Shown one piece after another: positions 1 through 64,000 of a stretch of 64,000 nucleotides of DNA. A program made the position numbers and the translations under genes. This DNA comes from Shewanella mangrovisoli (GTDB taxonomy: Bacteria > Pseudomonadota > Gammaproteobacteria > Enterobacterales > Shewanellaceae): positions 124,001 through 188,000 of the forward strand of contig NZ_CP080412.1 of NCBI RefSeq assembly GCF_019457635.1, given 5' to 3'. The notes under the pieces were generated by a model, which searched no databases, was not told the origin of the DNA, and was given only the letters and a program-made list of their open reading frames with translations. Numbering within the stretch: position 1 is the stretch's first letter; the number at the start of each line of letters is the position of its first letter.

Positions 1-2
1 TC

Positions 3-92
3 CAGGATAAGATCAGCGATAGGTTGTTTAAACGCATCATCTTGATTTTAATGGTGCTGGTGGGTATTCGTTTACTGTGGACGGCGTTATAG
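3..92 (+). CDS. C-terminal end of a membrane permease, TauE/SafE (TSUP)-like, truncated by window edge
   Basis: An open frame enters from the left edge and stops at TAG 90-92. The 29 visible residues end in one hydrophobic helix (RIILILMVLVGIRLLWTAL) preceded by basic residues. This looks like the last transmembrane segment of TauE/SafE-type sulfite or anion exporters, whose C-termini often read like this. The assignment is a resemblance over a very short stretch, so the family is uncertain although the coding frame itself is plausible. Confidence 0.45.
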   Translation, partial: QDKISDRLFKRIILILMVLVGIRLLWTAL

Positions 93-206
93 TTTTAAGC
101 TTGAGATTAGCTTAGGCTGATACCATCGATTTTTCACTGTATTGTCGTTATCGCTTTGATAGCACCCGATATTACGCAAGAATTGCCTGCGATGAGTTTT
201 ACGCTA

Positions 207-671
207 ATGAAACGATTACTGATAGTTATCTTAGCCTTAGGCCTTGGCGCCTGTGCGAGCGCGCCAGAACCTAAGCCTGTGGTGAAGCAAGTGGAACCCG
301 TATCCGTTTGGAACGATAGCAATATCGCCGATTTCCATTCCGAATGGCGCGGCGTACCCTATCGTCTAGGTGGCGGCACTAAGAAAGGCATCGATTGCTC
401 GGCCTTTGTGTCGGTCGCTTATCAAAAGATGCTGGGTATGACTCTGCCGCGCACAGTGGAAGAACAGCAAGCCCTCGGCAAACCCGTGGCGCGGGATCAA
501 CTGCGTAAAGGCGACTTAGTGTTTTTCAAAACGGGTTGGAGCACGCACCATGTCGGCATTTATGTGGGCGGAAATAATTTTCTCCATGTCTCGACGAGCC
601 AAGGGGTGAAAATTTCGAGCCTGCTAAACAGTTATTGGGCATCAAAGTATTGGAATGCAAGGCGAATTTAA
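207..671 (+). CDS. NlpC/P60 family cell-wall hydrolase lipoprotein
   Basis: Predicted murein endopeptidase of the NlpC/P60 (papain-like) family, anchored as a lipoprotein. Starting at ATG 207 gives a textbook signal peptide with lipobox LGLGAC (lipidated Cys16). The catalytic Cys lies in GIDCSAFV (about residue 64), the catalytic His in HHVGIYVG (about 115), and a third polar residue in FLHVS (about 127). The length of 154 aa matches small Spr/NlpC-type enzymes. In-frame starts at 156 and 192 exist but would add residues before the signal peptide. It is probably a D,L-endopeptidase acting on peptide stems in the periplasm. It lies 24 bp upstream of the exporter gene on the same strand, so co-transcription is possible. 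Confidence 0.88.
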   Translation: MKRLLIVILALGLGACASAPEPKPVVKQVEPVSVWNDSNIADFHSEWRGVPYRLGGGTKKGIDCSAFVSVAYQKMLGMTLPRTVEEQQALGKPVARDQLRKGDLVFFKTGWSTHHVGIYVGGNNFLHVSTSQGVKISSLLNSYWASKYWNARRI

Positions 672-695
672 GCCTTAATCACAGGTGGAGACTCT

Positions 696-2180
696 ATGAC
701 CCCAGCGTCTGCTTCGTCCCAGCATGAGCCTCTGCCCACCTCAGTTTTTCTGGCGATTTTCTCCGCCGTATTCTTACCCATGTTTCTGGCGGCGGTCGAT
801 CAGACCCTACTCGCTACCGCCACCCCTGCCATAGTGGAAGATTTGGGCGGCCTCAGGCAAGCCTCGTGGATCACTATCGGTTATATGCTGGCGATGGCTG
901 CTAGCGTGCCTATTTACGGCTGGCTAGGGGATAACTTTGGCCGCGCTAAAATCCTGATGATCGCCTTAGTCGTGTTTGCGCTGGGTTCGGTTGTCTCCGC
1001 CAGTGCCAGTACAATGGACCATATGATTGCCGGGCGGATCCTCCAAGGCCTCGGCGGTGGCGGGTTGATGAGTCTGTCCCAATCCCTTGTGGGTGAACTG
1101 GTACCGATACGGCAAAGGGCGCGTTTTCAGGGCTATTTTGCCGCTATGTTTACCCTCGCCAGTGTTGGCGGCCCAGTGATTGGCGGCTTTGTGGTGCATG
1201 CCTATTCTTGGCATTGGTTATTTTGGGCGAATATTCCTTTGGTCATGCTGGCGGTTTGGCGGCTTAATCGCTTGCATAAACAGAGTGTTAAACCCGTACG
1301 GCAAGGCAGGTTTGACTTGCTCGGCGTGCTGTTATTTCCCGCTATCATTACGGCGCTGCTGTATTGGTTATCTGTGGCAGGGCAAGACTTTGTTTGGCTA
1401 TCGGCCACAAGCTTAGGCTTTATGGGATTTATCTGTGTGGGCGCCCTTGTGCTGTTGTGGTGGGAGCGTCGGCGTGAAAGTCCTTTCCTACCGCTGGATT
1501 TGCTCGCCAATAAAGCCATTTACATGCCGCTCTTCACGGCAGCGCTATTTGCCGCCTGCCTATTTGCGATGATCTTCTTTTTACCCATTTACTTACAGGT
1601 CGGTCTGCACACCAATCCGGCCAAAACGGGCTTGCTGCTGATGCCAATGACCTTTGGCATAGTGACGGGTTCCACCATAGCGGGCAGGCTGTTGAGTCGG
1701 GACGTTGCACCTAAATGGTTGCCGACCTTTGGTATGGGCTTGGCCTTTATCGGTTTGCTCTTAATCGGTTTAGTGCCGCCGAATGCGAATCTTATCGGCG
1801 GCTTAGGTGTGCTGGTGGGCATTGGTTTAGGAACTGTGATGCCCAGCGTACAACTGGTGGTGCAGAGCGTGTCGGGCAAGGCGCGTTTAAGCCAAATCAC
1901 CGCTATGGTGTCCTTGAGTCGTTCCATGGGCGCGGCAATTGGCACGGCCTTATTTAGTCTATTGCTATATGGCTTGTTACCGCTCGAAGGGGCGCAGGTG
2001 GGGATTGCGGCAATAAAGCAGTTACCCATAGAGGTTGTGCATCATGCCTTCCAGTGGGGTTTTATCGCGGCGGCTCTGGTGGCGCTTAGCTCTGCGATTG
2101 TGGGTTATCTCTCGCCCGCAACGCCGCTTAAGGATCACAATACTGAGCCGCTCCCTAAAGCCGCTAGCCCGGCAGACTAG
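696..2180 (+). CDS. MFS drug exporter, DHA2 (EmrB/QacA-like, 14 TM) family
   Basis: Proton-driven multidrug efflux transporter of the inner membrane. The 494 aa length and about 14 hydrophobic segments fit the DHA2 family. Visible signatures are the acidic TM1 residue in AAVDQTLLATATP (near residue 35), motif A in the TM2-3 loop (GWLGDNFGRAK, near 76-86), and the antiporter motif C region ASVGGPVIGGF in TM5. The start is supported by GGTGGAG eight bases upstream of ATG 696. No membrane-fusion (EmrA) partner is adjacent, so it probably works alone or with a distant partner. The substrate cannot be read from the sequence. Confidence 0.88.
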   Translation: MTPASASSQHEPLPTSVFLAIFSAVFLPMFLAAVDQTLLATATPAIVEDLGGLRQASWITIGYMLAMAASVPIYGWLGDNFGRAKILMIALVVFALGSVVSASASTMDHMIAGRILQGLGGGGLMSLSQSLVGELVPIRQRARFQGYFAAMFTLASVGGPVIGGFVVHAYSWHWLFWANIPLVMLAVWRLNRLHKQSVKPVRQGRFDLLGVLLFPAIITALLYWLSVAGQDFVWLSATSLGFMGFICVGALVLLWWERRRESPFLPLDLLANKAIYMPLFTAALFAACLFAMIFFLPIYLQVGLHTNPAKTGLLLMPMTFGIVTGSTIAGRLLSRDVAPKWLPTFGMGLAFIGLLLIGLVPPNANLIGGLGVLVGIGLGTVMPSVQLVVQSVSGKARLSQITAMVSLSRSMGAAIGTALFSLLLYGLLPLEGAQVGIAAIKQLPIEVVHHAFQWGFIAAALVALSSAIVGYLSPATPLKDHNTEPLPKAASPAD

Positions 2181-2313
2181 CTGCTAATACGTGAGCTAAG
2201 TCGAGTTGTCGGCGCGCATTTTGCCTTGTTTTTATGCTATTTTAGCCGCAGAGAAATTAGTGGATCCCAAAGTGCTTAGGGGTCGAGTCACAGATTGATG
2301 TTTGGAGTGGGAT

Positions 2314-2847
2314 ATGAGCAAAGCAAAAATCGGGATTGTTACGGTAAGCGATCGTGCCAGCGCGGGGATTTATGAGGATATCTCGGGCAAGGCCATTATC
2401 GACACCCTCAATGATTACCTCACCAGCGAGTGGGAGCCGATTTATCAAGTGATCCCCGACGAGCAGGATGTGATTGAAGCGACCCTGATCAAGATGGCCG
2501 ATGAACAGGATTGCTGTTTGATTGTGACCACTGGCGGCACAGGTCCAGCCAAGCGCGATGTGACGCCAGAGGCGACTGAGGCCGTGTGCGATCGCATGAT
2601 GCCTGGCTTTGGTGAGCTGATGCGCGCCGAGTCGTTAAAGTTTGTGCCTACGGCGATTCTCTCTCGCCAAACTGCGGGCTTACGCGGTGATTCGCTTATT
2701 GTTAACTTGCCGGGCAAGCCCAAATCAATCCGCGAATGTTTAGATGCCGTATTCCCCGCTATCCCTTACTGCATCGACCTGATGGAAGGGCCGTACCTCG
2801 AGTGTAACGAGGCCGTGATTAAGCCTTTTAGACCTAAGGCAAAATAA
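2314..2847 (+). CDS. mog: Molybdopterin adenylyltransferase Mog
   Basis: Adenylates molybdopterin ahead of molybdate insertion, making molybdenum cofactor. The 177 aa protein has the MoaB/Mog fold signatures: N-terminal KIGIVTVSDRAS, the nucleotide/pterin motif TTGGTGPAKRDVTPEAT (about residues 72-88), and the Mog-type C-terminal part with LPGKPKSIRECLDA and YCIDLMEGPYLE. The start at ATG 2314 has GGAG six bases upstream; an upstream in-frame TTG at 2302 is less likely. It stands as a single gene with its own terminator. Mo cofactor is what formate dehydrogenase FdnG further along this window needs, in its bis-MGD form. Confidence 0.92.
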   Translation: MSKAKIGIVTVSDRASAGIYEDISGKAIIDTLNDYLTSEWEPIYQVIPDEQDVIEATLIKMADEQDCCLIVTTGGTGPAKRDVTPEATEAVCDRMMPGFGELMRAESLKFVPTAILSRQTAGLRGDSLIVNLPGKPKSIRECLDAVFPAIPYCIDLMEGPYLECNEAVIKPFRPKAK

Positions 2848-2870
2848 CGCTCCGCGCTGCAAGATGACAT

Positions 2871-2896
2871 AAACCCAAGCCTAGCTTGGGTTTTTT
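2871..2896. terminator. Rho-independent terminator after mog
   Basis: A 10-bp perfect stem (AAACCCAAGC / GCTTGGGTTT) with loop CTA is followed by a T run. The stop codon of the converging small gene (2881-2883) lies in the loop, so the hairpin could serve both strands. Confidence 0.85.
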
Positions 2897-3102
2897 ATTG
2901 CCTTGTTAATAGGACTTGGCGTCTTGTTGGTGATCAGCAGCGCCGATACGCCCGTTGCGATAAACAGCACAGGGATAGCGACAAAATGCGCGAAGACATT
3001 GGGCGCAATGCTGAAGTTTAACCAGAGCAAGAGTGCCCAAGTGAGGCTGAGTAAGCCAAAGGCCAGTAGACGTTTAAGCTGGCTGAGGGGGCGCTGTGTC
3101 AT
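2881..3102 (-). CDS. Small two-helix membrane protein, unknown function
   Basis: The 73 aa frame encodes two hydrophobic helices (LLAFGLLSLTWALLLWLNF and FVAIPVLFIATGVSALLI) between short basic ends. AGGA lies seven bases before ATG 3102, which supports translation. I do not recognise the family. It converges on mog, and its stop codon sits inside the mog terminator hairpin. It could be a genuine lineage-specific small membrane protein; a chance frame is less likely given the balanced TM segments and ribosome site. Confidence 0.55.
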   Translation of the reverse strand: MTQRPLSQLKRLLAFGLLSLTWALLLWLNFSIAPNVFAHFVAIPVLFIATGVSALLITNKTPSPINKAIKNPS

Positions 3103-3253
3103 AGTGTCATCCTGTGTGCTGGAGGTTTAAGCACAGTCTAGAAACTCTCACACTGGGCTTGAAGTGTCGTTATTGACAATTTAAAGGTGAGTAGTGACAT
3201 TTTGTGCCAGTGCGCTAGACTCAATGCATGATGAGACTGGCGAGGGCATTGAG

Positions 3254-4297
3254 ATGAAAAGGATCACTATTTTGGCGACGGACAATACGGTTGCCAGCGG
3301 AATTATTGGTTTTCTCGATGTGTTTAGTTTCTGCAATACCTATTGGCGGCGAGTCAATCCTCAGGCCGGGCAAGACCTGTTTGAGTGCCAAGTGGTGTCG
3401 AGTCACGGCGGTGATATCTTAACGAATCAAGGCATTAAAGTGCCCGCGGTGGGGCTCAATGCCCCGAGTGATATTCTGCACTCCGATGCGGTGATCTTGG
3501 CCTCGGCCATGGTGACCAATAAGAGCGAGTTTCAAAACTATCTCCATGATTTTGAGCCCTTGTTCGAACCATTAAGGCTGTTTACCGCATCCGGCAAACC
3601 ATTAGCGGCCTATTGCTCCGGCACTCTGATCTTAGCGGCCTCGGGCCTGCTGGATGGGCGAGAGGCGACCACTGTCTGGTGGCTTAACGAGATGTTTCAG
3701 CGACATTTTGCCAGGGTGAATCTGCGGATGGACAAGCTGGTGGTGTCCGACGGCCATCTGCATACCGCGGGGGCGACGACCTCGAATATGAGCCTCGCCC
3801 TGCATTTAGTGCACATTTTGGTGGGTGAACAGCTAGCAAGCCAGATGGCAAAAATCCTGCTGATTGACCCTAATCGCCAATCCCAACAACCCTTTATGAC
3901 CATGGAGCTGATGACCTCGAGCCATAAGGATGAGGTGATTTGGAATGTGCAGCAATGGATGCAGCATCATTTAACCGAACCGCTGCTACTGGATGATATC
4001 GCTGATAAATTTGCCCTAGGTAAGCGCACTCTTATCCGCCGCTTTAAAAAGGCATTAAACGAAACCCCGGCTAGCTATGTGCAGCGTCTACGGGTGGACG
4101 AGGCAAAACGCTTATTGGAAACGACCAGTCTAGGCTTAGAGGAAGTGGTCACCCGTGTGGGTTATGAGGATGTCAGCTCGTTTCGCAAATTATTCATTCA
4201 GCTAACGAGCTTAACCCCGAGGGCCTACAGACAACGCTTTAATACCCAGCAATATGAGTTTGATAGCGACAACTGTTGCGAGGCCGAACTGCATTAG
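3254..4297 (+). CDS. GlxA-family transcriptional regulator (DJ-1/PfpI domain plus AraC HTH)
   Basis: Predicted transcription factor of 347 aa. The N-terminal two thirds is a DJ-1/PfpI (class I glutamine amidotransferase-like) domain starting KRITILATDN, with a nucleophile-elbow-like Cys in LAAYCSGTLILAASG. The C-terminal 100 residues form an AraC-type double helix-turn-helix (LLLDDIADKFALGKRTLIRR, then VVTRVGYEDVSSFRKLF). Such GlxA-like regulators often activate genes for quaternary amine or amino-acid use, but the target is not visible here. ATG 3254 has GAGGG upstream at good spacing; in-frame starts at 3194 and 3224 would only add residues before the conserved domain. It ends 3 bp from the convergent gene at 4301. 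Confidence 0.85.
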   Translation: MKRITILATDNTVASGIIGFLDVFSFCNTYWRRVNPQAGQDLFECQVVSSHGGDILTNQGIKVPAVGLNAPSDILHSDAVILASAMVTNKSEFQNYLHDFEPLFEPLRLFTASGKPLAAYCSGTLILAASGLLDGREATTVWWLNEMFQRHFARVNLRMDKLVVSDGHLHTAGATTSNMSLALHLVHILVGEQLASQMAKILLIDPNRQSQQPFMTMELMTSSHKDEVIWNVQQWMQHHLTEPLLLDDIADKFALGKRTLIRRFKKALNETPASYVQRLRVDEAKRLLETTSLGLEEVVTRVGYEDVSSFRKLFIQLTSLTPRAYRQRFNTQQYEFDSDNCCEAELH

Positions 4298-4300
4298 TGG

Positions 4301-4561
4301 CTATTTTAGCGCATCGATCTGCTGCGCCAGCGTGCTTTGCTGGGCGTTGTGTTCAGTGTCTGTAACTATGCGCTCCAGCACTTGCACACGCTCGATAAGC
4401 ACCTGATTCTGTAAGCTCAACTGAGTAAGTTTATCCTCAAGCTGTCGATCGTTGCCGCCACCCAATTGGCGGATTTTTAGATAATGCTTAAACATTTCGG
4501 TGGCACTTATGCCCACCACAAAAGTCACCATGATCACCATCAGCACATATTCGTTTTCCAT
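4301..4561 (-). CDS. Small membrane-anchored coiled-coil protein, PspB-like
   Basis: The 86 aa protein has an N-terminal membrane helix (YVLMVIMVTFVVGISATEMF) and a C-terminal coiled coil ending in IERVQVLERIVTD. That last stretch resembles the C-terminal region of phage-shock protein PspB and its relatives. A strong AGGAG precedes ATG 4561. It follows the ABC permease gene by 57 bp on the same strand and may be the last gene of the hydrolase-ABC operon. Function is unknown; PspB similarity is limited to the coiled-coil end. Confidence 0.65.
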   Translation of the reverse strand: MENEYVLMVIMVTFVVGISATEMFKHYLKIRQLGGGNDRQLEDKLTQLSLQNQVLIERVQVLERIVTDTEHNAQQSTLAQQIDALK

Positions 4562-4618
4562 AACAGGCTCCTTTAACCCTATTCGAGGGCGCAGCGCACC
4601 CTCTGCGGGTCGATAGCG

Positions 4619-5758
4619 TTATAAACCGAAGACTACCTTTTCACTCTTTAAGGATTTTTCCATGCCAAACGCTAATACGAAGGCGATGGCTAGGGTGCCC
4701 AGCGTCGATACCAGCAATTGCAGCATATTCATGTCCTTACCTTTGATAAAGTCCATCAGCGCCTGTTGCTGACCCGAAACGGGCAGCCATTGCAGTATGT
4801 CCGGCGCTATGTTGTAGCTGGCCGCCATGGACAGCGCTAAGGGCACAAACAACACCATGGTCAGGTAGGACTGGGCTTCCTTAAAGGTTTTCGCCATAAA
4901 GGACACAAACAATTGCAGACAGGCGGCCATCAGCGCGACGGGAATACCGACCAGCAGCATTAACACCATAAATTCGTTGGTGATGCTGACGCTAAAACCG
5001 AGCTCCTGCCAAGGCACGAAGGTATAGGCGACCTTAGACACGAGTAGAATCAACACTAAACCGAGTAGGGCAAATAGGCCGACGGCGATGATTTTAGAGA
5101 GCACTAATTGGCGCGTGGTCAGCGGATGGCTGAGTAACAATGCCAAGGAGTTACGCTCACGCTCACCGGCGCTGGTATCGATGGCCAGATTCATCCCCGA
5201 GATAAACACTGAGTAAATCATAGTGAAAATGGCGATACCTAAGATCATCCCGCCCTTAGAGTCGGTTGTGGCTTGGTCATGCACATTCACTTTCAGCGGC
5301 TGCACTACTCGAGGGTCAATGCCACGGGCGATTAGGCGCAGGCTGCCCATTTCGGCGCTATAGGCCTGTAACTGTTTCTCTAAGCGACGAATCGAGTTTT
5401 GCAGTTTTTCCTCTGAATTATCGGCCACGATAGTGATCTCGGCGCCTTTGCCTTGGTTCATCTGCTTGGCATAGTCGGGGCTGATAATCAGCTCTATGGC
5501 TTTCAGATCCTTCGCGCCAGCTTCGCCTTGTGTAATCCCCTTGTTAGATAAAAAACGCACTAAATCCGGTGCTTTGTCGGGATTAGTGATGCTGATTTTG
5601 AGATCGTCCGGGCTAGTCAGCTGGCCGATAAGCACCATAAACAGGCCGCACATGATCAGCGGCGTACCGATGGCGTAGTAGAGTCCCGCCATCACAGAGC
5701 GTTTATCGCGGGCGGCGTCTATCAGTTCCTTGCGAACCATTGCGATGATTTTGTTCAT
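4619..5758 (-). CDS. ABC-2 type transporter permease, NatB-like
   Basis: Inner-membrane permease (379 aa) of an ABC exporter. The N-terminus MNKIIAMVRKELIDAARDKR leads into TM1. A large extracytoplasmic domain of roughly 130 residues follows, then five further hydrophobic segments near the C-terminus. This is the NatB/ABC2_membrane_3 topology, and a well-known member is the Bacillus Na+ exporter NatB. The motif GERERNSLALLLSHPLTTRQLV is the coupling-helix region typical of the family and is shown here only as part of the cytoplasmic loop. It lies 88 bp after the NatA-like ATPase on the same strand. The substrate is not determined. Confidence 0.87.
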   Translation of the reverse strand: MNKIIAMVRKELIDAARDKRSVMAGLYYAIGTPLIMCGLFMVLIGQLTSPDDLKISITNPDKAPDLVRFLSNKGITQGEAGAKDLKAIELIISPDYAKQMNQGKGAEITIVADNSEEKLQNSIRRLEKQLQAYSAEMGSLRLIARGIDPRVVQPLKVNVHDQATTDSKGGMILGIAIFTMIYSVFISGMNLAIDTSAGERERNSLALLLSHPLTTRQLVLSKIIAVGLFALLGLVLILLVSKVAYTFVPWQELGFSVSITNEFMVLMLLVGIPVALMAACLQLFVSFMAKTFKEAQSYLTMVLFVPLALSMAASYNIAPDILQWLPVSGQQQALMDFIKGKDMNMLQLLVSTLGTLAIAFVLAFGMEKSLKSEKVVFGL

Positions 5759-5846
5759 GATTATTCCTTATCCCAAGTTTATCTGTTCGCTATTAAGTCG
5801 AAGCAGGCGTTATCGCAATTTGTGTGAGCGTTAATGCTGTGAGTCA

Positions 5847-6581
5847 TCATGCGGCAATCCCCTCATCGGTACCGATCAGCTGGATAAAGGCATCTTCGAG
5901 TGAGGCCTTACCCGTTTGCGCGCAGAGTTGCTCTGGGCTGCCGATGGCGACCACTCGGCCCTGCGCCATCACGATCACTTGGTCGCACAAGGCCGCGACT
6001 TCCTGCATCACATGGCTGGAAAACAGCACGCAATGCCCTTGATTCTTAAGGTCGATAAGAATGTCGCGCAGCAAGCGAGTGCTCATCACATCGAGTCCGC
6101 GGGTCGGCTCGTCGAGGATAATATTGCTCGGGCTGTGGACTATGGCCTGGGCGAGGGCGGTCTTCATTCTTTGCCCTTGGGAGAAGCCTTTACAGCGGCG
6201 ATCGCTGATATCTTCGAGGCGCAGTTTGGCGATGACATTATCTGTGGCCGCCTTGGCATTGCTCGCGGATAAACCGCTGAGCTCGGCAAAGTAACGGATA
6301 TATTCCCGCGGCGTTAAGCGCTCATACAGACCGAACGGGTCGGGGAATAAGCCTAGTTGCTGCTTAGCGCCAATCGGGTCGATGGCAACGTCGATACCTT
6401 CAATTTCAGCCGTGCCGGTATCGGGCTTTAACAGACCGAAAATCGTGCGTAAACAAGTGGTTTTACCCGCGCCATTGGGGCCGAGCAGGCCGGTGATCTG
6501 GCCGTTTTCGGCCACGAAGCTCAAATCGTTTAAGGCCTGCACTTCACCGATGCGCTTAGAAAGATGGGATACTTTGATCAT
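5847..6581 (-). CDS. ABC transporter ATP-binding protein, NatA-like
   Basis: ATPase subunit (244 aa) for the permease that follows. Walker A is GPNGAGKTTC (residues 34-43), the signature motif is the variant FSQGQRM, and Walker B is NIILDEPTRGLDV, followed by the switch His in LFSSHVMQEV. The signature FSQGQ instead of LSGGQ is normal in the NatA/CcmA-like subgroup. The ribosome site GGAG overlaps the stop of the upstream hydrolase gene, leaving a 3-bp gap between genes, so the two are almost certainly translationally coupled. Confidence 0.9.
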   Translation of the reverse strand: MIKVSHLSKRIGEVQALNDLSFVAENGQITGLLGPNGAGKTTCLRTIFGLLKPDTGTAEIEGIDVAIDPIGAKQQLGLFPDPFGLYERLTPREYIRYFAELSGLSASNAKAATDNVIAKLRLEDISDRRCKGFSQGQRMKTALAQAIVHSPSNIILDEPTRGLDVMSTRLLRDILIDLKNQGHCVLFSSHVMQEVAALCDQVIVMAQGRVVAIGSPEQLCAQTGKASLEDAFIQLIGTDEGIAA

Positions 6582-6584
6582 GAC

Positions 6585-8204
6585 TTACTCCTTGGCTCCA
6601 GTGCTGGGCTTATCCTTGGGCTTATCTTGGGAAGAGTGGGTTGCATCTTCGGTCGCGAGTGGCTCAACCGAGCTGGCATTTAAATAGAAGCTACGGCGCA
6701 CATCCTTCTTCAAACATTCACCATCGAGATCTTTGACCGAACCAGTACGCACTAACTCGGCGACTAAATTATTGGCGCAGGACTGATAGGCCACACCATG
6801 GGTCGCATAAGGGGCGACAAAGTGTTTGGCGTTGGTGAGTTTTTCCATCGCCAGTTCTCCCCAGCTCGGTGGGGTTGCTGGGTCAATTTCGCCCGATAGC
6901 AACAGGGTGGGGATATCACTCTTGATAGGCTCGCTAAAGTTGGCATCGACTGGCGGCACCTTCCACACAGAGCACGATGCCTCTAAGCTTTCGAGCATGG
7001 TTTTGCCAACATAGGAGGTTTTGGCCTGTTCGCGCATCGCAGGGGTGATGCGATGTATGTCTTCACCGCAGACGACTGAGGCGTGCATGCCCATCGCCAT
7101 ACCCGCGCCATCCGTGGTTAAGGCAAATAACCCGAGTAGCGGTTGGTAGTTACCCTTGGCGGCCTGATGAATTGCATGGGGCACTAAGGCGCGCACATTG
7201 GTTTGATACAGTGCCATGCGGATCGCACCGTAAAACTTCGCGCGGGTCATAGTGAGTAGGGTCTTTTCTCCCGTCACTGGGTCGTGCACCGGCTCCATCA
7301 CCGGCCCTTGGCTGAGTTTAGCAACCACTTGGTCAAACTCGGCTTTGAGCTCAGGAAACTCGGCATGGCAGGCGGCTGTTTCTTGGCAGTCTTTAAACAG
7401 CAAGTCAAAGCCGCGCTCAATTGCCGAGCCAATCTCCAATACGCTCTGCTGCATCGGCACTATACCGTCTAAGGTGACTGTGGCTAAGTGCTCGGGATAT
7501 AAGCGCATATAGAGCTGCGCCATACGCGTGCCGTAGGAAATGCCGTAGAGGTGCAGCTTCTTGTAGCCTAAGTGGGCGCGTACGGCCTCGAAGTCTTGCA
7601 CCGCATTGAGACTGCCGTATTGGGTGACATCAGTATCGGGGAATTGATCGCGGCATTTTTGCGCCTCGGCGAGGGTATCGACATTATCATCGTCGAAGGA
7701 CAGTGGCGATTGCGGGCCTGCGTCACAATTGAGCACATTGGAGCGCCCCGTTCCGCGTTGATCGATAAGCAGAATATCGCGCTGCTGGCGCACTTTGTTG
7801 AGCATACTATCGAAGCCTGCCGCATTATCTATGGCCGATTGACCCGGGCCACCGGCGATCGCCAGTAAGGCTTCTTCGTGGTTGACGTTTTTCACCGCGG
7901 GCAAGACCACATAATGCACTTGGATTTGCTTGCCATCGGGCTTGTTAGGGTTTTCGGGCACAGTGACAAAGCCGCAGTTTAAGCGGTCTGATACACCTTC
8001 AACGTAACAGGTGTTGGCGGATTCAGTTGGCTTCACTGAGTTGTCGCTGCCCCAAGTCGCGGCGCTACCCATGGCGAGCATCAGCGCACTCAAACTGATG
8101 ATGCTTCTGCTTAATCTGCCCGAGTGCTGGCGCGTATCAACGCGCTTCATTGCCACGTCAGCGCTGGCATTATGGGACTTCCTGTGGATCATGCTATCTA
8201 TCAT
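6585..8204 (-). CDS. Secreted alpha/beta hydrolase, TAP-like peptidase (S33/S37-type)
   Basis: Predicted exported serine peptidase or hydrolase of 539 aa. A hydrophobic signal-like segment (SIISLSALMLAMGSAATWG) follows a basic N-terminus. The alpha/beta hydrolase core shows the oxyanion motif AIAGGPGQSA, a DQRGTGRS motif, the nucleophile elbow YGISYGTRMA, the Asp in LLSGEIDPATPP and the His in YATHGVAYQSC. The order and the C-terminal TAP-like segment match Streptomyces tripeptidyl aminopeptidases and prolyl aminopeptidase relatives. AAGGAAAG lies upstream of ATG 8204. It heads an operon with the NatAB-like exporter and diverges from the GntR gene. Confidence 0.85.
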   Translation of the reverse strand: MIDSMIHRKSHNASADVAMKRVDTRQHSGRLSRSIISLSALMLAMGSAATWGSDNSVKPTESANTCYVEGVSDRLNCGFVTVPENPNKPDGKQIQVHYVVLPAVKNVNHEEALLAIAGGPGQSAIDNAAGFDSMLNKVRQQRDILLIDQRGTGRSNVLNCDAGPQSPLSFDDDNVDTLAEAQKCRDQFPDTDVTQYGSLNAVQDFEAVRAHLGYKKLHLYGISYGTRMAQLYMRLYPEHLATVTLDGIVPMQQSVLEIGSAIERGFDLLFKDCQETAACHAEFPELKAEFDQVVAKLSQGPVMEPVHDPVTGEKTLLTMTRAKFYGAIRMALYQTNVRALVPHAIHQAAKGNYQPLLGLFALTTDGAGMAMGMHASVVCGEDIHRITPAMREQAKTSYVGKTMLESLEASCSVWKVPPVDANFSEPIKSDIPTLLLSGEIDPATPPSWGELAMEKLTNAKHFVAPYATHGVAYQSCANNLVAELVRTGSVKDLDGECLKKDVRRSFYLNASSVEPLATEDATHSSQDKPKDKPSTGAKE

Positions 8205-8246
8205 GAGCGCTTTCCTTTTTGCATTTCAGGATGAGTGTGTTACTTT

Positions 8247-8287
8247 AAATACAGTGTATCGGTGTATCAATGTATTAATACAGTGTG
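8247..8287. promoter_or_regulatory. Repeated operator between hydrolase-natAB and gntR-ABC operons
   Basis: The 10-mer AATACAGTGT occurs twice in direct orientation (8248-8257 and 8277-8286), 29 bp apart. The first copy lies in an inverted repeat ATAC-AGT-GTAT (8249-8259). Two more GTAT-type half sites (GTGTATC, TGTATT) lie between them. The boxes end only about 10 bp before the start of the GntR gene. YtrA-type GntR proteins usually repress their own operon from such sites, so autoregulation is the likely reading. Control of the divergent operon is inferred. Confidence 0.6.
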
Positions 8288-8296
8288 TAAAGACTA

Positions 8297-8662
8297 ATGT
8301 TAGAACTTTTAAATGTCAACCCCAGCAGTGGTGAGCCAATTTACAAGCAATTACACGAGCAAATCGTGCGCTTGATTGTGGGCGGACAACTGCAAGAGGA
8401 AGACGTATTACCCTCAGTACGCCAAATTGCTGAATATCTTGCGGTCAATCCGATGACGGTGTCCCGCGCGATTCAGCAATTGGTCGATCAGGGTTGGCTA
8501 GAGCGCCGCCGAGGTCAGGCGACAAGGGTCGCCGCGCGCAGCGAGGCGATGGAGTCGGGCGTGAGTCTGCTCGAGCCGCAATTAGATGCGCTGCTGGCAC
8601 AGGCAAAGCAGCTGGGCGTGAGTCTGCCCGAGTTACTGCAATTGATTAATGAGCGCTGGTAG
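8297..8662 (+). CDS. GntR-family repressor, YtrA subfamily
   Basis: Short (121 aa) GntR regulator with an N-terminal winged helix: GEPIYKQLHEQIVRLIVGGQ, then LPSVRQIAEYLAVNPMTVSR and the wing GWLERRRGQATRV. The effector region is reduced to about 40 helical residues, which is the hallmark of the YtrA subfamily. These regulators control linked ABC transporters, in keeping with the two ABC genes directly downstream. It probably binds the repeated boxes just before its start. A shared role in controlling the divergent hydrolase-NatAB operon is plausible but not shown. Confidence 0.88.
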   Translation: MLELLNVNPSSGEPIYKQLHEQIVRLIVGGQLQEEDVLPSVRQIAEYLAVNPMTVSRAIQQLVDQGWLERRRGQATRVAARSEAMESGVSLLEPQLDALLAQAKQLGVSLPELLQLINERW

Positions 8663-8708
8663 CCTGAGTCGAGCTAAGCGAAAACGAGAATAAAAAGGAC
8701 GCAATTCG

Positions 8709-9572
8709 ATGGACCAAGACTTTACCCCAATACTAGCGTTTTCTAACGTAAACAAAGTGTTTCGCGGCAAAGGTGCCAGCGAAAAACGTGCGCTCAAGGA
8801 TCTGACCTTACGTTTATCGGCCGGTATGGTGGTGGGTCTATTGGGACAAAACGGTGCGGGTAAATCGACCCTAATGCGCTGCGCTTTGGGGATCCTCTCG
8901 CCGGATTCGGGTGAAATCCGCACCTTAGGCGAAACGCCGGAGCAGCTCTCCTCGGCGGCTAAGGAACGCCTCGGCTATGTGCCGCAGCAACCCTTTGGTT
9001 ATGAAGGTTTTACCGTTGAACGCGCCCTCGATTTGCACCGCAGTTTTTATCCCCACTGGGACATGCAGTTAGAGCAGGATTGGCTCGCCCGTTTTGAATT
9101 AGATGTGACTCAACAGGTGCAACGCCTGTCCGTTGGTCAGCGCCAATCCTTAGCCTTGATCATGGCGATGGCCTATCGTCCCGAGTTACTGATCCTCGAT
9201 GAACCCGTGGCCAGCCTCGACCCGATAGTCAGGCGCAAGTTTATGGTCGATTTGTTCGACTTGGCCCTCGAATCCGGCTCGGCCGTGTTGTTTTCATCCC
9301 ATATCACCTCAGATTTAGAGCGGGTGGCGAGCCATGTCGCCCTGATTAAGCAGGGCGAGTTAGTGCTGTTTAAGGAGATCGATGCCCTGAGGGAAGAGGT
9401 ACGTTTAGTCAAACTCGCGGACGGCGCCGAGTTGCCGGAGCAGGTGCGTATCCTCAGCCGCGATGGCGATTCTGTGCTGGTGGACAGGGGCGATATTGAG
9501 CTTAATTTCTCCGGTGTGCTGCGCAGTGAGGCGCTGAATTTGGAGCAACTCTTTGTGGAGCTGCACAAATGA
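8709..9572 (+). CDS. ABC transporter ATP-binding protein in YtrA-type operon
   Basis: ABC ATPase of 287 aa. Walker A is GQNGAGKST (46-54), the signature motif is LSVGQRQSL, Walker B is LLILDEP, and the switch His is in LFSSHITSD. A C-terminal extension of about 70 residues follows the ATPase core, as in many ABC-2 exporters of this regulator-linked type. AAGGA precedes ATG 8709. It starts 46 bp after the GntR gene and overlaps the next gene by 4 bp (ATGA). The substrate is unknown; related operons are induced by envelope stress or peptide antibiotics in Gram-positive bacteria, which is only an analogy here. Confidence 0.9.
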   Translation: MDQDFTPILAFSNVNKVFRGKGASEKRALKDLTLRLSAGMVVGLLGQNGAGKSTLMRCALGILSPDSGEIRTLGETPEQLSSAAKERLGYVPQQPFGYEGFTVERALDLHRSFYPHWDMQLEQDWLARFELDVTQQVQRLSVGQRQSLALIMAMAYRPELLILDEPVASLDPIVRRKFMVDLFDLALESGSAVLFSSHITSDLERVASHVALIKQGELVLFKEIDALREEVRLVKLADGAELPEQVRILSRDGDSVLVDRGDIELNFSGVLRSEALNLEQLFVELHK

Positions 9573-10879
9573 GTGCCGCTAAACCCTTAGTGCAGGTACC
9601 TGAAAAACTGGGGACGCACCATTCGATTAATCCCTTTAACGGCATGTTGCGCCTGTGGTTGTTTGATGTCGGCAGTGTGAGTTTTCTCGGCACTGGCATA
9701 TTTGGCTTAGTGCTGAGTATCTTGGCCGGATGGGCGGGGCAGAAAGAGAGTTTCGATATCTTCGTTGCCATGGCTGTCGTTTCGACTTCGGCGGCCGTGG
9801 CTTGGCAGCTTATTCGTTTGATGGCCAATGAGTGTTCGATATTAATTCCCCGTTATCGACAGAATGTGTTTATCCAATGCGAAGTGATGCTTATCGGTGT
9901 ATTTAGTTTAGCCGTGCTGCTTTGCGTGTTGTATGACTTCACCTCGAGCCTGTCATTATTGGTATTTGCGCAAGGGATAAGCCTAGGCTTTATTCTGCTG
10001 TGTTTGTTGCAAACCCAGTGGTTTTACAGCTCATTTTTACTGTTTATCTTAGTGCCATTTTCCAGCGATTTAGCCGAGCAAGTGCCGCTGTGGCTGAGTT
10101 TAGCCGTGTTGTTTGTATTAGCCGCCTTGATTTGGCGCCGATGTCTAGTGTTACCTTGGCGGGTGGAGGCGCGCAGCGTGTACCTCAATGGACTCGAGAT
10201 GGGCTGGTTTTGGTTGCCGAGTCTGCAATCGATGCGAATGTTGAGCCGATTAGAGCGCTACCTGCATCCGGTGAACTTCTTTATTGGTCCTATGCTGACG
10301 GTGTTGTTACTGTTGCTCCCTGTGCTGACGATAGTGCTTGGGGTGTTATCCCATGAACTGCATTGGAACTTCCCTGTGTTACTGCTGTTGGCGCAGTTTA
10401 GTGTGATCGGCTGCTCGCTAGTGCACTGGAGCCGGGTGCAGCGCTCTCGGGCAACAGAATTGCTCTTATTACTGCCGGGTTTCGATGGCCGTGCTGGTTT
10501 AGTCAAAGCCTTTGCCCGTGGGCAGCAACGATTACTGTATTTCATCTGCATAGGCATTTTGCTCTCGAGTCTGTTTATCACTTGGCTCAATGGCAACATG
10601 ACATTGGCCTTGCTGGCGCACTTAGTCATGAGCACTTATTGGGCCTGCGCCTTAGTGTTAGGGCTAGGCTGCCTGTGCCGCCGAGTATTACAGGTGAGCC
10701 TAACCATGCTGGTGGTCGTGGGGCATTCAATCTGGGTGTCTATTAGCCTTGCAGCGCTGCAACATGAGGGCAGCCTGTTTTATTGGTCGCTGGGTAATAT
10801 TTTACTGATGATCCTTGGGCAAATCGCACTGTATTGGGGCAGTAAAAAGCTCTGGCAGGGCGACATTACCGGACTCTAA
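9569..10879 (+). CDS. Putative ABC transporter membrane subunit
   Basis: Very hydrophobic 436 aa protein with roughly ten to twelve transmembrane segments, starting at the ATGA overlap with the ATPase gene. That coupling and the lack of any other permease nearby make it the likely membrane partner of the ATPase. No strong family motif is visible. Charged loops such as RCLVLPWRVEARSVY occur between helices. The assignment as permease comes from position and topology, not from a recognised domain. Confidence 0.78.
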   Translation: MSAAKPLVQVPEKLGTHHSINPFNGMLRLWLFDVGSVSFLGTGIFGLVLSILAGWAGQKESFDIFVAMAVVSTSAAVAWQLIRLMANECSILIPRYRQNVFIQCEVMLIGVFSLAVLLCVLYDFTSSLSLLVFAQGISLGFILLCLLQTQWFYSSFLLFILVPFSSDLAEQVPLWLSLAVLFVLAALIWRRCLVLPWRVEARSVYLNGLEMGWFWLPSLQSMRMLSRLERYLHPVNFFIGPMLTVLLLLLPVLTIVLGVLSHELHWNFPVLLLLAQFSVIGCSLVHWSRVQRSRATELLLLLPGFDGRAGLVKAFARGQQRLLYFICIGILLSSLFITWLNGNMTLALLAHLVMSTYWACALVLGLGCLCRRVLQVSLTMLVVVGHSIWVSISLAALQHEGSLFYWSLGNILLMILGQIALYWGSKKLWQGDITGL

Positions 10880-11007
10880 TTGCCCTGAAATGGCGTGATT
10901 GGGGCGACATTTGCACAAGATTAGAGCAAAAACTCTTAGTTTTTAGCTTGCCTTCAGGTAGAATGCCGCAAAAGCGGTACACTTGTAAGCTAAAAGGTGA
11001 GTCACTC

Positions 11008-12801
11008 ATGTCTCTCGAACAATATCACGTAATTCGACTATTACAGCAGCAAAGCCAGTCATTAAAAGAGGCTATCGCGCTGGAAGGTTTTGAAATGGCT
11101 GCGCCTTGGCATCAAGTCAGTTGGCAGGCATTCGATCAAATCAGCCATAAAATTGCACAGGTGTTGATTGAACTTGGCGTACAAGTGCAAGACCGTTGCG
11201 TGATCCTGTCGCAAAACTGCCCCCAATGGACCTGTGCCGACATAGGTACCCTGAAAAGCCGTGCCGTTGTGGTACCTATCTATCCAACCAGCACCTTAGA
11301 GCAGGCCAGTTTTATCATTAATGATGCGGCGGCCAAGGTGATTTTTGTCGACGATGCTAAGCAATATGCGCTGGCCTGTGAGTTGCAAAAACAGTGTCCG
11401 ACCCTAGAGCATGTGATTGTGTTCGACGCGAGTGTTGAGCTGGCGCAGGACAACGCCCAACATCAGCATTTAGACAGCTTATTAGCCAAAGAATACGACC
11501 AGAGTGCTGAGCTTGAGCAGCGCTTAAAGGATGCCAATCTCGACGATCTGTTAACCCTGATTTATACCTCTGGTACCACGGGCGACCCTAAGGGCGTGAT
11601 GTTGGATTACCGCAATATGGCTTCGACTGTGCGTCAGCACGATCAGATCCTGCCGTTTACCACTGGCGATGTGTCGTTAGCTTTCCTACCGCTAAGCCAT
11701 GTGTTTGAGCGTGGTTGGAGCTTCTACGTGCTGTGCCGTGGTGGCCACAATGTGTACTTGCAAAACACCCAAAGAGTGAAAGAGGCTATCAGCGCCGTGC
11801 GTCCGCATACCCTGTGTGTGGTGCCGCGTTTCCTCGAGAAAGTTTATAGCGCAGTGCAGGATAAGGTCGCTAAATCCGCCGAAGGCCGTAAAAAACTGTT
11901 CGCCTGGGCCATGGGCGTCGGCGAGCGTCAGTTTGAGGTGAGCCAAGGCCGCGCTAAGGGTGGCTTGTGGTTATCCTTGCAATGGCGTTTAGCGCACAAG
12001 CTGGTTTACAGCAAGTTGCAAGCCGTGCTCGGTGGCCGCTTAAAGTTTATGCCCTGCGGTGGCGCCGCCCTCGATTTAAACGTAGCGTCTTTCTTCCATG
12101 CCATTGGTATTCCAGTACTTTGTGGTTACGGCATGACGGAAACGAACGCGACTGTGACCTGTAATACTTTAGATAACCGGGTTGCGGGTTCGAACGGTAA
12201 AGTATTGCCCGAAATCGAGGTGAAGCTAGGTAAGGACGATGAGATTTTAGTCCGTGGCGATACCGTGATGCGCGGTTATTACAATCGCCCTGAAGATACC
12301 GCAGCTGCCTTCGAAGGTGGCTGGTTGAAGACCGGCGATGCGGGGCGACTCGATGCCAATGGTAATTTATTTATTACCGACCGCATCAAAGAGTTAATGA
12401 AAACCTCTAACGGTAAATACATTGCACCGCAGCGGGTTGAAGGCACTGTGGGCCGTTGCCCCTTTATCGAACAAGTGGCTGTGATTGCCGATGCCCGTAA
12501 CTATGTGACGGCGCTGATTGTGCCCGCCTTTGAATCCCTCGAAGCTTGGGCCAAGGATAAGGGCCTGAAATACGAGTCGCCTATCGAGCTGCTGCGTCAT
12601 AGCCATGTGGTTGAGCATTTCGAGCAGCGCTTAAAGCATTTGCAGCAAGAATTGGCGGGGTTTGAGCAAATCAAAAAGTTTACCCTGCTGCCAGAAGCCT
12701 TTTCGATGGAGGCGGGATTAATCACCCCGACGCTGAAATTGCGCCGCAAAATGATTTATCACAAGTACGCCCATGAAATTAATGCTATGTACAATAATTG
12801 A
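11008..12801 (+). CDS. AMP-dependent long-chain acyl-CoA synthetase (FAA1/FadD15-like)
   Basis: Activates fatty acids to acyl-CoA through an acyl-adenylate. The 598 aa protein carries the AMP-binding P-loop LIYTSGTTGDPKGVML, the adenylate motif GYGMTETNATV, the hinge GWLKTGDAGRLDANG and the core motif DRIKELMKTSNGKYI with its catalytic Lys. The length and the C-terminal motif ITPTLKLRRK match the class that includes eukaryotic-type long-chain ligases and mycobacterial FadD15. ATG 11008 has AAAAGGTGAG upstream; an ATG at 10948 would prefix about 20 poorly conserved residues. It is a single gene closed by a clear terminator. Confidence 0.92.
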   Translation: MSLEQYHVIRLLQQQSQSLKEAIALEGFEMAAPWHQVSWQAFDQISHKIAQVLIELGVQVQDRCVILSQNCPQWTCADIGTLKSRAVVVPIYPTSTLEQASFIINDAAAKVIFVDDAKQYALACELQKQCPTLEHVIVFDASVELAQDNAQHQHLDSLLAKEYDQSAELEQRLKDANLDDLLTLIYTSGTTGDPKGVMLDYRNMASTVRQHDQILPFTTGDVSLAFLPLSHVFERGWSFYVLCRGGHNVYLQNTQRVKEAISAVRPHTLCVVPRFLEKVYSAVQDKVAKSAEGRKKLFAWAMGVGERQFEVSQGRAKGGLWLSLQWRLAHKLVYSKLQAVLGGRLKFMPCGGAALDLNVASFFHAIGIPVLCGYGMTETNATVTCNTLDNRVAGSNGKVLPEIEVKLGKDDEILVRGDTVMRGYYNRPEDTAAAFEGGWLKTGDAGRLDANGNLFITDRIKELMKTSNGKYIAPQRVEGTVGRCPFIEQVAVIADARNYVTALIVPAFESLEAWAKDKGLKYESPIELLRHSHVVEHFEQRLKHLQQELAGFEQIKKFTLLPEAFSMEAGLITPTLKLRRKMIYHKYAHEINAMYNN

Positions 12802-12820
12802 TTGTTAAAGCTTTGATCCT

Positions 12821-12845
12821 AAAAGGCCGCTTTGCGGCCTTTTTT
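12821..12845 (+). terminator. Rho-independent terminator after acyl-CoA synthetase gene
   Basis: The stem AAAAGGCCGC / GCGGCCTTTT with loop TTT is followed by further Ts. It lies about 20 bp after the stop codon. Confidence 0.92.
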
Positions 12846-12941
12846 GTGTCAGCTACTTCCTGAAGCACCGGACTTCGCTTAAAATTCGCCCCGCTTACTG
12901 GTGCGCACGAGGCGCAAGGTGTCGGTGTTAAGGATAGTTAA

Positions 12942-15431
12942 ATGGAACTTTCGATTCGTCGTTTATGCGCCGCAGTTGGTGCGGTGTTGCTCTCTTCTTT
13001 TGCGGTTATTCCTGCTGCACTTGCGGCGGAATATGACAAAATGGTTCACGGTCCCGTGGATCTTCCCAATGGCCAATGGCTCAATTTTTATCAAAAAGAT
13101 CAACAGGTGTGGGGCGAAATGCTCTACGGCGATGCGCCTGGTGTGCGCATTGACGATTACGGCCGCGCCGAAATCGTGGCGGTGTTTTACTATGACTTCG
13201 ACAAAGGCGGCACTAAAGAAGTGATCGTCATGCTCAAGGATGCCGATGGCCAGCATCTGCGGGGTTATGGTTTTGAGGGCGAGGAGTTGACTAAACTGCC
13301 GCGCCTGCAAGCCGTGCTCGATGAAGTCGCACCCACCATTAGCACCTTTACCGTCGGCGGCGTTCGCAAAGTATTAAGCCAGTTGCCGCCGCAGCAGTAC
13401 CGCATGACCTATGAGGCTGAGGGTGTCCAAGATCCTGACATCAAAGCGATTCTTGATGGTACCTCTAAGCTCAAACCGACCTTAATTGGCTATCGCAATT
13501 CTGAAGGCACGGCAACGGATATCAAAACCGCAGTGGAATACAAGCTGCGCTATCCCCTGACTCGCACCGATAAGGATGCCGAGGGGCGTGAACGAAAATA
13601 CAGTCTGGTGGCAACTTTTGATCGCAGCGCCTACGTCGAAGAAGATAGTAGCTTTATGCTGGTTGCCATTGGCTACGAGGCCGACGACATCGATTGGCTT
13701 AAAAATGGCAGCGAAAAAATCCCGCGAACAGGGCCTTTTTACGAATTCATGAGCATGGGTAGTACTTGGGCTGGTGTTGCCAGTGAAGCCCATTATGTGC
13801 AGGGTGAGCTGGATGGCCACTTTGCCGCCTACGATGCCCGCAATGGCAGTGTGATGTATGCCGGTGACTATAAGCTGGGTAAGCAAGTGGGTAAGTGGAT
13901 TGAAGCCGACAGCCGTGAAACCTACTGGGAAGGCGAGTACCTCGATGGTAAGAAACAGGGCAAATGGGTGTTGCAGTCCATTATGGATGACGCCGATAAC
14001 TACGGCTTTATCCACTACAACAAGGGCGTGCCAGATGGCCCGAGTGAAATCTATACCCCAGATTACGAGTCCAGCACCGAAGGCGCGAAAAAGTTGTCCG
14101 AAAAGGGCATTTATCTCAATGGCGTAAAAGATGGCGAGTGGCTTGAGTCCGATGGCAGCAAAGGCCAATACCAAAAGGGTGTGAAACAAGGCGCTTGGGT
14201 GGAAAAGGTCACCCAAGGGGATTATCGCTTTCAAACTGGTGAAGGCCGCTACCTCGATGGTAAACGTTCAGGCACTTGGGTATATATTCGAACGCCCGAT
14301 GAGAACGATGCTTTTACCACGAAGCAATCAGTGACTTATCTCTATAAGACCGAAGTCAACTATGAGAATGGTCTACGCCAAGGTGAGGCTAAATTATTCA
14401 ATAAAGATAATTTTATGTTCGCCCTTAAGCATTACGATAAGGGCCGTCTCCACGGAGAAAGTCTATGGTATTCAGCGCCAAATATCGTCAGCAATGTTGC
14501 CAACTATCGTCAAGGTGAGTTGGATGGCGCACAAATGTGGCTCGAGCCTAACGGCGATCTCAATGAGTTGAGCCAATATAAGTTTAATGACGCCGTAACA
14601 CTTAAACCCTCGCAGGATGAATGCATGATGCGAAAAGAGCCCTACGCAGGTGATTGTGAGGGCGTATTAAGCGCAAAAAATGCTGAAACTAGCTCGATTA
14701 AAGACGGTGAGCAGCGAGTGTATCGCGGCGGCCAACTATCCGAATTAAGCTATTACACCAATGGGTCGGTTGATAAAGAATATCGATTCGATTCCAACGG
14801 TCGCTTAACGTCTCTGCAGACCTATAAAGCGGGTCAGGAATACGGGCCAAGCATCCGCTATTCCACCGACGGCGGCTATTCGCTCGTCCAATATGGTCAT
14901 CTTATCAATAACCGTCTTTCTGGCCCCCATTACACTTTCTATCCAAACGGCCAGTTAAAGAGTTTGTGGAACTATTGCCAGCAAGAAGGTGAAACCTGGA
15001 ACGGTGAACCCTATTTCTGGGATAACGCCATTGCGCGCTGCGGTATCCAGCGGGAATATTTTGATAATGGTGCCGTGAGTTGTATCGAGGATCTCGACGG
15101 CAATTATGCCGTGGATAAAGTCTGTTATGACCAGAATGGTAAGTTAGCCAGTGAAATGCTGCGTATCGATGAGCAGCATGTGGTGCATAAGCGCTATATG
15201 AACGGGGTTATCTATCAAGAGGAACCCGGGTTCTCGGATTTTTCCCATGTGACTAAGGGGCGCAAAATCTATCACTTAGAAAACCCGAAAAGCCATGGTG
15301 TGTTTAAGTCCTACGACAGTAGTGGCAAGCTCAAATACGAAAAAATCTATGAGATGGGTAAGGCTGGTTGTATGAAAAAGTACGATGCCAATGGCAAGCA
15401 AACCCCTGAGACCGCGAGCTGCCAGTTCTAG
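12942..15431 (+). CDS. Secreted MORN-repeat (YwqK-type MORN_2) protein, 829 aa
   Basis: Large exported protein of unknown function. A signal peptide (basic start, hydrophobic core, AALAAEYDK near residue 29) is followed by a roughly 280-residue N-terminal region without recognised motifs. Beyond that are at least a dozen imperfect repeats of the form GxxxGxWxxxxxxGxxxxxGxYxxGxxxG, for example YDGKKQGKWV-like, NGVKDGEWLESDG and YPNGQLKSLWNY. These match the MORN_2/YwqK repeat, seen in bacterial surface and effector proteins. AAGGA precedes ATG 12942. The gene is monocistronic by spacing. Substrate or binding partner cannot be inferred. Confidence 0.8.
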   Translation: MELSIRRLCAAVGAVLLSSFAVIPAALAAEYDKMVHGPVDLPNGQWLNFYQKDQQVWGEMLYGDAPGVRIDDYGRAEIVAVFYYDFDKGGTKEVIVMLKDADGQHLRGYGFEGEELTKLPRLQAVLDEVAPTISTFTVGGVRKVLSQLPPQQYRMTYEAEGVQDPDIKAILDGTSKLKPTLIGYRNSEGTATDIKTAVEYKLRYPLTRTDKDAEGRERKYSLVATFDRSAYVEEDSSFMLVAIGYEADDIDWLKNGSEKIPRTGPFYEFMSMGSTWAGVASEAHYVQGELDGHFAAYDARNGSVMYAGDYKLGKQVGKWIEADSRETYWEGEYLDGKKQGKWVLQSIMDDADNYGFIHYNKGVPDGPSEIYTPDYESSTEGAKKLSEKGIYLNGVKDGEWLESDGSKGQYQKGVKQGAWVEKVTQGDYRFQTGEGRYLDGKRSGTWVYIRTPDENDAFTTKQSVTYLYKTEVNYENGLRQGEAKLFNKDNFMFALKHYDKGRLHGESLWYSAPNIVSNVANYRQGELDGAQMWLEPNGDLNELSQYKFNDAVTLKPSQDECMMRKEPYAGDCEGVLSAKNAETSSIKDGEQRVYRGGQLSELSYYTNGSVDKEYRFDSNGRLTSLQTYKAGQEYGPSIRYSTDGGYSLVQYGHLINNRLSGPHYTFYPNGQLKSLWNYCQQEGETWNGEPYFWDNAIARCGIQREYFDNGAVSCIEDLDGNYAVDKVCYDQNGKLASEMLRIDEQHVVHKRYMNGVIYQEEPGFSDFSHVTKGRKIYHLENPKSHGVFKSYDSSGKLKYEKIYEMGKAGCMKKYDANGKQTPETASCQF

Positions 15432-15463
15432 CATCGCGCTTCTTATTTCTGTTAGGCTTGGTA

Positions 15464-15495
15464 GGGATAAACAGGGTAAGCGCCTCGTTTATCCC
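15464..15495 (+). terminator. Hairpin after MORN-repeat gene
   Basis: A 9-bp perfect inverted repeat (GGGATAAAC / GTTTATCCC) with a 14-base loop lies 33 bp after the stop codon. There is no clear T run, so it may be a weak terminator or an RNA-stabilising hairpin. Confidence 0.4.
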
Positions 15496-15538
15496 ATTTA
15501 CAGCATAAAAGTATAAGAACAACAAAAGGGAAGTTTGC

Positions 15539-15949
15539 ATGTCAGTCACCGAATACAGCCTCGAAATCCACCCAAGATTTACCGAAACCGATGGCCTAGG
15601 TCATATCAACAACACAGTGATCCCCGTGTGGTGCGAGGCGGCGCGCACACCAATCTTCGAGATTTTTAATCCCGAGTTGGATTTGCATCAGTGGAATCTC
15701 ATAGTGGCAGGCTTTACTGTGGCCTTTATCGCGCCGACTTACTACGGCAAGAGCGTGACGGTGAAAACCTATGTCAGCCGTATCGGCAATAGCAGCTTCG
15801 AGCTGACTCAAACCTGTTGGCAAGCGGGTAATAAAACCGCCGAAGTGAAAACCACCTTAGTGCACTACGACTACAGCTGCGAAAAGAGCCGCCCCATCCC
15901 CGAAGATATTCGTGAAATCTTAGCTAGCCTTAATGGCGAAGCTGCTTAA
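15539..15949 (+). CDS. Acyl-CoA thioesterase, hotdog fold (4HBT/YbgC-like)
   Basis: Predicted cytoplasmic thioesterase of 136 aa. The 4-hydroxybenzoyl-CoA thioesterase-type motif is FTETDGLGHINNTVIPVWCE (the D, GH and N positions fit the active-site helix region), followed by the usual beta strands FTVAFIAPTYYGKSVTVKTY. AAGGGAAG lies upstream of ATG 15539. The substrate is not determined; the family hydrolyses short- to long-chain acyl-CoAs. A second hotdog thioesterase lies at 16959-17423 on the opposite strand. Confidence 0.88.
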   Translation: MSVTEYSLEIHPRFTETDGLGHINNTVIPVWCEAARTPIFEIFNPELDLHQWNLIVAGFTVAFIAPTYYGKSVTVKTYVSRIGNSSFELTQTCWQAGNKTAEVKTTLVHYDYSCEKSRPIPEDIREILASLNGEAA

Positions 15950-15962
15950 GTCTGATATTCGC

Positions 15963-15994
15963 TTTCACCGCACAATTGCAATTGCGCGGTGAAA
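15963..15994. terminator. Long hairpin after thioesterase gene
   Basis: Nearly perfect inverted repeat: TTCACCGC on the left pairs with GCGGTGAA on the right, and the stem extends inward through AATT/AATT with one mismatch. It lies 14 bp after the stop codon. No T run follows on the plus strand, so termination is inferred from position only. Confidence 0.5.
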
Positions 15995-16016
15995 ACGTTA
16001 ACGTGGCGGCCGCAAA

Positions 16017-16032
16017 TGTGATGCGGATCACT
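16017..16032 (+). promoter_or_regulatory. CRP-like site upstream of HPP gene
   Basis: TGTGA-TGCGGA-TCACT is a 9-of-10 match to the CRP consensus half sites TGTGA-N6-TCACA. It is centred about 42 bp before the HPP start codon, so it could act as an activator site or, if transcription starts very near, as a repressor site. Shewanella CRP uses the same consensus. Confidence 0.55.
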
Positions 16033-16066
16033 TATCCGCGCCTTTATTCCCCCGGCCGGATTTAGC

Positions 16067-16615
16067 ATGAGATTTTACTTCACCCGAATGCGTTCTAAGG
16101 ACATCTGTCCGCCACGACAACCCCTGAAAAAGATCGTTTGGTCATGGGTAGGGGCTTTTTGTGGCATTTATCTAGTCGCCAGTCTCGCTACTTATATGGG
16201 CGATAATCTGCTCGGCACCATGTTTGTGATTGGCTCATTTGGGGCGTCGGCGGTATTAGTCTACGGTGCGCCGCTGGCAGAGTTTTCTCAGCCACGTAAC
16301 TTGATTGGCGGCAGTGTGTTATCGGCACTGATTGGTGTGGCTGTGTATCAAGTATTTGCCGACTATATGGTGCTCGCGAGTGCGTTAGCGGTATCACTTG
16401 CCATCGCATTGATGTATTTAACTCGCACGCTGCACCCTCCGGGCGGCGCAACGGCATTAATTGCTGTGATAGGCGGCGAGAACGTGCATCAACTCGGGTT
16501 TCTCTATGCCTTGATGCCAGTCTTTCTCGGCTCACTACTGCTATTGCTGGTGGCGCTAGTCGTGAATAACCTCTCCACCGATCCGAAACGCCACTATCCA
16601 GTGTATTGGATTTAG
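16067..16615 (+). CDS. HPP family integral membrane protein
   Basis: The 182 aa protein has four to five transmembrane segments and the family-defining motif LHPPGGATALIAV in a later helix. HPP proteins have been linked to nitrite transport in cyanobacteria and chloroplasts, but the substrate in other bacteria is not settled. The start codon has only a weak ribosome site, and an internal ATG eight codons in (16088) is an alternative. A CRP-like box lies upstream. Confidence 0.85.
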   Translation: MRFYFTRMRSKDICPPRQPLKKIVWSWVGAFCGIYLVASLATYMGDNLLGTMFVIGSFGASAVLVYGAPLAEFSQPRNLIGGSVLSALIGVAVYQVFADYMVLASALAVSLAIALMYLTRTLHPPGGATALIAVIGGENVHQLGFLYALMPVFLGSLLLLLVALVVNNLSTDPKRHYPVYWI

Positions 16616-16635
16616 CTTACCTGTTGCGAAGCCCG

Positions 16636-16899
16636 TTATTTCAAAAACTTCTGCACATACCAACAGCTGGCTTCTATCTCAAAATCTTGGGCTTTGGCCC
16701 ATTTCAGGCCATGGCGAACTAAACGTTCGGCAAGGCCTTTGCCGCGTAGCTCGTCGGGCACAAAGGTACGGTTAAAGTCGATGTGCTGGCCATTGAGTCG
16801 GTATTCCAGCACGGCTTCATGCCCGTCAACGGGGATCACAAAGCGTTGTTGATCCTGTTGATGCTCAACAACGACTTCTATTGGCGTTTTTTCTGACAT
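16636..16899 (-). CDS. Small GNAT-related protein (NATD1/YjdJ type)
   Basis: The 87 aa minimal Gcn5-related N-acetyltransferase-like domain contains the acetyl-CoA loop VPDELRGKGLAERLVRHGLK and ends with ASCWYVQKFLK, typical of the short NATD1/YidJ-type family. GGGAGG precedes ATG 16899. These small proteins lack part of the full GNAT fold, and their substrates are mostly unknown. It converges on the HPP gene across a 20-bp gap. Confidence 0.83.
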   Translation of the reverse strand: MSEKTPIEVVVEHQQDQQRFVIPVDGHEAVLEYRLNGQHIDFNRTFVPDELRGKGLAERLVRHGLKWAKAQDFEIEASCWYVQKFLK

Positions 16900-16958
16900 A
16901 CAGCCTCCCTCTGATTTGGCCTAAAGTGTTATGGCAATGTCGCCATAGACTCGGTAGC

Positions 16959-17423
16959 TTAAGCTTGCTCGTGTTGTTTAAGAATGGCGAGTAATTCCGT
17001 GGGAAGCTCGGCTTTTTGGCCAGTTTTAAAGTTAAACATCACAGCGACCGAAGTGCCTAGGGTCGTTATGGCCTGTTGCTGTTTACTAAATGACTGATAA
17101 TGCATGGTAAATCTGTCACTTTGAATATCGCTGATACTCACACTGACCAATAGGGTATCGGGGAAGGTTACAGGGCGTTTATAGCGGGCCTGATTTTCGC
17201 TAATCACTGGACCGACACCGGATTTATACAGGGCATCGAGTGGAAAGAGGCGGTTGAAAAAGTCGATACGTGCGGTTTCAAAATAACGGAAATAGACCAC
17301 GTTGTTGACGTGTTGCAGCGCATCCATTTCGCCCCAAGCCACGGGGATTTCGGTCACTATAGGGTGCTGTGCGAGAAACTTTTCCATTGGACTTAGTGTT
17401 GGACTTTCCATTGCATTACTCAT
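16959..17423 (-). CDS. Acyl-CoA thioesterase, hotdog fold (YbgC/FadM-like)
   Basis: Predicted thioesterase of about 154 aa. The active-site region VAWGEMDALQHVNNVVYFRYFE has the D-x-x-x-H-V-N-N pattern of the YbgC/FadM group and is given here as two overlapping parts: WGEMDALQHVNN and VYFRYFETARIDFF. ATG 17423 is preferred over the in-frame TTG at 17429. It is separate from the related thioesterase at 15539, with only the hotdog motif in common. Confidence 0.85.
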   Translation of the reverse strand: MSNAMESPTLSPMEKFLAQHPIVTEIPVAWGEMDALQHVNNVVYFRYFETARIDFFNRLFPLDALYKSGVGPVISENQARYKRPVTFPDTLLVSVSISDIQSDRFTMHYQSFSKQQQAITTLGTSVAVMFNFKTGQKAELPTELLAILKQHEQA

Positions 17424-17569
17424 AGTCAAAAGCTCTAGTTAAAACGCTCGTTTAAGAAGCCAGACTAGCAGTATAAAGTGCGAGCGACAAGCCTAAAGCG
17501 TAGTGATATGCTGGCAAAGGGCGGCAGATTTATGATGATTTTTTCAATTATTTTAATGGATTAAATACT

Positions 17570-17923
17570 ATGTATATTGGTGCTGTGGCGAAGCAAACAG
17601 GCCTATCAATCAAGGCGATTCGCCTCTACGAGGAGTGGGGGCTGATCAGTGCGCCGATCCGTAAGGGGCGTTATCGCACTTATAGTGCAACCGATATAAA
17701 GCAGTTATTGCTGATCAAAGAGGCCAAAACCTTAGGTATCAAACTCTCGCAACTGAAGGACTTGCTTACCGAGGGTGAACAGGCGGCGCAGCTTGAGTCT
17801 GTGCTGCAGTTTTTATTGCATATCAAAGCCGATTTCCTACGGCAGATTAGCGAATTAGAAGATAAATTAGTCAGGCTCGACGCTTGTATTGATGGTTTGG
17901 ATACCTGCGAATCCCGCGCGTAA
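17570..17923 (+). CDS. MerR-family transcriptional regulator
   Basis: The 117 aa protein has an N-terminal MerR winged helix (IGAVAKQTGLSIKAIRLYEE, then the wing RYRTYSATDIKQL) and a dimerisation coiled coil ending IDGLDTCESRA. There is one Cys near the C-terminus, and no Cys-rich metal loop as in CueR or ZntR. The 71 bp between this gene and the oxidoreductase hold a MerR-type promoter with a perfect palindrome, so the regulator probably controls that next gene. Confidence 0.88.
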   Translation: MYIGAVAKQTGLSIKAIRLYEEWGLISAPIRKGRYRTYSATDIKQLLLIKEAKTLGIKLSQLKDLLTEGEQAAQLESVLQFLLHIKADFLRQISELEDKLVRLDACIDGLDTCESRA

Positions 17924-17931
17924 TTGTGGGC

Positions 17932-17963
17932 TTGACTCTGCCCCTAGGGGCAGAGCTTAAGCT
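17932..17963 (+). promoter_or_regulatory. MerR-type promoter/operator before the oxidoreductase gene
   Basis: A -35 box TTGACT (17932-17937) and a -10-like TTAAGC or TAAGCT (from 17957 or 17958) are 19-20 bp apart. Between them is a perfect 20-bp palindrome, CTCTGCCCCT/AGGGGCAGAG (17936-17955). An overlong spacer filled by a dyad is the classical arrangement at promoters activated by DNA untwisting by MerR-family proteins. Confidence 0.7.
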
Positions 17964-17994
17964 GTTGTCATATTGAATACTCAAGGTTTTTACT

Positions 17995-18573
17995 ATGACA
18001 AAAAAGATACTGGTGGTTTCTGGCCATCCCAAACCCGATAGCCTGTGTGAACATTTAGCAGACACTTACGCCAAGGCCGCTGGCGAGTCGCATTCGGTGC
18101 GCCTATTAAAACTTAGCGAGTTGGAATTTGAGCCTAATTTGGCGCAGGGGTACCATCAACAACAGCCATTAGAGGCGGATCTGCAACGCTTTCAACAGGC
18201 TATTCTCTGGGCCGACCATGTTGTGATTGTGGTGCCCATTTGGTGGGGCAGCGTACCTGCTAAGTTTAAAGGATTAATTGATCGAACATTTTTACCTGGT
18301 TTTGCCTTTCAGTATCAGCAGGGAAAAACCTTTCCCGATCGACTGCTCAAGGGGAAAACCTCACGCATTATCATGACCATGGATACGCCGCCTTGGTATT
18401 ACAAGTGGTTCCAAGGCGCGCCCGCCCTAAAGCAATTAGATATCGCAACCTTAGTCTTTAGTGGCTTTAAGCGCGCTAAGAGCCAAATGCTGGGGCCTGT
18501 GATCAATGCCAAGGCGCTGCAAGTGCAAAACTGGCAAGCGCAAGTTGAACGGCAAGGCAGATTGGGGCGTTAA
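17995..18573 (+). CDS. NAD(P)H oxidoreductase, flavodoxin-like fold (KefF/MdaB-type)
   Basis: FMN/FAD-binding quinone reductase-like protein of 192 aa. The N-terminal strand and phosphate loop ILVVSGHPKPDSLCEHLAD, the central strand VVIVVPIWWGSVPAKFKGLI and the RTFLPGFAFQY segment match the Flavodoxin_2 family of KefF, WrbA-like and NQO1-like enzymes. It probably reduces quinones or electrophiles in the cytoplasm. It sits behind a MerR-type promoter, so induction by a small reactive compound sensed by the MerR protein is likely. AAGG precedes ATG 17995. Confidence 0.87.
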   Translation: MTKKILVVSGHPKPDSLCEHLADTYAKAAGESHSVRLLKLSELEFEPNLAQGYHQQQPLEADLQRFQQAILWADHVVIVVPIWWGSVPAKFKGLIDRTFLPGFAFQYQQGKTFPDRLLKGKTSRIIMTMDTPPWYYKWFQGAPALKQLDIATLVFSGFKRAKSQMLGPVINAKALQVQNWQAQVERQGRLGR

Positions 18574-18589
18574 TCAACAAGGAGCTTAA

Positions 18590-18985
18590 GTGATTAAACA
18601 CGTTGGCAATACTCAGATCCAAGCCAAGCATCTCGCCAGTTGCCATTGTGGCGCCGTGGTATTGGAATTATCGCTGCCCAATGGCATTGAAAAGCCGAGG
18701 CGTTGTGATTGCTCAATCTGTCGGCGCAAGGGCGCTATCGTCGGCTCAGTGCCGCTGGCGGGATTGAAGATTATCAAAGGCGAGAACGTATTAAAGTGCT
18801 ACAAATTTAATACCAAAACCGCCAAACATTACTTCTGCTCTGTGTGCGGTATCTATACCCATCATCAAAGGCGCTCTAATCCCAATGAATATGGCTATAA
18901 CCTTGGTTGCCTCGAAGGCGTGAATCCTTACGAATTAGGCGATGTGCCCGTTTGCGATGGGGTGAATCACCCTGCGGACAGGTAG
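18590..18985 (+). CDS. GFA-domain (glutathione-dependent formaldehyde-activating-like) zinc protein
   Basis: The 131 aa protein carries the Cys pattern of the GFA/CENP-V domain: ASCHCGAVV near residue 20, CDCSICRRKGAI near 40, and CSVCGIYTHHQRR near 80. These bind structural and catalytic zinc. The start is GTG 18590 with AAGGAG at good spacing. It follows the oxidoreductase by 16 bp and likely shares its MerR-controlled transcript. A detoxifying role towards an adduct fits both neighbours but is inference, since many GFA proteins do not act on formaldehyde. Confidence 0.88.
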   Translation: MIKHVGNTQIQAKHLASCHCGAVVLELSLPNGIEKPRRCDCSICRRKGAIVGSVPLAGLKIIKGENVLKCYKFNTKTAKHYFCSVCGIYTHHQRRSNPNEYGYNLGCLEGVNPYELGDVPVCDGVNHPADR

Positions 18986-19004
18986 GTTTGGTTGCCTGAT
19001 AAAC

Positions 19005-19030
19005 AAAAAGCGACCCTAGGGTCGCTTTTT
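19005..19030. terminator. Bidirectional terminator between GFA gene and MtnC-like gene
   Basis: The perfect stem AAAAAGCGACCCT / AGGGTCGCTTTTT is flanked by A and T runs on the two sides. It serves the convergent genes at 18985 and 19047. Confidence 0.92.
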
Positions 19031-19046
19031 ATGTGCTGTGTCGGTG

Positions 19047-19727
19047 TTACTCGATCACTAGCTCATCGAAACTGTTGATAGTGCGAAAATCGCCAGTGCG
19101 TTGTTTGCTTTCGCGCACCATTTGGCAGGTCATCATGCCTGCGGCTTCTGCGGCTTTAAGCTCTTCAACCACGTCAGACACAAACAGCACTTGCTTAGGA
19201 CTTAGGCTGATGGTGTTGAGTATGTTGGCGTAGGCTTGTTTATCTAATTTGTTACCGGTACGGGTATCAAAATGGCCGCTAAACATCTCGGTTAAATCGC
19301 CGCCATCACTGTGGCTGAACAGCAGTTTTTGGGCTTCAACCGAACCCGAAGAGAAACTGTAAATACGCAGTTTTTGCGCGCTAAAACGGCTAACCGCTTC
19401 GATAAAGTCGGGGAAGATATGGCCTGTAAATTCGCCATGGGCGTAACCTTGCTTCCAAATCAAACCCTGTAGGGTTTTGAGTGGGGTCACTTTGCGGTCT
19501 TCATGCACCCATTGCTGCAAAATTTCAGTCACGCGGGCTAAATCGGCATCGGGTTCGAGGGCGATATCTCGGGTGTCGCAGATACAGTTTTCCACCAAGA
19601 CATTGTGTTGGTTCTGCGCTAAAAAGTCTGGTAAGGCTTTGACAGAATAGGGGAATAGCACATCTTGGATAAAGGTTAGGTCTGTCGTGGTGCCTGCTGT
19701 GTCTACGACTATGGCTCTGATACCCAT
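19047..19727 (-). CDS. mtnC: HAD-family enolase-phosphatase E1 (acireductone synthase)-like
   Basis: MtnC converts 2,3-diketo-5-methylthiopentyl phosphate in methionine salvage. The 226 aa protein begins [19 protein letters not shown] and continues QDVLFPYS, matching the start of the family (usual form DIEGTTT). It has [14 protein letters not shown] (motif II Ser), [15 protein letters not shown] (motif III Lys) and [11 protein letters not shown] (motif IV Asp). The residue two after the nucleophile Asp9 is Ala11, where the family normally has Glu; see findings. ATG 19727 fits the family start. No other methionine-salvage gene is adjacent, so pathway context is not available here. Confidence 0.82.
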
Positions 19728-20090
19728 AATGTTTTGATACTCCACAATATGTTGGCTAAAAAATGCAACCCCGATCCTAAGCGTTATTGGGGGAATTGGC
19801 TAGTGGATTTCGCCCTTAGACCGTGGGAGATTGTGCACCATATCACTCAACTATTCGACTGAAACTTAATTAAATGAGGAATTTTAGAGGCTTATCTAGT
19901 GGATATGGATGAAATACTGGATTTAGTGGGGAGAATTAGGCTGTTTATGATCCCACAGTTTGTTGTCGGCATAAGACTATGGTCTTAATAGCTAAGGGAA
20001 ATTTTGGCTGTTATTGTAGCTTTACTATCTTTCGACTGAATTTGTTCTCCTTTAGGGTTTTAGGAATGAGGTCGAGCGAGTTCTGCACTG
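19728..20090. other. Intergenic stretch of about 360 bp, no gene seen
   Basis: Divergent upstream region of the MtnC-like gene and the membrane protein gene. It is AT-rich with several stop codons in all frames. A small dyad AAGAC-TATG-GTCTT lies near 19974-19986. No tRNA, riboswitch or insertion-sequence feature could be recognised. Confidence 0.5.
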
Positions 20091-20525
20091 ATGAGACTGT
20101 TTATGAAATATTTACCCGCATTTGGCTTAGGTATTCTGTTGGCGGTATTAAGCTTTGTGAGTTTCGCGCTGGTTGCCACGGCGGGCTATATGTACGCTTT
20201 GCTCGGAAGTGTCGATAACCTCAGCCACACTAGCCCGGTTTATCTGGGGTTAGGTGCCCATGACGCGGGCTTATTATTGCTGCTCTCTGGGCTGATGTTA
20301 TTTAGCTATCAGCGGCTTTTTCCTCGATTGCCATTCGATTGGTATGCAGCGGTGGCGATGCAATTGCCCTTAGGTTCCTTAGTGCTATGGGCGGATGGGG
20401 TTTCCTTTAATCTCACGGATTTTTACGGCGTAGCCAGAGCCTTAACCCTATTTAGCGCCACCTTTGGAGTGCTGATTATTTTTGGCTTATTGCAGCGCCG
20501 TAGCCGCAGGCTTGCTCGGGCTTAA
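20091..20525 (+). CDS. Four-helix membrane protein, unknown function
   Basis: The 144 aa protein has about four hydrophobic segments (GLGILLAVLSFVSFALVATA, AGLLLLLSGLMLFSY, a third near FDWYAAVAMQLPLGSLVLW and a C-terminal one ending in QRRSRRLARA). The basic C-terminus should be cytoplasmic. No family recognised. ATG 20091 or ATG 20103 could be the start; neither has a strong ribosome site. Confidence 0.65.
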   Translation: MRLFMKYLPAFGLGILLAVLSFVSFALVATAGYMYALLGSVDNLSHTSPVYLGLGAHDAGLLLLLSGLMLFSYQRLFPRLPFDWYAAVAMQLPLGSLVLWADGVSFNLTDFYGVARALTLFSATFGVLIIFGLLQRRSRRLARA

Positions 20526-20617
20526 TTGGTCATTTGTTGGTCTTAAACTGGCCTTGCTGAAATAAAATCCGTAAAATCATTGGCCTAAATGGATTTGAGT
20601 CGTAAGAGTAGGAGCCA

Positions 20618-21631
20618 ATGAGTTCGATTGAATTTGATATTCCCGAAGATCACCGTATTCCCTTTCAGAAGTATTACAAACAAAAAATCGCCCCTAAATG
20701 CGCCCCGTTTGAAGCAAAACGTGAAGGCGTGAACCAAAGGCGGCGTGAAAATGCCAAGTTCACCACCCCAATCTACTACATATGCATCACGGTGATTTTG
20801 GGTGCCTTCGCTGGGCTGCTCGGGGTGCAGTTTATGCTGGTGCCTATGGATTATTTTGTGCCTTTGATGATTGGCGCGTTTCTGCCGACTCCCGTGATAG
20901 CGTTAGTGGCGATTGCCTCGGGAAAGGAAAGCAATGAACTCTATAATGCCGCCTTTGAAAAACTCTATCCCATTAGTCTCAAGTACTTCGGCAATGATTA
21001 TGTGTTAACGAGGGAGCCTAAGGTGGATTTCTCAACCTTCCTGGAGTTGGGGCTGCTGCCTAAAACCGATAAACAGTATGCGCAAAATTGCCTTAAGGGA
21101 ACCTATAACAAGGTGCCGTTCCAGTTTTATGAGGTCGATGCTTACAACACTAAATCGAACAATAATGGCTCGGTTGAGCGAGAGACCATCTTCAATGGTG
21201 TGCTACTGGTGTGCAATATTCCTAAGCGATTCAACGGCACGACCTTGTTAGTCACGGATAAGGGCAGTTTAAAAAATCGTATTGAGGGGTTTAAGACAAA
21301 GCTGTCGCGGGTCAAGCTTGAGGATGTGCGTTTTGAGCGTTGTTTTGAGGTGTATAGCAGCGACCAAGTCGAGGCGCGCTACTTACTCAATCCCTTGATG
21401 ATGGAGAATCTCTTGGCCTTAGGTCGCGAGCTAAATGCCGAGGTTGAAGCTTGTTTCTATCAAAAACAATTGCTGATTAAGATCCCGACAAAACACCATT
21501 TCTTTATCAATCAACTCGATTTAGATCGCCCCATCGATTTTAAGCTCAATATCGAGCGGATGTTTACCGAGCTAGGTTATACCTTCTCGATTATTGATAC
21601 TTTGAAATTGGATAAACACACTGGGCTCTAA
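20618..21631 (+). CDS. DUF3137 family membrane protein
   Basis: The 337 aa protein has a hydrophilic N-terminal region of about 50 residues, two adjacent transmembrane helices (about 50-105) and a C-terminal soluble region with the DUF3137 pattern NGVLLVCNIPKRFNGTTLLV. AGGAG precedes ATG 20618. Function is unknown; family members in proteobacteria are inner-membrane proteins with a cytoplasmic domain. It converges on the sulfatase gene across a terminator. Confidence 0.75.
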   Translation: MSSIEFDIPEDHRIPFQKYYKQKIAPKCAPFEAKREGVNQRRRENAKFTTPIYYICITVILGAFAGLLGVQFMLVPMDYFVPLMIGAFLPTPVIALVAIASGKESNELYNAAFEKLYPISLKYFGNDYVLTREPKVDFSTFLELGLLPKTDKQYAQNCLKGTYNKVPFQFYEVDAYNTKSNNNGSVERETIFNGVLLVCNIPKRFNGTTLLVTDKGSLKNRIEGFKTKLSRVKLEDVRFERCFEVYSSDQVEARYLLNPLMMENLLALGRELNAEVEACFYQKQLLIKIPTKHHFFINQLDLDRPIDFKLNIERMFTELGYTFSIIDTLKLDKHTGL

Positions 21632-21648
21632 TGCCATTTGCGGAAAGA

Positions 21649-21676
21649 GTGGCTAACAGATTGCACCGTTAGCCAC
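21649..21676. terminator. Hairpin between DUF3137 gene and sulfatase gene
   Basis: A perfect 9-bp inverted repeat GTGGCTAAC / GTTAGCCAC with a 10-base loop lies between two convergent genes, 18 bp from one stop and 8 bp from the other. T runs are short, so it may be Rho-assisted. Confidence 0.6.
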
Positions 21677-21683
21677 GTTGTCG

Positions 21684-23270
21684 TTATTGTTGACCTTTTT
21701 TCAGCACTTCACCAATCATGTCAGACATATCGAAACTGGTACCACCTTGCACAGGTGGGTAATCCATCAGCGTTTTGACATGACCATTGATGATCTCGGT
21801 CGCAGGCGCCATTAACCAGGACATTTTTTGCATCAGATGACCTTGAGCGTCGATGGTATCGTAACTTTCAAACGGATCGGCACGCAGGTTATAGATTTTA
21901 GGCACAGTCAGTGGCACTAGGTTTGCGTAGTAATCCTCTTTGGTTGAGAAGTGGAACTTCCAAGGCCCCATACGAATGGCGGTGAGTTTACCTTCGTAGT
22001 AGTAGAGGATTGAATTACGGTTTGATTCTGCCGCCTTACCCGTCCAGTAATCGAGGTTATTCACGCCGTCGATATACTGTTTTTTCTCTTTCAGCATTTT
22101 CTCGTTCACATTTGGCTCACCGCCGATAGCTGCTAATGTGGTGAATAAATCCTGATGACCCTGAATACCATTTAACACTTTGCCAGCAGGGAAATGGCCG
22201 GGCCAACGTGCCATCATAGGCACCCTTACACCGCCCTCATAGGTTGTCATCTTCTCGGCGCGGAACGGTGTGGTTGCGCCATGTGGCCAGGAACTGTGCT
22301 CAGGACCATTATCTGTGCTGTAGACGATTATAGTGTTGTCGTCTAAACCCATTTCTTTGAGCTGGTCTAGCACCATGCCGATGTCATGGTCGTGCTGTAA
22401 CATACCGCTGCCGTGAAGATCGTATTCACTGGTGTACTTCTCAGCGGCATAGCGCCACTTATCATTGAGGCGGGTGTAGAGGTGCATACGGCTGGTGTTC
22501 ATCCAGACAAAGAAGGGTTTGCCATCTTTCTTCGATTTTTCGATGAACTTCATCGCCGTTGGGATCATTTCAGAAGCGTCAAAATCCTTCATCCGCTCTT
22601 GGGTCAATGGACCCGTATCGGTACAGGTTTGCTTGCCGACGACACCAAAGCGAGGGTCTACGGTTTTGTCATTTTTCTCAGTTGCATAGCAATGTAATAC
22701 ACCACGAGTACCAAATTTTTTCTCGTAGGCTTCGGCTGAGCCTGAATAGGCCTTAGCGAAGTTTTGATAATCCCGCTGCTCGGATTCTTCCTGAGTGTTT
22801 AAGTGATAGAGGTTACCAAAGAATTCATCAAAACCATGGGCGGTTGGCAGAGCAAAGTTATGGTCGCCTAAGTGGTTTTTACCGAATTGTCCGGTGGCGT
22901 AACCTTTAGCTTTAAGCACTTCGGCCAAGGATGGTGAAGCGGCTTTTAAGCCTAAATCACCACCAGGCATGGCGACAGTCGTCATCCCCGAGCGGATGGG
23001 ATATTGGCCTGTGATAAAAGCGGCACGGCCTGCAGTTGAGCTTGGCTGCGCATAATGATCGGTAAATTTAATTCCTTCGTTGGCAATACGATCAATATTG
23101 GGTGTGGTGTAACCCATGGTACCCATGCCGTAGGCACTGACGTTTTGCCAACCAATATCATCGCCAAAAATTACTAAGATATTGGGTTGTTTTTGTTCTG
23201 CAGCTAAGACTGTGGGCGTAATTGTTAACGCCCCAAGCACTGCCGTTGATAGTAATTTCCGTTTCAACAT
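21684..23270 (-). CDS. Secreted sulfatase, Ser-type (S1 family)
   Basis: Predicted periplasmic sulfate-ester (or phosphonate) hydrolase of 528 aa. The signal peptide spans about residues 1-24. The metal-binding motif is [12 protein letters not shown], the catalytic signature is [15 protein letters not shown] with the formylglycine precursor at Ser78 (pattern S-x-A-x-R), and downstream motifs are [11 protein letters not shown] and [16 protein letters not shown] Ser-type site needs the radical-SAM maturase anSME rather than FGE; no maturase gene lies in this window. GGAGG precedes ATG 23270. The substrate is unknown. Confidence 0.9.
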
Positions 23271-23651
23271 CTGGTGTAACCTCCATTTCCCTGTTAGCAA
23301 GCGAGCGCTTGCAAAGTTTTAACCACGCAAAATTTAAGTGAATAAAACTGAGCTGCATCTAACTTAGCAAAAAATAACCAGTATTCAATGTCAATTTATT
23401 ATGGGGTATCGGAAAATTTCTCAATCAATTCAAACGGGTTTCTTTAGATTGTCAGCATATAGAGGCTTTGTGATTGATTTTTATAAACCTCTTTAGCGAA
23501 TGTTTGGCCAGAGTGAGTGCATTATTACGGGCAGATTGACGCAATCTTTACATTCAAAAGTTAGCGCGAAGATAAAACATGACTTTTGGCACTTATGGGT
23601 GACTCCCCATGCTAGTTACTATCAAGCTTCAAACTTTGATGGAGCAAGATG
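23271..23651. other. Intergenic control region between sulfatase and membrane protein genes
   Basis: About 380 bp between divergent genes. It is AT-rich near 23380-23500. GGAG at 23641 serves the downstream gene. I see no clear operator, RNA gene or terminator in it; ORFs across it are short and lack good starts. Confidence 0.5.
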
Positions 23652-24380
23652 ATGAACACGATTTTCACCCTGTCGCAATTTGTGCATATCACCGCGGGCG
23701 CACTGGCATTAGTGTTATTTTGGATGCCTGCCATGCTGAAAAAGGGCAGCGCGAATCACAGTCGTTTTGGCCGTTACTATGTCTATGCCATGTACACAGT
23801 GGCGGCGACGGGCGTGGCGATGGCAACGACGGGCCTCATTGACCCGCTCGCGGTGATTAAACAGCCTGCGGCCAGTGCCGACGCCTTAGCGGCGCAGATT
23901 GCGAATCGTCAAAATGCTTGGATATTTCTCATCTATATCAGCTTATTAACCCTAGTGACCGTGAGGCATGGCGTGTTAGTTCTGCGTTATAAGGCGCAGC
24001 GTCAGTTATTAAAATCGCCGCTGCATTTGTCATTAATGCTGAGCTTAACGCTACTTGGCCCTGTGATGGCGCTATGGGGATACCAAGAAAAGCTGATCCT
24101 CGCGGTGATTTTTGGCCTGTTAGGCACAACGGTTGGGGCGGGATTCCTGCGTTATAGCTTTAAGGCGACTCTGACCAAATTAGAATGGTGGATTGAGCAT
24201 TTAGGCGCCATGATTGGCTCGGGTATCGCCTGTTATACCGCCTTTTTTGCCTTTGGCGGCAGCCGTTTGTTTATCGACCATGGCAATTTGCGTCTGTTGT
24301 CGTGGACACTGCCAGGTGTTGTCGGTTTTGTGGTGATCCGCTATTTAAGCGGCAAGTATCAAGGTCGCTTTGCGGATTAA
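23652..24380 (+). CDS. DUF2306-like multi-pass membrane protein
   Basis: The 242 aa protein has about seven hydrophobic segments, with His residues in the first and fifth helical regions (FVHITAGALALVLF and WIEHLGAMIGSGIACYTAFF). This resembles DUF2306-type putative membrane proteins with conserved His, possibly haem- or quinone-related; the match is by pattern only. GGAG lies seven bases before ATG 23652 and four before ATG 23649, so the former is favoured. Confidence 0.6.
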   Translation: MNTIFTLSQFVHITAGALALVLFWMPAMLKKGSANHSRFGRYYVYAMYTVAATGVAMATTGLIDPLAVIKQPAASADALAAQIANRQNAWIFLIYISLLTLVTVRHGVLVLRYKAQRQLLKSPLHLSLMLSLTLLGPVMALWGYQEKLILAVIFGLLGTTVGAGFLRYSFKATLTKLEWWIEHLGAMIGSGIACYTAFFAFGGSRLFIDHGNLRLLSWTLPGVVGFVVIRYLSGKYQGRFAD

Positions 24381-24432
24381 CCTGAATCCTGAAAACAAAG
24401 GGAGCCGTAAAAACCAAGGGAGCCCTAAAAGC

Positions 24433-24458
24433 ATAGGGGCCGCCTAAGCTGCCCCTAT
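24433..24458. terminator. Hairpin between membrane protein gene and DUF885 gene
   Basis: ATAGGGGC / GCCCCTAT with a 10-base loop lies between two convergent stops (24380 and 24489). It is preceded by two copies of AAGGGAGCC. It has no long T run. Confidence 0.5.
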
Positions 24459-24488
24459 ATTGAGATGATTTGAGTGGTTTTACCCGAG

Positions 24489-26396
24489 TTACACCTTGGT
24501 CTCGGCGGCGGCATTGGCCGCCTTAGCGGATTCGAGCCACAGATCCATCTTTTGCTCCAATAAATCTAAGGGCAAGGCGCCATTTTCAAGCAGCCTGTCG
24601 TGGAAGACTTTAATATCAAACTTATCGCCCAAGGCTTTTTTGGCCTTAGTGCGCAATTCGATAATTTTCAGCTCGCCCAGCTTGTAACCTAAGGCTTGCC
24701 CCGGCCAAACCACATAGCGCTCGATTTCGCCCGTAGCTTCAGAGAGGTGTATTCCCTCAGTCGCCACTGCATAATCAATGGCTTGCTCACGACTCCAATC
24801 CTTAGCATGCATACCCGTGTCGACCACTAAGCGCACCGCACGGTGTAACTCAGACTGCAAGCGGCCAAGGTCATTAATCGGATTATCCTGATACATGCCC
24901 ATCTCGGCGGCTAAACGCTCGGCGTACAGCGCCCAACCTTCTCCCGCGGCATTAGAGTAAAAAATGGTACTCAGCAGCGGCAAGGTATCCGACAGACCGA
25001 TGAGCGTCTGTAGATGATGGCCGGGATTGGTCTCGTGATAGGTTAAGGTTTGCAGCGAATAGGAGGGCAGCGCCGCCATATCGTACAGGCTTATCCAGAA
25101 GGTGCCCTTACGTGAACCATCCTGTGAAGGCGCATCGTAAAATGCACCGCTGGTTGCGGCGGCGCGACTATCGGGCACGGCTTCGACCGCAACCTCTTGA
25201 TTCGGTAACAGCCCAAACCACAGTGGTAATTTGGCATTCACTTTCGCCAGATAGCCGTGAATGTCCGTCATTAATTGCTGTTTGCCCTCGGCGGTATTGG
25301 GGTAGATGTATTTAGGATCCTTAAGCAATCGCTGCATACGCTCGCCAACTGTGCCTTTGCGGTAACCCACTTGTTTGAGTAACACATCCATCTCGGCGGT
25401 AATGCGGGCGACTTCGTCTAATCCCAGTTGGTGGATCTCATCTGGGGTCATCTCCGAATTGGCGAGGTGCTTAATCATCGCCTTGTAAAGTTTCGCGCCT
25501 TGAGGTTGGTGGCCGAGTCCCGCCACATGAGTGGCCTTAAGGCGCACGGCTTGCAGTGCGGAAATCAACTGACGCGTCGCAGGGTAATATTTTGTCTCCA
25601 CCAGTTCGGCGGCAGAGTTCGCCAACGCCTCACTGTCTGGTACTTGGGCGGCGGTTAATTTGGCTTTAAAACTGCTAACTAAGGGATGTTCACTTGCATG
25701 GTGGACTAACTGTTGCTGCAAACCCGCTATGGTCTTATCGATAATAAAATCGGGTGGGATTACCCCCATCTGCACATCTTGATCCAGCTTATCGATAACT
25801 GTGCCCATGGCGGCAGGGTACATGGTTAAGCGGTTAAGATAGGCCTTGGCTTGCTCTGGGCTGGTGACCGCAAACTTATCTTCCATATACCCCGGAAATT
25901 CAACATGTAGTCCCGATAAGTGGTTGACGACATAAGGTAAAAACCAAACGCCGTATTCACCGAGCATAGTGCCATAAGCCACGGTTTCGGCAGGCAGCAG
26001 GGCACCGGCGATTTCAGATTTTATCGAGCCTAAACTCACTTGCTCCGAGGCGCTAAGCTGGCTGGCATCGATAGCGTTGAGTTCGGCTAATATGGTCTTA
26101 AGTGCTTTACGGCGATGATTTTCCCCCGATGGGCTGTAATCGGTCAGCTTAGAGAGCACATCCTTGCCTGCCTCATCCTCGGCCACGCCATAATAGGTGG
26201 CGATTTCGGGTCTAAGGGCAAAATAACGCTGGGTGATTGGCGCGAGTTGCTGCTTTAGGCTCAATACTGGGACGGCCTTTTCGGCCTTGGCCTGCTCAGC
26301 AGTTTGATTGGTCTGTGTTGGGTTTGGATCGCTACAGCCCGTTGCTAACATGGCCAGCATTAAAGCATTTATTATTCTTTTCATCGGGTTACTCAT
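24489..26396 (-). CDS. DUF885 family zinc peptidase-like lipoprotein
   Basis: The 635 aa protein has a lipoprotein signal ending in AMLATGC (lipid Cys about residue 21), followed by a flexible N/T/Q-rich linker. The metal-binding motif LTYHETNPGHHLQTLIG fits the DUF885 pattern HExxxGHH, with a downstream Glu in NAAGEGWALYAERLA. These are the signatures of DUF885, considered a metallopeptidase-like family related to carboxypeptidase Taq. It is probably a periplasmic peptidase anchored in the membrane. The start could be 26396 or 26384; neither has a clear ribosome site. Confidence 0.85.
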   Translation of the reverse strand: MSNPMKRIINALMLAMLATGCSDPNPTQTNQTAEQAKAEKAVPVLSLKQQLAPITQRYFALRPEIATYYGVAEDEAGKDVLSKLTDYSPSGENHRRKALKTILAELNAIDASQLSASEQVSLGSIKSEIAGALLPAETVAYGTMLGEYGVWFLPYVVNHLSGLHVEFPGYMEDKFAVTSPEQAKAYLNRLTMYPAAMGTVIDKLDQDVQMGVIPPDFIIDKTIAGLQQQLVHHASEHPLVSSFKAKLTAAQVPDSEALANSAAELVETKYYPATRQLISALQAVRLKATHVAGLGHQPQGAKLYKAMIKHLANSEMTPDEIHQLGLDEVARITAEMDVLLKQVGYRKGTVGERMQRLLKDPKYIYPNTAEGKQQLMTDIHGYLAKVNAKLPLWFGLLPNQEVAVEAVPDSRAAATSGAFYDAPSQDGSRKGTFWISLYDMAALPSYSLQTLTYHETNPGHHLQTLIGLSDTLPLLSTIFYSNAAGEGWALYAERLAAEMGMYQDNPINDLGRLQSELHRAVRLVVDTGMHAKDWSREQAIDYAVATEGIHLSEATGEIERYVVWPGQALGYKLGELKIIELRTKAKKALGDKFDIKVFHDRLLENGALPLDLLEQKMDLWLESAKAANAAAETKV

Positions 26397-26683
26397 ACAA
26401 AGACATTGAGGCAAATCCGTTATCGAACTGACACCCCAAGTGTTAAACCGTGTTTTGTGTGATCAAGCTCAAATTTGAACGGTTATCCTAGCAGTTTATT
26501 GCACTCAAACCGTATAACTTTTGTTACTCGTTTTGAGTGGACTAAAGCCAAGCAGCTGTTAAGCCACGACTTTCATTTTATTACATGCTTAAATCGTTGT
26601 TTGTTGCTAATTTGTTGACGACTCAAGGTATAAGTTGCTTAAATCTCATTGTTTGGGATGAGCGAGCAATAAAAGGACAAAAA

Positions 26684-27262
26684 ATGGAAGTTATACAAAA
26701 GAAGGGAAAAAACAAACATACTTTTCGCTTAGGGCAAGAGCAGTTTGAATATGCCTATGAAGATGGGTCTGCTAAAGGTGATGTTGAAGTTTATTACGGT
26801 GATCTACCCCTTAAACGTTCTGAGCAAACTGAGCAAAATGATTGGCTTAGAAACGTAGGTGTATTGTGGATCTTGCTTGGCCTGTTTCAAAGTGGCTATG
26901 GCAGTTTTACGCGAGGTGCTTTTTACTTTGACCCCATGTGGATATTTATTGGGGCCGCCTGCTTAACATGGGCACTAATGACTAAGGTAACTTACACTGT
27001 ATTTAAAGCTGAAGGTGCCAATATCTTTATTATCAAAGACAAACATCATGATGCCTTGATTGAAGAGTTAATGGTGCGCCGCAAAGCACAACTGGCCCAT
27101 TGGTATGCAGATATCAACCCTGAGAATGAGTTGAATAATGAGATCAACAAATTCAAATGGCTAGTTAAGCAAGAAGTGCTAACGGAAGAAGAGTCAGAGC
27201 AAAAGATTAAAGAAGTTAAGTTTTATCATCAAGTTGATGATGAGCAAAGGGTGTTAAATTAA
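26684..27262 (+). CDS. Unknown two-helix membrane protein with SHOCT-like C-terminal tail
   Basis: The 192 aa protein starts at ATG 26684 behind AAAAGGA. A beta-rich N-terminal region (FRLGQEQFEYAYEDG) is followed by two helices (NVGVLWILLGLFQ and DPMWIFIGAACLTWALM), then a cytoplasmic beta segment, and ends in INKFKWLVKQEVLTEEESE. That last part resembles a SHOCT motif (short helical hairpin, L-x-x-G/E-x-L-T-x-E-E-F). The gene is AT-richer than the surroundings. No known function. It may pair with the next gene, which has a similar membrane-plus-beta layout. Confidence 0.6.
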   Translation: MEVIQKKGKNKHTFRLGQEQFEYAYEDGSAKGDVEVYYGDLPLKRSEQTEQNDWLRNVGVLWILLGLFQSGYGSFTRGAFYFDPMWIFIGAACLTWALMTKVTYTVFKAEGANIFIIKDKHHDALIEELMVRRKAQLAHWYADINPENELNNEINKFKWLVKQEVLTEEESEQKIKEVKFYHQVDDEQRVLN

Positions 27263-27313
27263 GCTTCTCTTCTGAGATATTTTACTTATCCGCATGTCGT
27301 TAGGATGGCATTA

Positions 27314-27874
27314 ATGGCATGGCTTAACTCACTGCGAAAAAGAGATGATTGCCTGCTCTATCAAGAGCGGGCGATCTTTTATCATAATCCTATTCCGGGC
27401 TGGCTCAGGTTATTAGTAGGTTTGGTTGGGGGGTTAACTCCTCTGCTTCCGCTCGGGTATTTTCTATCTCATTGGCTGCAAATAGATTGGTCAAATCCTC
27501 CTGCTTTGTTGTTTCTCGGTATTCATACCTTGTTTTTGTGCCTGTTACCTTCCGCGATTATTATACTCTCCCTCTGGTTTGCAGGCTTAGCTATGTCGAT
27601 AGAGTTGCGGATTAATGCAGTGACGAATGAAGTTGTGCTAACGCGTTCTAGCGGAATAAGCTGGCAAATAACTTGTTATCCCCTCGACCAGGTTGAAATC
27701 ACAAAGGTTGGACTACCAGCGCAAAATCCTGACTACGAACATTTTTTAACATTACAAATGCCAGGTGGCTTGAAAGTCGATATCTGTAGTTTTATGTGGG
27801 ACCATGAAGCGAAAGAATGCGCAGGCCGCATTAACCAGTTTATTTTAGAGGCGAGGACATCCACTCTCAAATAG
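27314..27874 (+). CDS. Unknown membrane protein with PH-like cytoplasmic region
   Basis: The 186 aa protein has two long hydrophobic segments (WLRLLVGLVGGLTPLLPLGYF and FLGIHTLFLCLLPSAIIIL). A C-terminal beta-rich part contains LRINAVTNEVVLTRSSG and CYPLDQVEITKVGLPAQ. Repeated beta strands around a turn are reminiscent of bacterial PH-type domains, but this is weak. AGGA lies eight bases before ATG 27314; 27305 is an alternative start. Its 3' end overlaps the convergent next gene by 30 bp. Confidence 0.55.
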   Translation: MAWLNSLRKRDDCLLYQERAIFYHNPIPGWLRLLVGLVGGLTPLLPLGYFLSHWLQIDWSNPPALLFLGIHTLFLCLLPSAIIILSLWFAGLAMSIELRINAVTNEVVLTRSSGISWQITCYPLDQVEITKVGLPAQNPDYEHFLTLQMPGGLKVDICSFMWDHEAKECAGRINQFILEARTSTLK

Positions 27875-28444
27875 ATAGCTTTCAAATGGATTCTCATCGA
27901 CATAAAACAATAAAGCACCTAATTCATATCTAACGGAGAAAGCATTATTCATCATGGCCTCTGGGGCAGATAGGCAATACCATTGGGGTTCATCTCGCAG
28001 AGGCTGCTGCCATTCAGTGGTTAATTTTTGTGATTGAGCGATTAATTGCTGTCTTTGCGTTGTATCAGGGAAAAGTTGCTCCAAGGTATAGGACTGTATT
28101 TGCTGTCCTTGAGGATTAAAAATGCCAATATCTGGGCCTGTTTCTTCTGCAACATATTTACCTACAGTAATCACAAATCCATTGTCGTTTACTGCAAATT
28201 TGGCCGGAGCAAAGCGATAAGGCAGTGGATAGCGCTCGGAAAGCACATATCCAGACTGTTCATTCCAGATAAAAATACTCATCTGTGCTGATTCAGGTTT
28301 GTCTAAAGGAAATGAGCCAGAGTGGAGTCGCGCAATTACTCCTCCATCAGGACTAACCATCACAATCGACTTAGGTACAGGCCATGAACTGGCTAGGCTT
28401 TGGCTGGAAAAAATCAGTAGCAGCAAGCTCAGTATTCTTAACAT
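27845..28444 (-). CDS. Unknown exported protein
   Basis: The 199 aa protein has a clear signal peptide (MLRILSLLLLIFSSQSLASS). The rest is beta-rich and holds a putative propeller-like fragment (MVSPDGGVIARLHSG, then DNGFVITVGKYV). Two Cys are visible near the C-terminal end (YCLSAP and ESGCPRL), which could form a disulfide. GGAG precedes ATG 28444. No recognised family. The last 30 bp overlap the convergent gene at 27874. Confidence 0.6.
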   Translation of the reverse strand: MLRILSLLLLIFSSQSLASSWPVPKSIVMVSPDGGVIARLHSGSFPLDKPESAQMSIFIWNEQSGYVLSERYPLPYRFAPAKFAVNDNGFVITVGKYVAEETGPDIGIFNPQGQQIQSYTLEQLFPDTTQRQQLIAQSQKLTTEWQQPLRDEPQWYCLSAPEAMMNNAFSVRYELGALLFYVDENPFESYLFESGCPRL

Positions 28445-28620
28445 AATAACTCCATTTCGCGCCTGTTAGTTGGTTTGCACTAACTTACAGGATTCTCCTT
28501 TGTAAATTCAATGACCTCCGAGATAAGTCATTTAGTTGCACAAATCCCTTGATTAAGTACGTCATGAGTGAATTGCTTAAGTCTACTTTCTCAGTAAAGG
28601 TGTTATCCAAAAACTTCATT

Positions 28621-28665
28621 AGTTGACACAATCAACCAATATCGATATTGTTGATACTGTCAACT
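28621..28665. promoter_or_regulatory. 45-bp interrupted palindrome, probable MarR operator
   Basis: The outer arms AGTTGACA/TGTCAACT (28621-28628, 28658-28665), the middle arms ATCAA/TTGAT and the inner CAATATCGATATTG are nested and nearly symmetric, offset by one extra base. It ends 16 bp before the MarR start. MarR-family proteins bind AT-rich dyads of this type, and several half sites are present, so dimer cooperativity is possible. Confidence 0.65.
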
Positions 28666-28681
28666 ATATCGAGATGCCATT

Positions 28682-29110
28682 ATGTCAGCCACTTCCCTCG
28701 GTGAAACCTTGCACAGATTAGTGCATGCCTACAAAAAACAGCTGCGTGCGGATATTGCCGCGCAGCAGATTGAATTACCTGTCACCCATATTCGGGCGCT
28801 CAAGGGGATTTGCCGCCATCCCGAGGCCACGGCGCAGTCTATTGCCCTGCGTATGCAACGGGATAAAGCCCAAATTACGCGGGTGCTCAATGAGCTACAG
28901 CAGGGTGGTTATATCCTAAAAGTCGATAATCCTAAGGATGGTCGAAGTCAGTTGTTGAGGCCGACGGCGCAGGGCGAGCAGCTGATGACGCAAATTATTG
29001 CCGCCGAAAAAGCCACCGTTGCCCATATGACCCAAGCACTCGATCAGGATGAAATTGCGGTGTTTATCCGTATTGCCAACCAGATCAGCGATAGCGTGGC
29101 GGAAAGTTAA
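28682..29110 (+). CDS. MarR-family transcriptional regulator
   Basis: The 142 aa protein has a winged helix core: THIRALKGICRHPEATAQSI, then MQRDKAQITRVLNELQQGG (recognition helix) and the wing VDNPKDGRSQLLRPTAQG. The DGRS wing motif is typical. It is probably autoregulated at the dyad immediately upstream. It is 35 bp before the siderophore-interacting protein gene and likely controls that operon. Confidence 0.9.
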   Translation: MSATSLGETLHRLVHAYKKQLRADIAAQQIELPVTHIRALKGICRHPEATAQSIALRMQRDKAQITRVLNELQQGGYILKVDNPKDGRSQLLRPTAQGEQLMTQIIAAEKATVAHMTQALDQDEIAVFIRIANQISDSVAES

Positions 29111-29145
29111 CAATTGAGTGCCATTTATCTTTTTGGAGTTTTAGT

Positions 29146-29892
29146 ATGAACAGACCCGCTCCGCGCGAATTGACCGTGATAGGTAAAACCCAAGTCACGC
29201 CACATATGCTACGTATCACCTTAGGCGGCGCTGGCTTTGCAGGTTTTCCCGCCGATCAAGAAAGCGCCTATATCAAGTTACTGTTTCCGCAGCCGGGGGA
29301 TGAGCGGCCATTAATGCGCACTTATACCATTCGTCAGCAGCGGACGAATGAAATCGATGTAGACATTGTTTTGCACGACACCGATGGCCCCGCATCCCGT
29401 TGGGCAAAGTCGACCGAGATTGGGGATACCATCCAAATCGGTGGCCCCGGACTGAAAAAACTGATCAATGTGGATGCCGAGTGGTTTTTACTGGCAGGGG
29501 ATATGACGGCTTTGCCCGCCATCAGCGTGAACTTGGCGCAATTGCCAAGCAATGCCGTGGGTTACGCTGTGATTGAGGTGTTAAGTGAAGCCGATATTCA
29601 GCCCTTAGTGCATCCTAGCCATGTGCAATTGCATTGGGTAATTAATCCACAAGCCGACCCAGAAGGTAAGCCCTTAGCCGAATGCATTGCCCAGTTGCCA
29701 AAACTGGAAGGGCAAGGCGCAGTATGGCTCGCCTGTGAATTTAGCAGTATGCGCGCCCTAAGAAAGCTGCTTAAGCAGACATACGACTTACCGAAAAGCT
29801 ATTTTTATACATCAAGTTACTGGAAGATCGGCTGTAATGAAGGCGAGCATAAACTGGTAAAACAACAAGATGAGCAGTTAGAAAACCAATAA
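29146..29892 (+). CDS. Siderophore-interacting protein (SIP/ViuB-like flavoreductase)
   Basis: Cytoplasmic FAD-dependent ferric-siderophore reductase-like protein of 248 aa. The FAD-binding beta-barrel segment holds PLMRTYTIRQQRTNEIDVD with the R-x-Y-T motif for FAD, and HDTDGPASRWAKS. The NAD(P)H-binding half holds WFLLAGDMTALPAI and WLACEFSSMRALRKLL, and the C-terminus YFYTSSYWKIGCNEGEH is typical of the SIP family. It would release iron from siderophores by reduction. GGAG precedes ATG 29146. Control is by MarR rather than by a visible Fur box, which is unusual for iron genes. Confidence 0.88.
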   Translation: MNRPAPRELTVIGKTQVTPHMLRITLGGAGFAGFPADQESAYIKLLFPQPGDERPLMRTYTIRQQRTNEIDVDIVLHDTDGPASRWAKSTEIGDTIQIGGPGLKKLINVDAEWFLLAGDMTALPAISVNLAQLPSNAVGYAVIEVLSEADIQPLVHPSHVQLHWVINPQADPEGKPLAECIAQLPKLEGQGAVWLACEFSSMRALRKLLKQTYDLPKSYFYTSSYWKIGCNEGEHKLVKQQDEQLENQ

Positions 29893-29941
29893 ACCCTGTT
29901 TAGGATTAGCCGACCAAAATTAAAATGCACAGTACATTTTT

Positions 29942-29963
29942 TGCAGGCTTGTTGTAGCCTGCA
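29942..29963. terminator. Hairpin between SIP gene and GIY-YIG-like gene
   Basis: TGCAGGCT / AGCCTGCA with loop TGTTGT lies just beyond the stop of the minus-strand GIY-YIG-like gene and about 50 bp after the plus-strand SIP stop. A T run precedes it rather than follows it on the plus strand, so its terminator role is uncertain. Confidence 0.4.
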
Positions 29964-30443
29964 TTAGCTATTTGCACCCGTAACATTCATCAATGGCAAT
30001 TTGTTTGTGAGATTAGAAATTAAGTATTCCTCTAGGCTTGAGGCCATGAAATGCATATTCAAGGCGTCCAAATCTATGGAGGCTAAGTATTCAATGATAA
30101 AAACTTGGTCGTTTGCTCCTTTCATTGTAAAAAATTCAGCATCTGCATGAATTCTTAAATGGCTGTATAGACGCTTCCCAATAGTTGAGTTGAATGAGGC
30201 TTTACCAATGTACAACCCCAGTTTACTGGTATCCTGTTTTTTTCCAAAAGCAAAATAAACTCCTCGCCGTTGAGCGTTTGGAAAGGGAAAGGCATTCCAA
30301 TTTCCGTGCACAACTTTAATTAACTCCGATTGCAATTCACCATTAACCTGAGACAAAAGGGGGATTGATTTATCGTTAGTTAGGAAAATGTTGAATTTTC
30401 TTATGACGTCATTAATTTCAGAAATTAATATGGTGTAAGGCAT
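29964..30443 (-). CDS. Orphan GIY-YIG superfamily nuclease-like protein
   Basis: The 159 aa protein is clearly more AT-rich than its neighbours. It has GVY (61-63) and YIG (78-80) in GVYFAFGK and LGLYIGKASF, an Arg in IGKRLYSHL (91) with His95, a Glu pair in SSLEEYLIS (138-139) and an Asn near the end (153). This spacing matches the GIY-YIG catalytic layout (Tyr, Tyr, Arg, His or Tyr, Glu, Asn). No other domain is visible, so its DNA target and role are unknown. Start at ATG 30443; an upstream TTG is unlikely. It is inserted between the SIP gene and hutI. Confidence 0.6.
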   Translation of the reverse strand: MPYTILISEINDVIRKFNIFLTNDKSIPLLSQVNGELQSELIKVVHGNWNAFPFPNAQRRGVYFAFGKKQDTSKLGLYIGKASFNSTIGKRLYSHLRIHADAEFFTMKGANDQVFIIEYLASIDLDALNMHFMASSLEEYLISNLTNKLPLMNVTGANS

Positions 30444-30541
30444 GCTGTTCACTTTATTTTTTTCGAAAGAGATTAAATTTAATATTACAAAGCTGTATAA
30501 CCAATCAATTCTCAATATTCATGTTAGATGGCTAAGCAAAT

Positions 30542-30575
30542 CAATAGGTTATAAGTTGTCTCTAATAACCTATTG
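30542..30575. repeat. 11-bp inverted repeat upstream of GIY-YIG-like gene
   Basis: CAATAGGTTAT / ATAACCTATTG with a 12-base spacer lies between the GIY-YIG-like gene and hutI, past the end of hutI (30597). It could be a hutI terminator hairpin (T-poor) or an operator for the gene at 30443. Confidence 0.5.
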
Positions 30576-30596
30576 TTTATGTCGGTATAATACGAC

Positions 30597-31823
30597 CTAT
30601 TGATGCACTAACTTACCGTTTTTAACTACATCTTTGCAGGGATTCACGCCGTAGCTATAGGCGAGTTGCGCCGGGGTGGCGATATCCCATAGACAGAAAT
30701 CCGCCTGTTTGCCGACCACTAAGCTGCCGACACTCTCTTCAATCCCTAGCGCCTTAGCGGCATTCAATGTTAAACCTGCAAGCGCTTCCTCTGGGGTTAG
30801 GCGGAACAGGGTGCAACCCATGTTCAGCATCAGCAGGGTCGAGCAGATGGGTGATGAGCCGGGGTTAAAGTCGCTGGCGAGCACCATAGGCACAGCGTAT
30901 TGACGCAATAAGTCGATAGGCGGTTTTTGGGTTTCCCGCAAAAAGTAAAACGCGCCCGGTAACAGCACGGCGCAGGTGCCACTTTCACTTAGGGCTTTAA
31001 CGCCAGCCTCATCCAAATATTCAATATGATCAACCGACTTAGCCCCTAAACGTGCGGCTAATTCAGAGCCGCCCATATTGGATAATTGCTCTGCGTGCAG
31101 TTTAACTTGCAGGCCAGCCGCCTTGGCGGCGCTCAGCACGCGCTCGGTTTGCTCTAGGTTAAAGGCGATGTTTTCACAGAACACATCCACTGCATCTGCA
31201 AGATTTTCGGCGATCACCGCAGGCAGCATCTTATTGATTATTAAGTCGACATAGCCGTCGCTATTGTCTTTAAACTCGGGCGGCACCGCATGGGCACCGA
31301 GGAAAGTGGTCTTCACATCCACATGGTGATGTTGGCCGAGTTCGCGGGCCACGCGCAGGATTTTGAGTTCGGTTTCGGTATCTAAGCCATAGCCTGATTT
31401 AATCTCAACCGTGGTAACGCCTTCCTTCGCCAAGGCATTTAAACGCTGGCGACCGAGGTCGAATAGTTCGGCTTCGTCGGCCTCACGGCAGGCGTTAACT
31501 GTGGAAATAATGCCGCCGCCAGCACGGGCGATTTCCTCGTAGGTGGCGCCCTTTAGGCGTAGCTCGAATTCGTTGGCACGATTACCTGCAAACACTAAAT
31601 GGGTGTGGGCATCAATCAGCCCTGGAGTGATCCAACCGCCCTTGCCCCTGTAAACAGGAATGGACAACACATCGAAGGCAGGCAGCTCGCTGCGTGGGCC
31701 TAACCAGGCAATTTTACCGTCTTTAACTGCGATAGCCGCATTGGTAATTGCGCCGTAAGGTGCTGATATGGAAGGGTCCATTGTTGCTACGTTAACGTCT
31801 ATCCAAACCTGATCCCAAGACAT
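30597..31823 (-). CDS. hutI: Imidazolonepropionase HutI
   Basis: Third step of histidine degradation: hydrolyses imidazolone-5-propionate to N-formimino-L-glutamate. The 408 aa protein matches the usual length of about 405. Metal-dependent amidohydrolase motifs are [10 protein letters not shown] (HxH), [25 protein letters not shown] with the zinc His, [11 protein letters not shown] and [11 protein letters not shown] with the catalytic Asp. GAGGGA precedes ATG 31823. It diverges from hutC-hutU-hutH over shared HutC operators. Confidence 0.96.
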
Positions 31824-31887
31824 TGTAATCCCTCGCTGCGTTGGCTTTTTTGCCCCGCAAACTCTTTATTATCGAAAGTTATGTGAG

Positions 31888-31919
31888 CTAGCTTGTATTT
31901 ACTTGTATATACAAGCTAG
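31888..31919. promoter_or_regulatory. Nested HutC operators between hutI and hutC
   Basis: The perfect palindrome CTTGTATATACAAG (31902-31915) matches the known HutC/GntR-type site. It lies inside a larger dyad, CTAGCTTGTA (31888-31897) and TACAAGCTAG (31910-31919). CTTGTA occurs twice in direct orientation exactly 10 bp apart, so two overlapping binding registers lie on one DNA face. HutC would repress both directions until urocanate binds. Confidence 0.82.
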
Positions 31920-32020
31920 GATTGTAGCCGCAATTTTGAACGTTTGAAAGTGGCTCAGTGTTTTGGTGTGTGAGTACCTACCACCCCAAACCTAGGTAGA
32001 TTTTATCTTGAGGAAGTGTT

Positions 32021-32728
32021 TTGGCGACGCCTAAGTTTGCAGAAATTAAGCAATATATCATTGGCTGTATCGAGTCTGGTGAGTGGGAAGAAAATGCCCG
32101 TGTCCCCTCGGAAAATCAGCTGGCCGAACTGTTTGTCTGTAGCCGGATGACGGCGCGTCGCGCCCTGACTGAGCTGACAGACAACGGCGTGCTTGAGCGT
32201 TCACAGGGGCTGGGCACCTTTGTGGCGGGGCGAAAGTCGCAATCCTCCATGTTGGCGATCCGCAACATTGCCGATGAAATCAAAGACCGTGGTCATGGTT
32301 ACAGTGTGCAGCAATTGGCACTGAGACAAGTGAATGCCACCGCGCCTATCGCTATCGCACTGGCGCTGGAGCTCGGGAGTCCGGTGTTTCATTCGGTGTT
32401 AGTGCATTGCGAGCAAGGCGTGCCGCTGCAAGTCGAGGAGCGTTATGTGAATCCCGCCTTTGCGCCTGATTACTTAGAGCAGGACTTTAGCGAGCAGACA
32501 CCCCATGAATACCTGTCGCAGGTGGCGCCGCTGACCGAGGCGCACCATACCATCGAAGCCATTATTGCCAGTGTCGAATTGCAACAGAGGTTAGCCATTC
32601 CGGCGACCGAACCCTGTTTACAGATTTCACGCCGCACTTGGTCACGCCAAGGGGTGGTGAGTTTTGCCAAATTAGTACACCCGGGTAGCCGCTTTAAGCT
32701 CGGCGGACACCTGACATTCAATAAATAA
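32021..32728 (+). CDS. hutC: Histidine utilisation repressor HutC (GntR/UTRA)
   Basis: Repressor of the hut genes, released by urocanate. The 235 aa protein has an N-terminal GntR winged helix ([20 protein letters not shown], then [20 protein letters not shown]) and a C-terminal UTRA effector domain from about residue 85 with [19 protein letters not shown] and the end [14 protein letters not shown] [12 protein letters not shown]. The start is TTG 32021 behind GAGGAAG; a rarer start codon fits low repressor dosage. Its operators lie in the hutI-hutC gap. Confidence 0.93.
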
Positions 32729-32852
32729 CGTCATTCAAACAGAGATGAAGGCTTATTGCATTCATCCGATGTTTAGCGACAAAAACACAATAAAAACAAT
32801 AGCACTTAGCCGAATGGCGAGTGAGTTCAACAGGTTGAAAGAGGACATCTCA

Positions 32853-34523
32853 ATGGACAAGCGACACGACCCAAGCCGCCGCATTATTGCGCCCCATGGT
32901 AGCCAATTAAGCTGCAAAAGCTGGTTAACCGAAGCGCCAATGCGCATGTTAATGAACAACTTACATCCCGATGTGGCCGAACGCCCAGAGGATTTAGTGG
33001 TTTACGGCGGTATCGGCCGCGCGGCGCGCGACTGGGACTGCTACGACAAGATTATCGAAGTGCTCAAACGCCTCGAAGATGACGAAACCTTAATGGTGCA
33101 ATCGGGCAAACCTGTGGGCGTATTCCGCACCCACGCTGATGCTCCGCGCGTGCTGATTGCTAACTCTAACCTAGTGCCACATTGGGCAAACTGGGAGCAC
33201 TTCAACGAGTTAGATAAGCAAGGTCTGGCCATGTATGGCCAGATGACCGCGGGTTCGTGGATTTATATCGGGACTCAGGGGATTGTCCAAGGTACCTACG
33301 AAACCTTCGTGGCCGTGGCAAAACAACACTTTGGCGGCGTGGCTGCCGGTAAGTGGATCCTCACCGGTGGTTTAGGTGGTATGGGCGGCGCGCAAACGCT
33401 GGCCGGTACTATGGCTGGCTTCTCTGTGCTTGCCTGTGAAGTGGATGAAACTCGTATCGATTTTCGTCTGCGTACCCGTTATGTGGATAAAAAGGCGACT
33501 TCACTAGATGAAGCCTTGGCTATGATCAACGATGCCAATGCCTCGGGTAAACCCGTATCTGTAGGCCTGCTGGCTAACGCTGCCGATATCTTTGCCGAAT
33601 TAGTGAAGCGTGGCATTACTCCTGATGTTGTCACCGACCAAACCTCTGCCCACGATCCGCTGAACGGCTATTTGCCACAGGGCTGGACCATGGCGCAAGC
33701 GGCTGACATGCGTAAAACCGATGAAGCCGCCGTCGTAAAAGCGGCTAAAGCCTCGATGGCGGTACAAGTGCAAGCCATGCTGGATCTGCAAGCGGCAGGC
33801 GCGGCGACCTTAGACTATGGTAACAACATTCGCCAAATGGCCTTCGAAACTGGCGTTAAAAACGCGTTTGATTTCCCCGGTTTTGTGCCTGCTTATATTC
33901 GTCCACTCTTCTGCGAAGGCATCGGCCCGTTCCGTTGGGTAGCCCTGTCTGGCGATCCTGAGGATATCTACAAGACCGACGCCAAAGTGAAGGAACTGAT
34001 CCCCGACAATCCACACCTCCACAACTGGTTAGATATGGCCCGTGAGCGTATCGCCTTCCAAGGTCTACCAGCGCGTATCTGCTGGGTGGGCTTAAAGGAC
34101 CGTGCGCGTTTAGCCCAAGCCTTTAACGAGATGGTGAAAAACGGCGAGCTGTCGGCGCCGATCGTCATTGGTCGTGACCACTTAGACTCAGGCTCAGTCG
34201 CCAGCCCTAACCGTGAAACTGAATCTATGATGGACGGTTCAGATGCAGTCTCTGACTGGCCATTACTGAACGCACTTTTGAACACTGCCAGCGGCGCGAC
34301 TTGGGTGTCGCTGCACCACGGCGGTGGTGTCGGCATGGGCTTTAGCCAACACTCAGGTGTGGTGATCGTGTGTGACGGTACTGAGGCCGCCGCTAAACGT
34401 GTTGGCCGCGTGCTGTGGAACGACCCAGCGACAGGCGTGATGCGCCATGCGGATGCGGGTTACGAGATCGCGAAAAACTGTGCCAAGGAGCAGGGCTTAG
34501 ATCTGCCCATGCTTAAAGACTAA
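32853..34523 (+). CDS. hutU: Urocanate hydratase HutU
   Basis: NAD+-dependent hydratase converting urocanate to imidazolone-5-propionate, the second step of histidine breakdown. The 556 aa length is the normal family length. Visible features are [12 protein letters not shown] at the N-terminus, the NAD-binding [14 protein letters not shown] (Rossmann glycines), the conserved [14 protein letters not shown] and [15 protein letters not shown], and [13 protein letters not shown] near the C-terminus. GAGG precedes ATG 32853; an in-frame ATG at 32745 would prefix 36 residues without family match. Confidence 0.97.
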
Positions 34524-34570
34524 CTATTCAACAAACCGTGAAAAACAACGACAAGAATACGGATGTAAAA

Positions 34571-36112
34571 ATGAAATCAGTCAATCATTTAGTATTAACG
34601 CCTGGCAGTTTAAGTCTGGCGCAACTGCGTGAAATCAGCCGCCATAAGCTGACACTCGAACTGGCACCAGAGGCGATTACCGAGATCAACACCAGCGCGC
34701 AAATCGTGCAAAAGGTGCTGGATGAAGGTCGCACCGTTTACGGAATCAACACGGGTTTTGGTCTGCTGGCCAACACTAAGATTGCCCCGGAAGATCTGCA
34801 ATTACTGCAACGCTCTATCGTGTTATCCCACGCAGCGGGCACGGGCCAATACATGCAGGACGCCACAGTGCGCCTGATGATGGTGTTAAAGATCAACTCT
34901 TTAAGTCGTGGCTTCTCGGGTATCCGTTTAGAAGTCATCAACTTCCTTATCAGCCTAGTGAACGCCGAGGTTTACCCCTGCGTGCCTGAAAAAGGTTCTG
35001 TGGGCGCCTCCGGTGACTTAGCGCCGTTAGCCCATATGTGTTTGCCGCTGTTGGGTGAAGGCGAGATGAGCTATCAAGGTCAGATTATTTCGGCCGCCGA
35101 AGGCTTAGAAATCGCGGGTCTCAAGCCCATCGATTTAGCCGCGAAGGAAGGCTTAGCTCTACTTAACGGTACTCAGGCTTCTACCGCACTGGCGCTTGAA
35201 GGCCTGTTCCACGCTGAAGACTTGTTTGCTGCCAGCTCAGTGATTGGCGCCATGAGCGTCGAAGCGGCCATGGGTAGCCGCAGTCCGTTTGACCCACGCA
35301 TTCATGCGGCCCGTGGTCAGAAAGGACAAATCGATGCAGCCATGGTGTTCCGTCATCTGCTGGGCGAAGAGTCTGAGATCAGCTTAAGCCACCTCAACTG
35401 CGAGAAGGTGCAAGACCCTTACTCACTGCGCTGCCAACCACAGGTGTTAGGCGCTTGCTTAACCCAAATCCGTCAAGCGGCCGAGGTGTTAGGCACTGAA
35501 GCCAACGGCGTAACCGATAACCCATTAGTGTTCCAAGATACTGGCGACATTATCTCTGGCGGTAACTTCCACGCCGAGCCTGTTGCTATGGCCGCCGATA
35601 ATTTGGCGATTGCGATTGCCGAATTAGGCGCGATTGCTGAGCGTCGTATCGCGCTGCTCATCGATTCTAGCCTGTCTAAACTGCCTCCTTTCCTGGTGAA
35701 AAACGGTGGGGTGAACTCGGGCTTTATGATCGCCCAAGTGACGGCGGCGGCATTGGCCTCTGAAAACAAAACCTACGCCCATCCAGCATCGGTAGACAGT
35801 TTACCGACCTCGGCTAACCAAGAAGACCATGTGTCTATGGCGACCTTTGCGGCGCGCCGTTTACGGGATATGAGCGAGAATACCCGTGGTGTGTTAGCGG
35901 TTGAGTTATTGGCGGCTGCCCAAGGCTTGGACTTCCGCGCGCCGTTAATGCCAAGCAAAGCAGTGGCGCAGGCGAAGGCCGAGCTACGCGAAGTAGTTGC
36001 CTACTATGATAAAGACAGATACTTTGCGCCGGATATCGATGCGGCCACGGATCTGCTTTATACCGCCAGCTTCAATGCTTACTTGCCCCAAGGCGTATTG
36101 CCGAGTCTGTAA
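34571..36112 (+). CDS. hutH: Histidine ammonia-lyase HutH
   Basis: First step of histidine degradation: deaminates L-histidine to urocanate. The 513 aa protein has the MIO cofactor-forming tripeptide Ala-Ser-Gly in [15 protein letters not shown], plus YGINTGFG at the N-terminus, [19 protein letters not shown] and [11 protein letters not shown]. It starts at ATG 34571 behind GGATG; the GTG at 34538 is a less likely start. It is 47 bp after hutU and closes the hutCUH operon at a strong terminator. Confidence 0.97.
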
Positions 36113-36180
36113 TACGCAGTCTTTGGCGCCGATAACCCATCAGCGGGTGAAAAGTGCCGAAGTAAGCGCTCAATAAAGTG

Positions 36181-36209
36181 AAAGGCATAGCGATTTGCTA
36201 TGCCTTTTG
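36181..36209 (+). terminator. Terminator of hutCUH operon
   Basis: The 11-bp perfect stem AAAGGCATAGC / GCTATGCCTTT with loop GATTT is followed by TT. It lies about 70 bp after the hutH stop. Confidence 0.88.
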
Positions 36210-36719
36210 TCTATCTATGCGGCGATTTCGCTGTTTTTGCACTTTGTACTTTAGGTGTGTTTAACACCGCAGGATGAGTGCTTTTTTATCCAATCTTTAC
36301 ATTGTCAGCTTTGATCGCTGTCTATCCGTCCAAAACTGGTAAATCTGAGGTGTTTTTAACCATCTCTTATTTCGTTTCGGCTTTAAACTCATGCTTTATA
36401 TAACCTCAACATGCCAATGTGAGACAAAATGGGTCTTGCTTGTTGGACAAAATGTCTTTTGGCGTGTTTTGGGCTTATATCTTTATTTGTTCTTTATTTT
36501 TGAAGTTAAAATCTAAATATTTTCAATTAAACCTGTATTATCGGTCATTTATTCTGTAGCTGGTGAATTGGGATCTTGATCTCGTGTCATTATTTGTTAT
36601 CTATTTTCACTTTAAGGATAATCTTAAATTAAGTGGGGGCTTTAATGACTCACTCAAACGATTGCAGCGTTACCACTGCAATTACCCAACTCATAACGAC
36701 AAAAGTGTGAGAGAACGCT
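36210..36719 (+). promoter_or_regulatory. Upstream region of the formate dehydrogenase operon
   Basis: About 510 bp of AT-rich non-coding DNA before fdnG. Two copies of GACAAAATG (36423-36431 and 36446-36454) are spaced 23 bp and each lies in a dyad: AGAC-N7-GTCT (36422-36436) and GACA-AAA-TGTC (36446-36456). This looks like a tandem operator two helical turns apart. Downstream, a GG-N10-GC pair (TTGGCGTGTTTTGGGC, from 36459) has sigma-54-like spacing but poor consensus. No FNR site TTGAT-N4-ATCAA was seen. Confidence 0.45.
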
Positions 36720-39700
36720 ATGAACAGACGCCAGTTTTTTAAACTGTGTGCGGCCGGAGCGGCAACCTCAGCGATTTCAGCGCTGGGATTGATGTCCGAA
36801 AAGGCCTATGCAGCAGTGCGAGAGTTTAAGCTGATCGGAGCCAAAGAAACCCGTAACAACTGTCCGTATTGCTCGGTTGGTTGTGGCCTGCTGATGTACA
36901 GCCAAGGCAGTGGGGGGAAAAACTCTGAGCATGCTATTTTCCATATCGAGGGTGATGCCGATCATCCAGTAAACCGAGGTGCATTGTGCTCTAAGGGTGC
37001 TGGCCTTGTGGATTATGTTAACAGTCCACACCGTTTACAGTATCCAGAGTATCGCGCCCCCGGCAGCAACAAATGGGAACGGATCAGCTGGCATGATGCC
37101 TTTAAACGTATCGCACGTTTAATGAAAGATGACCGTGATGCGAACCTGATTGAGAAAAACGCCGATGGCGTAACGGTTAACCGTTGGTTAACCACAGGGA
37201 TGATGACCTCATCCGGTATGGCCAATGAAAGCGGCTTAGCGACCCAAAAATTTGCGCGCGCTTTAGGCCTAGTGGCTATCGATACTATTGCACGTAACTG
37301 ACACTCCCCAACGGTAGCAAGTCTTGCTCCAACATTTGGGCGCGGTGCCATGACCAACCACTGGATCGATATTAAAAATTCTAACGTAGTGATTATTATG
37401 GGCGGTAATGCCGCAGAAGCTCACCCTGTCGGATTCGGCTGGGTTACAGAAGCTATGCAGCATAACAATGCTAAGTTGATTGTGGTTGACCCACGTTTCA
37501 ACCGCAGTGCGTCATTGGCAGATCACTATGCCCCAATCCGCTCAGGAACTGACATAGCATTCCTTCTGGGTGTGATTCGCTATTTGATTTCGACCAATCA
37601 AGTTAACTTCGATTATGTGAAAGCCTATACCAACGCCAGTTATCTGGTGCGGGATGATTTTGACTTCCATGACGGCTTATTCTCAGGCTTTGATGAAGCA
37701 AAAGGTGAGTACAACAAAGAATCCTGGTTCTACCAACTCGACGAAGACGGCTATGCCAAAGTGGATGAAACACTTGAGCACCCGCGTTGTGTGTGGAACT
37801 TACTCAAACAACACGTAGAACGTTATGATTTTGTAACGGTAAGTAATATCACTGGTACGCCAACGGCGGACTACCAAGTGGTATGTGACGCCATTGCGAG
37901 CACTCATACTAAAGATCGTGTGGCAACCTTTATGTATGCGCTGGGCTGGACCCACCATAGTAAAGGTGCGCAGAACATCCGTTCTATGGCGATGATCCAG
38001 TTATTACTGGGTAACATTGGTCAGTTAGGCGGTGGTGTTAACGCATTGCGCGGTCACGCCAACGTTCAAGGTTCAACCGATATGGGGCTACTGGCCCAAA
38101 GTTTACCCGGTTACCTAAAACTGCCAAACGATAAAGAACCGACCTTAGCGGCTCACTTGGCGGCGAATACGCCTAAGCCATTGCGCCCAGGTCAAACCAA
38201 CTACTGGCAAAACTATCCGAAGTTTTATGTGTCCCTGCTCAAAGCCTTCTGGGGTGAGAACGCGACGCCTGAAAACGAGTTCGGTTATCAGTGGTTACCT
38301 AAGTGGGATCAGATGTATGACTTCGGTAAGCATCTGGACATGATGTACCGTGGCAAAGTGAACGGTTGCATCGTGCAAGGGGTTAACGCCATTAACTCCA
38401 TGCCTAACCGTAACAAGAACATCAAGGCGCTGAGTAACCTTAAGTACTTAGTGGTGCTTGATAACTTGTCATCGGAAACCGCCACCTTCTGGCAAAACGA
38501 ACCCGGTTTTAACGAGGTCGATACCGCCAGTATTCAAACCGAGGTCTTCCGCCTACCTGCGACCGTGTTCGCAGAGGAAGAAGGTTCGATCGTTAACTCT
38601 GGCCGCTGGATGCAATGGCACTATAAAGGGGCTAATCCTCCAGGCGAAGCGATGTCGGACTCTGAGATTGTCTCTGGCCTGCTGCAAGAGTTGAAACAGC
38701 TCTATCGTGAAGAGGGCGGCAAACTGCCCGAGCCGATTGAAGCGATTAACTGGAACTATATCGATCCGCACAACCCAAGCTCTATCGAACTGACGAAAGA
38801 GTTGAATGGTTATGATGTCGCGACCAAGCGTCAGATCAGCAGCTTTGCTGAACTGAAGGCCGATGGCAGTACCGCGAGTGCCTGTTGGATTTACGCGGGT
38901 TCTTGGACCGAAGCCGGTAACCAAATGGCTCGCCGCGATAACCATGATCCATCGGGTAAAGGTATTACGCCGGGCTGGGCCTTTGCATGGCCGCTTAACC
39001 GCCGCGTCCTCTACAACCGTGCCTCTTGCGATGTGAACGGTAAACCTTGGGATGAGCACCGTAAGATTGTCGAGTGGAAAGACGGCAAGTGGGAAGGGAT
39101 AGACGTGCCCGACTTTAATGCCAAGTTGAATCCACAGGAAAGTGCGCATCCTTTCATTATGCAGGCTGATGGCGTGGGTCGTTTCTTCGCGCTCAAACTG
39201 CTGAAAGAAGGACCGTTCCCAGAGCATTACGAGCCTGTCGAATCGCCTATCGGCACCAACCCACTGCATCCCAATGTGGTGCACAGCCCTGTGCTGCGTT
39301 GGTTCGAAGGGGTGAAAGACACTATCGGTACTAAAGAGGAATACCCCTACGCCTGTACCACTTACTCACTCACAGAGCACTTTAACTTCTGGACGACACA
39401 CTGCCGTTTAGCGGCGATTGCCATGCCAGAGACCTTTGTGGAAATGAATGAGCAATTGGCGGCAGAAAAAGGCATTAAGAATGGCGATTGGGTGAAAGTG
39501 AGCTCGAAACGTGGCCACATTCTCACCAAAGCCTTAGTGACTAAGCGTATGCGCCCATTGCAGGTCAATGGTCAAACGGTACACACACTCGGTATTCCAC
39601 GTCACGGTAGCCATAACGCGCTCACACGTAAGGCCTATAGTTGTAACGTCCTTACCACTGAGATGGGTGATGCCAACACGGGTGTGCCTGAGTACAAAGC

Positions 39701-39734
39701 GTTCCTCGTGAATGTTGAAAAGGCGGAGGTCTGA
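36720..39734 (+). CDS. fdnG: Selenocysteine formate dehydrogenase catalytic subunit FdnG
   Basis: Oxidises formate to CO2 in the periplasm using bis-MGD molybdenum, one Fe4S4 cluster and selenocysteine. Read through an in-frame UGA at 37299-37301 (Sec194), it gives 1004 aa, close to E. coli FdnG. A Tat signal starts MNRRQFFKLCAAG, the Fe4S4 ligands lie in NNCPYCSVGCG and GALCSKGA, and Sec194 is followed by HSPTVASLAPTFGRGAMTN. Molybdopterin-binding motifs include GGNAAEAHPVGFGW and, at the C-terminus, GIPRHGSHNALTR. A SECIS hairpin follows the UGA directly. Without recoding the frame would split into 193 aa and a downstream piece. Confidence 0.95.
37299..37340 (+). promoter_or_regulatory. Bacterial SECIS element at the fdnG UGA
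   Basis: Directly after UGA (37299-37301), the hairpin at 37313-37330 is GG-(bulged U)-AGCAA-GUC-UUGCU-CC. The bulged U and the GU in the apical loop are the features that SelB recognises in E. coli fdhF and fdnG. A lower stem CCCAA/TTGGG (37307-37311, 37336-37340) closes it. The apical loop lies about 20 bases after UGA, the right distance. Confidence 0.9.
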
Positions 39735-39736
39735 TA

Positions 39737-40651
39737 ATGGCGACTCAAGATATCATTCAACGTTCCGGCACTTCGCAAGCGACTCCGCCTGCACAGGCGA
39801 GAGTCGGTGGCGTGAAGCAAATTGCGAAGCTGTTTGACGCGACTAAGTGTAATGGTTGTAAAGCCTGTCAGGTCGCTTGCTCTGAATGGAATGACCTGCG
39901 TGAAGAAGTGGGTTCGTTCCAAGGGACTTATCAAAACCCAGCATCTCTGTCCCCAGAGTGCTGGACCCTGATGAAGTACAACGAGATCGAAGACCAAGGC
40001 AAATTACGTTGGCAGTTTACCCACAGTGCTTGTATGCACTGTGCGGATCCCGCCTGCTTAAAGGCCTGCTCTACCTCTGGCGCGATTATTCAACATGCCA
40101 ATGGCACTGTGGATTTCGATTCGGACAAATGTATTGGCTGCGGCTATTGTGCCAGTGCCTGTCCATTCGATATCCCGAAGATCAGCGCCGTCGACAACAA
40201 AGCCTACAAGTGCACTATGTGCTCTGACCGCTTGGCTGTTGGGCTGGAGCCTTCCTGCGTTAAGTCCTGTACCACGGGTGCGCTGCGTTTTGGCACGCGC
40301 GAAGACATGCTGTTCTACTCAGAAAAGCGTGTTAACGAGCTGAAAGAACGTGGTTTTGCTAAGGCGGGACTCTACAACCCTGAAGGTGTCGGTGGCACAG
40401 GCATGCTGATGATATTGCACGATGTCACTCAGCCTGAAACCTACGAAATGCCAAAGGATCCGCAAATCCCATTATCTGTCACCCTGTGGCAGGACTGGGT
40501 GAAACCACTAGGTACTGTCGGACTTCTGGCAACGGCGGCTGTGGCCTGCCTGCATAAGATCACCGTCGGTCGCAACATAGTGGAAGAGGACCAACCCGGC
40601 TATCAGCCGCCAGAGGACAAGGCGCAAGCGGAAGAGGAGGCCAAGAAATGA
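39737..40651 (+). CDS. fdnH: Formate dehydrogenase iron-sulfur subunit FdnH
   Basis: Electron-transfer subunit of 304 aa with four Fe4S4 clusters. The motifs are CNGCKACQVAC, CMHCADPACLKAC, CIGCGYCASACPFD and CTMCSDRLAVG with a later Cys in SCVKSC. A C-terminal membrane helix (PLGTVGLLATAAVACLHK) anchors it on the periplasmic face, as in E. coli FdnH. It starts 2 bp after the fdnG stop and overlaps fdnI by 4 bp. Confidence 0.96.
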   Translation: MATQDIIQRSGTSQATPPAQARVGGVKQIAKLFDATKCNGCKACQVACSEWNDLREEVGSFQGTYQNPASLSPECWTLMKYNEIEDQGKLRWQFTHSACMHCADPACLKACSTSGAIIQHANGTVDFDSDKCIGCGYCASACPFDIPKISAVDNKAYKCTMCSDRLAVGLEPSCVKSCTTGALRFGTREDMLFYSEKRVNELKERGFAKAGLYNPEGVGGTGMLMILHDVTQPETYEMPKDPQIPLSVTLWQDWVKPLGTVGLLATAAVACLHKITVGRNIVEEDQPGYQPPEDKAQAEEEAKK

Positions 40652-41289
40652 GCAAGCATAACAAGCAAGAAATGGTAGTGCGTCACAAACTGTTCGACCG
40701 CATCTGTCATTGGTTCATTGTGGCCGTGGGGCTAGTCACGTTTCTGACGGGCTTTTCCTTCTTCTATCCCTCCTTCCAATGGTTGGGCGCGATAGCGGGC
40801 ACGCCGCAATTGGCGAAGTTTATTCACCCAATTGCCGGCCTGATGATGTGTTTACCGCTGATGTTGATGTTGGTGCGTTATTACCACCACAACAAATGGG
40901 AAAAACACGATCTGGCTTGGATGCTCGCCATCAAGGACGTGATGTTCGAGAACGAGGACAAAATCCCGCCTATCGGCCATTACAACCCTGGTCAAAAAGT
41001 GCTGTTCCGTGCCTTTGTGCTGACGTCTATCACCTTAACCGTGACGGGATTCATCATGTGGCAACCCTACTTTGCACCTTACTTCTCGGCCACTGTAGTG
41101 GGCTGGGCGATCGTGCTGCATGCCATTTGTGCTCTGATCATGCTGATGTTTGTGATGGTGCACTTTTGGATGGCGACCTGGGTGGAAGGTTCTATCACAG
41201 GCATGCTTTACGGCAAGGTCTCTAAGGCTTGGTGCCGTAAACATCATCCGCTGATGTTGGATGAACATTCGGACGTGGAGAAACATTAA
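40648..41289 (+). CDS. fdnI: Formate dehydrogenase cytochrome b556 subunit FdnI
   Basis: Membrane di-haem b subunit (213 aa) passing electrons from FdnH to menaquinone. Four helices are visible, with His ligands in [33 protein letters not shown] and MVHFWMAT. These fit the FdnI layout, in which the helix 1, 2 and 4 His bind haems. The start overlaps the fdnH stop (ATGA) and the stop overlaps fdhE by 1 bp (TAATG), so the three are translationally coupled. Confidence 0.95.
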
Positions 41290-42197
41290 TGAGTCATACA
41301 GCCGAGATACCTATGGTCCCCGGCAGCGAATCGCCGCTGGAGCTTAAACCCTTAAAGGCGGTGGACCCTAAAACTGTGTATCACAGACGGGCGCAGCGTT
41401 TGTTGTCGTTGGCCAAGGACTCGCCGCTGGCCGACTACTTTGAGCTATGCCGCCGTGTGGTTGCGATTCAGGCCAGATTGGCGGCGGAGGCTGACTTCGG
41501 TCAGCTTCTCGCTTGGGGGAAAGATGAAGCGATTCCGCTTTCCCACTTGGGTTCAGAGGCAGATAGCTACTGGCAAGGACTGCTACAACAACTGTTAAGC
41601 GATCTGCTGCCGCAGGTGGATGAGGATATGGCGCGAGTGCTGCGTTTGTTGATGCAGCAATCTCCAGAGCAACTCACCTCATGGGGCAGTGCACTGCGTC
41701 AGGGACATATGAGCGAAGTCCCCGCGCGCTTCAGTTTGTTTATCTGGGCGGCGATGGGGGTCTACTGGTCCCATTGGGCACCTATGGTGATTAAACGGAT
41801 CGATCAACGCAAAGTCGTGCAGCAGAACCTATGCCCGATTTGCGGCTGTCATCCCGTGGCGAGCGTGATCGTCGACCAGCCGAGAGCGGGTCTGCGTTAT
41901 CTGCATTGCAGTTTGTGCGAGAGCGAATGGCATTACATTCGCGCCCATTGCACTAGCTGCGGTCAGGATAAAGGGACGACGCTCTGGTCATTTGATGATG
42001 CCAAGGCACAGGTGCGTATCGAGAGCTGCGACGAATGCCATGGTTACACCAAGATGCTGTTCGTCGAAAAGTCACCGCTGATGGATGTGGCGGCCGACGA
42101 CTTAGCGACCCTGATGCTCGACAGTGAGCTAAATGCCAAGGGCTTTGGGGCGACCACGGTCAATCCATTGCTGCTGGCCCACGAAACTGAGCAATAA
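41289..42197 (+). CDS. fdhE: Formate dehydrogenase maturation factor FdhE
   Basis: Cytoplasmic redox-type chaperone needed for active Tat-exported formate dehydrogenase. The 302 aa protein has a helical N-terminal half and a C-terminal rubredoxin-like zinc part with [33 protein letters not shown] and [10 protein letters not shown], the four CxxC motifs of the family. Directly coupled to fdnI. An 11-bp hairpin follows, so selA may be set to a lower level than the genes before it. Confidence 0.93.
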
Positions 42198-42205
42198 CCA
42201 AAGTT

Positions 42206-42230
42206 GGGAAGGGCTCATTGAGCTCTTCCC
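42206..42230 (+). terminator. Intra-operon hairpin between fdhE and selA
   Basis: GGGAAGGGCTC / GAGCTCTTCCC (one G-U pair) with loop ATT, followed by CCTTATATTTAT, lies 8 bp after the fdhE stop. It could work as a partial terminator or RNA-processing site inside the operon. Confidence 0.6.
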
Positions 42231-42245
42231 CTTATATTTATCAAG

Positions 42246-43676
42246 ATGATACAAATGATGACCCAAGTACCCGATACACCCCAAGCCCTGTACCGCGCGC
42301 TGCCGTCGATGGACAGTCTGCTCGCCGATGCGATATTGGCGCCCCTGCTGCAACGCTATGGTAAAGCAGCAGTAAAAGCGGCGTTGGATAGCCAGTTACG
42401 CACGGCGCGCGAGCTGATTGCCCAGGAGCGACGTTTACCCGCTTGGTGTGCTAACCCGGCGTTATTGAACGGATATTTGGTTGATCAATTGTCTAAGGAC
42501 TATAGCCATAGTCTTAAGCCCGTGTGGAACCTCACCGGAACAATCCTGCATACCAATCTTGGCCGTGCCCAGCAGTCTGAGGCGGCCATTCGTGCTGTGA
42601 CCTCTGTGATGCGTTATCCCACGCCGCTAGAGTTTGAATTAGCCGCCGGTGAGCGCGGCCATAGGGATAATGCCATTAGTGGGTTAATCCAGCGCCTAAC
42701 AGGGGCTGAGGCCTGCTGCGTGGTGAATAACAACGCCGCCGCTGTGCTGCTGATGTTATCTGCGGTCGCGGCGGGCAAAGAAGTGATCGTCTCCCGCGGC
42801 GAGCTGGTGGAAATCGGCGGCGCCTTTCGCATTCCAGACATTATGCGCCAAGCGGGCTGCACCTTAGTGGAGGTCGGCAGCACTAACCGTACTCACCTCA
42901 AGGACTATGAGCAGGCGATAACCGAAAATACCGCCGCTATTATGAAGGTGCATACCAGCAACTACCATATCAGTGGCTTTACCGCTTCGGTGGATGAGGC
43001 CAGATTGGGCCAACTCTGCCGCGAACGAGGTGTCGCGCTGATCTCGGATCTTGGCAGTGGTTCACTCACCGACTTACGCCGTTTTGGCCTAAAACAAGAG
43101 CCAACACCCCAAGCCATGTTGGCGGATGGCGTCGATCTGGTCAGTTTCTCCGGCGATAAACTCCTCGGCGGCCCGCAATCGGGCCTGATTGTCGGTAAGC
43201 AGGCGCTAATTAATAAGCTTCAAAGTCATCCGCTCAAGCGTGCATTGCGCTGCGACAAGCTGATTCTCGCGGCGCTCGAGGCGACGCTGATCCACTATCT
43301 CAACCCCGAATCCTTGGATCGGGAACTGCCGATTATGGCCAAATTTGCCCGCAGCCAAGCTGAGTTACGCCAAATTGGTGAGCGCCTGCAGCGCGCCTTA
43401 GCGCCACTGTTTGCTCCGAGTTATGGCATCGAGCTAGTGGAGTGCCAGACCCAAGTCGGTAGCGGCTCGCAGCCCGACACCTTTTTACCTTCAATCGCCC
43501 TGTGCTTTAACGCGCAAGAGGGCGGCAGTTTAACGTTGCTCGAGCAGCATTTTAAGCAGGCGCAGCGGCCTGTGATTGGCCGTATGACCCAAGATCAACT
43601 TCGTCTCGACCTGCGCGGTATCGATGATGAGGCCGAATTGTTAGCCGAACTCAGCACCTTAGGTGTGCAGCTATGA
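42246..43676 (+). CDS. selA: L-seryl-tRNA(Sec) selenium transferase SelA
   Basis: PLP enzyme that converts Ser-tRNA(Sec) to Sec-tRNA(Sec) using selenophosphate. The 476 aa protein has the PLP-Lys motif [14 protein letters not shown], the tRNA/substrate region [18 protein letters not shown], and [11 protein letters not shown], in the same order as E. coli SelA (463 aa). The start may be ATG 42246, 42255 or 42258. It overlaps selB by 4 bp (ATGA). It belongs to the same strand unit as fdnGHI-fdhE, so Sec synthesis genes can be made with the enzyme that needs them. Confidence 0.95.
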
Positions 43677-45694
43677 TTATGGTCACCGCTGGCCATGTCG
43701 ACCACGGCAAGAGCACGTTGATCCGTGCCTTGACGGGCATGAACACCGACAGGCTTCCCGAAGAAAAGCGCCGTGGCATGACTATCGATCTCGGCTACGC
43801 CTTTATGCCACTGCGAGATGGCACTCGCTTAGCCTTTATCGATGTGCCCGGCCATGAAAAATTTATCAATAACATGCTGGTGGGCGTGAGCCATGTGCGC
43901 CACGCGCTGTTGGTGTTGGCCTGTGACGATGGCGTGATGCCACAAACCCGCGAACATCTGCAAATTCTCGCGCTTTTACCGCTAAACAGTTTGACCTTAG
44001 TGCTGACCAAGCGGGATTTGGTCGATGACCAAACCGCCGCCAAGTTAACCCTAGAGGGGATGGCGCTGCTTGCTGAATACGGTATCGAGGCCAGTGGCGT
44101 ATTTGAGGTTTGCGCGAATGATGCAGGCGATGCGGGAGTAGACACTCTTAAGCAACATATTTTGGATATTGCCGAGCAGCAATCGACCCAAGCGGAAGAT
44201 GCCAGCAGCTTTAGGATGACACTCGATCGTGCCTTTAGCGTTAAAGGCGCTGGCTGTGTGGTCACGGGCACTGTGATTAGCGGCAGTGTGTGTATCGGCG
44301 ATAGCCTCTACAGTTCTGGGCAAAAGGCCAAACTACGGGTGCGCGGCATTCATTGCCAAGGGATGGAAGCCCACAGAGCCTTGAGTGGCACTCGGGTCGC
44401 CTTAAATCTTACTGGCGTTGATAACCATAGGACGCCCGCTCGCGGTGACTGGTTAAGCTGTCTGCCTCAGGCTGAGCTGTGCGCTAGACCCGTAGTGCAA
44501 ATTCGCAGTTTTGAACCCATCAGCCATTGGCAAAATATGCATTGTCACCACGGCGCCGACCATACCCTAGGGCGAGTATCGCTTCTGGATGAAGCCTATG
44601 AGCAGGGGCGTTATCTGGCCGAAATTGTGCTCGATAAGCCATTGCTGCTATGTCAGGACGACCCGATAGTGCTCAGGCATATTGGTGGCAAGCAAACGCT
44701 GGGCGCTGGGCGGGTGCTGGCATTAAAAGTTCCCAATCGTAAGAAGCGTACGCCGGAGCGTGTCAGTAAGTTGCAACAGCTGGCTCAGCTCTCCAATCCG
44801 GTAAATGTGCTGGCGCTACTCGGTCAGACTGAGGCGCTCAGTATCGATGAAATCCGTTGGCGCTGGCAGCTAACCGATGAAGGGCTGGCCGCCATGCTGG
44901 CGCAGGCGGGGCTGACTCGCCTCGGAGCCTATTGGCTATCGACCCAGTTACTTGAGCAAGAAAAACAGCAGTTTATCGATCTGTTACGTGAATACCATCA
45001 ACAGCACCCCGACCAATTGGGGCTGGGGCGTAATCGCCTGCAACGCATGAGCCACAACGTATTGCCCAGCGAGCTTGCCAATAAGGTGCTCGATAGCCTC
45101 TGCCAAGACGGACAGATGGTGCTGCGTGGCGCCTTGCTGCAGCTGGCGGATCACAGGATTGTCCTCGATAGCGAGGCACAACAGTGCTGGCAACGCTTGG
45201 CCCCTTGGTTGGCACTGCAAACCTCGCCCGTGTGGGTGACTGAAATGGGGGAATACCTCGAACTCGAGCCCGCCAAACTCAGATTGCTGTGTTTTCAACT
45301 GGTGCAACAGGGCTTTATTACCGCGGTGGTGAAGGACAGATATCTGCTGAGCGAGCAGTTGTGTCATTACGCCAATCTGGTGCGAGCGCATGTGGAAACT
45401 CACGGCAAACTTGAAACCGCAGAGTTTAAGGATCTGATTGGCCTAGGCCGTAAGGTGAGTATTCAGCTGTTGGAGTTTTTTGACCGCAGTGGTTTTACCC
45501 GTAGGAAGTATCGCAGTAACAGTCGGGAGATTCGGGATGGGGAACTGTTTTATTCCCATGAGAATTGGCGGAAGAACATAGGAGTCGAACCTACCCAGGA
45601 CTGCTGGCAGCCCTACCCGGATTTGAAGTCCGGACGCCTCACCGGAGACGACGTTCTTCCAATAGAAGACAAACCGATAGTAGAAAATGCTTAA
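43673..45694 (+). CDS. selB: Selenocysteine-specific elongation factor SelB with antisense-tRNA tail
   Basis: GTPase that brings Sec-tRNA(Sec) to the ribosome and binds SECIS. GTP motifs are [10 protein letters not shown] (G1), DVPGHEKFI (G3) and TKRD (G4), followed by EF-Tu-like domains and C-terminal winged helices. The last of these holds [20 protein letters not shown] and ends RDGELFY, where E. coli SelB stops (614 aa). Here the frame runs on about 48 codons to residue 673 through the complement of selC. No stop arises because the tRNA anticodon complement is out of frame. See the finding on selB-selC. Confidence 0.94.
45566..45660 (-). tRNA. selC: tRNA-Sec (anticodon UCA), antisense inside selB
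   Basis: Read from 45660 to 45566 this is 95 nt, the length of E. coli selC. It has an 8-bp acceptor stem GGAAGAAC / GTTCTTCC, anticodon loop CTTCAAA with TCA at 45624-45626 (minus), a long variable arm (GGGCTG / CAGTCC), T-loop GGTTCGACTCC, discriminator G, and encoded CCA. All are hallmarks of selenocysteine tRNA. The gene is entirely within the selB frame, opposite strand. A sigma-70 promoter lies just upstream. Confidence 0.97.
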
Positions 45695-45705
45695 ACCTGA
45701 ATCAA
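45677..45705 (-). promoter_or_regulatory. Promoter of selC, overlapping the selB stop codon
   Basis: On the minus strand, TTGATT (45705-45700) and TACTAT (45682-45677) are spaced by exactly 17 bp. The -10 ends 16 bp before the tRNA 5' end at 45660. The box spans the last selB codons and stop (45692-45694). The fit to sigma-70 consensus is good (4 of 6 in each box). Confidence 0.72.
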
Positions 45706-45801
45706 GCGCATTCGTATTTCGTTAGTCGCTTTGTGACTTGAGTCGAATTTTGTTAGCAAACTAATTGTTTTTATTTGAATTAATGAGTTTAGAGGGTCGC
45801 T

Positions 45802-46638
45802 ATGGAATATCATTCACACGCAGTGGTTACTGAAAGAAAGGTGACCCTTTTAGAGCAGGGGCAGGCTTCCGAGTTAACCGATTATGTAGCTAACGAGGTG
45901 CGAGTGGCGCTGGTGTATAACGGCATCGCCCACACTGTAATGCTCGCCAGCCCTGAAAATCTAGAAGAGTTCGCCATTGGCTTTACCTTGTCGGAGCGGA
46001 TTGTTTCCCATGTGAATGAAATCAAAGGTGTAGATCTCGAGTTCACCCCCGAAGGCGTGCTCATTCAGGTGGAAATCACCCAAAGATGCTTTATGGAACT
46101 CAAGCAGCAACGGCGCAATATGGCTGGCCGTACTGGCTGTGGCCTTTGTGGTGTGGCGCAGTTGGAGGAAGCGGTTAAACCCGTTATCCGCGTGGACTCG
46201 GACGCCAGATTTAATATCGATCATCTGCAGCTTGCCCTTGAGCAGATCAAAGAGAATCAACATCACTTTAAGCTCACGGGGGCAACCCACGCCGCCATGG
46301 GTTTAGACGAGGAAGGACAAATCATCGCCGCCTTTGAGGACATAGGTCGGCACATTGCACTGGATAAATTAATCGGTGGATTTTCAATGCGTCAGGCACA
46401 GCGACCTGTCGCAGTGTTGCTCACTAGCCGCGCCAGTTTTGAAATGGTGCAAAAGGCAGCCAGTGCCAATATCCAAATTCTGTTTGCTATGTCCGCCGTG
46501 ACTTCACTGGCGTTGGAATTAGCAGAGAAAAGCAACATCACGCTTATCGGTTTTTGCCGTAATGGCAGAGCCACGCTCTACACCCATAGCTATCGGTTAT
46601 CGGGAGTAAATCGTGGCTGTCTAGCGAAAGCCATCTAA
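45802..46638 (+). CDS. fdhD: Formate dehydrogenase accessory sulfurtransferase FdhD
   Basis: Moves sulfur from IscS to the molybdenum cofactor of formate dehydrogenase before export. The 278 aa protein has the active Cys pair in GRTGCGLCGVAQLEEA (about residue 112-115 of the conserved loop), EEFAIGFTLSERIV near the N-terminus, and the nucleotide/cofactor-binding GATHAAMGLDEEGQIIAAFEDIGRHIALDKLIG region, given here in parts: THAAMGLDEEG and EDIGRHIALDKLIG. GAGGG precedes ATG 45802. It lies downstream of selC's promoter and probably has its own promoter. Confidence 0.95.
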   Translation: MEYHSHAVVTERKVTLLEQGQASELTDYVANEVRVALVYNGIAHTVMLASPENLEEFAIGFTLSERIVSHVNEIKGVDLEFTPEGVLIQVEITQRCFMELKQQRRNMAGRTGCGLCGVAQLEEAVKPVIRVDSDARFNIDHLQLALEQIKENQHHFKLTGATHAAMGLDEEGQIIAAFEDIGRHIALDKLIGGFSMRQAQRPVAVLLTSRASFEMVQKAASANIQILFAMSAVTSLALELAEKSNITLIGFCRNGRATLYTHSYRLSGVNRGCLAKAI

Positions 46639-46714
46639 AGCGTGTCGCCACACAATTAAGATTCTTTAGCGCCTTATTTTTAAGGGATTGTGCCTTGCTT
46701 GTGTGGCAACGGGT

Positions 46715-46736
46715 ATAAGCCTCGTGCTTATTTTTT
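46715..46736 (+). terminator. Terminator after fdhD
   Basis: ATAAGC / GCTTAT with loop CTCGT is followed by six Ts. It lies 76 bp after fdhD and 27 bp before yedE. A second inverted repeat, GCCACACAA (46647-46655) and TTGTGTGGC (46699-46707), lies upstream of it. Confidence 0.7.
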
Positions 46737-46762
46737 ATAGTCTCGTTCATTAGGGTAATGAC

Positions 46763-47977
46763 ATGACATGGCAAGAATTTAAACAACAATATTTAGTCCG
46801 TTTTTGGGCACCTATGCCTGCGGTTATCGCCGCCGGAATCCTTTCTACTTACTATTTTGGGTTAACTGGCACTTTTTGGGCTGTTACGGGCGAGTTTACG
46901 CGTTGGGGCGGGCACTTACTGCAACTGGTTGGTGCCAATCCTGAAACTTGGGGTTATTTCAAAGTGATTGGTTTACAGGGCTCTCCCTTAGACCGTATCG
47001 ACGGCATGATGATCATCGGCATGTTTGGTGGTTGTATTGCGGCGGCACTGTGGGCGAATAACGTCAAACTGCGTATGCCACAGAGTCGTATCCGCATCGC
47101 TCAGGCACTTATCGGCGGCATTATTGCGGGCTTTGGTGCGCGCTTGGCGATGGGCTGTAACTTGGCGGCGTTCTTCACCGGGATTCCGCAGTTTTCCTTA
47201 CATGCGTGGTTTTTTGCTCTGGCGACGGCGGCGGGTTCTTACTTTGGTGCGCGCTTTACGCTACTGCCTATGTTCCGCATTCCGGTGAAATTGAAGAAAG
47301 TCGATAAGGCGACCTCGGTTAAACAGGATGAAAACCAAGCGAGACGACGTTTTCGTATCGGCATGTTAGTGTTCGCGGCCATTATCGGCTGGGGATTACT
47401 GACAATGTTCAATGCGCCTAAGCTGGGTATCGCTATGCTCTGCGGTGTGGGTTTTGGTCTGTTGATTGAGCGGGCACAAATCTGCTTTACCTCGGCATTT
47501 CGCGATATGTGGATCACCGGGCGCACCCATATGGCCAAGGCAATTATTCTCGGTATGGCGGTGAGTGCCATCGGGATTTATAGCTATGTGCAATTAGGTG
47601 TGCCGCCCAAAATCATGTGGGCCGGCCCGAATGCGGTGATTGGTGGCCTACTGTTTGGATTTGGCATTGTGCTGGCGGGCGGTTGTGAGACGGGTTGGAT
47701 GTATCGCGCCGTTGAAGGCCAAGTGCATTTCTGGTGGGTTGGTTTAGGTAACGTGCTGGGTTCAACCCTGCTGGCCTACTACTGGGATGATTTAGCCCAG
47801 CCATTAGCCACAAGTTGGGACAAGGTTAACTTGCTCTCTAGCTTTGGCGATAAGGGCGGTTTATTGCTTACCTATCTGCTGCTGGCGCTGTCGTTTGCGG
47901 CCATGTTGCTGTGGGAAAAACGTTTCTTTGCCCGTAAGGCGAAGCGGGATGAACAACTGATCGCGGAGGCGGCGTAA
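46763..47977 (+). CDS. yedE: YedE family putative selenium (or sulfur) transporter
   Basis: Inner-membrane protein of 404 aa with ten or more helices. Two YeeE/YedE-type halves each contain a conserved Cys motif: GARLAMGCNLAAFFTG and LAGGCETGWMYRAVEG. TsuA/YeeE relatives move thiosulfate through such Cys residues; YedE has been linked by genome context to selenium use. Placed here after fdhD and coupled with yedF (stop TAA overlapping ATG by one base), next to selAB and selC, a selenium role is the favoured reading, but it is inference. Confidence 0.88.
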   Translation: MTWQEFKQQYLVRFWAPMPAVIAAGILSTYYFGLTGTFWAVTGEFTRWGGHLLQLVGANPETWGYFKVIGLQGSPLDRIDGMMIIGMFGGCIAAALWANNVKLRMPQSRIRIAQALIGGIIAGFGARLAMGCNLAAFFTGIPQFSLHAWFFALATAAGSYFGARFTLLPMFRIPVKLKKVDKATSVKQDENQARRRFRIGMLVFAAIIGWGLLTMFNAPKLGIAMLCGVGFGLLIERAQICFTSAFRDMWITGRTHMAKAIILGMAVSAIGIYSYVQLGVPPKIMWAGPNAVIGGLLFGFGIVLAGGCETGWMYRAVEGQVHFWWVGLGNVLGSTLLAYYWDDLAQPLATSWDKVNLLSSFGDKGGLLLTYLLLALSFAAMLLWEKRFFARKAKRDEQLIAEAA

Positions 47978-48210
47978 TGAGTCAATATATTCCAGATTAT
48001 CAACTCGATATGGTGGGCGAGCCATGCCCTTATCCCGCAGTGGCAACCCTTGAGGCCATGCCGACACTGAAGCCGGGGGAGATATTAGAAGTGATCAGTG
48101 ACTGCCCGCAGTCAATCAATAATATTCCACTCGATGCCAAAAATCATGGCTATAAAGTGCTAGAGATTGAGCAAAACGGGCCAACGATCCGTTATCTGAT
48201 CCAGCGTTAA
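47977..48210 (+). CDS. yedF: TusA-like protein YedF
   Basis: The 77 aa TusA/SirA-fold protein has the redox Cys motif GEPCPYPAVAT (C-P-x-P) near residue 16 and a later Cys in ISDCPQSINNIP. YedF is the usual partner of YedE, and the pair follows selenium-trait genes in many genomes; TusA itself relays sulfur. Here it overlaps yedE and is the last gene before a strong terminator. Confidence 0.92.
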   Translation: MSQYIPDYQLDMVGEPCPYPAVATLEAMPTLKPGEILEVISDCPQSINNIPLDAKNHGYKVLEIEQNGPTIRYLIQR

Positions 48211-48243
48211 TTGAGCTATTCGAATAGGGCCATTAAGGCAAAT

Positions 48244-48271
48244 AAAAAGCGCTGCATTGGCAGCGCTTTTT
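48244..48271. terminator. Bidirectional terminator after yedF
   Basis: The perfect stem AAAAAGCGCTGC / GCAGCGCTTTTT with loop ATTG is flanked by A and T runs. It serves yedF and the converging peptidase gene at 48276. Confidence 0.93.
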
Positions 48272-48275
48272 GATC

Positions 48276-49619
48276 TTAGCCTTGGCAATCGGCTGGTAGA
48301 TATTCGTCGGGAATACCGTTACTGCTACATACCCAAGTGACATTGTCTTGCTCGTCAACTTGGGGCGACAGATACACCTCATAACCTTGATAATCTCCTA
48401 AGGCTTCGCCGGCAACAAAACCAACAATCCCCTCGGAATAAAGGTTAAAGGTGGCTAGCTGCTCATCGCTAAAACCTAGCGGCTCTAACTCGGTCGGCCA
48501 AGCTTTATGGCTTTGGTAGTATTGAGTCAGCACCTCGGTAATAGGGGCTAATGATTGATGTAACTGGTCGATATGCTCGATAGCCAGTGCAGCATCGGGC
48601 ACGTTAGCGGGTACAGTGTCCATTTGCGGGGTGCTGGTGGCGTAGTTGGCATCATCATAGTTAATGCTGGCAGCGCCCGCTTTCTCTTGGTATTCCTTAT
48701 ATGCGGGAATCGCGACCGCAGCGGCTACACCGATAATGGCCGCAAGGATGATAATCCCGCCGCCTGCGGTGCCCATACGTGGCATAAACAGGCTAAAGAG
48801 GTAGGCGAATACACTGCGAGAAGGCGCTGCATACACTTTGCCCTGTGCGGTCGCTTGTACTCTTGCCATACGTTTAGTCAGCCATGGATAGCTGCTATTG
48901 AGCTCATGGAAGGACATCCAAAATCCGCTCGACTCTTGGGTTTGGCGAATGTATTGGTCCACATTCATCCGCTTCCACTGCTCAACCCCAGCGGCTAATA
49001 CGGCAACCGCATTGGTGGCCGAACGTAGGCTATTGCAGCAACGCAGACCGTGCAGGTCGCAGGTGTACTCGCAGGCGCGGGCGTAGGCGGCGCCGACTAA
49101 CGGCAGCCAAGTGGCGAACACTAACAGCGGCTCTTTACCAATATGGTTACGGCGAATATGGCCCAGCTCATGGCCGATATAGAAGTTAAGGGCATCTTTA
49201 TCGGACTCGAGTGCATCCACAATCGATGAGAACAGCACTATGTAGTTGCGACGCAGAAAGCGGGTGGCGAGGGCATTTAGCATGCCATCGGCGGCTAACA
49301 GGTAGGCGCGAGGCGGTTCTTTAATCTCTAAACGCTCGCAGCAGGCGAGGTATTGTTTGTGTAAATCGGGGAACTGCTCAGGGCTGATTTCAACCGCCGT
49401 ACCCTTTAAGTAGCTGATAAACGCCGAGTGGGTGAAGAGGTAAATGATAAAAAACATCAGCACATAAATCAGGGCGAGACCTTTGGTGGCTAAGATCAGC
49501 ACGGCCCAAATTAGCCCCGAAATAATCGCTAAAATTGCAAACAGTGACTTTTCTTTCGAATAGACGGTATCGGCCATTTGAATGGGGTTGTCGTTCCCTG
49601 TGCTAATCGCTTGTTCCAT
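48276..49619 (-). CDS. M48 metallopeptidase fused to a type IV pilin-like domain
   Basis: Membrane zinc peptidase of 447 aa. The zinc motif is IGHELGHIRRNH (HELGH at 150-154), with the third ligand in YTCDLHGL (Glu near 183), after two N-terminal helices as in HtpX/Ste24-type M48. Around residue 287-311 a hydrophobic helix ends AVAIPAYKEYQEKA, which matches the start of type IV pilin (pilE-like) N-terminal helices. It is followed by a pilin-like globular tail with a Cys pair (TWVCSSNGIPDEYLPADC). ATG 49619 is behind AGGA and a hairpin; 49685 is an unlikely start. Substrate unknown. Confidence 0.8.
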   Translation of the reverse strand: MEQAISTGNDNPIQMADTVYSKEKSLFAILAIISGLIWAVLILATKGLALIYVLMFFIIYLFTHSAFISYLKGTAVEISPEQFPDLHKQYLACCERLEIKEPPRAYLLAADGMLNALATRFLRRNYIVLFSSIVDALESDKDALNFYIGHELGHIRRNHIGKEPLLVFATWLPLVGAAYARACEYTCDLHGLRCCNSLRSATNAVAVLAAGVEQWKRMNVDQYIRQTQESSGFWMSFHELNSSYPWLTKRMARVQATAQGKVYAAPSRSVFAYLFSLFMPRMGTAGGGIIILAAIIGVAAAVAIPAYKEYQEKAGAASINYDDANYATSTPQMDTVPANVPDAALAIEHIDQLHQSLAPITEVLTQYYQSHKAWPTELEPLGFSDEQLATFNLYSEGIVGFVAGEALGDYQGYEVYLSPQVDEQDNVTWVCSSNGIPDEYLPADCQG

Positions 49620-49628
49620 GTTGATCCT

Positions 49629-49680
49629 TTTCCTAGTGAAATAACAAAGCGGCGTGAAAATAGTCAATTTCACTAGGAAA
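49629..49680 (-). promoter_or_regulatory. 14-bp hairpin touching the ribosome site of the M48-pilin gene
   Basis: TTTCCTAGTGAAAT (49629-49642) and ATTTCACTAGGAAA (49667-49680) are perfect complements with a 24-base loop. On the minus strand the stem ends directly at AGGA, the ribosome site eight bases before ATG 49619. Folding could limit translation, or the DNA dyad may be an operator. Confidence 0.6.
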
Positions 49681-49735
49681 TTCAATCTCTATAACTGGAA
49701 TAACCGATAATTTACCCTTAAGTGCTAAAAATGGC

Positions 49736-50350
49736 TTAAGGTGTTAGTACTGCGGTGCCATTTTTTATCGCGTTTTGCGCCAGTTCGTAAACCTGCTTCT
49801 CAGCCACATCGGCTAATGCTTGGTGCTCTTCGCCGAGTTGTTCCATCTCTTTACCCATCACTTCCATCGACGCGCCTAGGCTTTCGATTTGCGCGTTAAC
49901 CTCAGCATCTTTTTCACTTGAGGCGAGATTGATTAAGAGTTTGCTGGTTTCGGCGCTGATGGCATCGCTCTTAACCTGCATTTGTTCACCCAGACGCTGC
50001 ATCTTCTCGCCTTGGATCTGCATTGGGCGAACAGCCTCTTTTACTTGATTGACTAAGGCCGGATCGGTAATCACATAGCTATTTCCGGCGGTTTTGACCC
50101 ACAGATAGTCGGTTTGATAAGCATTGCCTTGGCGTTTGAGTTTATTCCAATCTTGGCTCTCACCCGCGCCAATCGTGAGCTCGCCATCTTGGCGCACATA
50201 AATCCACGAAAAGTTAGGATAGTTACGGCTATTGATCGAGATGTTGGTGTCGCTAGATGACTGAGTGCTTACCTGTTGGGCTGCCCAAATCCCACAGGGG
50301 ATGAGCGCGAGGATCAATAAACCGCCGAATACTTTTGTGTGAGTGTTCAT
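49736..50350 (-). CDS. Unknown exported protein with coiled coil
   Basis: The 204 aa protein starts at ATG 50350 behind AAGGAAG, with a signal or anchor (VFGGLLILALIPCGIWAAQQ). The middle has a beta-rich stretch (FSWIYVRQDGELTIGAGES) and the last 90 residues form Q/E/M-rich helices (EKMQRLGEQMQVKSDAIS, then EVMGKEMEQLGEEHQALAD). No recognised family. It lies 116 bp upstream of the M48-pilin gene on the same strand, so a shared transcript with a hairpin between them is possible. Confidence 0.65.
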   Translation of the reverse strand: MNTHTKVFGGLLILALIPCGIWAAQQVSTQSSSDTNISINSRNYPNFSWIYVRQDGELTIGAGESQDWNKLKRQGNAYQTDYLWVKTAGNSYVITDPALVNQVKEAVRPMQIQGEKMQRLGEQMQVKSDAISAETSKLLINLASSEKDAEVNAQIESLGASMEVMGKEMEQLGEEHQALADVAEKQVYELAQNAIKNGTAVLTP

Positions 50351-50445
50351 AATGCTTCCTTGTATTGAGATAAGTGTGGTGACCCACTGACTAGGCAGAA
50401 TATGTGCCAATTAAATATTTATTATTTATCAACATGATAAAAATT

Positions 50446-50521
50446 GTGTCCGCGTGAAAAGTTTAAAGTGTCCGCACTATGGCTTTAAATGTGTCCGCGC
50501 GATTGTCCGTTCAGTGGACAC
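50446..50521. promoter_or_regulatory. Array of GTGTCCGC boxes between coiled-coil protein and lysozyme-inhibitor-like gene
   Basis: GTGTCCGC occurs at 50446-50453, 50468-50475 and 50491-50498 (22 and 23 bp apart, about two helical turns). A partial copy TGTCCG lies at 50504-50509 and an inverted GTGGACAC at 50514-50521. This looks like a cooperative regulator array. The rest of the 385-bp gap (50351-50735) holds no gene that I can see. Confidence 0.6.
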
Positions 50522-50735
50522 TCTTGGGATAACGTCTGTGGCTGCACTACACTTACTCGAGTTTGTGCAAAGCCGTTAGCTTGTAGCGCTAATATTGGCT
50601 GGTATTTGTGGCTAAGTGCTGATTTTTGCTCGCTCAAAGAGGGGGATTGAGCTTAAGTCAGCTTAGGTTAAGCCAAGGTGGCGTTAGCTATGGGCAACAG
50701 ATAGCCATAAGCAATAGATAAAGGGAATCACGGGT

Positions 50736-51356
50736 ATGACATTTACCAAGAGAATCAATATGCAAACCGCAGGAGCGGCGGGGCTTTTAGCTGTGGCCTT
50801 AAGTGTCCCAGCTATGGCCGCAGAAAAGCCTTCCTTTGACTGTGGCAAGGTTCAGGCAGGCAGTATCGAAGAGCTGGTGTGTCAGGATGAGGGTTTGACT
50901 AAGCTCGATCAACAGCTTGCAGATGTTTACGCTCAAGCTGCTGATAAGGCAAAGAATGAGCAACCTCCTATGCTAAAAGCCATGCAGCGGGGCTGGGTCA
51001 AAGGCCGTAATGAATGTTGGAAGAGTGAAGATAAACGCGCCTGTGTTGAGTCGAGTTACCAGACGCGGATTGCCGAGCTACAGGCGCAGTATCATCTCGT
51101 GGAAATGACCGGGCCGATATTTTACGCCTGCGACGGTAATCCGGCGAATGAAGTCGTGGTCAGTTACTTTAAGACTGAGCCTGCCACTCTGATAGCCGAG
51201 CGTGGCGATCAAACGTCCTTGATGTTTGTTCAGCCCAGTGGCAGCGGCGCTAAGTATCAAGGCCGAAATGAGAGTATGTGGGAACACCATGGCGAAGCCA
51301 AAATTGTCTGGGGATACGAAGCGCCAGAAATGACCTGCGTGGTAAAACCTCAGTAA
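50736..51356 (+). CDS. DUF1311 (LprI-like) plus MliC-like lysozyme inhibitor protein
   Basis: Exported protein of 206 aa with a signal peptide ending AVALSVPAMAA. Residues about 35-110 form a DUF1311 domain with four Cys: FDCGKVQAGSIEELVCQDE, then NECWKSEDKRACVESSY. The C-terminal 80 residues look like MliC (c-type lysozyme inhibitor): FYACDGNPANEVVVSYF, SGAKYQGRNESMWEHHGEA and MTCVVKPQ, with a likely disulfide. It is probably a periplasmic or surface lysozyme inhibitor. It lies downstream of the TGTCCGC array. Confidence 0.78.
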   Translation: MTFTKRINMQTAGAAGLLAVALSVPAMAAEKPSFDCGKVQAGSIEELVCQDEGLTKLDQQLADVYAQAADKAKNEQPPMLKAMQRGWVKGRNECWKSEDKRACVESSYQTRIAELQAQYHLVEMTGPIFYACDGNPANEVVVSYFKTEPATLIAERGDQTSLMFVQPSGSGAKYQGRNESMWEHHGEAKIVWGYEAPEMTCVVKPQ

Positions 51357-51358
51357 AT

Positions 51359-52348
51359 TTAGAAGTTAACCCCTAAACCTAGGCTGTAGGAAATATCCCG
51401 CGAATGCTGCACAGCGGATTTAGTCTCATTGATATCGTATTTGAATGAGAGATAAATCTGTTGTGTCAGCAGATATTTAAGTCCAAACGTCGAGTCAGAA
51501 ATATATTCAATGGTAGGAATATCGGGAAAGGCAATTTGCAAATCTGCATAGGTCTCTAACACACCGTCGAACCAATATTGTTTGTAGTTGATGGTTGCCG
51601 CCCAAGCATTTAGCTCATAGGTAAATACTTGATAATCTAGCCAGAAGTGGTTGTAGGTGAGTACAAAGTCGAGCTTGTCGCGGTTGACGCCCCAAAAACG
51701 ATAGCCCGGACCCAATGCGGCGTAGTAGCTGCGAATATCGAGGTTGAGCTTATCCTCCTGATAATAATCCTCTTGCCGCAGGAACCAATGGTCACTGATC
51801 AAATAGTCGAGGCTGTAATGGGCTTCGAGGGTATTACGCTTAGTGGTTTTGTCTTCGGTCTCGTAGCGGACTTCACTCTTGAGGTTATGACGCCAGTTTA
51901 AGGTTTCGGCGGTCACATCTCCCTTAGCATGCAGCTTTTGAGTGTTTTTACTGTTATGGGTGACATCAATGGCGGCCTCTACACTGCCGCTGTAGTGCCA
52001 GTCCGAGTCACTCAGGAGTTCCGAATAGATTAACTCGCTGATTGGGGTCTGCTTATCGTCTATCAGCACAAAGCTATCTAATTCAGAAGCTTGAACCGTT
52101 ACCTCTTTGATTGAGCGATTGATGCTCCAGGGCTGTGGCTCACGGGTTTCAAAGCTGCGAACCGCGCTGCGTTCGATAGTGATTTTGGGGGCGTAGCTAG
52201 GTTTGATTACCAGATTTTGCTCATCTAGCGCTTTAATCTCACCGGTAATTTTATCGCCATTGTTCAGAAATACCGTATCGGCAATGGCATGGTGACTAAC
52301 ACCACAGAGCCAGAGTGTAAGAGCGAGAGATGAATATCTATTGGGCAT
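51359..52348 (-). CDS. DUF481 family outer-membrane beta-barrel protein
   Basis: The 329 aa protein has a signal peptide ending HAIADTV, an N-terminal region with DTVFLNNGDKITGEIKALD (a small SH3-like or Sm-like stretch), and a long series of alternating amphipathic strands ending in DISYSLGLGVNF with terminal Phe, as in outer-membrane barrels. This is the YdiY/DUF481 family. Its function is unknown. It converges on the lysozyme-inhibitor-like gene with a 2-bp gap. Confidence 0.82.
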   Translation of the reverse strand: MPNRYSSLALTLWLCGVSHHAIADTVFLNNGDKITGEIKALDEQNLVIKPSYAPKITIERSAVRSFETREPQPWSINRSIKEVTVQASELDSFVLIDDKQTPISELIYSELLSDSDWHYSGSVEAAIDVTHNSKNTQKLHAKGDVTAETLNWRHNLKSEVRYETEDKTTKRNTLEAHYSLDYLISDHWFLRQEDYYQEDKLNLDIRSYYAALGPGYRFWGVNRDKLDFVLTYNHFWLDYQVFTYELNAWAATINYKQYWFDGVLETYADLQIAFPDIPTIEYISDSTFGLKYLLTQQIYLSFKYDINETKSAVQHSRDISYSLGLGVNF

Positions 52349-52472
52349 CTTGCATCTGGCTCATATGGGGAATAAGGGCATTCTGGCAATTGTAGCTTAT
52401 TCGCCTGATTACACCCGTTTGAGTTTGTAAGGAATTGAAAGTTAACTCCAATTCCTTACCTCATTCGTCGGA

Positions 52473-53114
52473 TTAGCGCGAGTTAATCTCAGTGATCTTG
52501 AGATTAATCAGTTGTTTCTGCCAACGGTTTTTATCGACGCCTTCGACCCAAATCACTGGGCTCTTACGTTGCTCGCCTTTACGCAGGTAGGTTTCTGGCA
52601 TGCGGAAAATGGCTTCCCAGACTTCCAGTTTTTCGGTTTTGAGCAAGGTGCCATCGTCGGCAAAGAAGCTAGCTTCGACTTCAACTAAGGTCACGTGCTC
52701 ACCGCTAGTGCTGGCAAGCTCGAAGGTCAGGCCGAGTTTATCGCCCTTCCATTGGCTCTCGTTGAAGGTGACTTTAATGCCATCTTTGGCGGTAGAGCCT
52801 AAGAGCTCGGGGCGCGCAATGGCGTTTGCGGTTAATGTGGTGACAGGCGTCGCAGCTTCAATGGCGGGTGTGCTGCTGGCTACTGCTGTGGCCGCTGCGG
52901 TTGATGTCACCGCGGTAGTTGGGGTAGCAACTGTGGCAACCGCTGGCGCTGCCGCGGCTTTGGTTTCTGTGATGATATATTCCCAAGTGAAGTCATCTTT
53001 GAGTCTGACCTGAGCGCCATTCTCTAGGGTGATAGTTGCCACATCGGCGGCCATCACAGATGAAGAGAGCAGCAATAATGAGCTGAGCGCGCTGAGGCGA
53101 AATGAACTGGGCAT
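52473..53114 (-). CDS. DUF3157 family exported protein
   Basis: The 213 aa protein has a signal peptide (LSALSSLLLLSSSVMAADV), a short beta segment ITLENGAQVRLKDDFTWEY typical of DUF3157, an Ala/Thr/Val-rich linker of about 60 residues, and a C-terminal Ig-like or beta domain with LGLTFELASTSGEHVTLVEV and ETYLRKGEQRKSPVIWVEG. GGAG precedes ATG 53114. Function unknown; the linker is low-complexity and likely variable between strains. Confidence 0.72.
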   Translation of the reverse strand: MPSSFRLSALSSLLLLSSSVMAADVATITLENGAQVRLKDDFTWEYIITETKAAAAPAVATVATPTTAVTSTAAATAVASSTPAIEAATPVTTLTANAIARPELLGSTAKDGIKVTFNESQWKGDKLGLTFELASTSGEHVTLVEVEASFFADDGTLLKTEKLEVWEAIFRMPETYLRKGEQRKSPVIWVEGVDKNRWQKQLINLKITEINSR

Positions 53115-53311
53115 GGTTTCTGGCTCCGATATCCGTCTGAGTCAATATTTTGCCCTAACATAAACAATTTATTGCTATTAAGTCACTGCCTAAGTCGCAT
53201 TTGTACCAAGAAAGTCGATTTTACTTAAGCACAAATACAGCTTGTGGTTATAAGCTATGGCACTATCAAGCCTATCGCAGGATTAAATATTGTCACCTAA
53301 AGGAGGAGCCT

Positions 53312-53695
53312 ATGTTTTGTCGATACGGATGCTTGCTAGCCTTGTTGTGCAGTGGCGCGGCATTCGCGCAGGATGAGCCCCCTAAAGGCTGTGCTGCAAA
53401 GCTAGCGGCAATTGAGGCGCAGCTTGTTGAGGCTAAGGCCTCGGGTAATCAAGCAAAAGCAGAGGGGTTAGAGCAGGCGCGCCAAGCCGTGCTAACCCAT
53501 TGTGACGATGACAAGCTATACCAAGAGCGCTTAGCCAAGGTTGAGGCCTTAGAAGCTAAACTCGTCGAACGTCAAAATGAGCTAACTGACGCGATAGCTG
53601 CGGGTAAGTCTATGGATAAAATCAATAAAAAACGCCAAAAGGTGGCAGAGGCTCAAGCTGAACTGGATCAGGCGCAGGCCAAACTTGAGCAATAG
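53312..53695 (+). CDS. DUF1090 family exported protein
   Basis: The 127 aa protein has a signal peptide (CLLALLCSGAAFAQDE), the conserved CAAKLAAIEAQLVEAKASGN and VLTHCDDDKLYQERLAKVEA with two Cys, and a long C-terminal coiled coil rich in Ala, Glu and Lys. This is the YqjC/DUF1090 pattern. A strong AGGAGG lies before ATG 53312; the in-frame ATG at 53201 adds unrelated residues. Function unknown; periplasmic by signal peptide. Confidence 0.85.
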   Translation: MFCRYGCLLALLCSGAAFAQDEPPKGCAAKLAAIEAQLVEAKASGNQAKAEGLEQARQAVLTHCDDDKLYQERLAKVEALEAKLVERQNELTDAIAAGKSMDKINKKRQKVAEAQAELDQAQAKLEQ

Positions 53696-53928
53696 CGGCG
53701 AGGCCATTAGCTGCTGCGCTATGGATGCTGGACTCAATCTGGCATTTTAAACTGCGATGCGCTTTAAGCTCTTGGCCTCGAATGCTAAAATCGTTTGAAA
53801 AATAAATGGTTGTGAAATATTTGTTGCTAGGTTCAATTGTGAGCGTGTCACGCTCTCGCAACCTTATTGCTTTATCTTGGGATGGCTTGATTGGGCAGAT
53901 AACCCAGCCGTTTCTCTAGGAGTAGATT

Positions 53929-55197
53929 GTGGATCAAGAAATTCGCCTTGAAATCTCGGGCTGGTTATCGAGTGTCGGGATCGACAGCCAACCGTCCGAC
54001 AGCATTTCAACGAGCATTATGCTGCTTGCCTGTGTGCTGGTGGCGGCCATTGCTTATTTTATTATGCGCCGTGGGGTGATCCGCGCGGTGAACATGGTGA
54101 TCCTGCGTTCCAAGGCGACGTGGGACGATGTGTTTATGCGCTATAAAGTGCTCGAAAAGCTGGCGATGTTAGTCCCCGCGATAGTGCTCAACCTGCTAGT
54201 GCCCATTACCTTAACCGAGCACCCCGTGCTAAGCAGTTTAGTCGACCGTCTATTGAGTATTTGGTTGGTTATCCTGATGATCCGCGCCATTTACGCTGGG
54301 CTCGATGCGGTTAATGAGATTTCCGATGTCAATCTGGTCAGTCGCCGCTTGCCGGTAAAAAGCTTTGTGCAGCTGATTAAACTGTTCCTGTTCTTTGTTG
54401 GTCTGATCGTATCGATTTCCGTACTGGCGGATCAATCACCCGTGTACTTCCTCAGCGGTTTAGGTGTGGCAACGGGTTTTGTGATGTTAGTGTTCCGCGA
54501 CACTATTTTAGGCTTTGTGGCGGGCATTCAGCTCGCCGCCAACCGCATGGTGAGCAAGGGCGACTGGATCCAAATGGACAAGTACGGCGCCGACGGTGCG
54601 GTGGAGGAAGTGTCCTTAACCACGGTCAAAGTGCGTAACTGGGATAAGACCATCACTATGATCCCCGCCTATGCCTTAGTATCGGATGCATTTCGTAACT
54701 GGCGCGGTATGTCGGAATCGGGTGGGCGCCGTATCAAGCGTGCGGTCAATATCGATATCAACAGCATTAAGTTTTTATCTGAGGAAGAGCGAAATCGCCT
54801 CAGTAAAATCAATTGCTTGAAAGAGTATTTCCCCGCCAAGATCAGCGAAATTCAAGAGTCGAATGCCAAAGTGTCGGATCTGGATATGAAGGTCAACGGC
54901 CGCCATCTGACCAACGTCGGCACTTTCCGCGCCTATTTGCAGGAGTACCTGCAACGCCACGATAAAGTGCACAAAGATATGACACTGATGGTGCGCCAAC
55001 TGGCCCCCACGACCGAAGGTTTACCGATAGAGATTTATATCTTTACCAATGACACCCGTTGGGCTTTTTATGAGGCGATACAAGCGGATATCTTCGACCA
55101 TATCTTTGCCGTATTGCCCGAGTTTGGTTTACAGGCCTTCCAAGCGCCGACGGGCAACGATATCCGCAGTCTAAAATCGGTGAAAGTCGAAGGTTAA
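53929..55197 (+). CDS. MscS-family mechanosensitive channel (YbdG/MscM-like)
   Basis: Small-conductance channel protein of 422 aa. Five N-terminal helices lead to the pore helix region VYFLSGLGVATGFVMLVFRD and the beta-domain start TILGFVAGIQLAANRMVSKG, then WIQMDKYGADGAVEEVSLTT, the MscS core. The long C-terminal cytoplasmic part and length match YbdG-type channels. The start is GTG 53929 behind AGGAG. It protects from osmotic downshock. It converges on the LysE gene with a 4-bp overlap. Confidence 0.92.
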   Translation: MDQEIRLEISGWLSSVGIDSQPSDSISTSIMLLACVLVAAIAYFIMRRGVIRAVNMVILRSKATWDDVFMRYKVLEKLAMLVPAIVLNLLVPITLTEHPVLSSLVDRLLSIWLVILMIRAIYAGLDAVNEISDVNLVSRRLPVKSFVQLIKLFLFFVGLIVSISVLADQSPVYFLSGLGVATGFVMLVFRDTILGFVAGIQLAANRMVSKGDWIQMDKYGADGAVEEVSLTTVKVRNWDKTITMIPAYALVSDAFRNWRGMSESGGRRIKRAVNIDINSIKFLSEEERNRLSKINCLKEYFPAKISEIQESNAKVSDLDMKVNGRHLTNVGTFRAYLQEYLQRHDKVHKDMTLMVRQLAPTTEGLPIEIYIFTNDTRWAFYEAIQADIFDHIFAVLPEFGLQAFQAPTGNDIRSLKSVKVEG

Positions 55198-55817
55198 TCT
55201 CGACTGACTAAGATGGCGGCGAGGGTGAGAAACACGCCGCCGCTGGTACGGTCAAACCAATGCAGTTTGTTGCTGGCCTTTAGGCTCGGGGCCAGCACAT
55301 TCGCCATCGAGGCGTACAGCATCACAAAACTAAAATCGACCAGCGCCCAGGTGAGGGCAAGAATCGTCAGTTGCGGCATTTGTGGTGCGGTTAAATCGAT
55401 AAATTGTGGAAATAACGCCGCAAAAAACAGCAGGTCTTTAGGATTGCTGATCCCCACTAAAAATGCCTGTTTATAGAGTTGCTTAGCTGTCCCTTTTCCT
55501 TCGGTTTTCGCTACTTCCAGCTTTTGCCCTTGTTGCTTAGTGAGCAGCAACTTAATACCTAAGAACACTAGATAGGCGGCGCCGCACCATTTGAGTAGGC
55601 TAAAGCCGTATTCCGAGGCGCTGATTATCGCGCCTAATCCTGCTGCCGAAGCCGCCATCAGCACCAGTGCGGCGCTGACACTGCCAAGCCCCGTGGCTAT
55701 GCTGCGTTTTTTGCCGAAATGAATGCCGTGGGACATAGACAACATGGCGATAGGCCCGGGGGAAATCCCAATCAAAACAATCGCAAAAAGGTAGAGTAAC
55801 CAAGTTTCGGTCTGCAT
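55194..55817 (-). CDS. LysE/RhtB family amino-acid exporter
   Basis: Inner-membrane exporter of 207 aa with about six helices. It has the N-terminal pattern IGISPGPIAMLSMSHGIHFG (the GPxxxxxxxxG motif), GLGAIISASEYGFSLLKWCG and AFLVGISNPKDLLFFAALFP with the conserved NPK motif. GGAG precedes ATG 55817. The exported substrate (an amino acid or homoserine-type compound) is not determined. Confidence 0.92.
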   Translation of the reverse strand: MQTETWLLYLFAIVLIGISPGPIAMLSMSHGIHFGKKRSIATGLGSVSAALVLMAASAAGLGAIISASEYGFSLLKWCGAAYLVFLGIKLLLTKQQGQKLEVAKTEGKGTAKQLYKQAFLVGISNPKDLLFFAALFPQFIDLTAPQMPQLTILALTWALVDFSFVMLYASMANVLAPSLKASNKLHWFDRTSGGVFLTLAAILVSRD

Positions 55818-55842
55818 GTTTTGCTCCGTTATTCCTCAAGCA

Positions 55843-56403
55843 TTAACGTCTGTTGTCTGGCGTATAGTCGGGGATCGTTTTGGGATGACGCCCTTTAATG
55901 CTGCGGTAAAAACTGAGGATTTCCGCCATATCTTGTTCGATTTCCCTTGGTTGCAGTGGCGGTTGGATCACCACGGCCTTACGGGCAAAGTCTAAGCCGA
56001 CTGGCACGATTGGCACCTGCGCCTTGGAGGCGATATGGTAGAAGCCGCATTTCCAGCGAGTCACTGGGCTGCGAGTACCTTCGGGGGCGAGCGCGAGTTT
56101 ATAGTCCGGCTGGGTGGCAAACAGCTGCACGGCAGCATCGACTAAGTTATTGTTTTTACGCCTGTCCACTGGGCTGCCACCAATAGCGCGGAAGAACCAA
56201 CCCCAAGGCGGAATAAACAATTGATGCTTACCGAGGAAGTGTATGCGGGTGTTTAAGGCGCCGCGAGCGAGCACGCCGATGATAAAGTCCCAGTTACTGG
56301 TGTGTGGCGCAACAATCACAATATATTTGGCTTGAGAGGGTAACTGCCCTTGGATTTGCCAGCCTGAAATTTTGAGTAGCCAGCGGCATAAATGTGTAAA
56401 CAT
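55843..56403 (-). CDS. 1-acyl-glycerol-3-phosphate acyltransferase-like protein (PlsC superfamily)
   Basis: The 186 aa acyltransferase has motif I in APHTSNWDFIIGVLA (HxxxxD), motif II in GGSPVDRRKNNNLVD, and motif III in ALAPEGTRSPVTRWK (EGTR). Shorter than PlsC itself (about 245 aa), it belongs to the small membrane-associated PlsC-like group, whose lipid substrate is not assigned. It lies 25 bp upstream of the LysE gene on the same strand. Confidence 0.88.
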   Translation of the reverse strand: MFTHLCRWLLKISGWQIQGQLPSQAKYIVIVAPHTSNWDFIIGVLARGALNTRIHFLGKHQLFIPPWGWFFRAIGGSPVDRRKNNNLVDAAVQLFATQPDYKLALAPEGTRSPVTRWKCGFYHIASKAQVPIVPVGLDFARKAVVIQPPLQPREIEQDMAEILSFYRSIKGRHPKTIPDYTPDNRR

Positions 56404-56532
56404 AATTTGGTGCTCAGAGTCGAAAAATGAATAATATCATCAGCTTTTTTTAATTATAAATCGGCTTTGACAAGATAGTCTGCGCCAATTTGGTTATAGT
56501 ACAGTCTAACCTGATAGTTGGGGAGCGATACT

Positions 56533-56982
56533 ATGTTGCGACAGGGATTGATGAAAAAACACATTTTACGGTGCCTCGCGGTACTGATGTTGCTGTTTGT
56601 TGGGCAGGTGAGTGCAGTGCCGACGGATGACATTGCCCAAATGCTAAAAGGTCAGGAAGATGCGTGGAACCGCGGCGATCTTGACGCTTACATGCAGGGT
56701 TATTGGAAGAGCGAACAGCTTAGATTTGTCTCTAATGGAAAGTTTCGTTACGGCTGGGATGAAACCCTTGCCGCCTACAAGAAAAACTATCCGAATAAAG
56801 AGGCGCTGGGTGAGCTGAAGTTCACCATCAAAGAAATCAAAATGCTCAGTAACTACGCCGCTATGGTGGTGGGGCGTTGGGATTTAAAGCGGCAAAAGGA
56901 TGCGCCCACGGGGGTATTTACCCTGCTGGTGGAAAAAATTGATGACCGCTGGGTGATCACTATGGACCACAGTTCGGACTGA
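56533..56982 (+). CDS. Exported SnoaL/DUF4440-like protein
   Basis: The 149 aa protein has a signal peptide (CLAVLMLLFVGQVSAVPTD) followed by an NTF2-like fold: AQMLKGQEDAWNRGDLDAYM, WDETLAAYKKNYP, and the final strand DDRWVITMDHSSD. These are the DUF4440/SnoaL pattern. Function unknown; an enzyme or binding role is possible. The ribosome site GGGGAG lies seven bases before ATG 56533; ATG 56551 is an alternative. It converges on the NRDE gene with a 4-bp gap. Confidence 0.78.
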   Translation: MLRQGLMKKHILRCLAVLMLLFVGQVSAVPTDDIAQMLKGQEDAWNRGDLDAYMQGYWKSEQLRFVSNGKFRYGWDETLAAYKKNYPNKEALGELKFTIKEIKMLSNYAAMVVGRWDLKRQKDAPTGVFTLLVEKIDDRWVITMDHSSD

Positions 56983-56986
56983 GCCG

Positions 56987-57787
56987 TTAAAAGTGGGCGA
57001 GACAGTCCGGCTCTTTAGGTAATTGCGACGGCAGGGTGAAGTGGAAGTCCTGCTGTCCCAGTCGTCGACCCTTACCGTCATATCTTACTTCGGTAAACTG
57101 GACTTCCCCTTGGGCATTTTGCAGCAAAATGCTGGTGGAGCGGGTGCCATAGTCGGGGTGACGAATATAAATTGCCGCGAGTCGGCGTTCCCATTCTAGC
57201 CCGACGCCCGTATCAGGTAGCTCGTTATCCTCTGGACGCGAATCATCCTGCATTAACTGAATCAGCGACTCTAGCTCAAGCGGTTCCGATTGTTGGATAA
57301 GGGCCTCGAGCGAGCGTTGGCCCTTAGCCATTTTTGGCCAGATATCATCGAGCGCGCCATTGCTAATGGCGTGGAATCCTGCCGTGAGTTTTACCGTGTT
57401 CCGCTTAAGACTGTTGAAGCAATAGAGGTTGGTGCCTTGGCCAAACACGAGATTAAATGGCTGATAATCTTCGGCGTGTTCCTCAAGCCAGTTAGGGCAG
57501 ATAAGCGAACCCGAGCTTAGGGCTTTAATGATCAGTTCGCCGCGACTGCGCATCGGCTCTTGGGCTTTTTGCGCCACCCTCAGGTTAGTGACTCCTGCAA
57601 TTTGCCCCTGTTTATTCACCCCAAACCAAGTGCCACCCGCCTGCAAATCCTTGCCCGCGAGCATATTCTGCTCCGGCGGCCAAAATTGTGCAGGGGCTGT
57701 GGGTCTGTGGTGAAACTCATCCCGATTGGCGCAAATGATCAGCGGATACTGGGGGTGAGTTTTAAGGGCGACGAAGAGTATGCACAT
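56987..57787 (-). CDS. NRDE/TANGO2 family protein
   Basis: The 266 aa protein starts MCILFVALKTHPQYPLI with Cys2, the putative N-terminal nucleophile of this family, and the signature ANRDEFHHRPTAPAQFW. It has NLVFGQGTNLYCFNS and the downstream TRSTSILLQNAQGEV. The eukaryotic TANGO2 member affects metabolism and haem handling, but bacterial functions are not settled. The start codon lies two bases after a strong hairpin; see findings. Separated from the upstream ZIP-like gene by 63 bp on the same strand. Confidence 0.88.
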   Translation of the reverse strand: MCILFVALKTHPQYPLIICANRDEFHHRPTAPAQFWPPEQNMLAGKDLQAGGTWFGVNKQGQIAGVTNLRVAQKAQEPMRSRGELIIKALSSGSLICPNWLEEHAEDYQPFNLVFGQGTNLYCFNSLKRNTVKLTAGFHAISNGALDDIWPKMAKGQRSLEALIQQSEPLELESLIQLMQDDSRPEDNELPDTGVGLEWERRLAAIYIRHPDYGTRSTSILLQNAQGEVQFTEVRYDGKGRRLGQQDFHFTLPSQLPKEPDCLAHF

Positions 57788-57788
57788 A

Positions 57789-57830
57789 ACAGGCTAAATT
57801 TATCCTAGGAGTAGGATTAACTTAGCCTGT
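57789..57830 (-). promoter_or_regulatory. 19-bp hairpin immediately before the NRDE start codon
   Basis: Arms 57789-57807 and 57812-57830 are complementary at 17 of 19 positions with a 4-base loop (GGAG on the plus strand). On the minus strand the hairpin lies between the ZIP-like gene and the NRDE gene, ending two bases before ATG 57787. It may terminate the upstream transcript or block the NRDE ribosome site. Confidence 0.6.
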
Positions 57831-57850
57831 CTGTGATCAAATGAACAGTG

Positions 57851-59488
57851 CTAGTGATGGTGCTTATTTGCATCGCTATGGCTGTGGCCGCCACTCTGAT
57901 GAGAGTGTGTATGGCCATGGCCGTGACTATGGGCGGTTTCTGCTGCTGAGGAATGCGCGTGTGCATGATCATGGCTGTGCTTATGACCATGGGCAGCCGG
58001 TTTTAACATCATCAGGCGACGTAAGAACTTACGTGGTCCTAGGCGCAGTAAGCTCGCGGCAAATAAACCGGATAGAACCAGCAAGGCGGCCAAGTTAATC
58101 GCCTCAGGCAAGGTGACCAAGGAGAACCACATAGGCAACTTAAGGGCTGCTACCAGTGATACGGCAATAATAGTCAGCAAAATACCACGCTGCGGCCAAC
58201 TCATAAGTTTAAGTTGGGCGATGTTCAGCACGGGCGCAGCAATCAGAGGCAGTATGATGGCAAGTGGGCTCCAGCCGCTGTAGGCGAGGGCAATCGACAG
58301 TACTGCTGCGCCTAAATTACAGAAGCGCATAGGTAAAAAGACCAACAAGAGTACGGCAATCTGCAACATCGGATTGCTTAACGGTACCGAAGGATGGCCG
58401 ATCAGATTGACGAGCACTAGGCTGAGGAGCACCCAAGGGGCACTGCGATCAACCAGATGGGCAAAGCCAAAGCGCAGCGCATTGTGGGGCAACTTGCTGT
58501 GAGGATCGGTAATCTCGACCCGAGCATGGGCGAGATAAGCACTCATAATAAACACCACGAGTAGCTGGAATAGCGCCAACCAAGGGCCAAGCAGTAGCGC
58601 GCTGAGCACAAGCGCCTCAGGACCCGCCAAGCGTTGGAACCAACGGCGAGCGAGACTGTTATCCTGCGGGGTTAAGCCAAACTGGAATCGCAGCGCGGCC
58701 GCGGCATAGCTGAGTAAAAGTACCGGCGCTATGGTCATTAACCAAGTGGTTAGCTGTTCGGTGCTGTGATCGTGGTGGGCATGGTCATGGCCGCCAGAAT
58801 CCATCAGGAGCAGCACCATCAACAATCCAATCCCCAGTAAGCTGCCGATACCGGCCTGATATTCATACTGGCCTTGCTTATCGGTATCGTGTTGACCATG
58901 GGGTTGATGCAGCACAACGTGCAGGATTGAACCTGTCACAAACGCTTGTAAATAAACGGTATTATCTAAACTTAGCTGGGATAATAATTGCTCGCCCGCG
59001 AAATAACCCACGCCAGTGAGTAGCATCATGGCGACTAATACGAGACTTGCCCAACGGGTTCCGACTTGAGGCTTGAGTAACCACCAAATGGCGAGGCCGA
59101 CGGGCAGGCGATGCAATATCACCCCGAGCGCCAATAGGCTGGAATTGCCGTCCTGCTGCGCCAGTACCATAGCGCCGCCATCTGTAATGGTGTGCAGTAA
59201 AAGACCGCCAATCCCGAGTGACAGGGTGAGATTATGGGTGATCTCTGAGTAGCGGTGGAATAAGCGTTCGCTGGCGGTCGGTCCCCAGAGGCCTAGCACC
59301 ACAAAGACTATGGCTAATAGGCCACCATGCTCGAGCAATTCAGGCAAAATATGGATCAGCACTAGTCCGCCTAAAGAGACGAAGATAAAGCCATCGAGTC
59401 CCTTCTGTAAGCCGCTGCCCGATGAAAAGTAGCGATAAAACAGTGGTCCGATTAAGAGTGCGATACAGCTAGCGAGAAGATAGAGCAT
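57851..59488 (-). CDS. ZIP-like/permease-like fusion membrane protein with His-rich tail
   Basis: A 545 aa membrane protein with roughly 14 helices. The N-terminal half has ZIP-type motifs: LLLHTITDGGAMVL (H-x-x-x-D-G) and LGVILHRLPVGLAIWW (H-x-x-P-x-G), which in ZIP transporters bind the metal. The C-terminal half holds FLPMRFCNLGAAVLS and IILPLIAAPVLN, resembling YraQ/DUF318 permeases. A loop GGHDHAHHDHSTE and a tail with many HSH/HGH repeats suggest metal binding. A divalent metal role is inferred. Start at ATG 59488 (GTG 59497 is weaker). Confidence 0.72.
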   Translation of the reverse strand: MLYLLASCIALLIGPLFYRYFSSGSGLQKGLDGFIFVSLGGLVLIHILPELLEHGGLLAIVFVVLGLWGPTASERLFHRYSEITHNLTLSLGIGGLLLHTITDGGAMVLAQQDGNSSLLALGVILHRLPVGLAIWWLLKPQVGTRWASLVLVAMMLLTGVGYFAGEQLLSQLSLDNTVYLQAFVTGSILHVVLHQPHGQHDTDKQGQYEYQAGIGSLLGIGLLMVLLLMDSGGHDHAHHDHSTEQLTTWLMTIAPVLLLSYAAAALRFQFGLTPQDNSLARRWFQRLAGPEALVLSALLLGPWLALFQLLVVFIMSAYLAHARVEITDPHSKLPHNALRFGFAHLVDRSAPWVLLSLVLVNLIGHPSVPLSNPMLQIAVLLLVFLPMRFCNLGAAVLSIALAYSGWSPLAIILPLIAAPVLNIAQLKLMSWPQRGILLTIIAVSLVAALKLPMWFSLVTLPEAINLAALLVLSGLFAASLLRLGPRKFLRRLMMLKPAAHGHKHSHDHAHAHSSAAETAHSHGHGHTHSHQSGGHSHSDANKHHH

Positions 59489-59674
59489 GGATTCCACGAA
59501 TTTTGCTGAAAAAACGCCATAGTATACCAGTTGTAATCAAAATGAGCAGCGACTTACTGGCAATTTACCTCCCCACAAGGATGTGCAAGCATACGTACTA
59601 TAAGCTATTTAGTGGAAAGGTCATTGCCTCGTCGATGTAGGAATACAAATGTAATCAACAATTTCTTTCATCTA

Positions 59675-60280
59675 TTAACTTGTGATCGAACCGACAGCTC
59701 TCATATAGTTCGATACTCCATCGAGGAACATTTGCACTGATATCATCACCAGTACCATGCCCATCAAGCGCTCAACAGCCGTTAAGCCTTTTTCACCCAA
59801 CATACGGGTAAAGAGCTTATAGAACATGAGGATAACCGCACTCGCCCCCCAAGCGGACACTAGCGCAATCGTCCAGTCGCCCATGCGAGTACTGTCGGTG
59901 TGCGCGAGTAAAATCAGCGCGGCCAGAATCGATGGTCCCGCCATCAACGGAATGGCCATAGGGACGATAAAGGGTTCCTCTCCCGCCGCAAGACCAACCA
60001 CGCCGCCCGGCTGAGGGAAAATCATCCGAATAGCGATCAGGAATAGGATAATCCCACCAGCGATGCTGACAGACTCGGAACGCAGATTTAAGAAACTGAG
60101 GATGGCTTCGCCAGCATACAGGAAGGCTAACATGATCAATAATGCGAAAATCAGTTCGCGGATCAAAACTCTACGACGTTTTTTCGGGTCGATATGCCTT
60201 AAAATCGACGTGAAAATCGGTAAATTACCGAGGGGATCCATGATCAAAAACAACATTACCGCAGCAGAAAATATATCCAT
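59675..60280 (-). CDS. MarC family membrane protein
   Basis: The 201 aa protein has six helices and the MarC/YhgN signature MFLIMDPLGNLPIFTSILR at the N-terminus (given as LIMDPLGNLPIF), GGIILFLIAIRMIFP, and the conserved EPFIVPMAIPLMAGPSILA. MarC proteins were once linked to multiple antibiotic resistance but have no confirmed function. The start at 60280 has a weak ribosome site. It is divergent from the TonB receptor gene. Confidence 0.9.
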   Translation of the reverse strand: MDIFSAAVMLFLIMDPLGNLPIFTSILRHIDPKKRRRVLIRELIFALLIMLAFLYAGEAILSFLNLRSESVSIAGGIILFLIAIRMIFPQPGGVVGLAAGEEPFIVPMAIPLMAGPSILAALILLAHTDSTRMGDWTIALVSAWGASAVILMFYKLFTRMLGEKGLTAVERLMGMVLVMISVQMFLDGVSNYMRAVGSITS

Positions 60281-60611
60281 TTAACGTTATCAACGCCCAA
60301 GCCAATATGAGCTGATATTGTATAACTTTTTCGCGTTACAGATGTGAGAAAATTACCAATTAGAGGCAATTCACAGCAATTTTTGAGTTGCGCATAGTTA
60401 TAAACCCGAAGCACATCTATCTCTGCTTGATAAATAATAATTGAAACATTTTGAAACACTAATAAACAAAGTTATAACAATGGTTTGTGTCACACCTATT
60501 GTTGATTAATTAATAGCCCTATTTGTTGACTAGTTGTTTTTCTGGTGATAAAAGTTTGTCTTCTAGGTTGTGTGTTTGTTTAGTATAAAAATAAATATAG
60601 GGAGAGATAGA
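60281..60611. other. Intergenic region of about 330 bp before the TonB-dependent receptor
   Basis: AT-rich divergent control region. A partial dyad around CAATGG and CCTATTG (60478-60502) and a poly-AT stretch near 60580-60600 are present. No Fur box with good match (GATAATGATAATCATTATC) could be found; the closest, GATAAATAATAATT near 60429, has too many mismatches. No RNA gene recognised. Confidence 0.5.
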
Positions 60612-63467
60612 ATGGCTATAGAGTCATATTTAACCAAGGCGGTGCGAGTAGCTCTCGTTGCTAGTACTGCAAGTATTATGTTTGGGGCTTCTGCATATGC
60701 GGCAGAAGATGCTCCGGGTGCAAACAAGAAAGAAGAAGTTGAAAGAATTGCAGTTACAGGTTCGCGTATTATTCGTGAAGGGGCCATTGCTCCTACTCCA
60801 GTTACTGTTATCACAGGCGAAGAGTTACTCTCTACTGGTGTTACAAACATTGGTGAGGCGTTAAACCAATTACCCGCTTTAGGTAGTACATATTCGCTTG
60901 CTAACTCTGGTCGTTTTATTGGTACTTCAGGTCTTAACTTGCTTGACCTTCGTAACATGGGGACTGATAGAACTTTGGTGCTTGTTGATGGCCGCCGCCA
61001 TGTCGCGAGCTCTTCTGGCACATCTTCCGTTGACATTAACACTATTCCTAGTACATGGGTTGAAAAAGTAGAAGTTATTACTGGTGGTGCATCTGCTATT
61101 TATGGTGCCGATGCAGTAACTGGTGTTGTTAACTTTATTCTAAAGAAACATGTAACTGGATTAGATGTCTCTACTACGTTAGGGACTGCTGAAGATAGCA
61201 ATTTTACTAAAAAGCGTTTTTCAGTTTCTTACGGTACCGACTTTGACAATGGTAGAGGTAATATCGCTGGTGCTTTTGAGTATAGTGGTCAAAACCAGCT
61301 AAAGGCATTCGATCGAGATCAAACCGCGACTTCATTTGCGTCCATCACAAACTCCAATCGTCCTAATGGTGATGAAAACGATCCAGCTTATCCTGATAAA
61401 ATCTTAACTCCGAATGCTGGACATTATCGTATCAGCAACGCAGGAACATTTAATCTAAATGGCTGGAAAACCTTTAATCCAGATGGCTCAATTAAAGATG
61501 TTTATATTGGACCTAATTCAGATGGTGGTTACTGTGCAGACTGTGATTACACTAACTTGAACCAGTTTGTGGAGTTGCAGCCGGAGTTTGATCGTTATAA
61601 TTTCAACGTCAAGGGTAACTATGCTATCTCTGACGATATGAATTTCTACGCTGAAGGGAAATACGTGAGAAGTAAGTCTCATGACATGTTCCAACCAGCA
61701 TTTTTCTTCTTTAATCCTGTGAACACTATCAGTATTGATAACGCATTCATTCAAGATGATCTGCGTGACTTAATGACTGCAAATGGTAAAACGAGCTTAA
61801 CTATTAACCGATTCATGACGGATTTAGGTTTGCGTCTTGAAGATGATACCCGTGAAACACAAAGATATGTAGTTGGGCTAGAAGGTAATATTCTAGAAGA
61901 CTGGTCATACGATGTGTTTGCTACCTACGGGCAAACCGATCTTGAGCGTGTAAACCGTAATAACCTAGTTTATGCGAATTATGAAAACGCTTTAGATTCT
62001 ATTCTTGTTGATGGCGTTGCAGTTTGCCGTGATGAGGCTGCTAGAGCTGCTGGTTGTGTGCCTGTAAATATCTTTGGTGATGGTCAAGCAAGCCAAGGTG
62101 CACGTGATTACATCAACACTACTTCTACAGGTTCTTCTGTTATTAAGCAAACTGTGTTGGGGGGTTCTGTAACTAATTCGGCATTGTTTGATTTACCAGC
62201 GGGTGCAGTTGGTTTCTCTGCTGGTGTTGAATACCGTAAAGAAGAAAGCGAAGTCTTTGAACCTGATAATGCCGAAGGTACTTTCTTCAACGTGTTAGGT
62301 GAAGATAAAGGCGACTTTGATGTTAAAGAAGTATTTGCAGAGATCAGTGTACCGCTGTTGAGTGATCTTCCATTAATTCGCCAATTAGATGCTGAATTGG
62401 CTGCGCGCTATGCGAATTACAGTACAATTGGAAGCGCTACAACATGGAAAGCGGGTTTGAGCTGGGAGGTCTATGATGATCTTCGTATTCGCTCTACCTA
62501 CTCCGAGGCGATTCGTGCACCTAATATTAGTGAATTATTTGGTGCGCAAAGTCAAAACTTCTTCAACGTAGATGACTCTTGTAAATCTTCTGAGCTTGAT
62601 AATTTAGCCAATTCAGAACTTCGTCGTCAGAACTGTGCGGCGCTGGGTATCCCAACAAGTTTTGATTCAGATTATGATTCAGCAAGTGTTGATGGCTTCT
62701 CTGGAGGAAATAGAGATCTTAAGGCTGAAGAATCAACAAGTTATACTATTGGTGGTGTTTTCCAACCAAGCTTTGTTGACGGCTTAGTTTTAACAGTCGA
62801 TTATTGGAATATCAAAATTGACGACGCTATCAGCGCCGTTTCTGCACAAGATATTATTGACAAATGTGTTGATTCTCCAAGTGGCGTTGACAACGAATAT
62901 TGTGCGTTAATTACACGTGATCCAAACAGTCACGAAATCACGTCAATTCGTCAATATGCGTTGAATATCTCTTCATTAGAAGCTGCTGGTATCGATTTTG
63001 ATATCGGTTACAACTTTGAACTCTTTGGTGGCGATTTACGTTCAAACTTGATTGCAACTAAATTACTTAAAAGAAGAGATTACTCATTCCAAGACGAACC
63101 TGATGTCTATGAAAATTATGTTGGTGTAGTTGGTACTCCTGAATGGCAAGCTAACTTAACCTTTAACTATTCATGGAATAGCTGGCAGGCTACTTGGAGA
63201 ACTCGCTTCATTGAAGGTGTGAGTTTATACACAGATCAAGAGCTTGCAGTAAATGCTAACCCAAATAGTTTATTATCTTATGGTGACTACTACATTAGTG
63301 ATATGGGTATTGGTTACAACTTTGATAATGGTATAGAGTTGAAGGTTGGTGTCGATAACCTGTTTAATAAAGATTTACCTTACGGTTCTACTGGTACAAC
63401 AGCAGGTTCTGCTGCTTACGACAACATAGGACGTTTCTTCTATACTACTATTAGCTTCAGTTTGTAA
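60612..63467 (+). CDS. TonB-dependent outer-membrane receptor
   Basis: Outer-membrane gated barrel of 951 aa. The signal peptide ends near SAYAAEDA, followed by the TonB box region EVERIAVTGSRIIREG, the plug (GVTNIGEALNQLP, TLVLVDGRRHVAS and GGASAIYGADAVTGVVNF) and a 22-strand-type barrel, with LTVDYWNIKIDDAIS and a terminal Phe-Ser-Leu. The plug style is that of large TonB receptors for oligopeptides, carbohydrates or other large ligands, common in Shewanella. AGGGAGA precedes ATG 60612. The ligand is not known; no substrate-binding partner is adjacent. Confidence 0.93.
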   Translation: MAIESYLTKAVRVALVASTASIMFGASAYAAEDAPGANKKEEVERIAVTGSRIIREGAIAPTPVTVITGEELLSTGVTNIGEALNQLPALGSTYSLANSGRFIGTSGLNLLDLRNMGTDRTLVLVDGRRHVASSSGTSSVDINTIPSTWVEKVEVITGGASAIYGADAVTGVVNFILKKHVTGLDVSTTLGTAEDSNFTKKRFSVSYGTDFDNGRGNIAGAFEYSGQNQLKAFDRDQTATSFASITNSNRPNGDENDPAYPDKILTPNAGHYRISNAGTFNLNGWKTFNPDGSIKDVYIGPNSDGGYCADCDYTNLNQFVELQPEFDRYNFNVKGNYAISDDMNFYAEGKYVRSKSHDMFQPAFFFFNPVNTISIDNAFIQDDLRDLMTANGKTSLTINRFMTDLGLRLEDDTRETQRYVVGLEGNILEDWSYDVFATYGQTDLERVNRNNLVYANYENALDSILVDGVAVCRDEAARAAGCVPVNIFGDGQASQGARDYINTTSTGSSVIKQTVLGGSVTNSALFDLPAGAVGFSAGVEYRKEESEVFEPDNAEGTFFNVLGEDKGDFDVKEVFAEISVPLLSDLPLIRQLDAELAARYANYSTIGSATTWKAGLSWEVYDDLRIRSTYSEAIRAPNISELFGAQSQNFFNVDDSCKSSELDNLANSELRRQNCAALGIPTSFDSDYDSASVDGFSGGNRDLKAEESTSYTIGGVFQPSFVDGLVLTVDYWNIKIDDAISAVSAQDIIDKCVDSPSGVDNEYCALITRDPNSHEITSIRQYALNISSLEAAGIDFDIGYNFELFGGDLRSNLIATKLLKRRDYSFQDEPDVYENYVGVVGTPEWQANLTFNYSWNSWQATWRTRFIEGVSLYTDQELAVNANPNSLLSYGDYYISDMGIGYNFDNGIELKVGVDNLFNKDLPYGSTGTTAGSAAYDNIGRFFYTTISFSL

Positions 63468-63524
63468 CGGTTGAAGCAACCAGTTTAGATCCGTTGCATA
63501 AGTATCTGAACTAAATCCAACATC

Positions 63525-63560
63525 AAATAGGGCTCAAATTAATTTGAGCCCTATTTCTTT
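63525..63560 (+). terminator. Terminator after TonB receptor
   Basis: A 16-bp perfect inverted repeat AAATAGGGCTCAAATT / AATTTGAGCCCTATTT is followed by CTTTT. Centre TTAA forms the loop. Confidence 0.92.
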
Positions 63561-63874
63561 TATACCTTAGCCTGTCATTTTAGTTGCGCATAAGCAGGTG
63601 TAAGGTGGTTTTTAGTTGTGATGATGTCGTTAAAATATTTCTTGTGGTGATGTATTTTTGCTGAATAACGGCTGACAAAACATAAAAAGAATCCCATTCC
63701 TGAATGTATCAAGTTGTTACGCAAAAGTAGTCCTGATATGTTTTTACATCCCCCGAAATGGGGGAAGGTATTCAAGATCGCGAGCCGCCAAAAACAAACT
63801 TGCCATAGAGCAAATAGGCACTAGCCTTAGAAAATAGCTTGGCTACAGCGCACATTGTGACGGAAGGAAGAGTA
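63561..63874. other. Intergenic region before the last, truncated gene
   Basis: About 310 bp. A hairpin TCCCCC-GAAAT-GGGGGA (63749-63765) is the only structured element seen. A minus-strand frame at 63575-63775 has no clear ribosome site and no recognisable motif. GGAAGG before 63875 is the ribosome site of the next gene. Confidence 0.5.
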
Positions 63875-64000
63875 ATGCGAAGTTCAAGAAGTATCACAGC
63901 GTTAGGATTGATGTTGGCCTTGCTGAGTGGCGCAAGTATTGCGGCGCCCAATCATACGCCAGCGGATGCAGGGGTCATTAATAAAGAAAGGATCCTCTAT
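63875..64000 (+). CDS. Start of a secreted protein, truncated by window edge (possibly TpsB/ShlB-like)
   Basis: Forty-two codons from ATG 63875, with GGAAGGAAG upstream. A signal peptide MRSSRSITALGLMLALLSG ends at SIAAP, followed by NHTPADAGVINKERILY. The stretch after the signal recalls the N-terminus of two-partner secretion (ShlB/FhaC-type) transporters, but so few residues are visible that the family is only a guess. Confidence 0.5.
   Translation, partial: MRSSRSITALGLMLALLSGASIAAPNHTPADAGVINKERILY

Follow-up and report, generated by a model that had tools for sequence, protein, structure and literature searches.

Results

Anatomy of the selB–selC Locus

The window, the whole 64,000-nt stretch of the Shewanella mangrovisoli genome analyzed here, contains a selenocysteine formate dehydrogenase locus on its plus strand. 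A large frame at 36633..39737 (+), which we take to be the formate dehydrogenase large subunit, stays open when its in-frame TGA is read as selenocysteine; it contains a SECIS_3 match at 37296–37354 and is likely a client of the selenocysteine system. The frame at 42246..43676 (+), presumably selA from its position and sequence features, overlaps the start of selB by 4 nt. selB (43673..45694, +) encodes 673 residues, and fdhD (45802..46638, +; Pfam FdhD-NarQ) follows downstream on the same strand.

The selC gene lies on the minus strand at 45566..45660, entirely within the selB ORF. ARAGORN finds a single tRNA in the window—tRNA-SeC, anticodon tca, at 45566–45660 (−)—and the Rfam model RF01852 matches 45570–45660 (−) at 85 bits (gathering score 47; E 3.7e-16). 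Past the end of the model, the minus-strand sequence at 45566–45569 is GCCA; the CCA is therefore encoded within the 95-nt gene. The fold of the selC strand (−40.9 kcal/mol) shows an acceptor stem and a variable arm that are both long. An earlier note on this DNA had placed a 95-nt tRNA-Sec (anticodon UCA, CCA encoded) wholly antisense inside selB, and the minus-strand ARAGORN call, RF01852, and the ORF agree on that placement. The note was also right that the complement of the anticodon, TGA, does not fall in the selB frame, which reads open across selC with TGG (Trp, the complement of CCA) at 45566–45568 and CCA (Pro, at the tRNA 5′ end) at 45659–45661.

The selB product carries the Pfam domains GTP_EFTU, Beta-barrel_SelB, SelB_WH_2nd_bact, SelB-wing_2, and SelB-wing_3; with the match to PDB 5lzb, these identify the EF-Tu-like GTPase domain and the winged-helix domains of a bacterial SelB. 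The E. coli-type SelB of 5lzb (614 aa) aligns to residues 1–626, and selC starts at codon 632; the SelB core is therefore complete ahead of selC, and residues 627–673 are extra. We refer to residues up to 626 as the core and to 627–673 as the tail, which is made up of five spacer codons and then of codons read from the complement of selC and its promoter. The C-terminal extension of SelB thus amounts to a translation of the tRNA-Sec gene's complement.

A decayed selC copy, or a selB stop lost through sequencing error, could in principle mimic this arrangement. Here selC is an 85-bit tRNA-Sec and the sole one above the cut-off in its genome, and the same open frame recurs in 24 genomes; nothing turned up in favor of such an artefact, and we give it almost no weight. 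In the S. mangrovisoli genome (4.71 Mb, one contig), RF01852 returned 14 matches at E ≤ 0.001, among which selC alone exceeds the gathering score and the runner-up reaches 46.3 bits; seven of the weaker matches (L002–L008) are tRNA-Ser or tRNA-Tyr. The earlier note had allowed for a second, intact selC elsewhere, and no further selC lies above the gathering score in this genome.

Forms of the Overlap Across Shewanellaceae

We compared the locus across relatives drawn from two samples. A genus sample of 97 genomes yielded 41 with a 95-nt selC of at least 77 bits, and an order sample of 394 genomes added three from the family—two of the genus and one of a second genus—for a total of 44. SelB was recognized by tblastn in 44/44 loci. 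The closest named record among those scanned was Shewanella sp. ANA-3 (99% identity over 240 residues), with very near records possibly absent.

selC is fully nested in the selB frame in 24 of the 44 Shewanellaceae genomes, each of which has a spacer of exactly 15 nt. Another 18 show a partial overlap in other frames: The selB stop is a TGA 23 nt into selC, in the T-loop, in 17, and a TAG 16 nt into selC in one. The remaining two lack overlap: In G062, selB stops 13 nt short of selC, and in G001 the two genes are separated by about 1 kb. Conservation across Shewanella relatives, a point raised in the earlier note, accordingly holds for full nesting in just over half of the genomes and for overlap in any form in 42/44. 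The same note argued that the arrangement locks the two genes together during inheritance. This stands insofar as selC is convergent with, and close behind, selB in 43/44 genomes; it does not stand as a strict lock, given the displaced selC of G001 and the case of G092, whose spacer is one base shorter than that of its relative G057 and whose full nesting is lost.

On a tree of SelB cores rooted with eight Photobacterium rows as outgroup, the three overlap states need at least four changes and the reading frame among overlapping rows needs two. The stop position needs at least 11, where the 10 positions seen set a minimum of nine. A small clade of three illustrates this: Nesting with the 15-nt spacer occurs in two of its genomes, whereas in the other the spacer is 14 nt, the frame is shifted, and nesting is lost. 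The prevalence of overlap could reflect selection or common descent only.

Two side observations concern the tRNA itself. In part of the partial-overlap group (L020, L022, and L033–L046), short inverted repeats flank selC and would pair the 5′ leader of the precursor with its 3′ trailer, as in AAGUGAU with AUCACUU; L048 has no such repeats. As a feature of the nested form, a leader–trailer stem was ruled out (mean z 0.3 in the 24 nested versus −4.2 in the 18 partial loci). A second kind of tRNA-Sec(UCA), 92 nt long, occurs in L049–L052 (genomes G022, G094, G092, and G057, all of the genus Shewanella), and selA starts just downstream of it in L049 and L050, the two loci checked by Pfam. G057, G092, and G094 carry this 92-nt tRNA-Sec as well as the 95-nt selC at selB and may therefore hold two selenocysteine systems.

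A Candidate selC Promoter Spans the selB Stop

Because selC is oriented opposite to selB, it requires a promoter of its own. The proposed element, TTGATT-17-TACTAT, occupies 45677..45705 (−), with the −35 hexamer at 45700–45705 and the −10 hexamer at 45677–45682. The selB stop codon, TAA at 45692..45694 (+), falls within its spacer, in line with the earlier claim that the promoter covers this stop. A generic promoter scan found 0 candidates at its threshold of 9; TTGATT-17-TACTAT scores 8/12 matches. The pattern TTGNNN-17-TANNNT, ending 14–16 nt ahead of selC, is nevertheless kept at the same place in 44/44 relatives. The shuffled control applies to a looser score, which averaged 8.2 matches in the 60-nt regions upstream of selC against 6.9 in shuffles. 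In our reading, selC is probably transcribed from the proposed promoter.

The SelB Tail Beyond selC Evolves Like Noncoding DNA

We next considered whether the tail is a selected part of the protein. A long open frame in 24 genomes would favor a functional extension of SelB, for example one that binds tRNA-Sec or SECIS RNA. Frame 0 of the selC complement, in turn, is open in 16/16 distinct Shewanellaceae selC sequences, a set that includes those with SelB in another frame and the nonoverlapping L014 and L015. Since frame 0 is open even where selB does not use it, it is the tRNA sequence of this lineage that accounts for the openness. Outside Shewanellaceae, it is open in 19 of 40 distinct 94–96-nt selC sequences. 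We therefore dropped the open frame as a sign of selection, as it also occurs in selC genes that no selB crosses.

Across 19 nested rows without indels (leaving out L024, L026, L018, L021, and L106), changes on the tree at codon positions 1/2/3 number 85/40/315 in the last 80 core codons, and the codons after selC show 23/20/21. With parsimony changes treated as independent, the latter differ from the core (Fisher p 3e-9) and fit an even split (p 0.93). The five spacer codons show 6/9/17, a weak third-position excess (p 0.018 versus an even split). Counts over all 24 nested rows are 140/75/440 for the core, 13/17/25 for the spacer, and 49/47/44 after selC, where the last figure also takes in rows that have indels or stop earlier; the codon count for the partial-overlap group left out L047 and L048. 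With no coding signature after selC, the tail beyond the tRNA gene evolves like noncoding DNA, although promoter constraint also acts there and could blur such a signature.

The spacer is intermediate between the core and the codons after selC, and of all the results this one speaks most against an entirely passive tail: The third-position excess suggests that some constraint on the protein may act on the first residues of the tail. The constant 15-nt length of the spacer in the nested rows points the same way. No stops have arisen in the spacer, where 2.8 would be expected without constraint (P(0) 0.06); counting G062, whose stop precedes selC, as one such event gives 0.23.

AlphaFold, run on 32 aligned SelB sequences, gives a mean pLDDT of 82.5 overall and values below 50 for residues 630–673, so the tail is predicted to be disordered, in an alignment where 6 of the 31 other rows have the full tail. 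The tail is also absent or shortened in 20 of the 44 genomes. The codon-position test and the structure model ruled out a selected tail as the main reading, and we consider a functional extension very unlikely, its two points of support being the shared open frame and the weak spacer signal. We instead read residues 627–673 as a tolerated read-through, a by-product of the gene arrangement and not a selected domain, with a probability of roughly 0.75. The tail is presumably translated and harmless.

Comparison Beyond Shewanellaceae

Photobacterium shares the convergent selB/selC order and differs in its spacing: The selB stop precedes selC by 5–63 nt in 16/16 loci, with no overlap, so a SelB without the tail is viable there. 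This count leaves out a 17th locus, L094 (Photobacterium sp. SKA34), whose selC has no SelB match in the fetched 6 kb. A published analysis likewise describes a stop that keeps selB and selC apart in Photobacterium damselae (Mukai 2021, PMC8124441).

Other arrangements place selC on the selB strand or ahead of selB. In a class sample of 369 genomes, nine outside the order had a SelB match; in eight of these, selC follows selB on the same strand at a distance of 0–339 nt and does not overlap it, and the ninth has no selC in the fetched stretch. In one gammaproteobacterial genome outside the order (L151), selC is on the selB strand and its first base comes directly after the selB stop codon. A locus from another family of the order (L110) likewise has a same-strand selC downstream of selB. 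Among Pasteurellaceae loci whose fetched stretch contains both genes, selC lies upstream of selB and not at its end. The simplest route to the Shewanella arrangement would be that selC was inverted behind selB and that the Shewanella selB then lost its stop.

In Alphaproteobacteria, as in the window, the whole tRNA-Sec lies inside the selB frame, but selC is on the selB strand, and RNA processing has been proposed as able to cut the selB mRNA there (PMC8124441). As selC in the window is on the opposite strand, this model does not apply to it.

Opposing Transcription as a Possible Constraint

Within the selenocysteine locus, selC stands tail to tail against selB and is presumably driven by its own promoter, on the strand opposite to selA–selB–fdhD. 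The gap between the genes is so short that the selB frame meets no stop ahead of selC; it continues through the stop-free tRNA complement and ends at the first stop, in the proposed selC promoter.

Such an arrangement raises the question of control. In 43/44 relatives fdhD lies beyond selC on the selB strand, about 137–297 nt past it, so that any transcript running from selB into fdhD would include the complement of selC, regardless of the selB frame. Antisense or collision control would thus be independent of ORF overlap. A scan of the window found no intrinsic-terminator-like site between selB and selC, and a T5 run follows within 150 nt of selC in only 6/44 relatives. Taken with the conserved promoter-like element and the position of fdhD, this scarcity of terminator-like sites makes opposing transcripts plausible. 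We infer that opposing transcripts exist over selB and selC; it is possible that they act on the SelB : tRNA-Sec ratio.

Under antisense or collision control, opposing selB–fdhD and selC transcripts would lower each other and so balance SelB and tRNA-Sec. The convergent selC kept close behind selB in 43/44 genomes, the promoter-like element in all 44, the downstream fdhD, and the few terminator-like sites are consistent with this idea, which has also been put forward in the literature (Mukai 2021, PMC8124441). The same features would follow from inheritance, and a search of titles and the starts of abstracts found no transcript data for the selB–selC locus. Structured tRNAs are, moreover, poor antisense partners. 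We accordingly hold such control to be unlikely. It would be compatible with a by-product tail, and neither excludes the other.

A further form of this idea holds that selection keeps selC convergent and packed against selB–fdhD because opposing transcription sets the SelB : tRNA-Sec ratio, which we regard as equally doubtful. On this doubtful reading, the ORF overlap, in any frame, would be the outward sign of selection against space and terminators between the two genes.

Discussion

The reversed selB–selC overlap is already known. Section 2.4 of Mukai 2021 (PMC8124441) reports it from Shewanella and from a few Ferrimonas, locates the selC promoter around the stop codon of selB, and raises the possibility of a cis-encoded antisense role for the transcripts; as far as the parts consulted extend, reviews from 2022 (PMC9312934) and 2026 (PMC13188914) repeat the overlap. 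The window matches the published form throughout, with no difference in the window. Both share a tail that starts over the tRNA with Trp at the CCA end and passes a Pro at the tRNA 5′ end, and the promoter proposed here is nearly identical to that given for S. oneidensis MR-1.

To this description we add a count of the overlap forms, a second antisense form in which selB stops within the T-loop, and the finding that no coding signature is present beyond selC. The second form, found in 17 of our 44 genomes, is not mentioned in the text of PMC8124441. The overlap reported in the earlier note is correct, as is its anatomy, and had already been described for Shewanella; the interpretation placed on it is partly supported.

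Overlap alone gives no ground to read regulation. For annotation, the part of the Shewanella SelB tail that is read from the tRNA complement is not to be taken as a domain. If selC antisense does control expression, it would be an uncommon means of keeping two components of the same machinery, a tRNA and its elongation factor, in balance.
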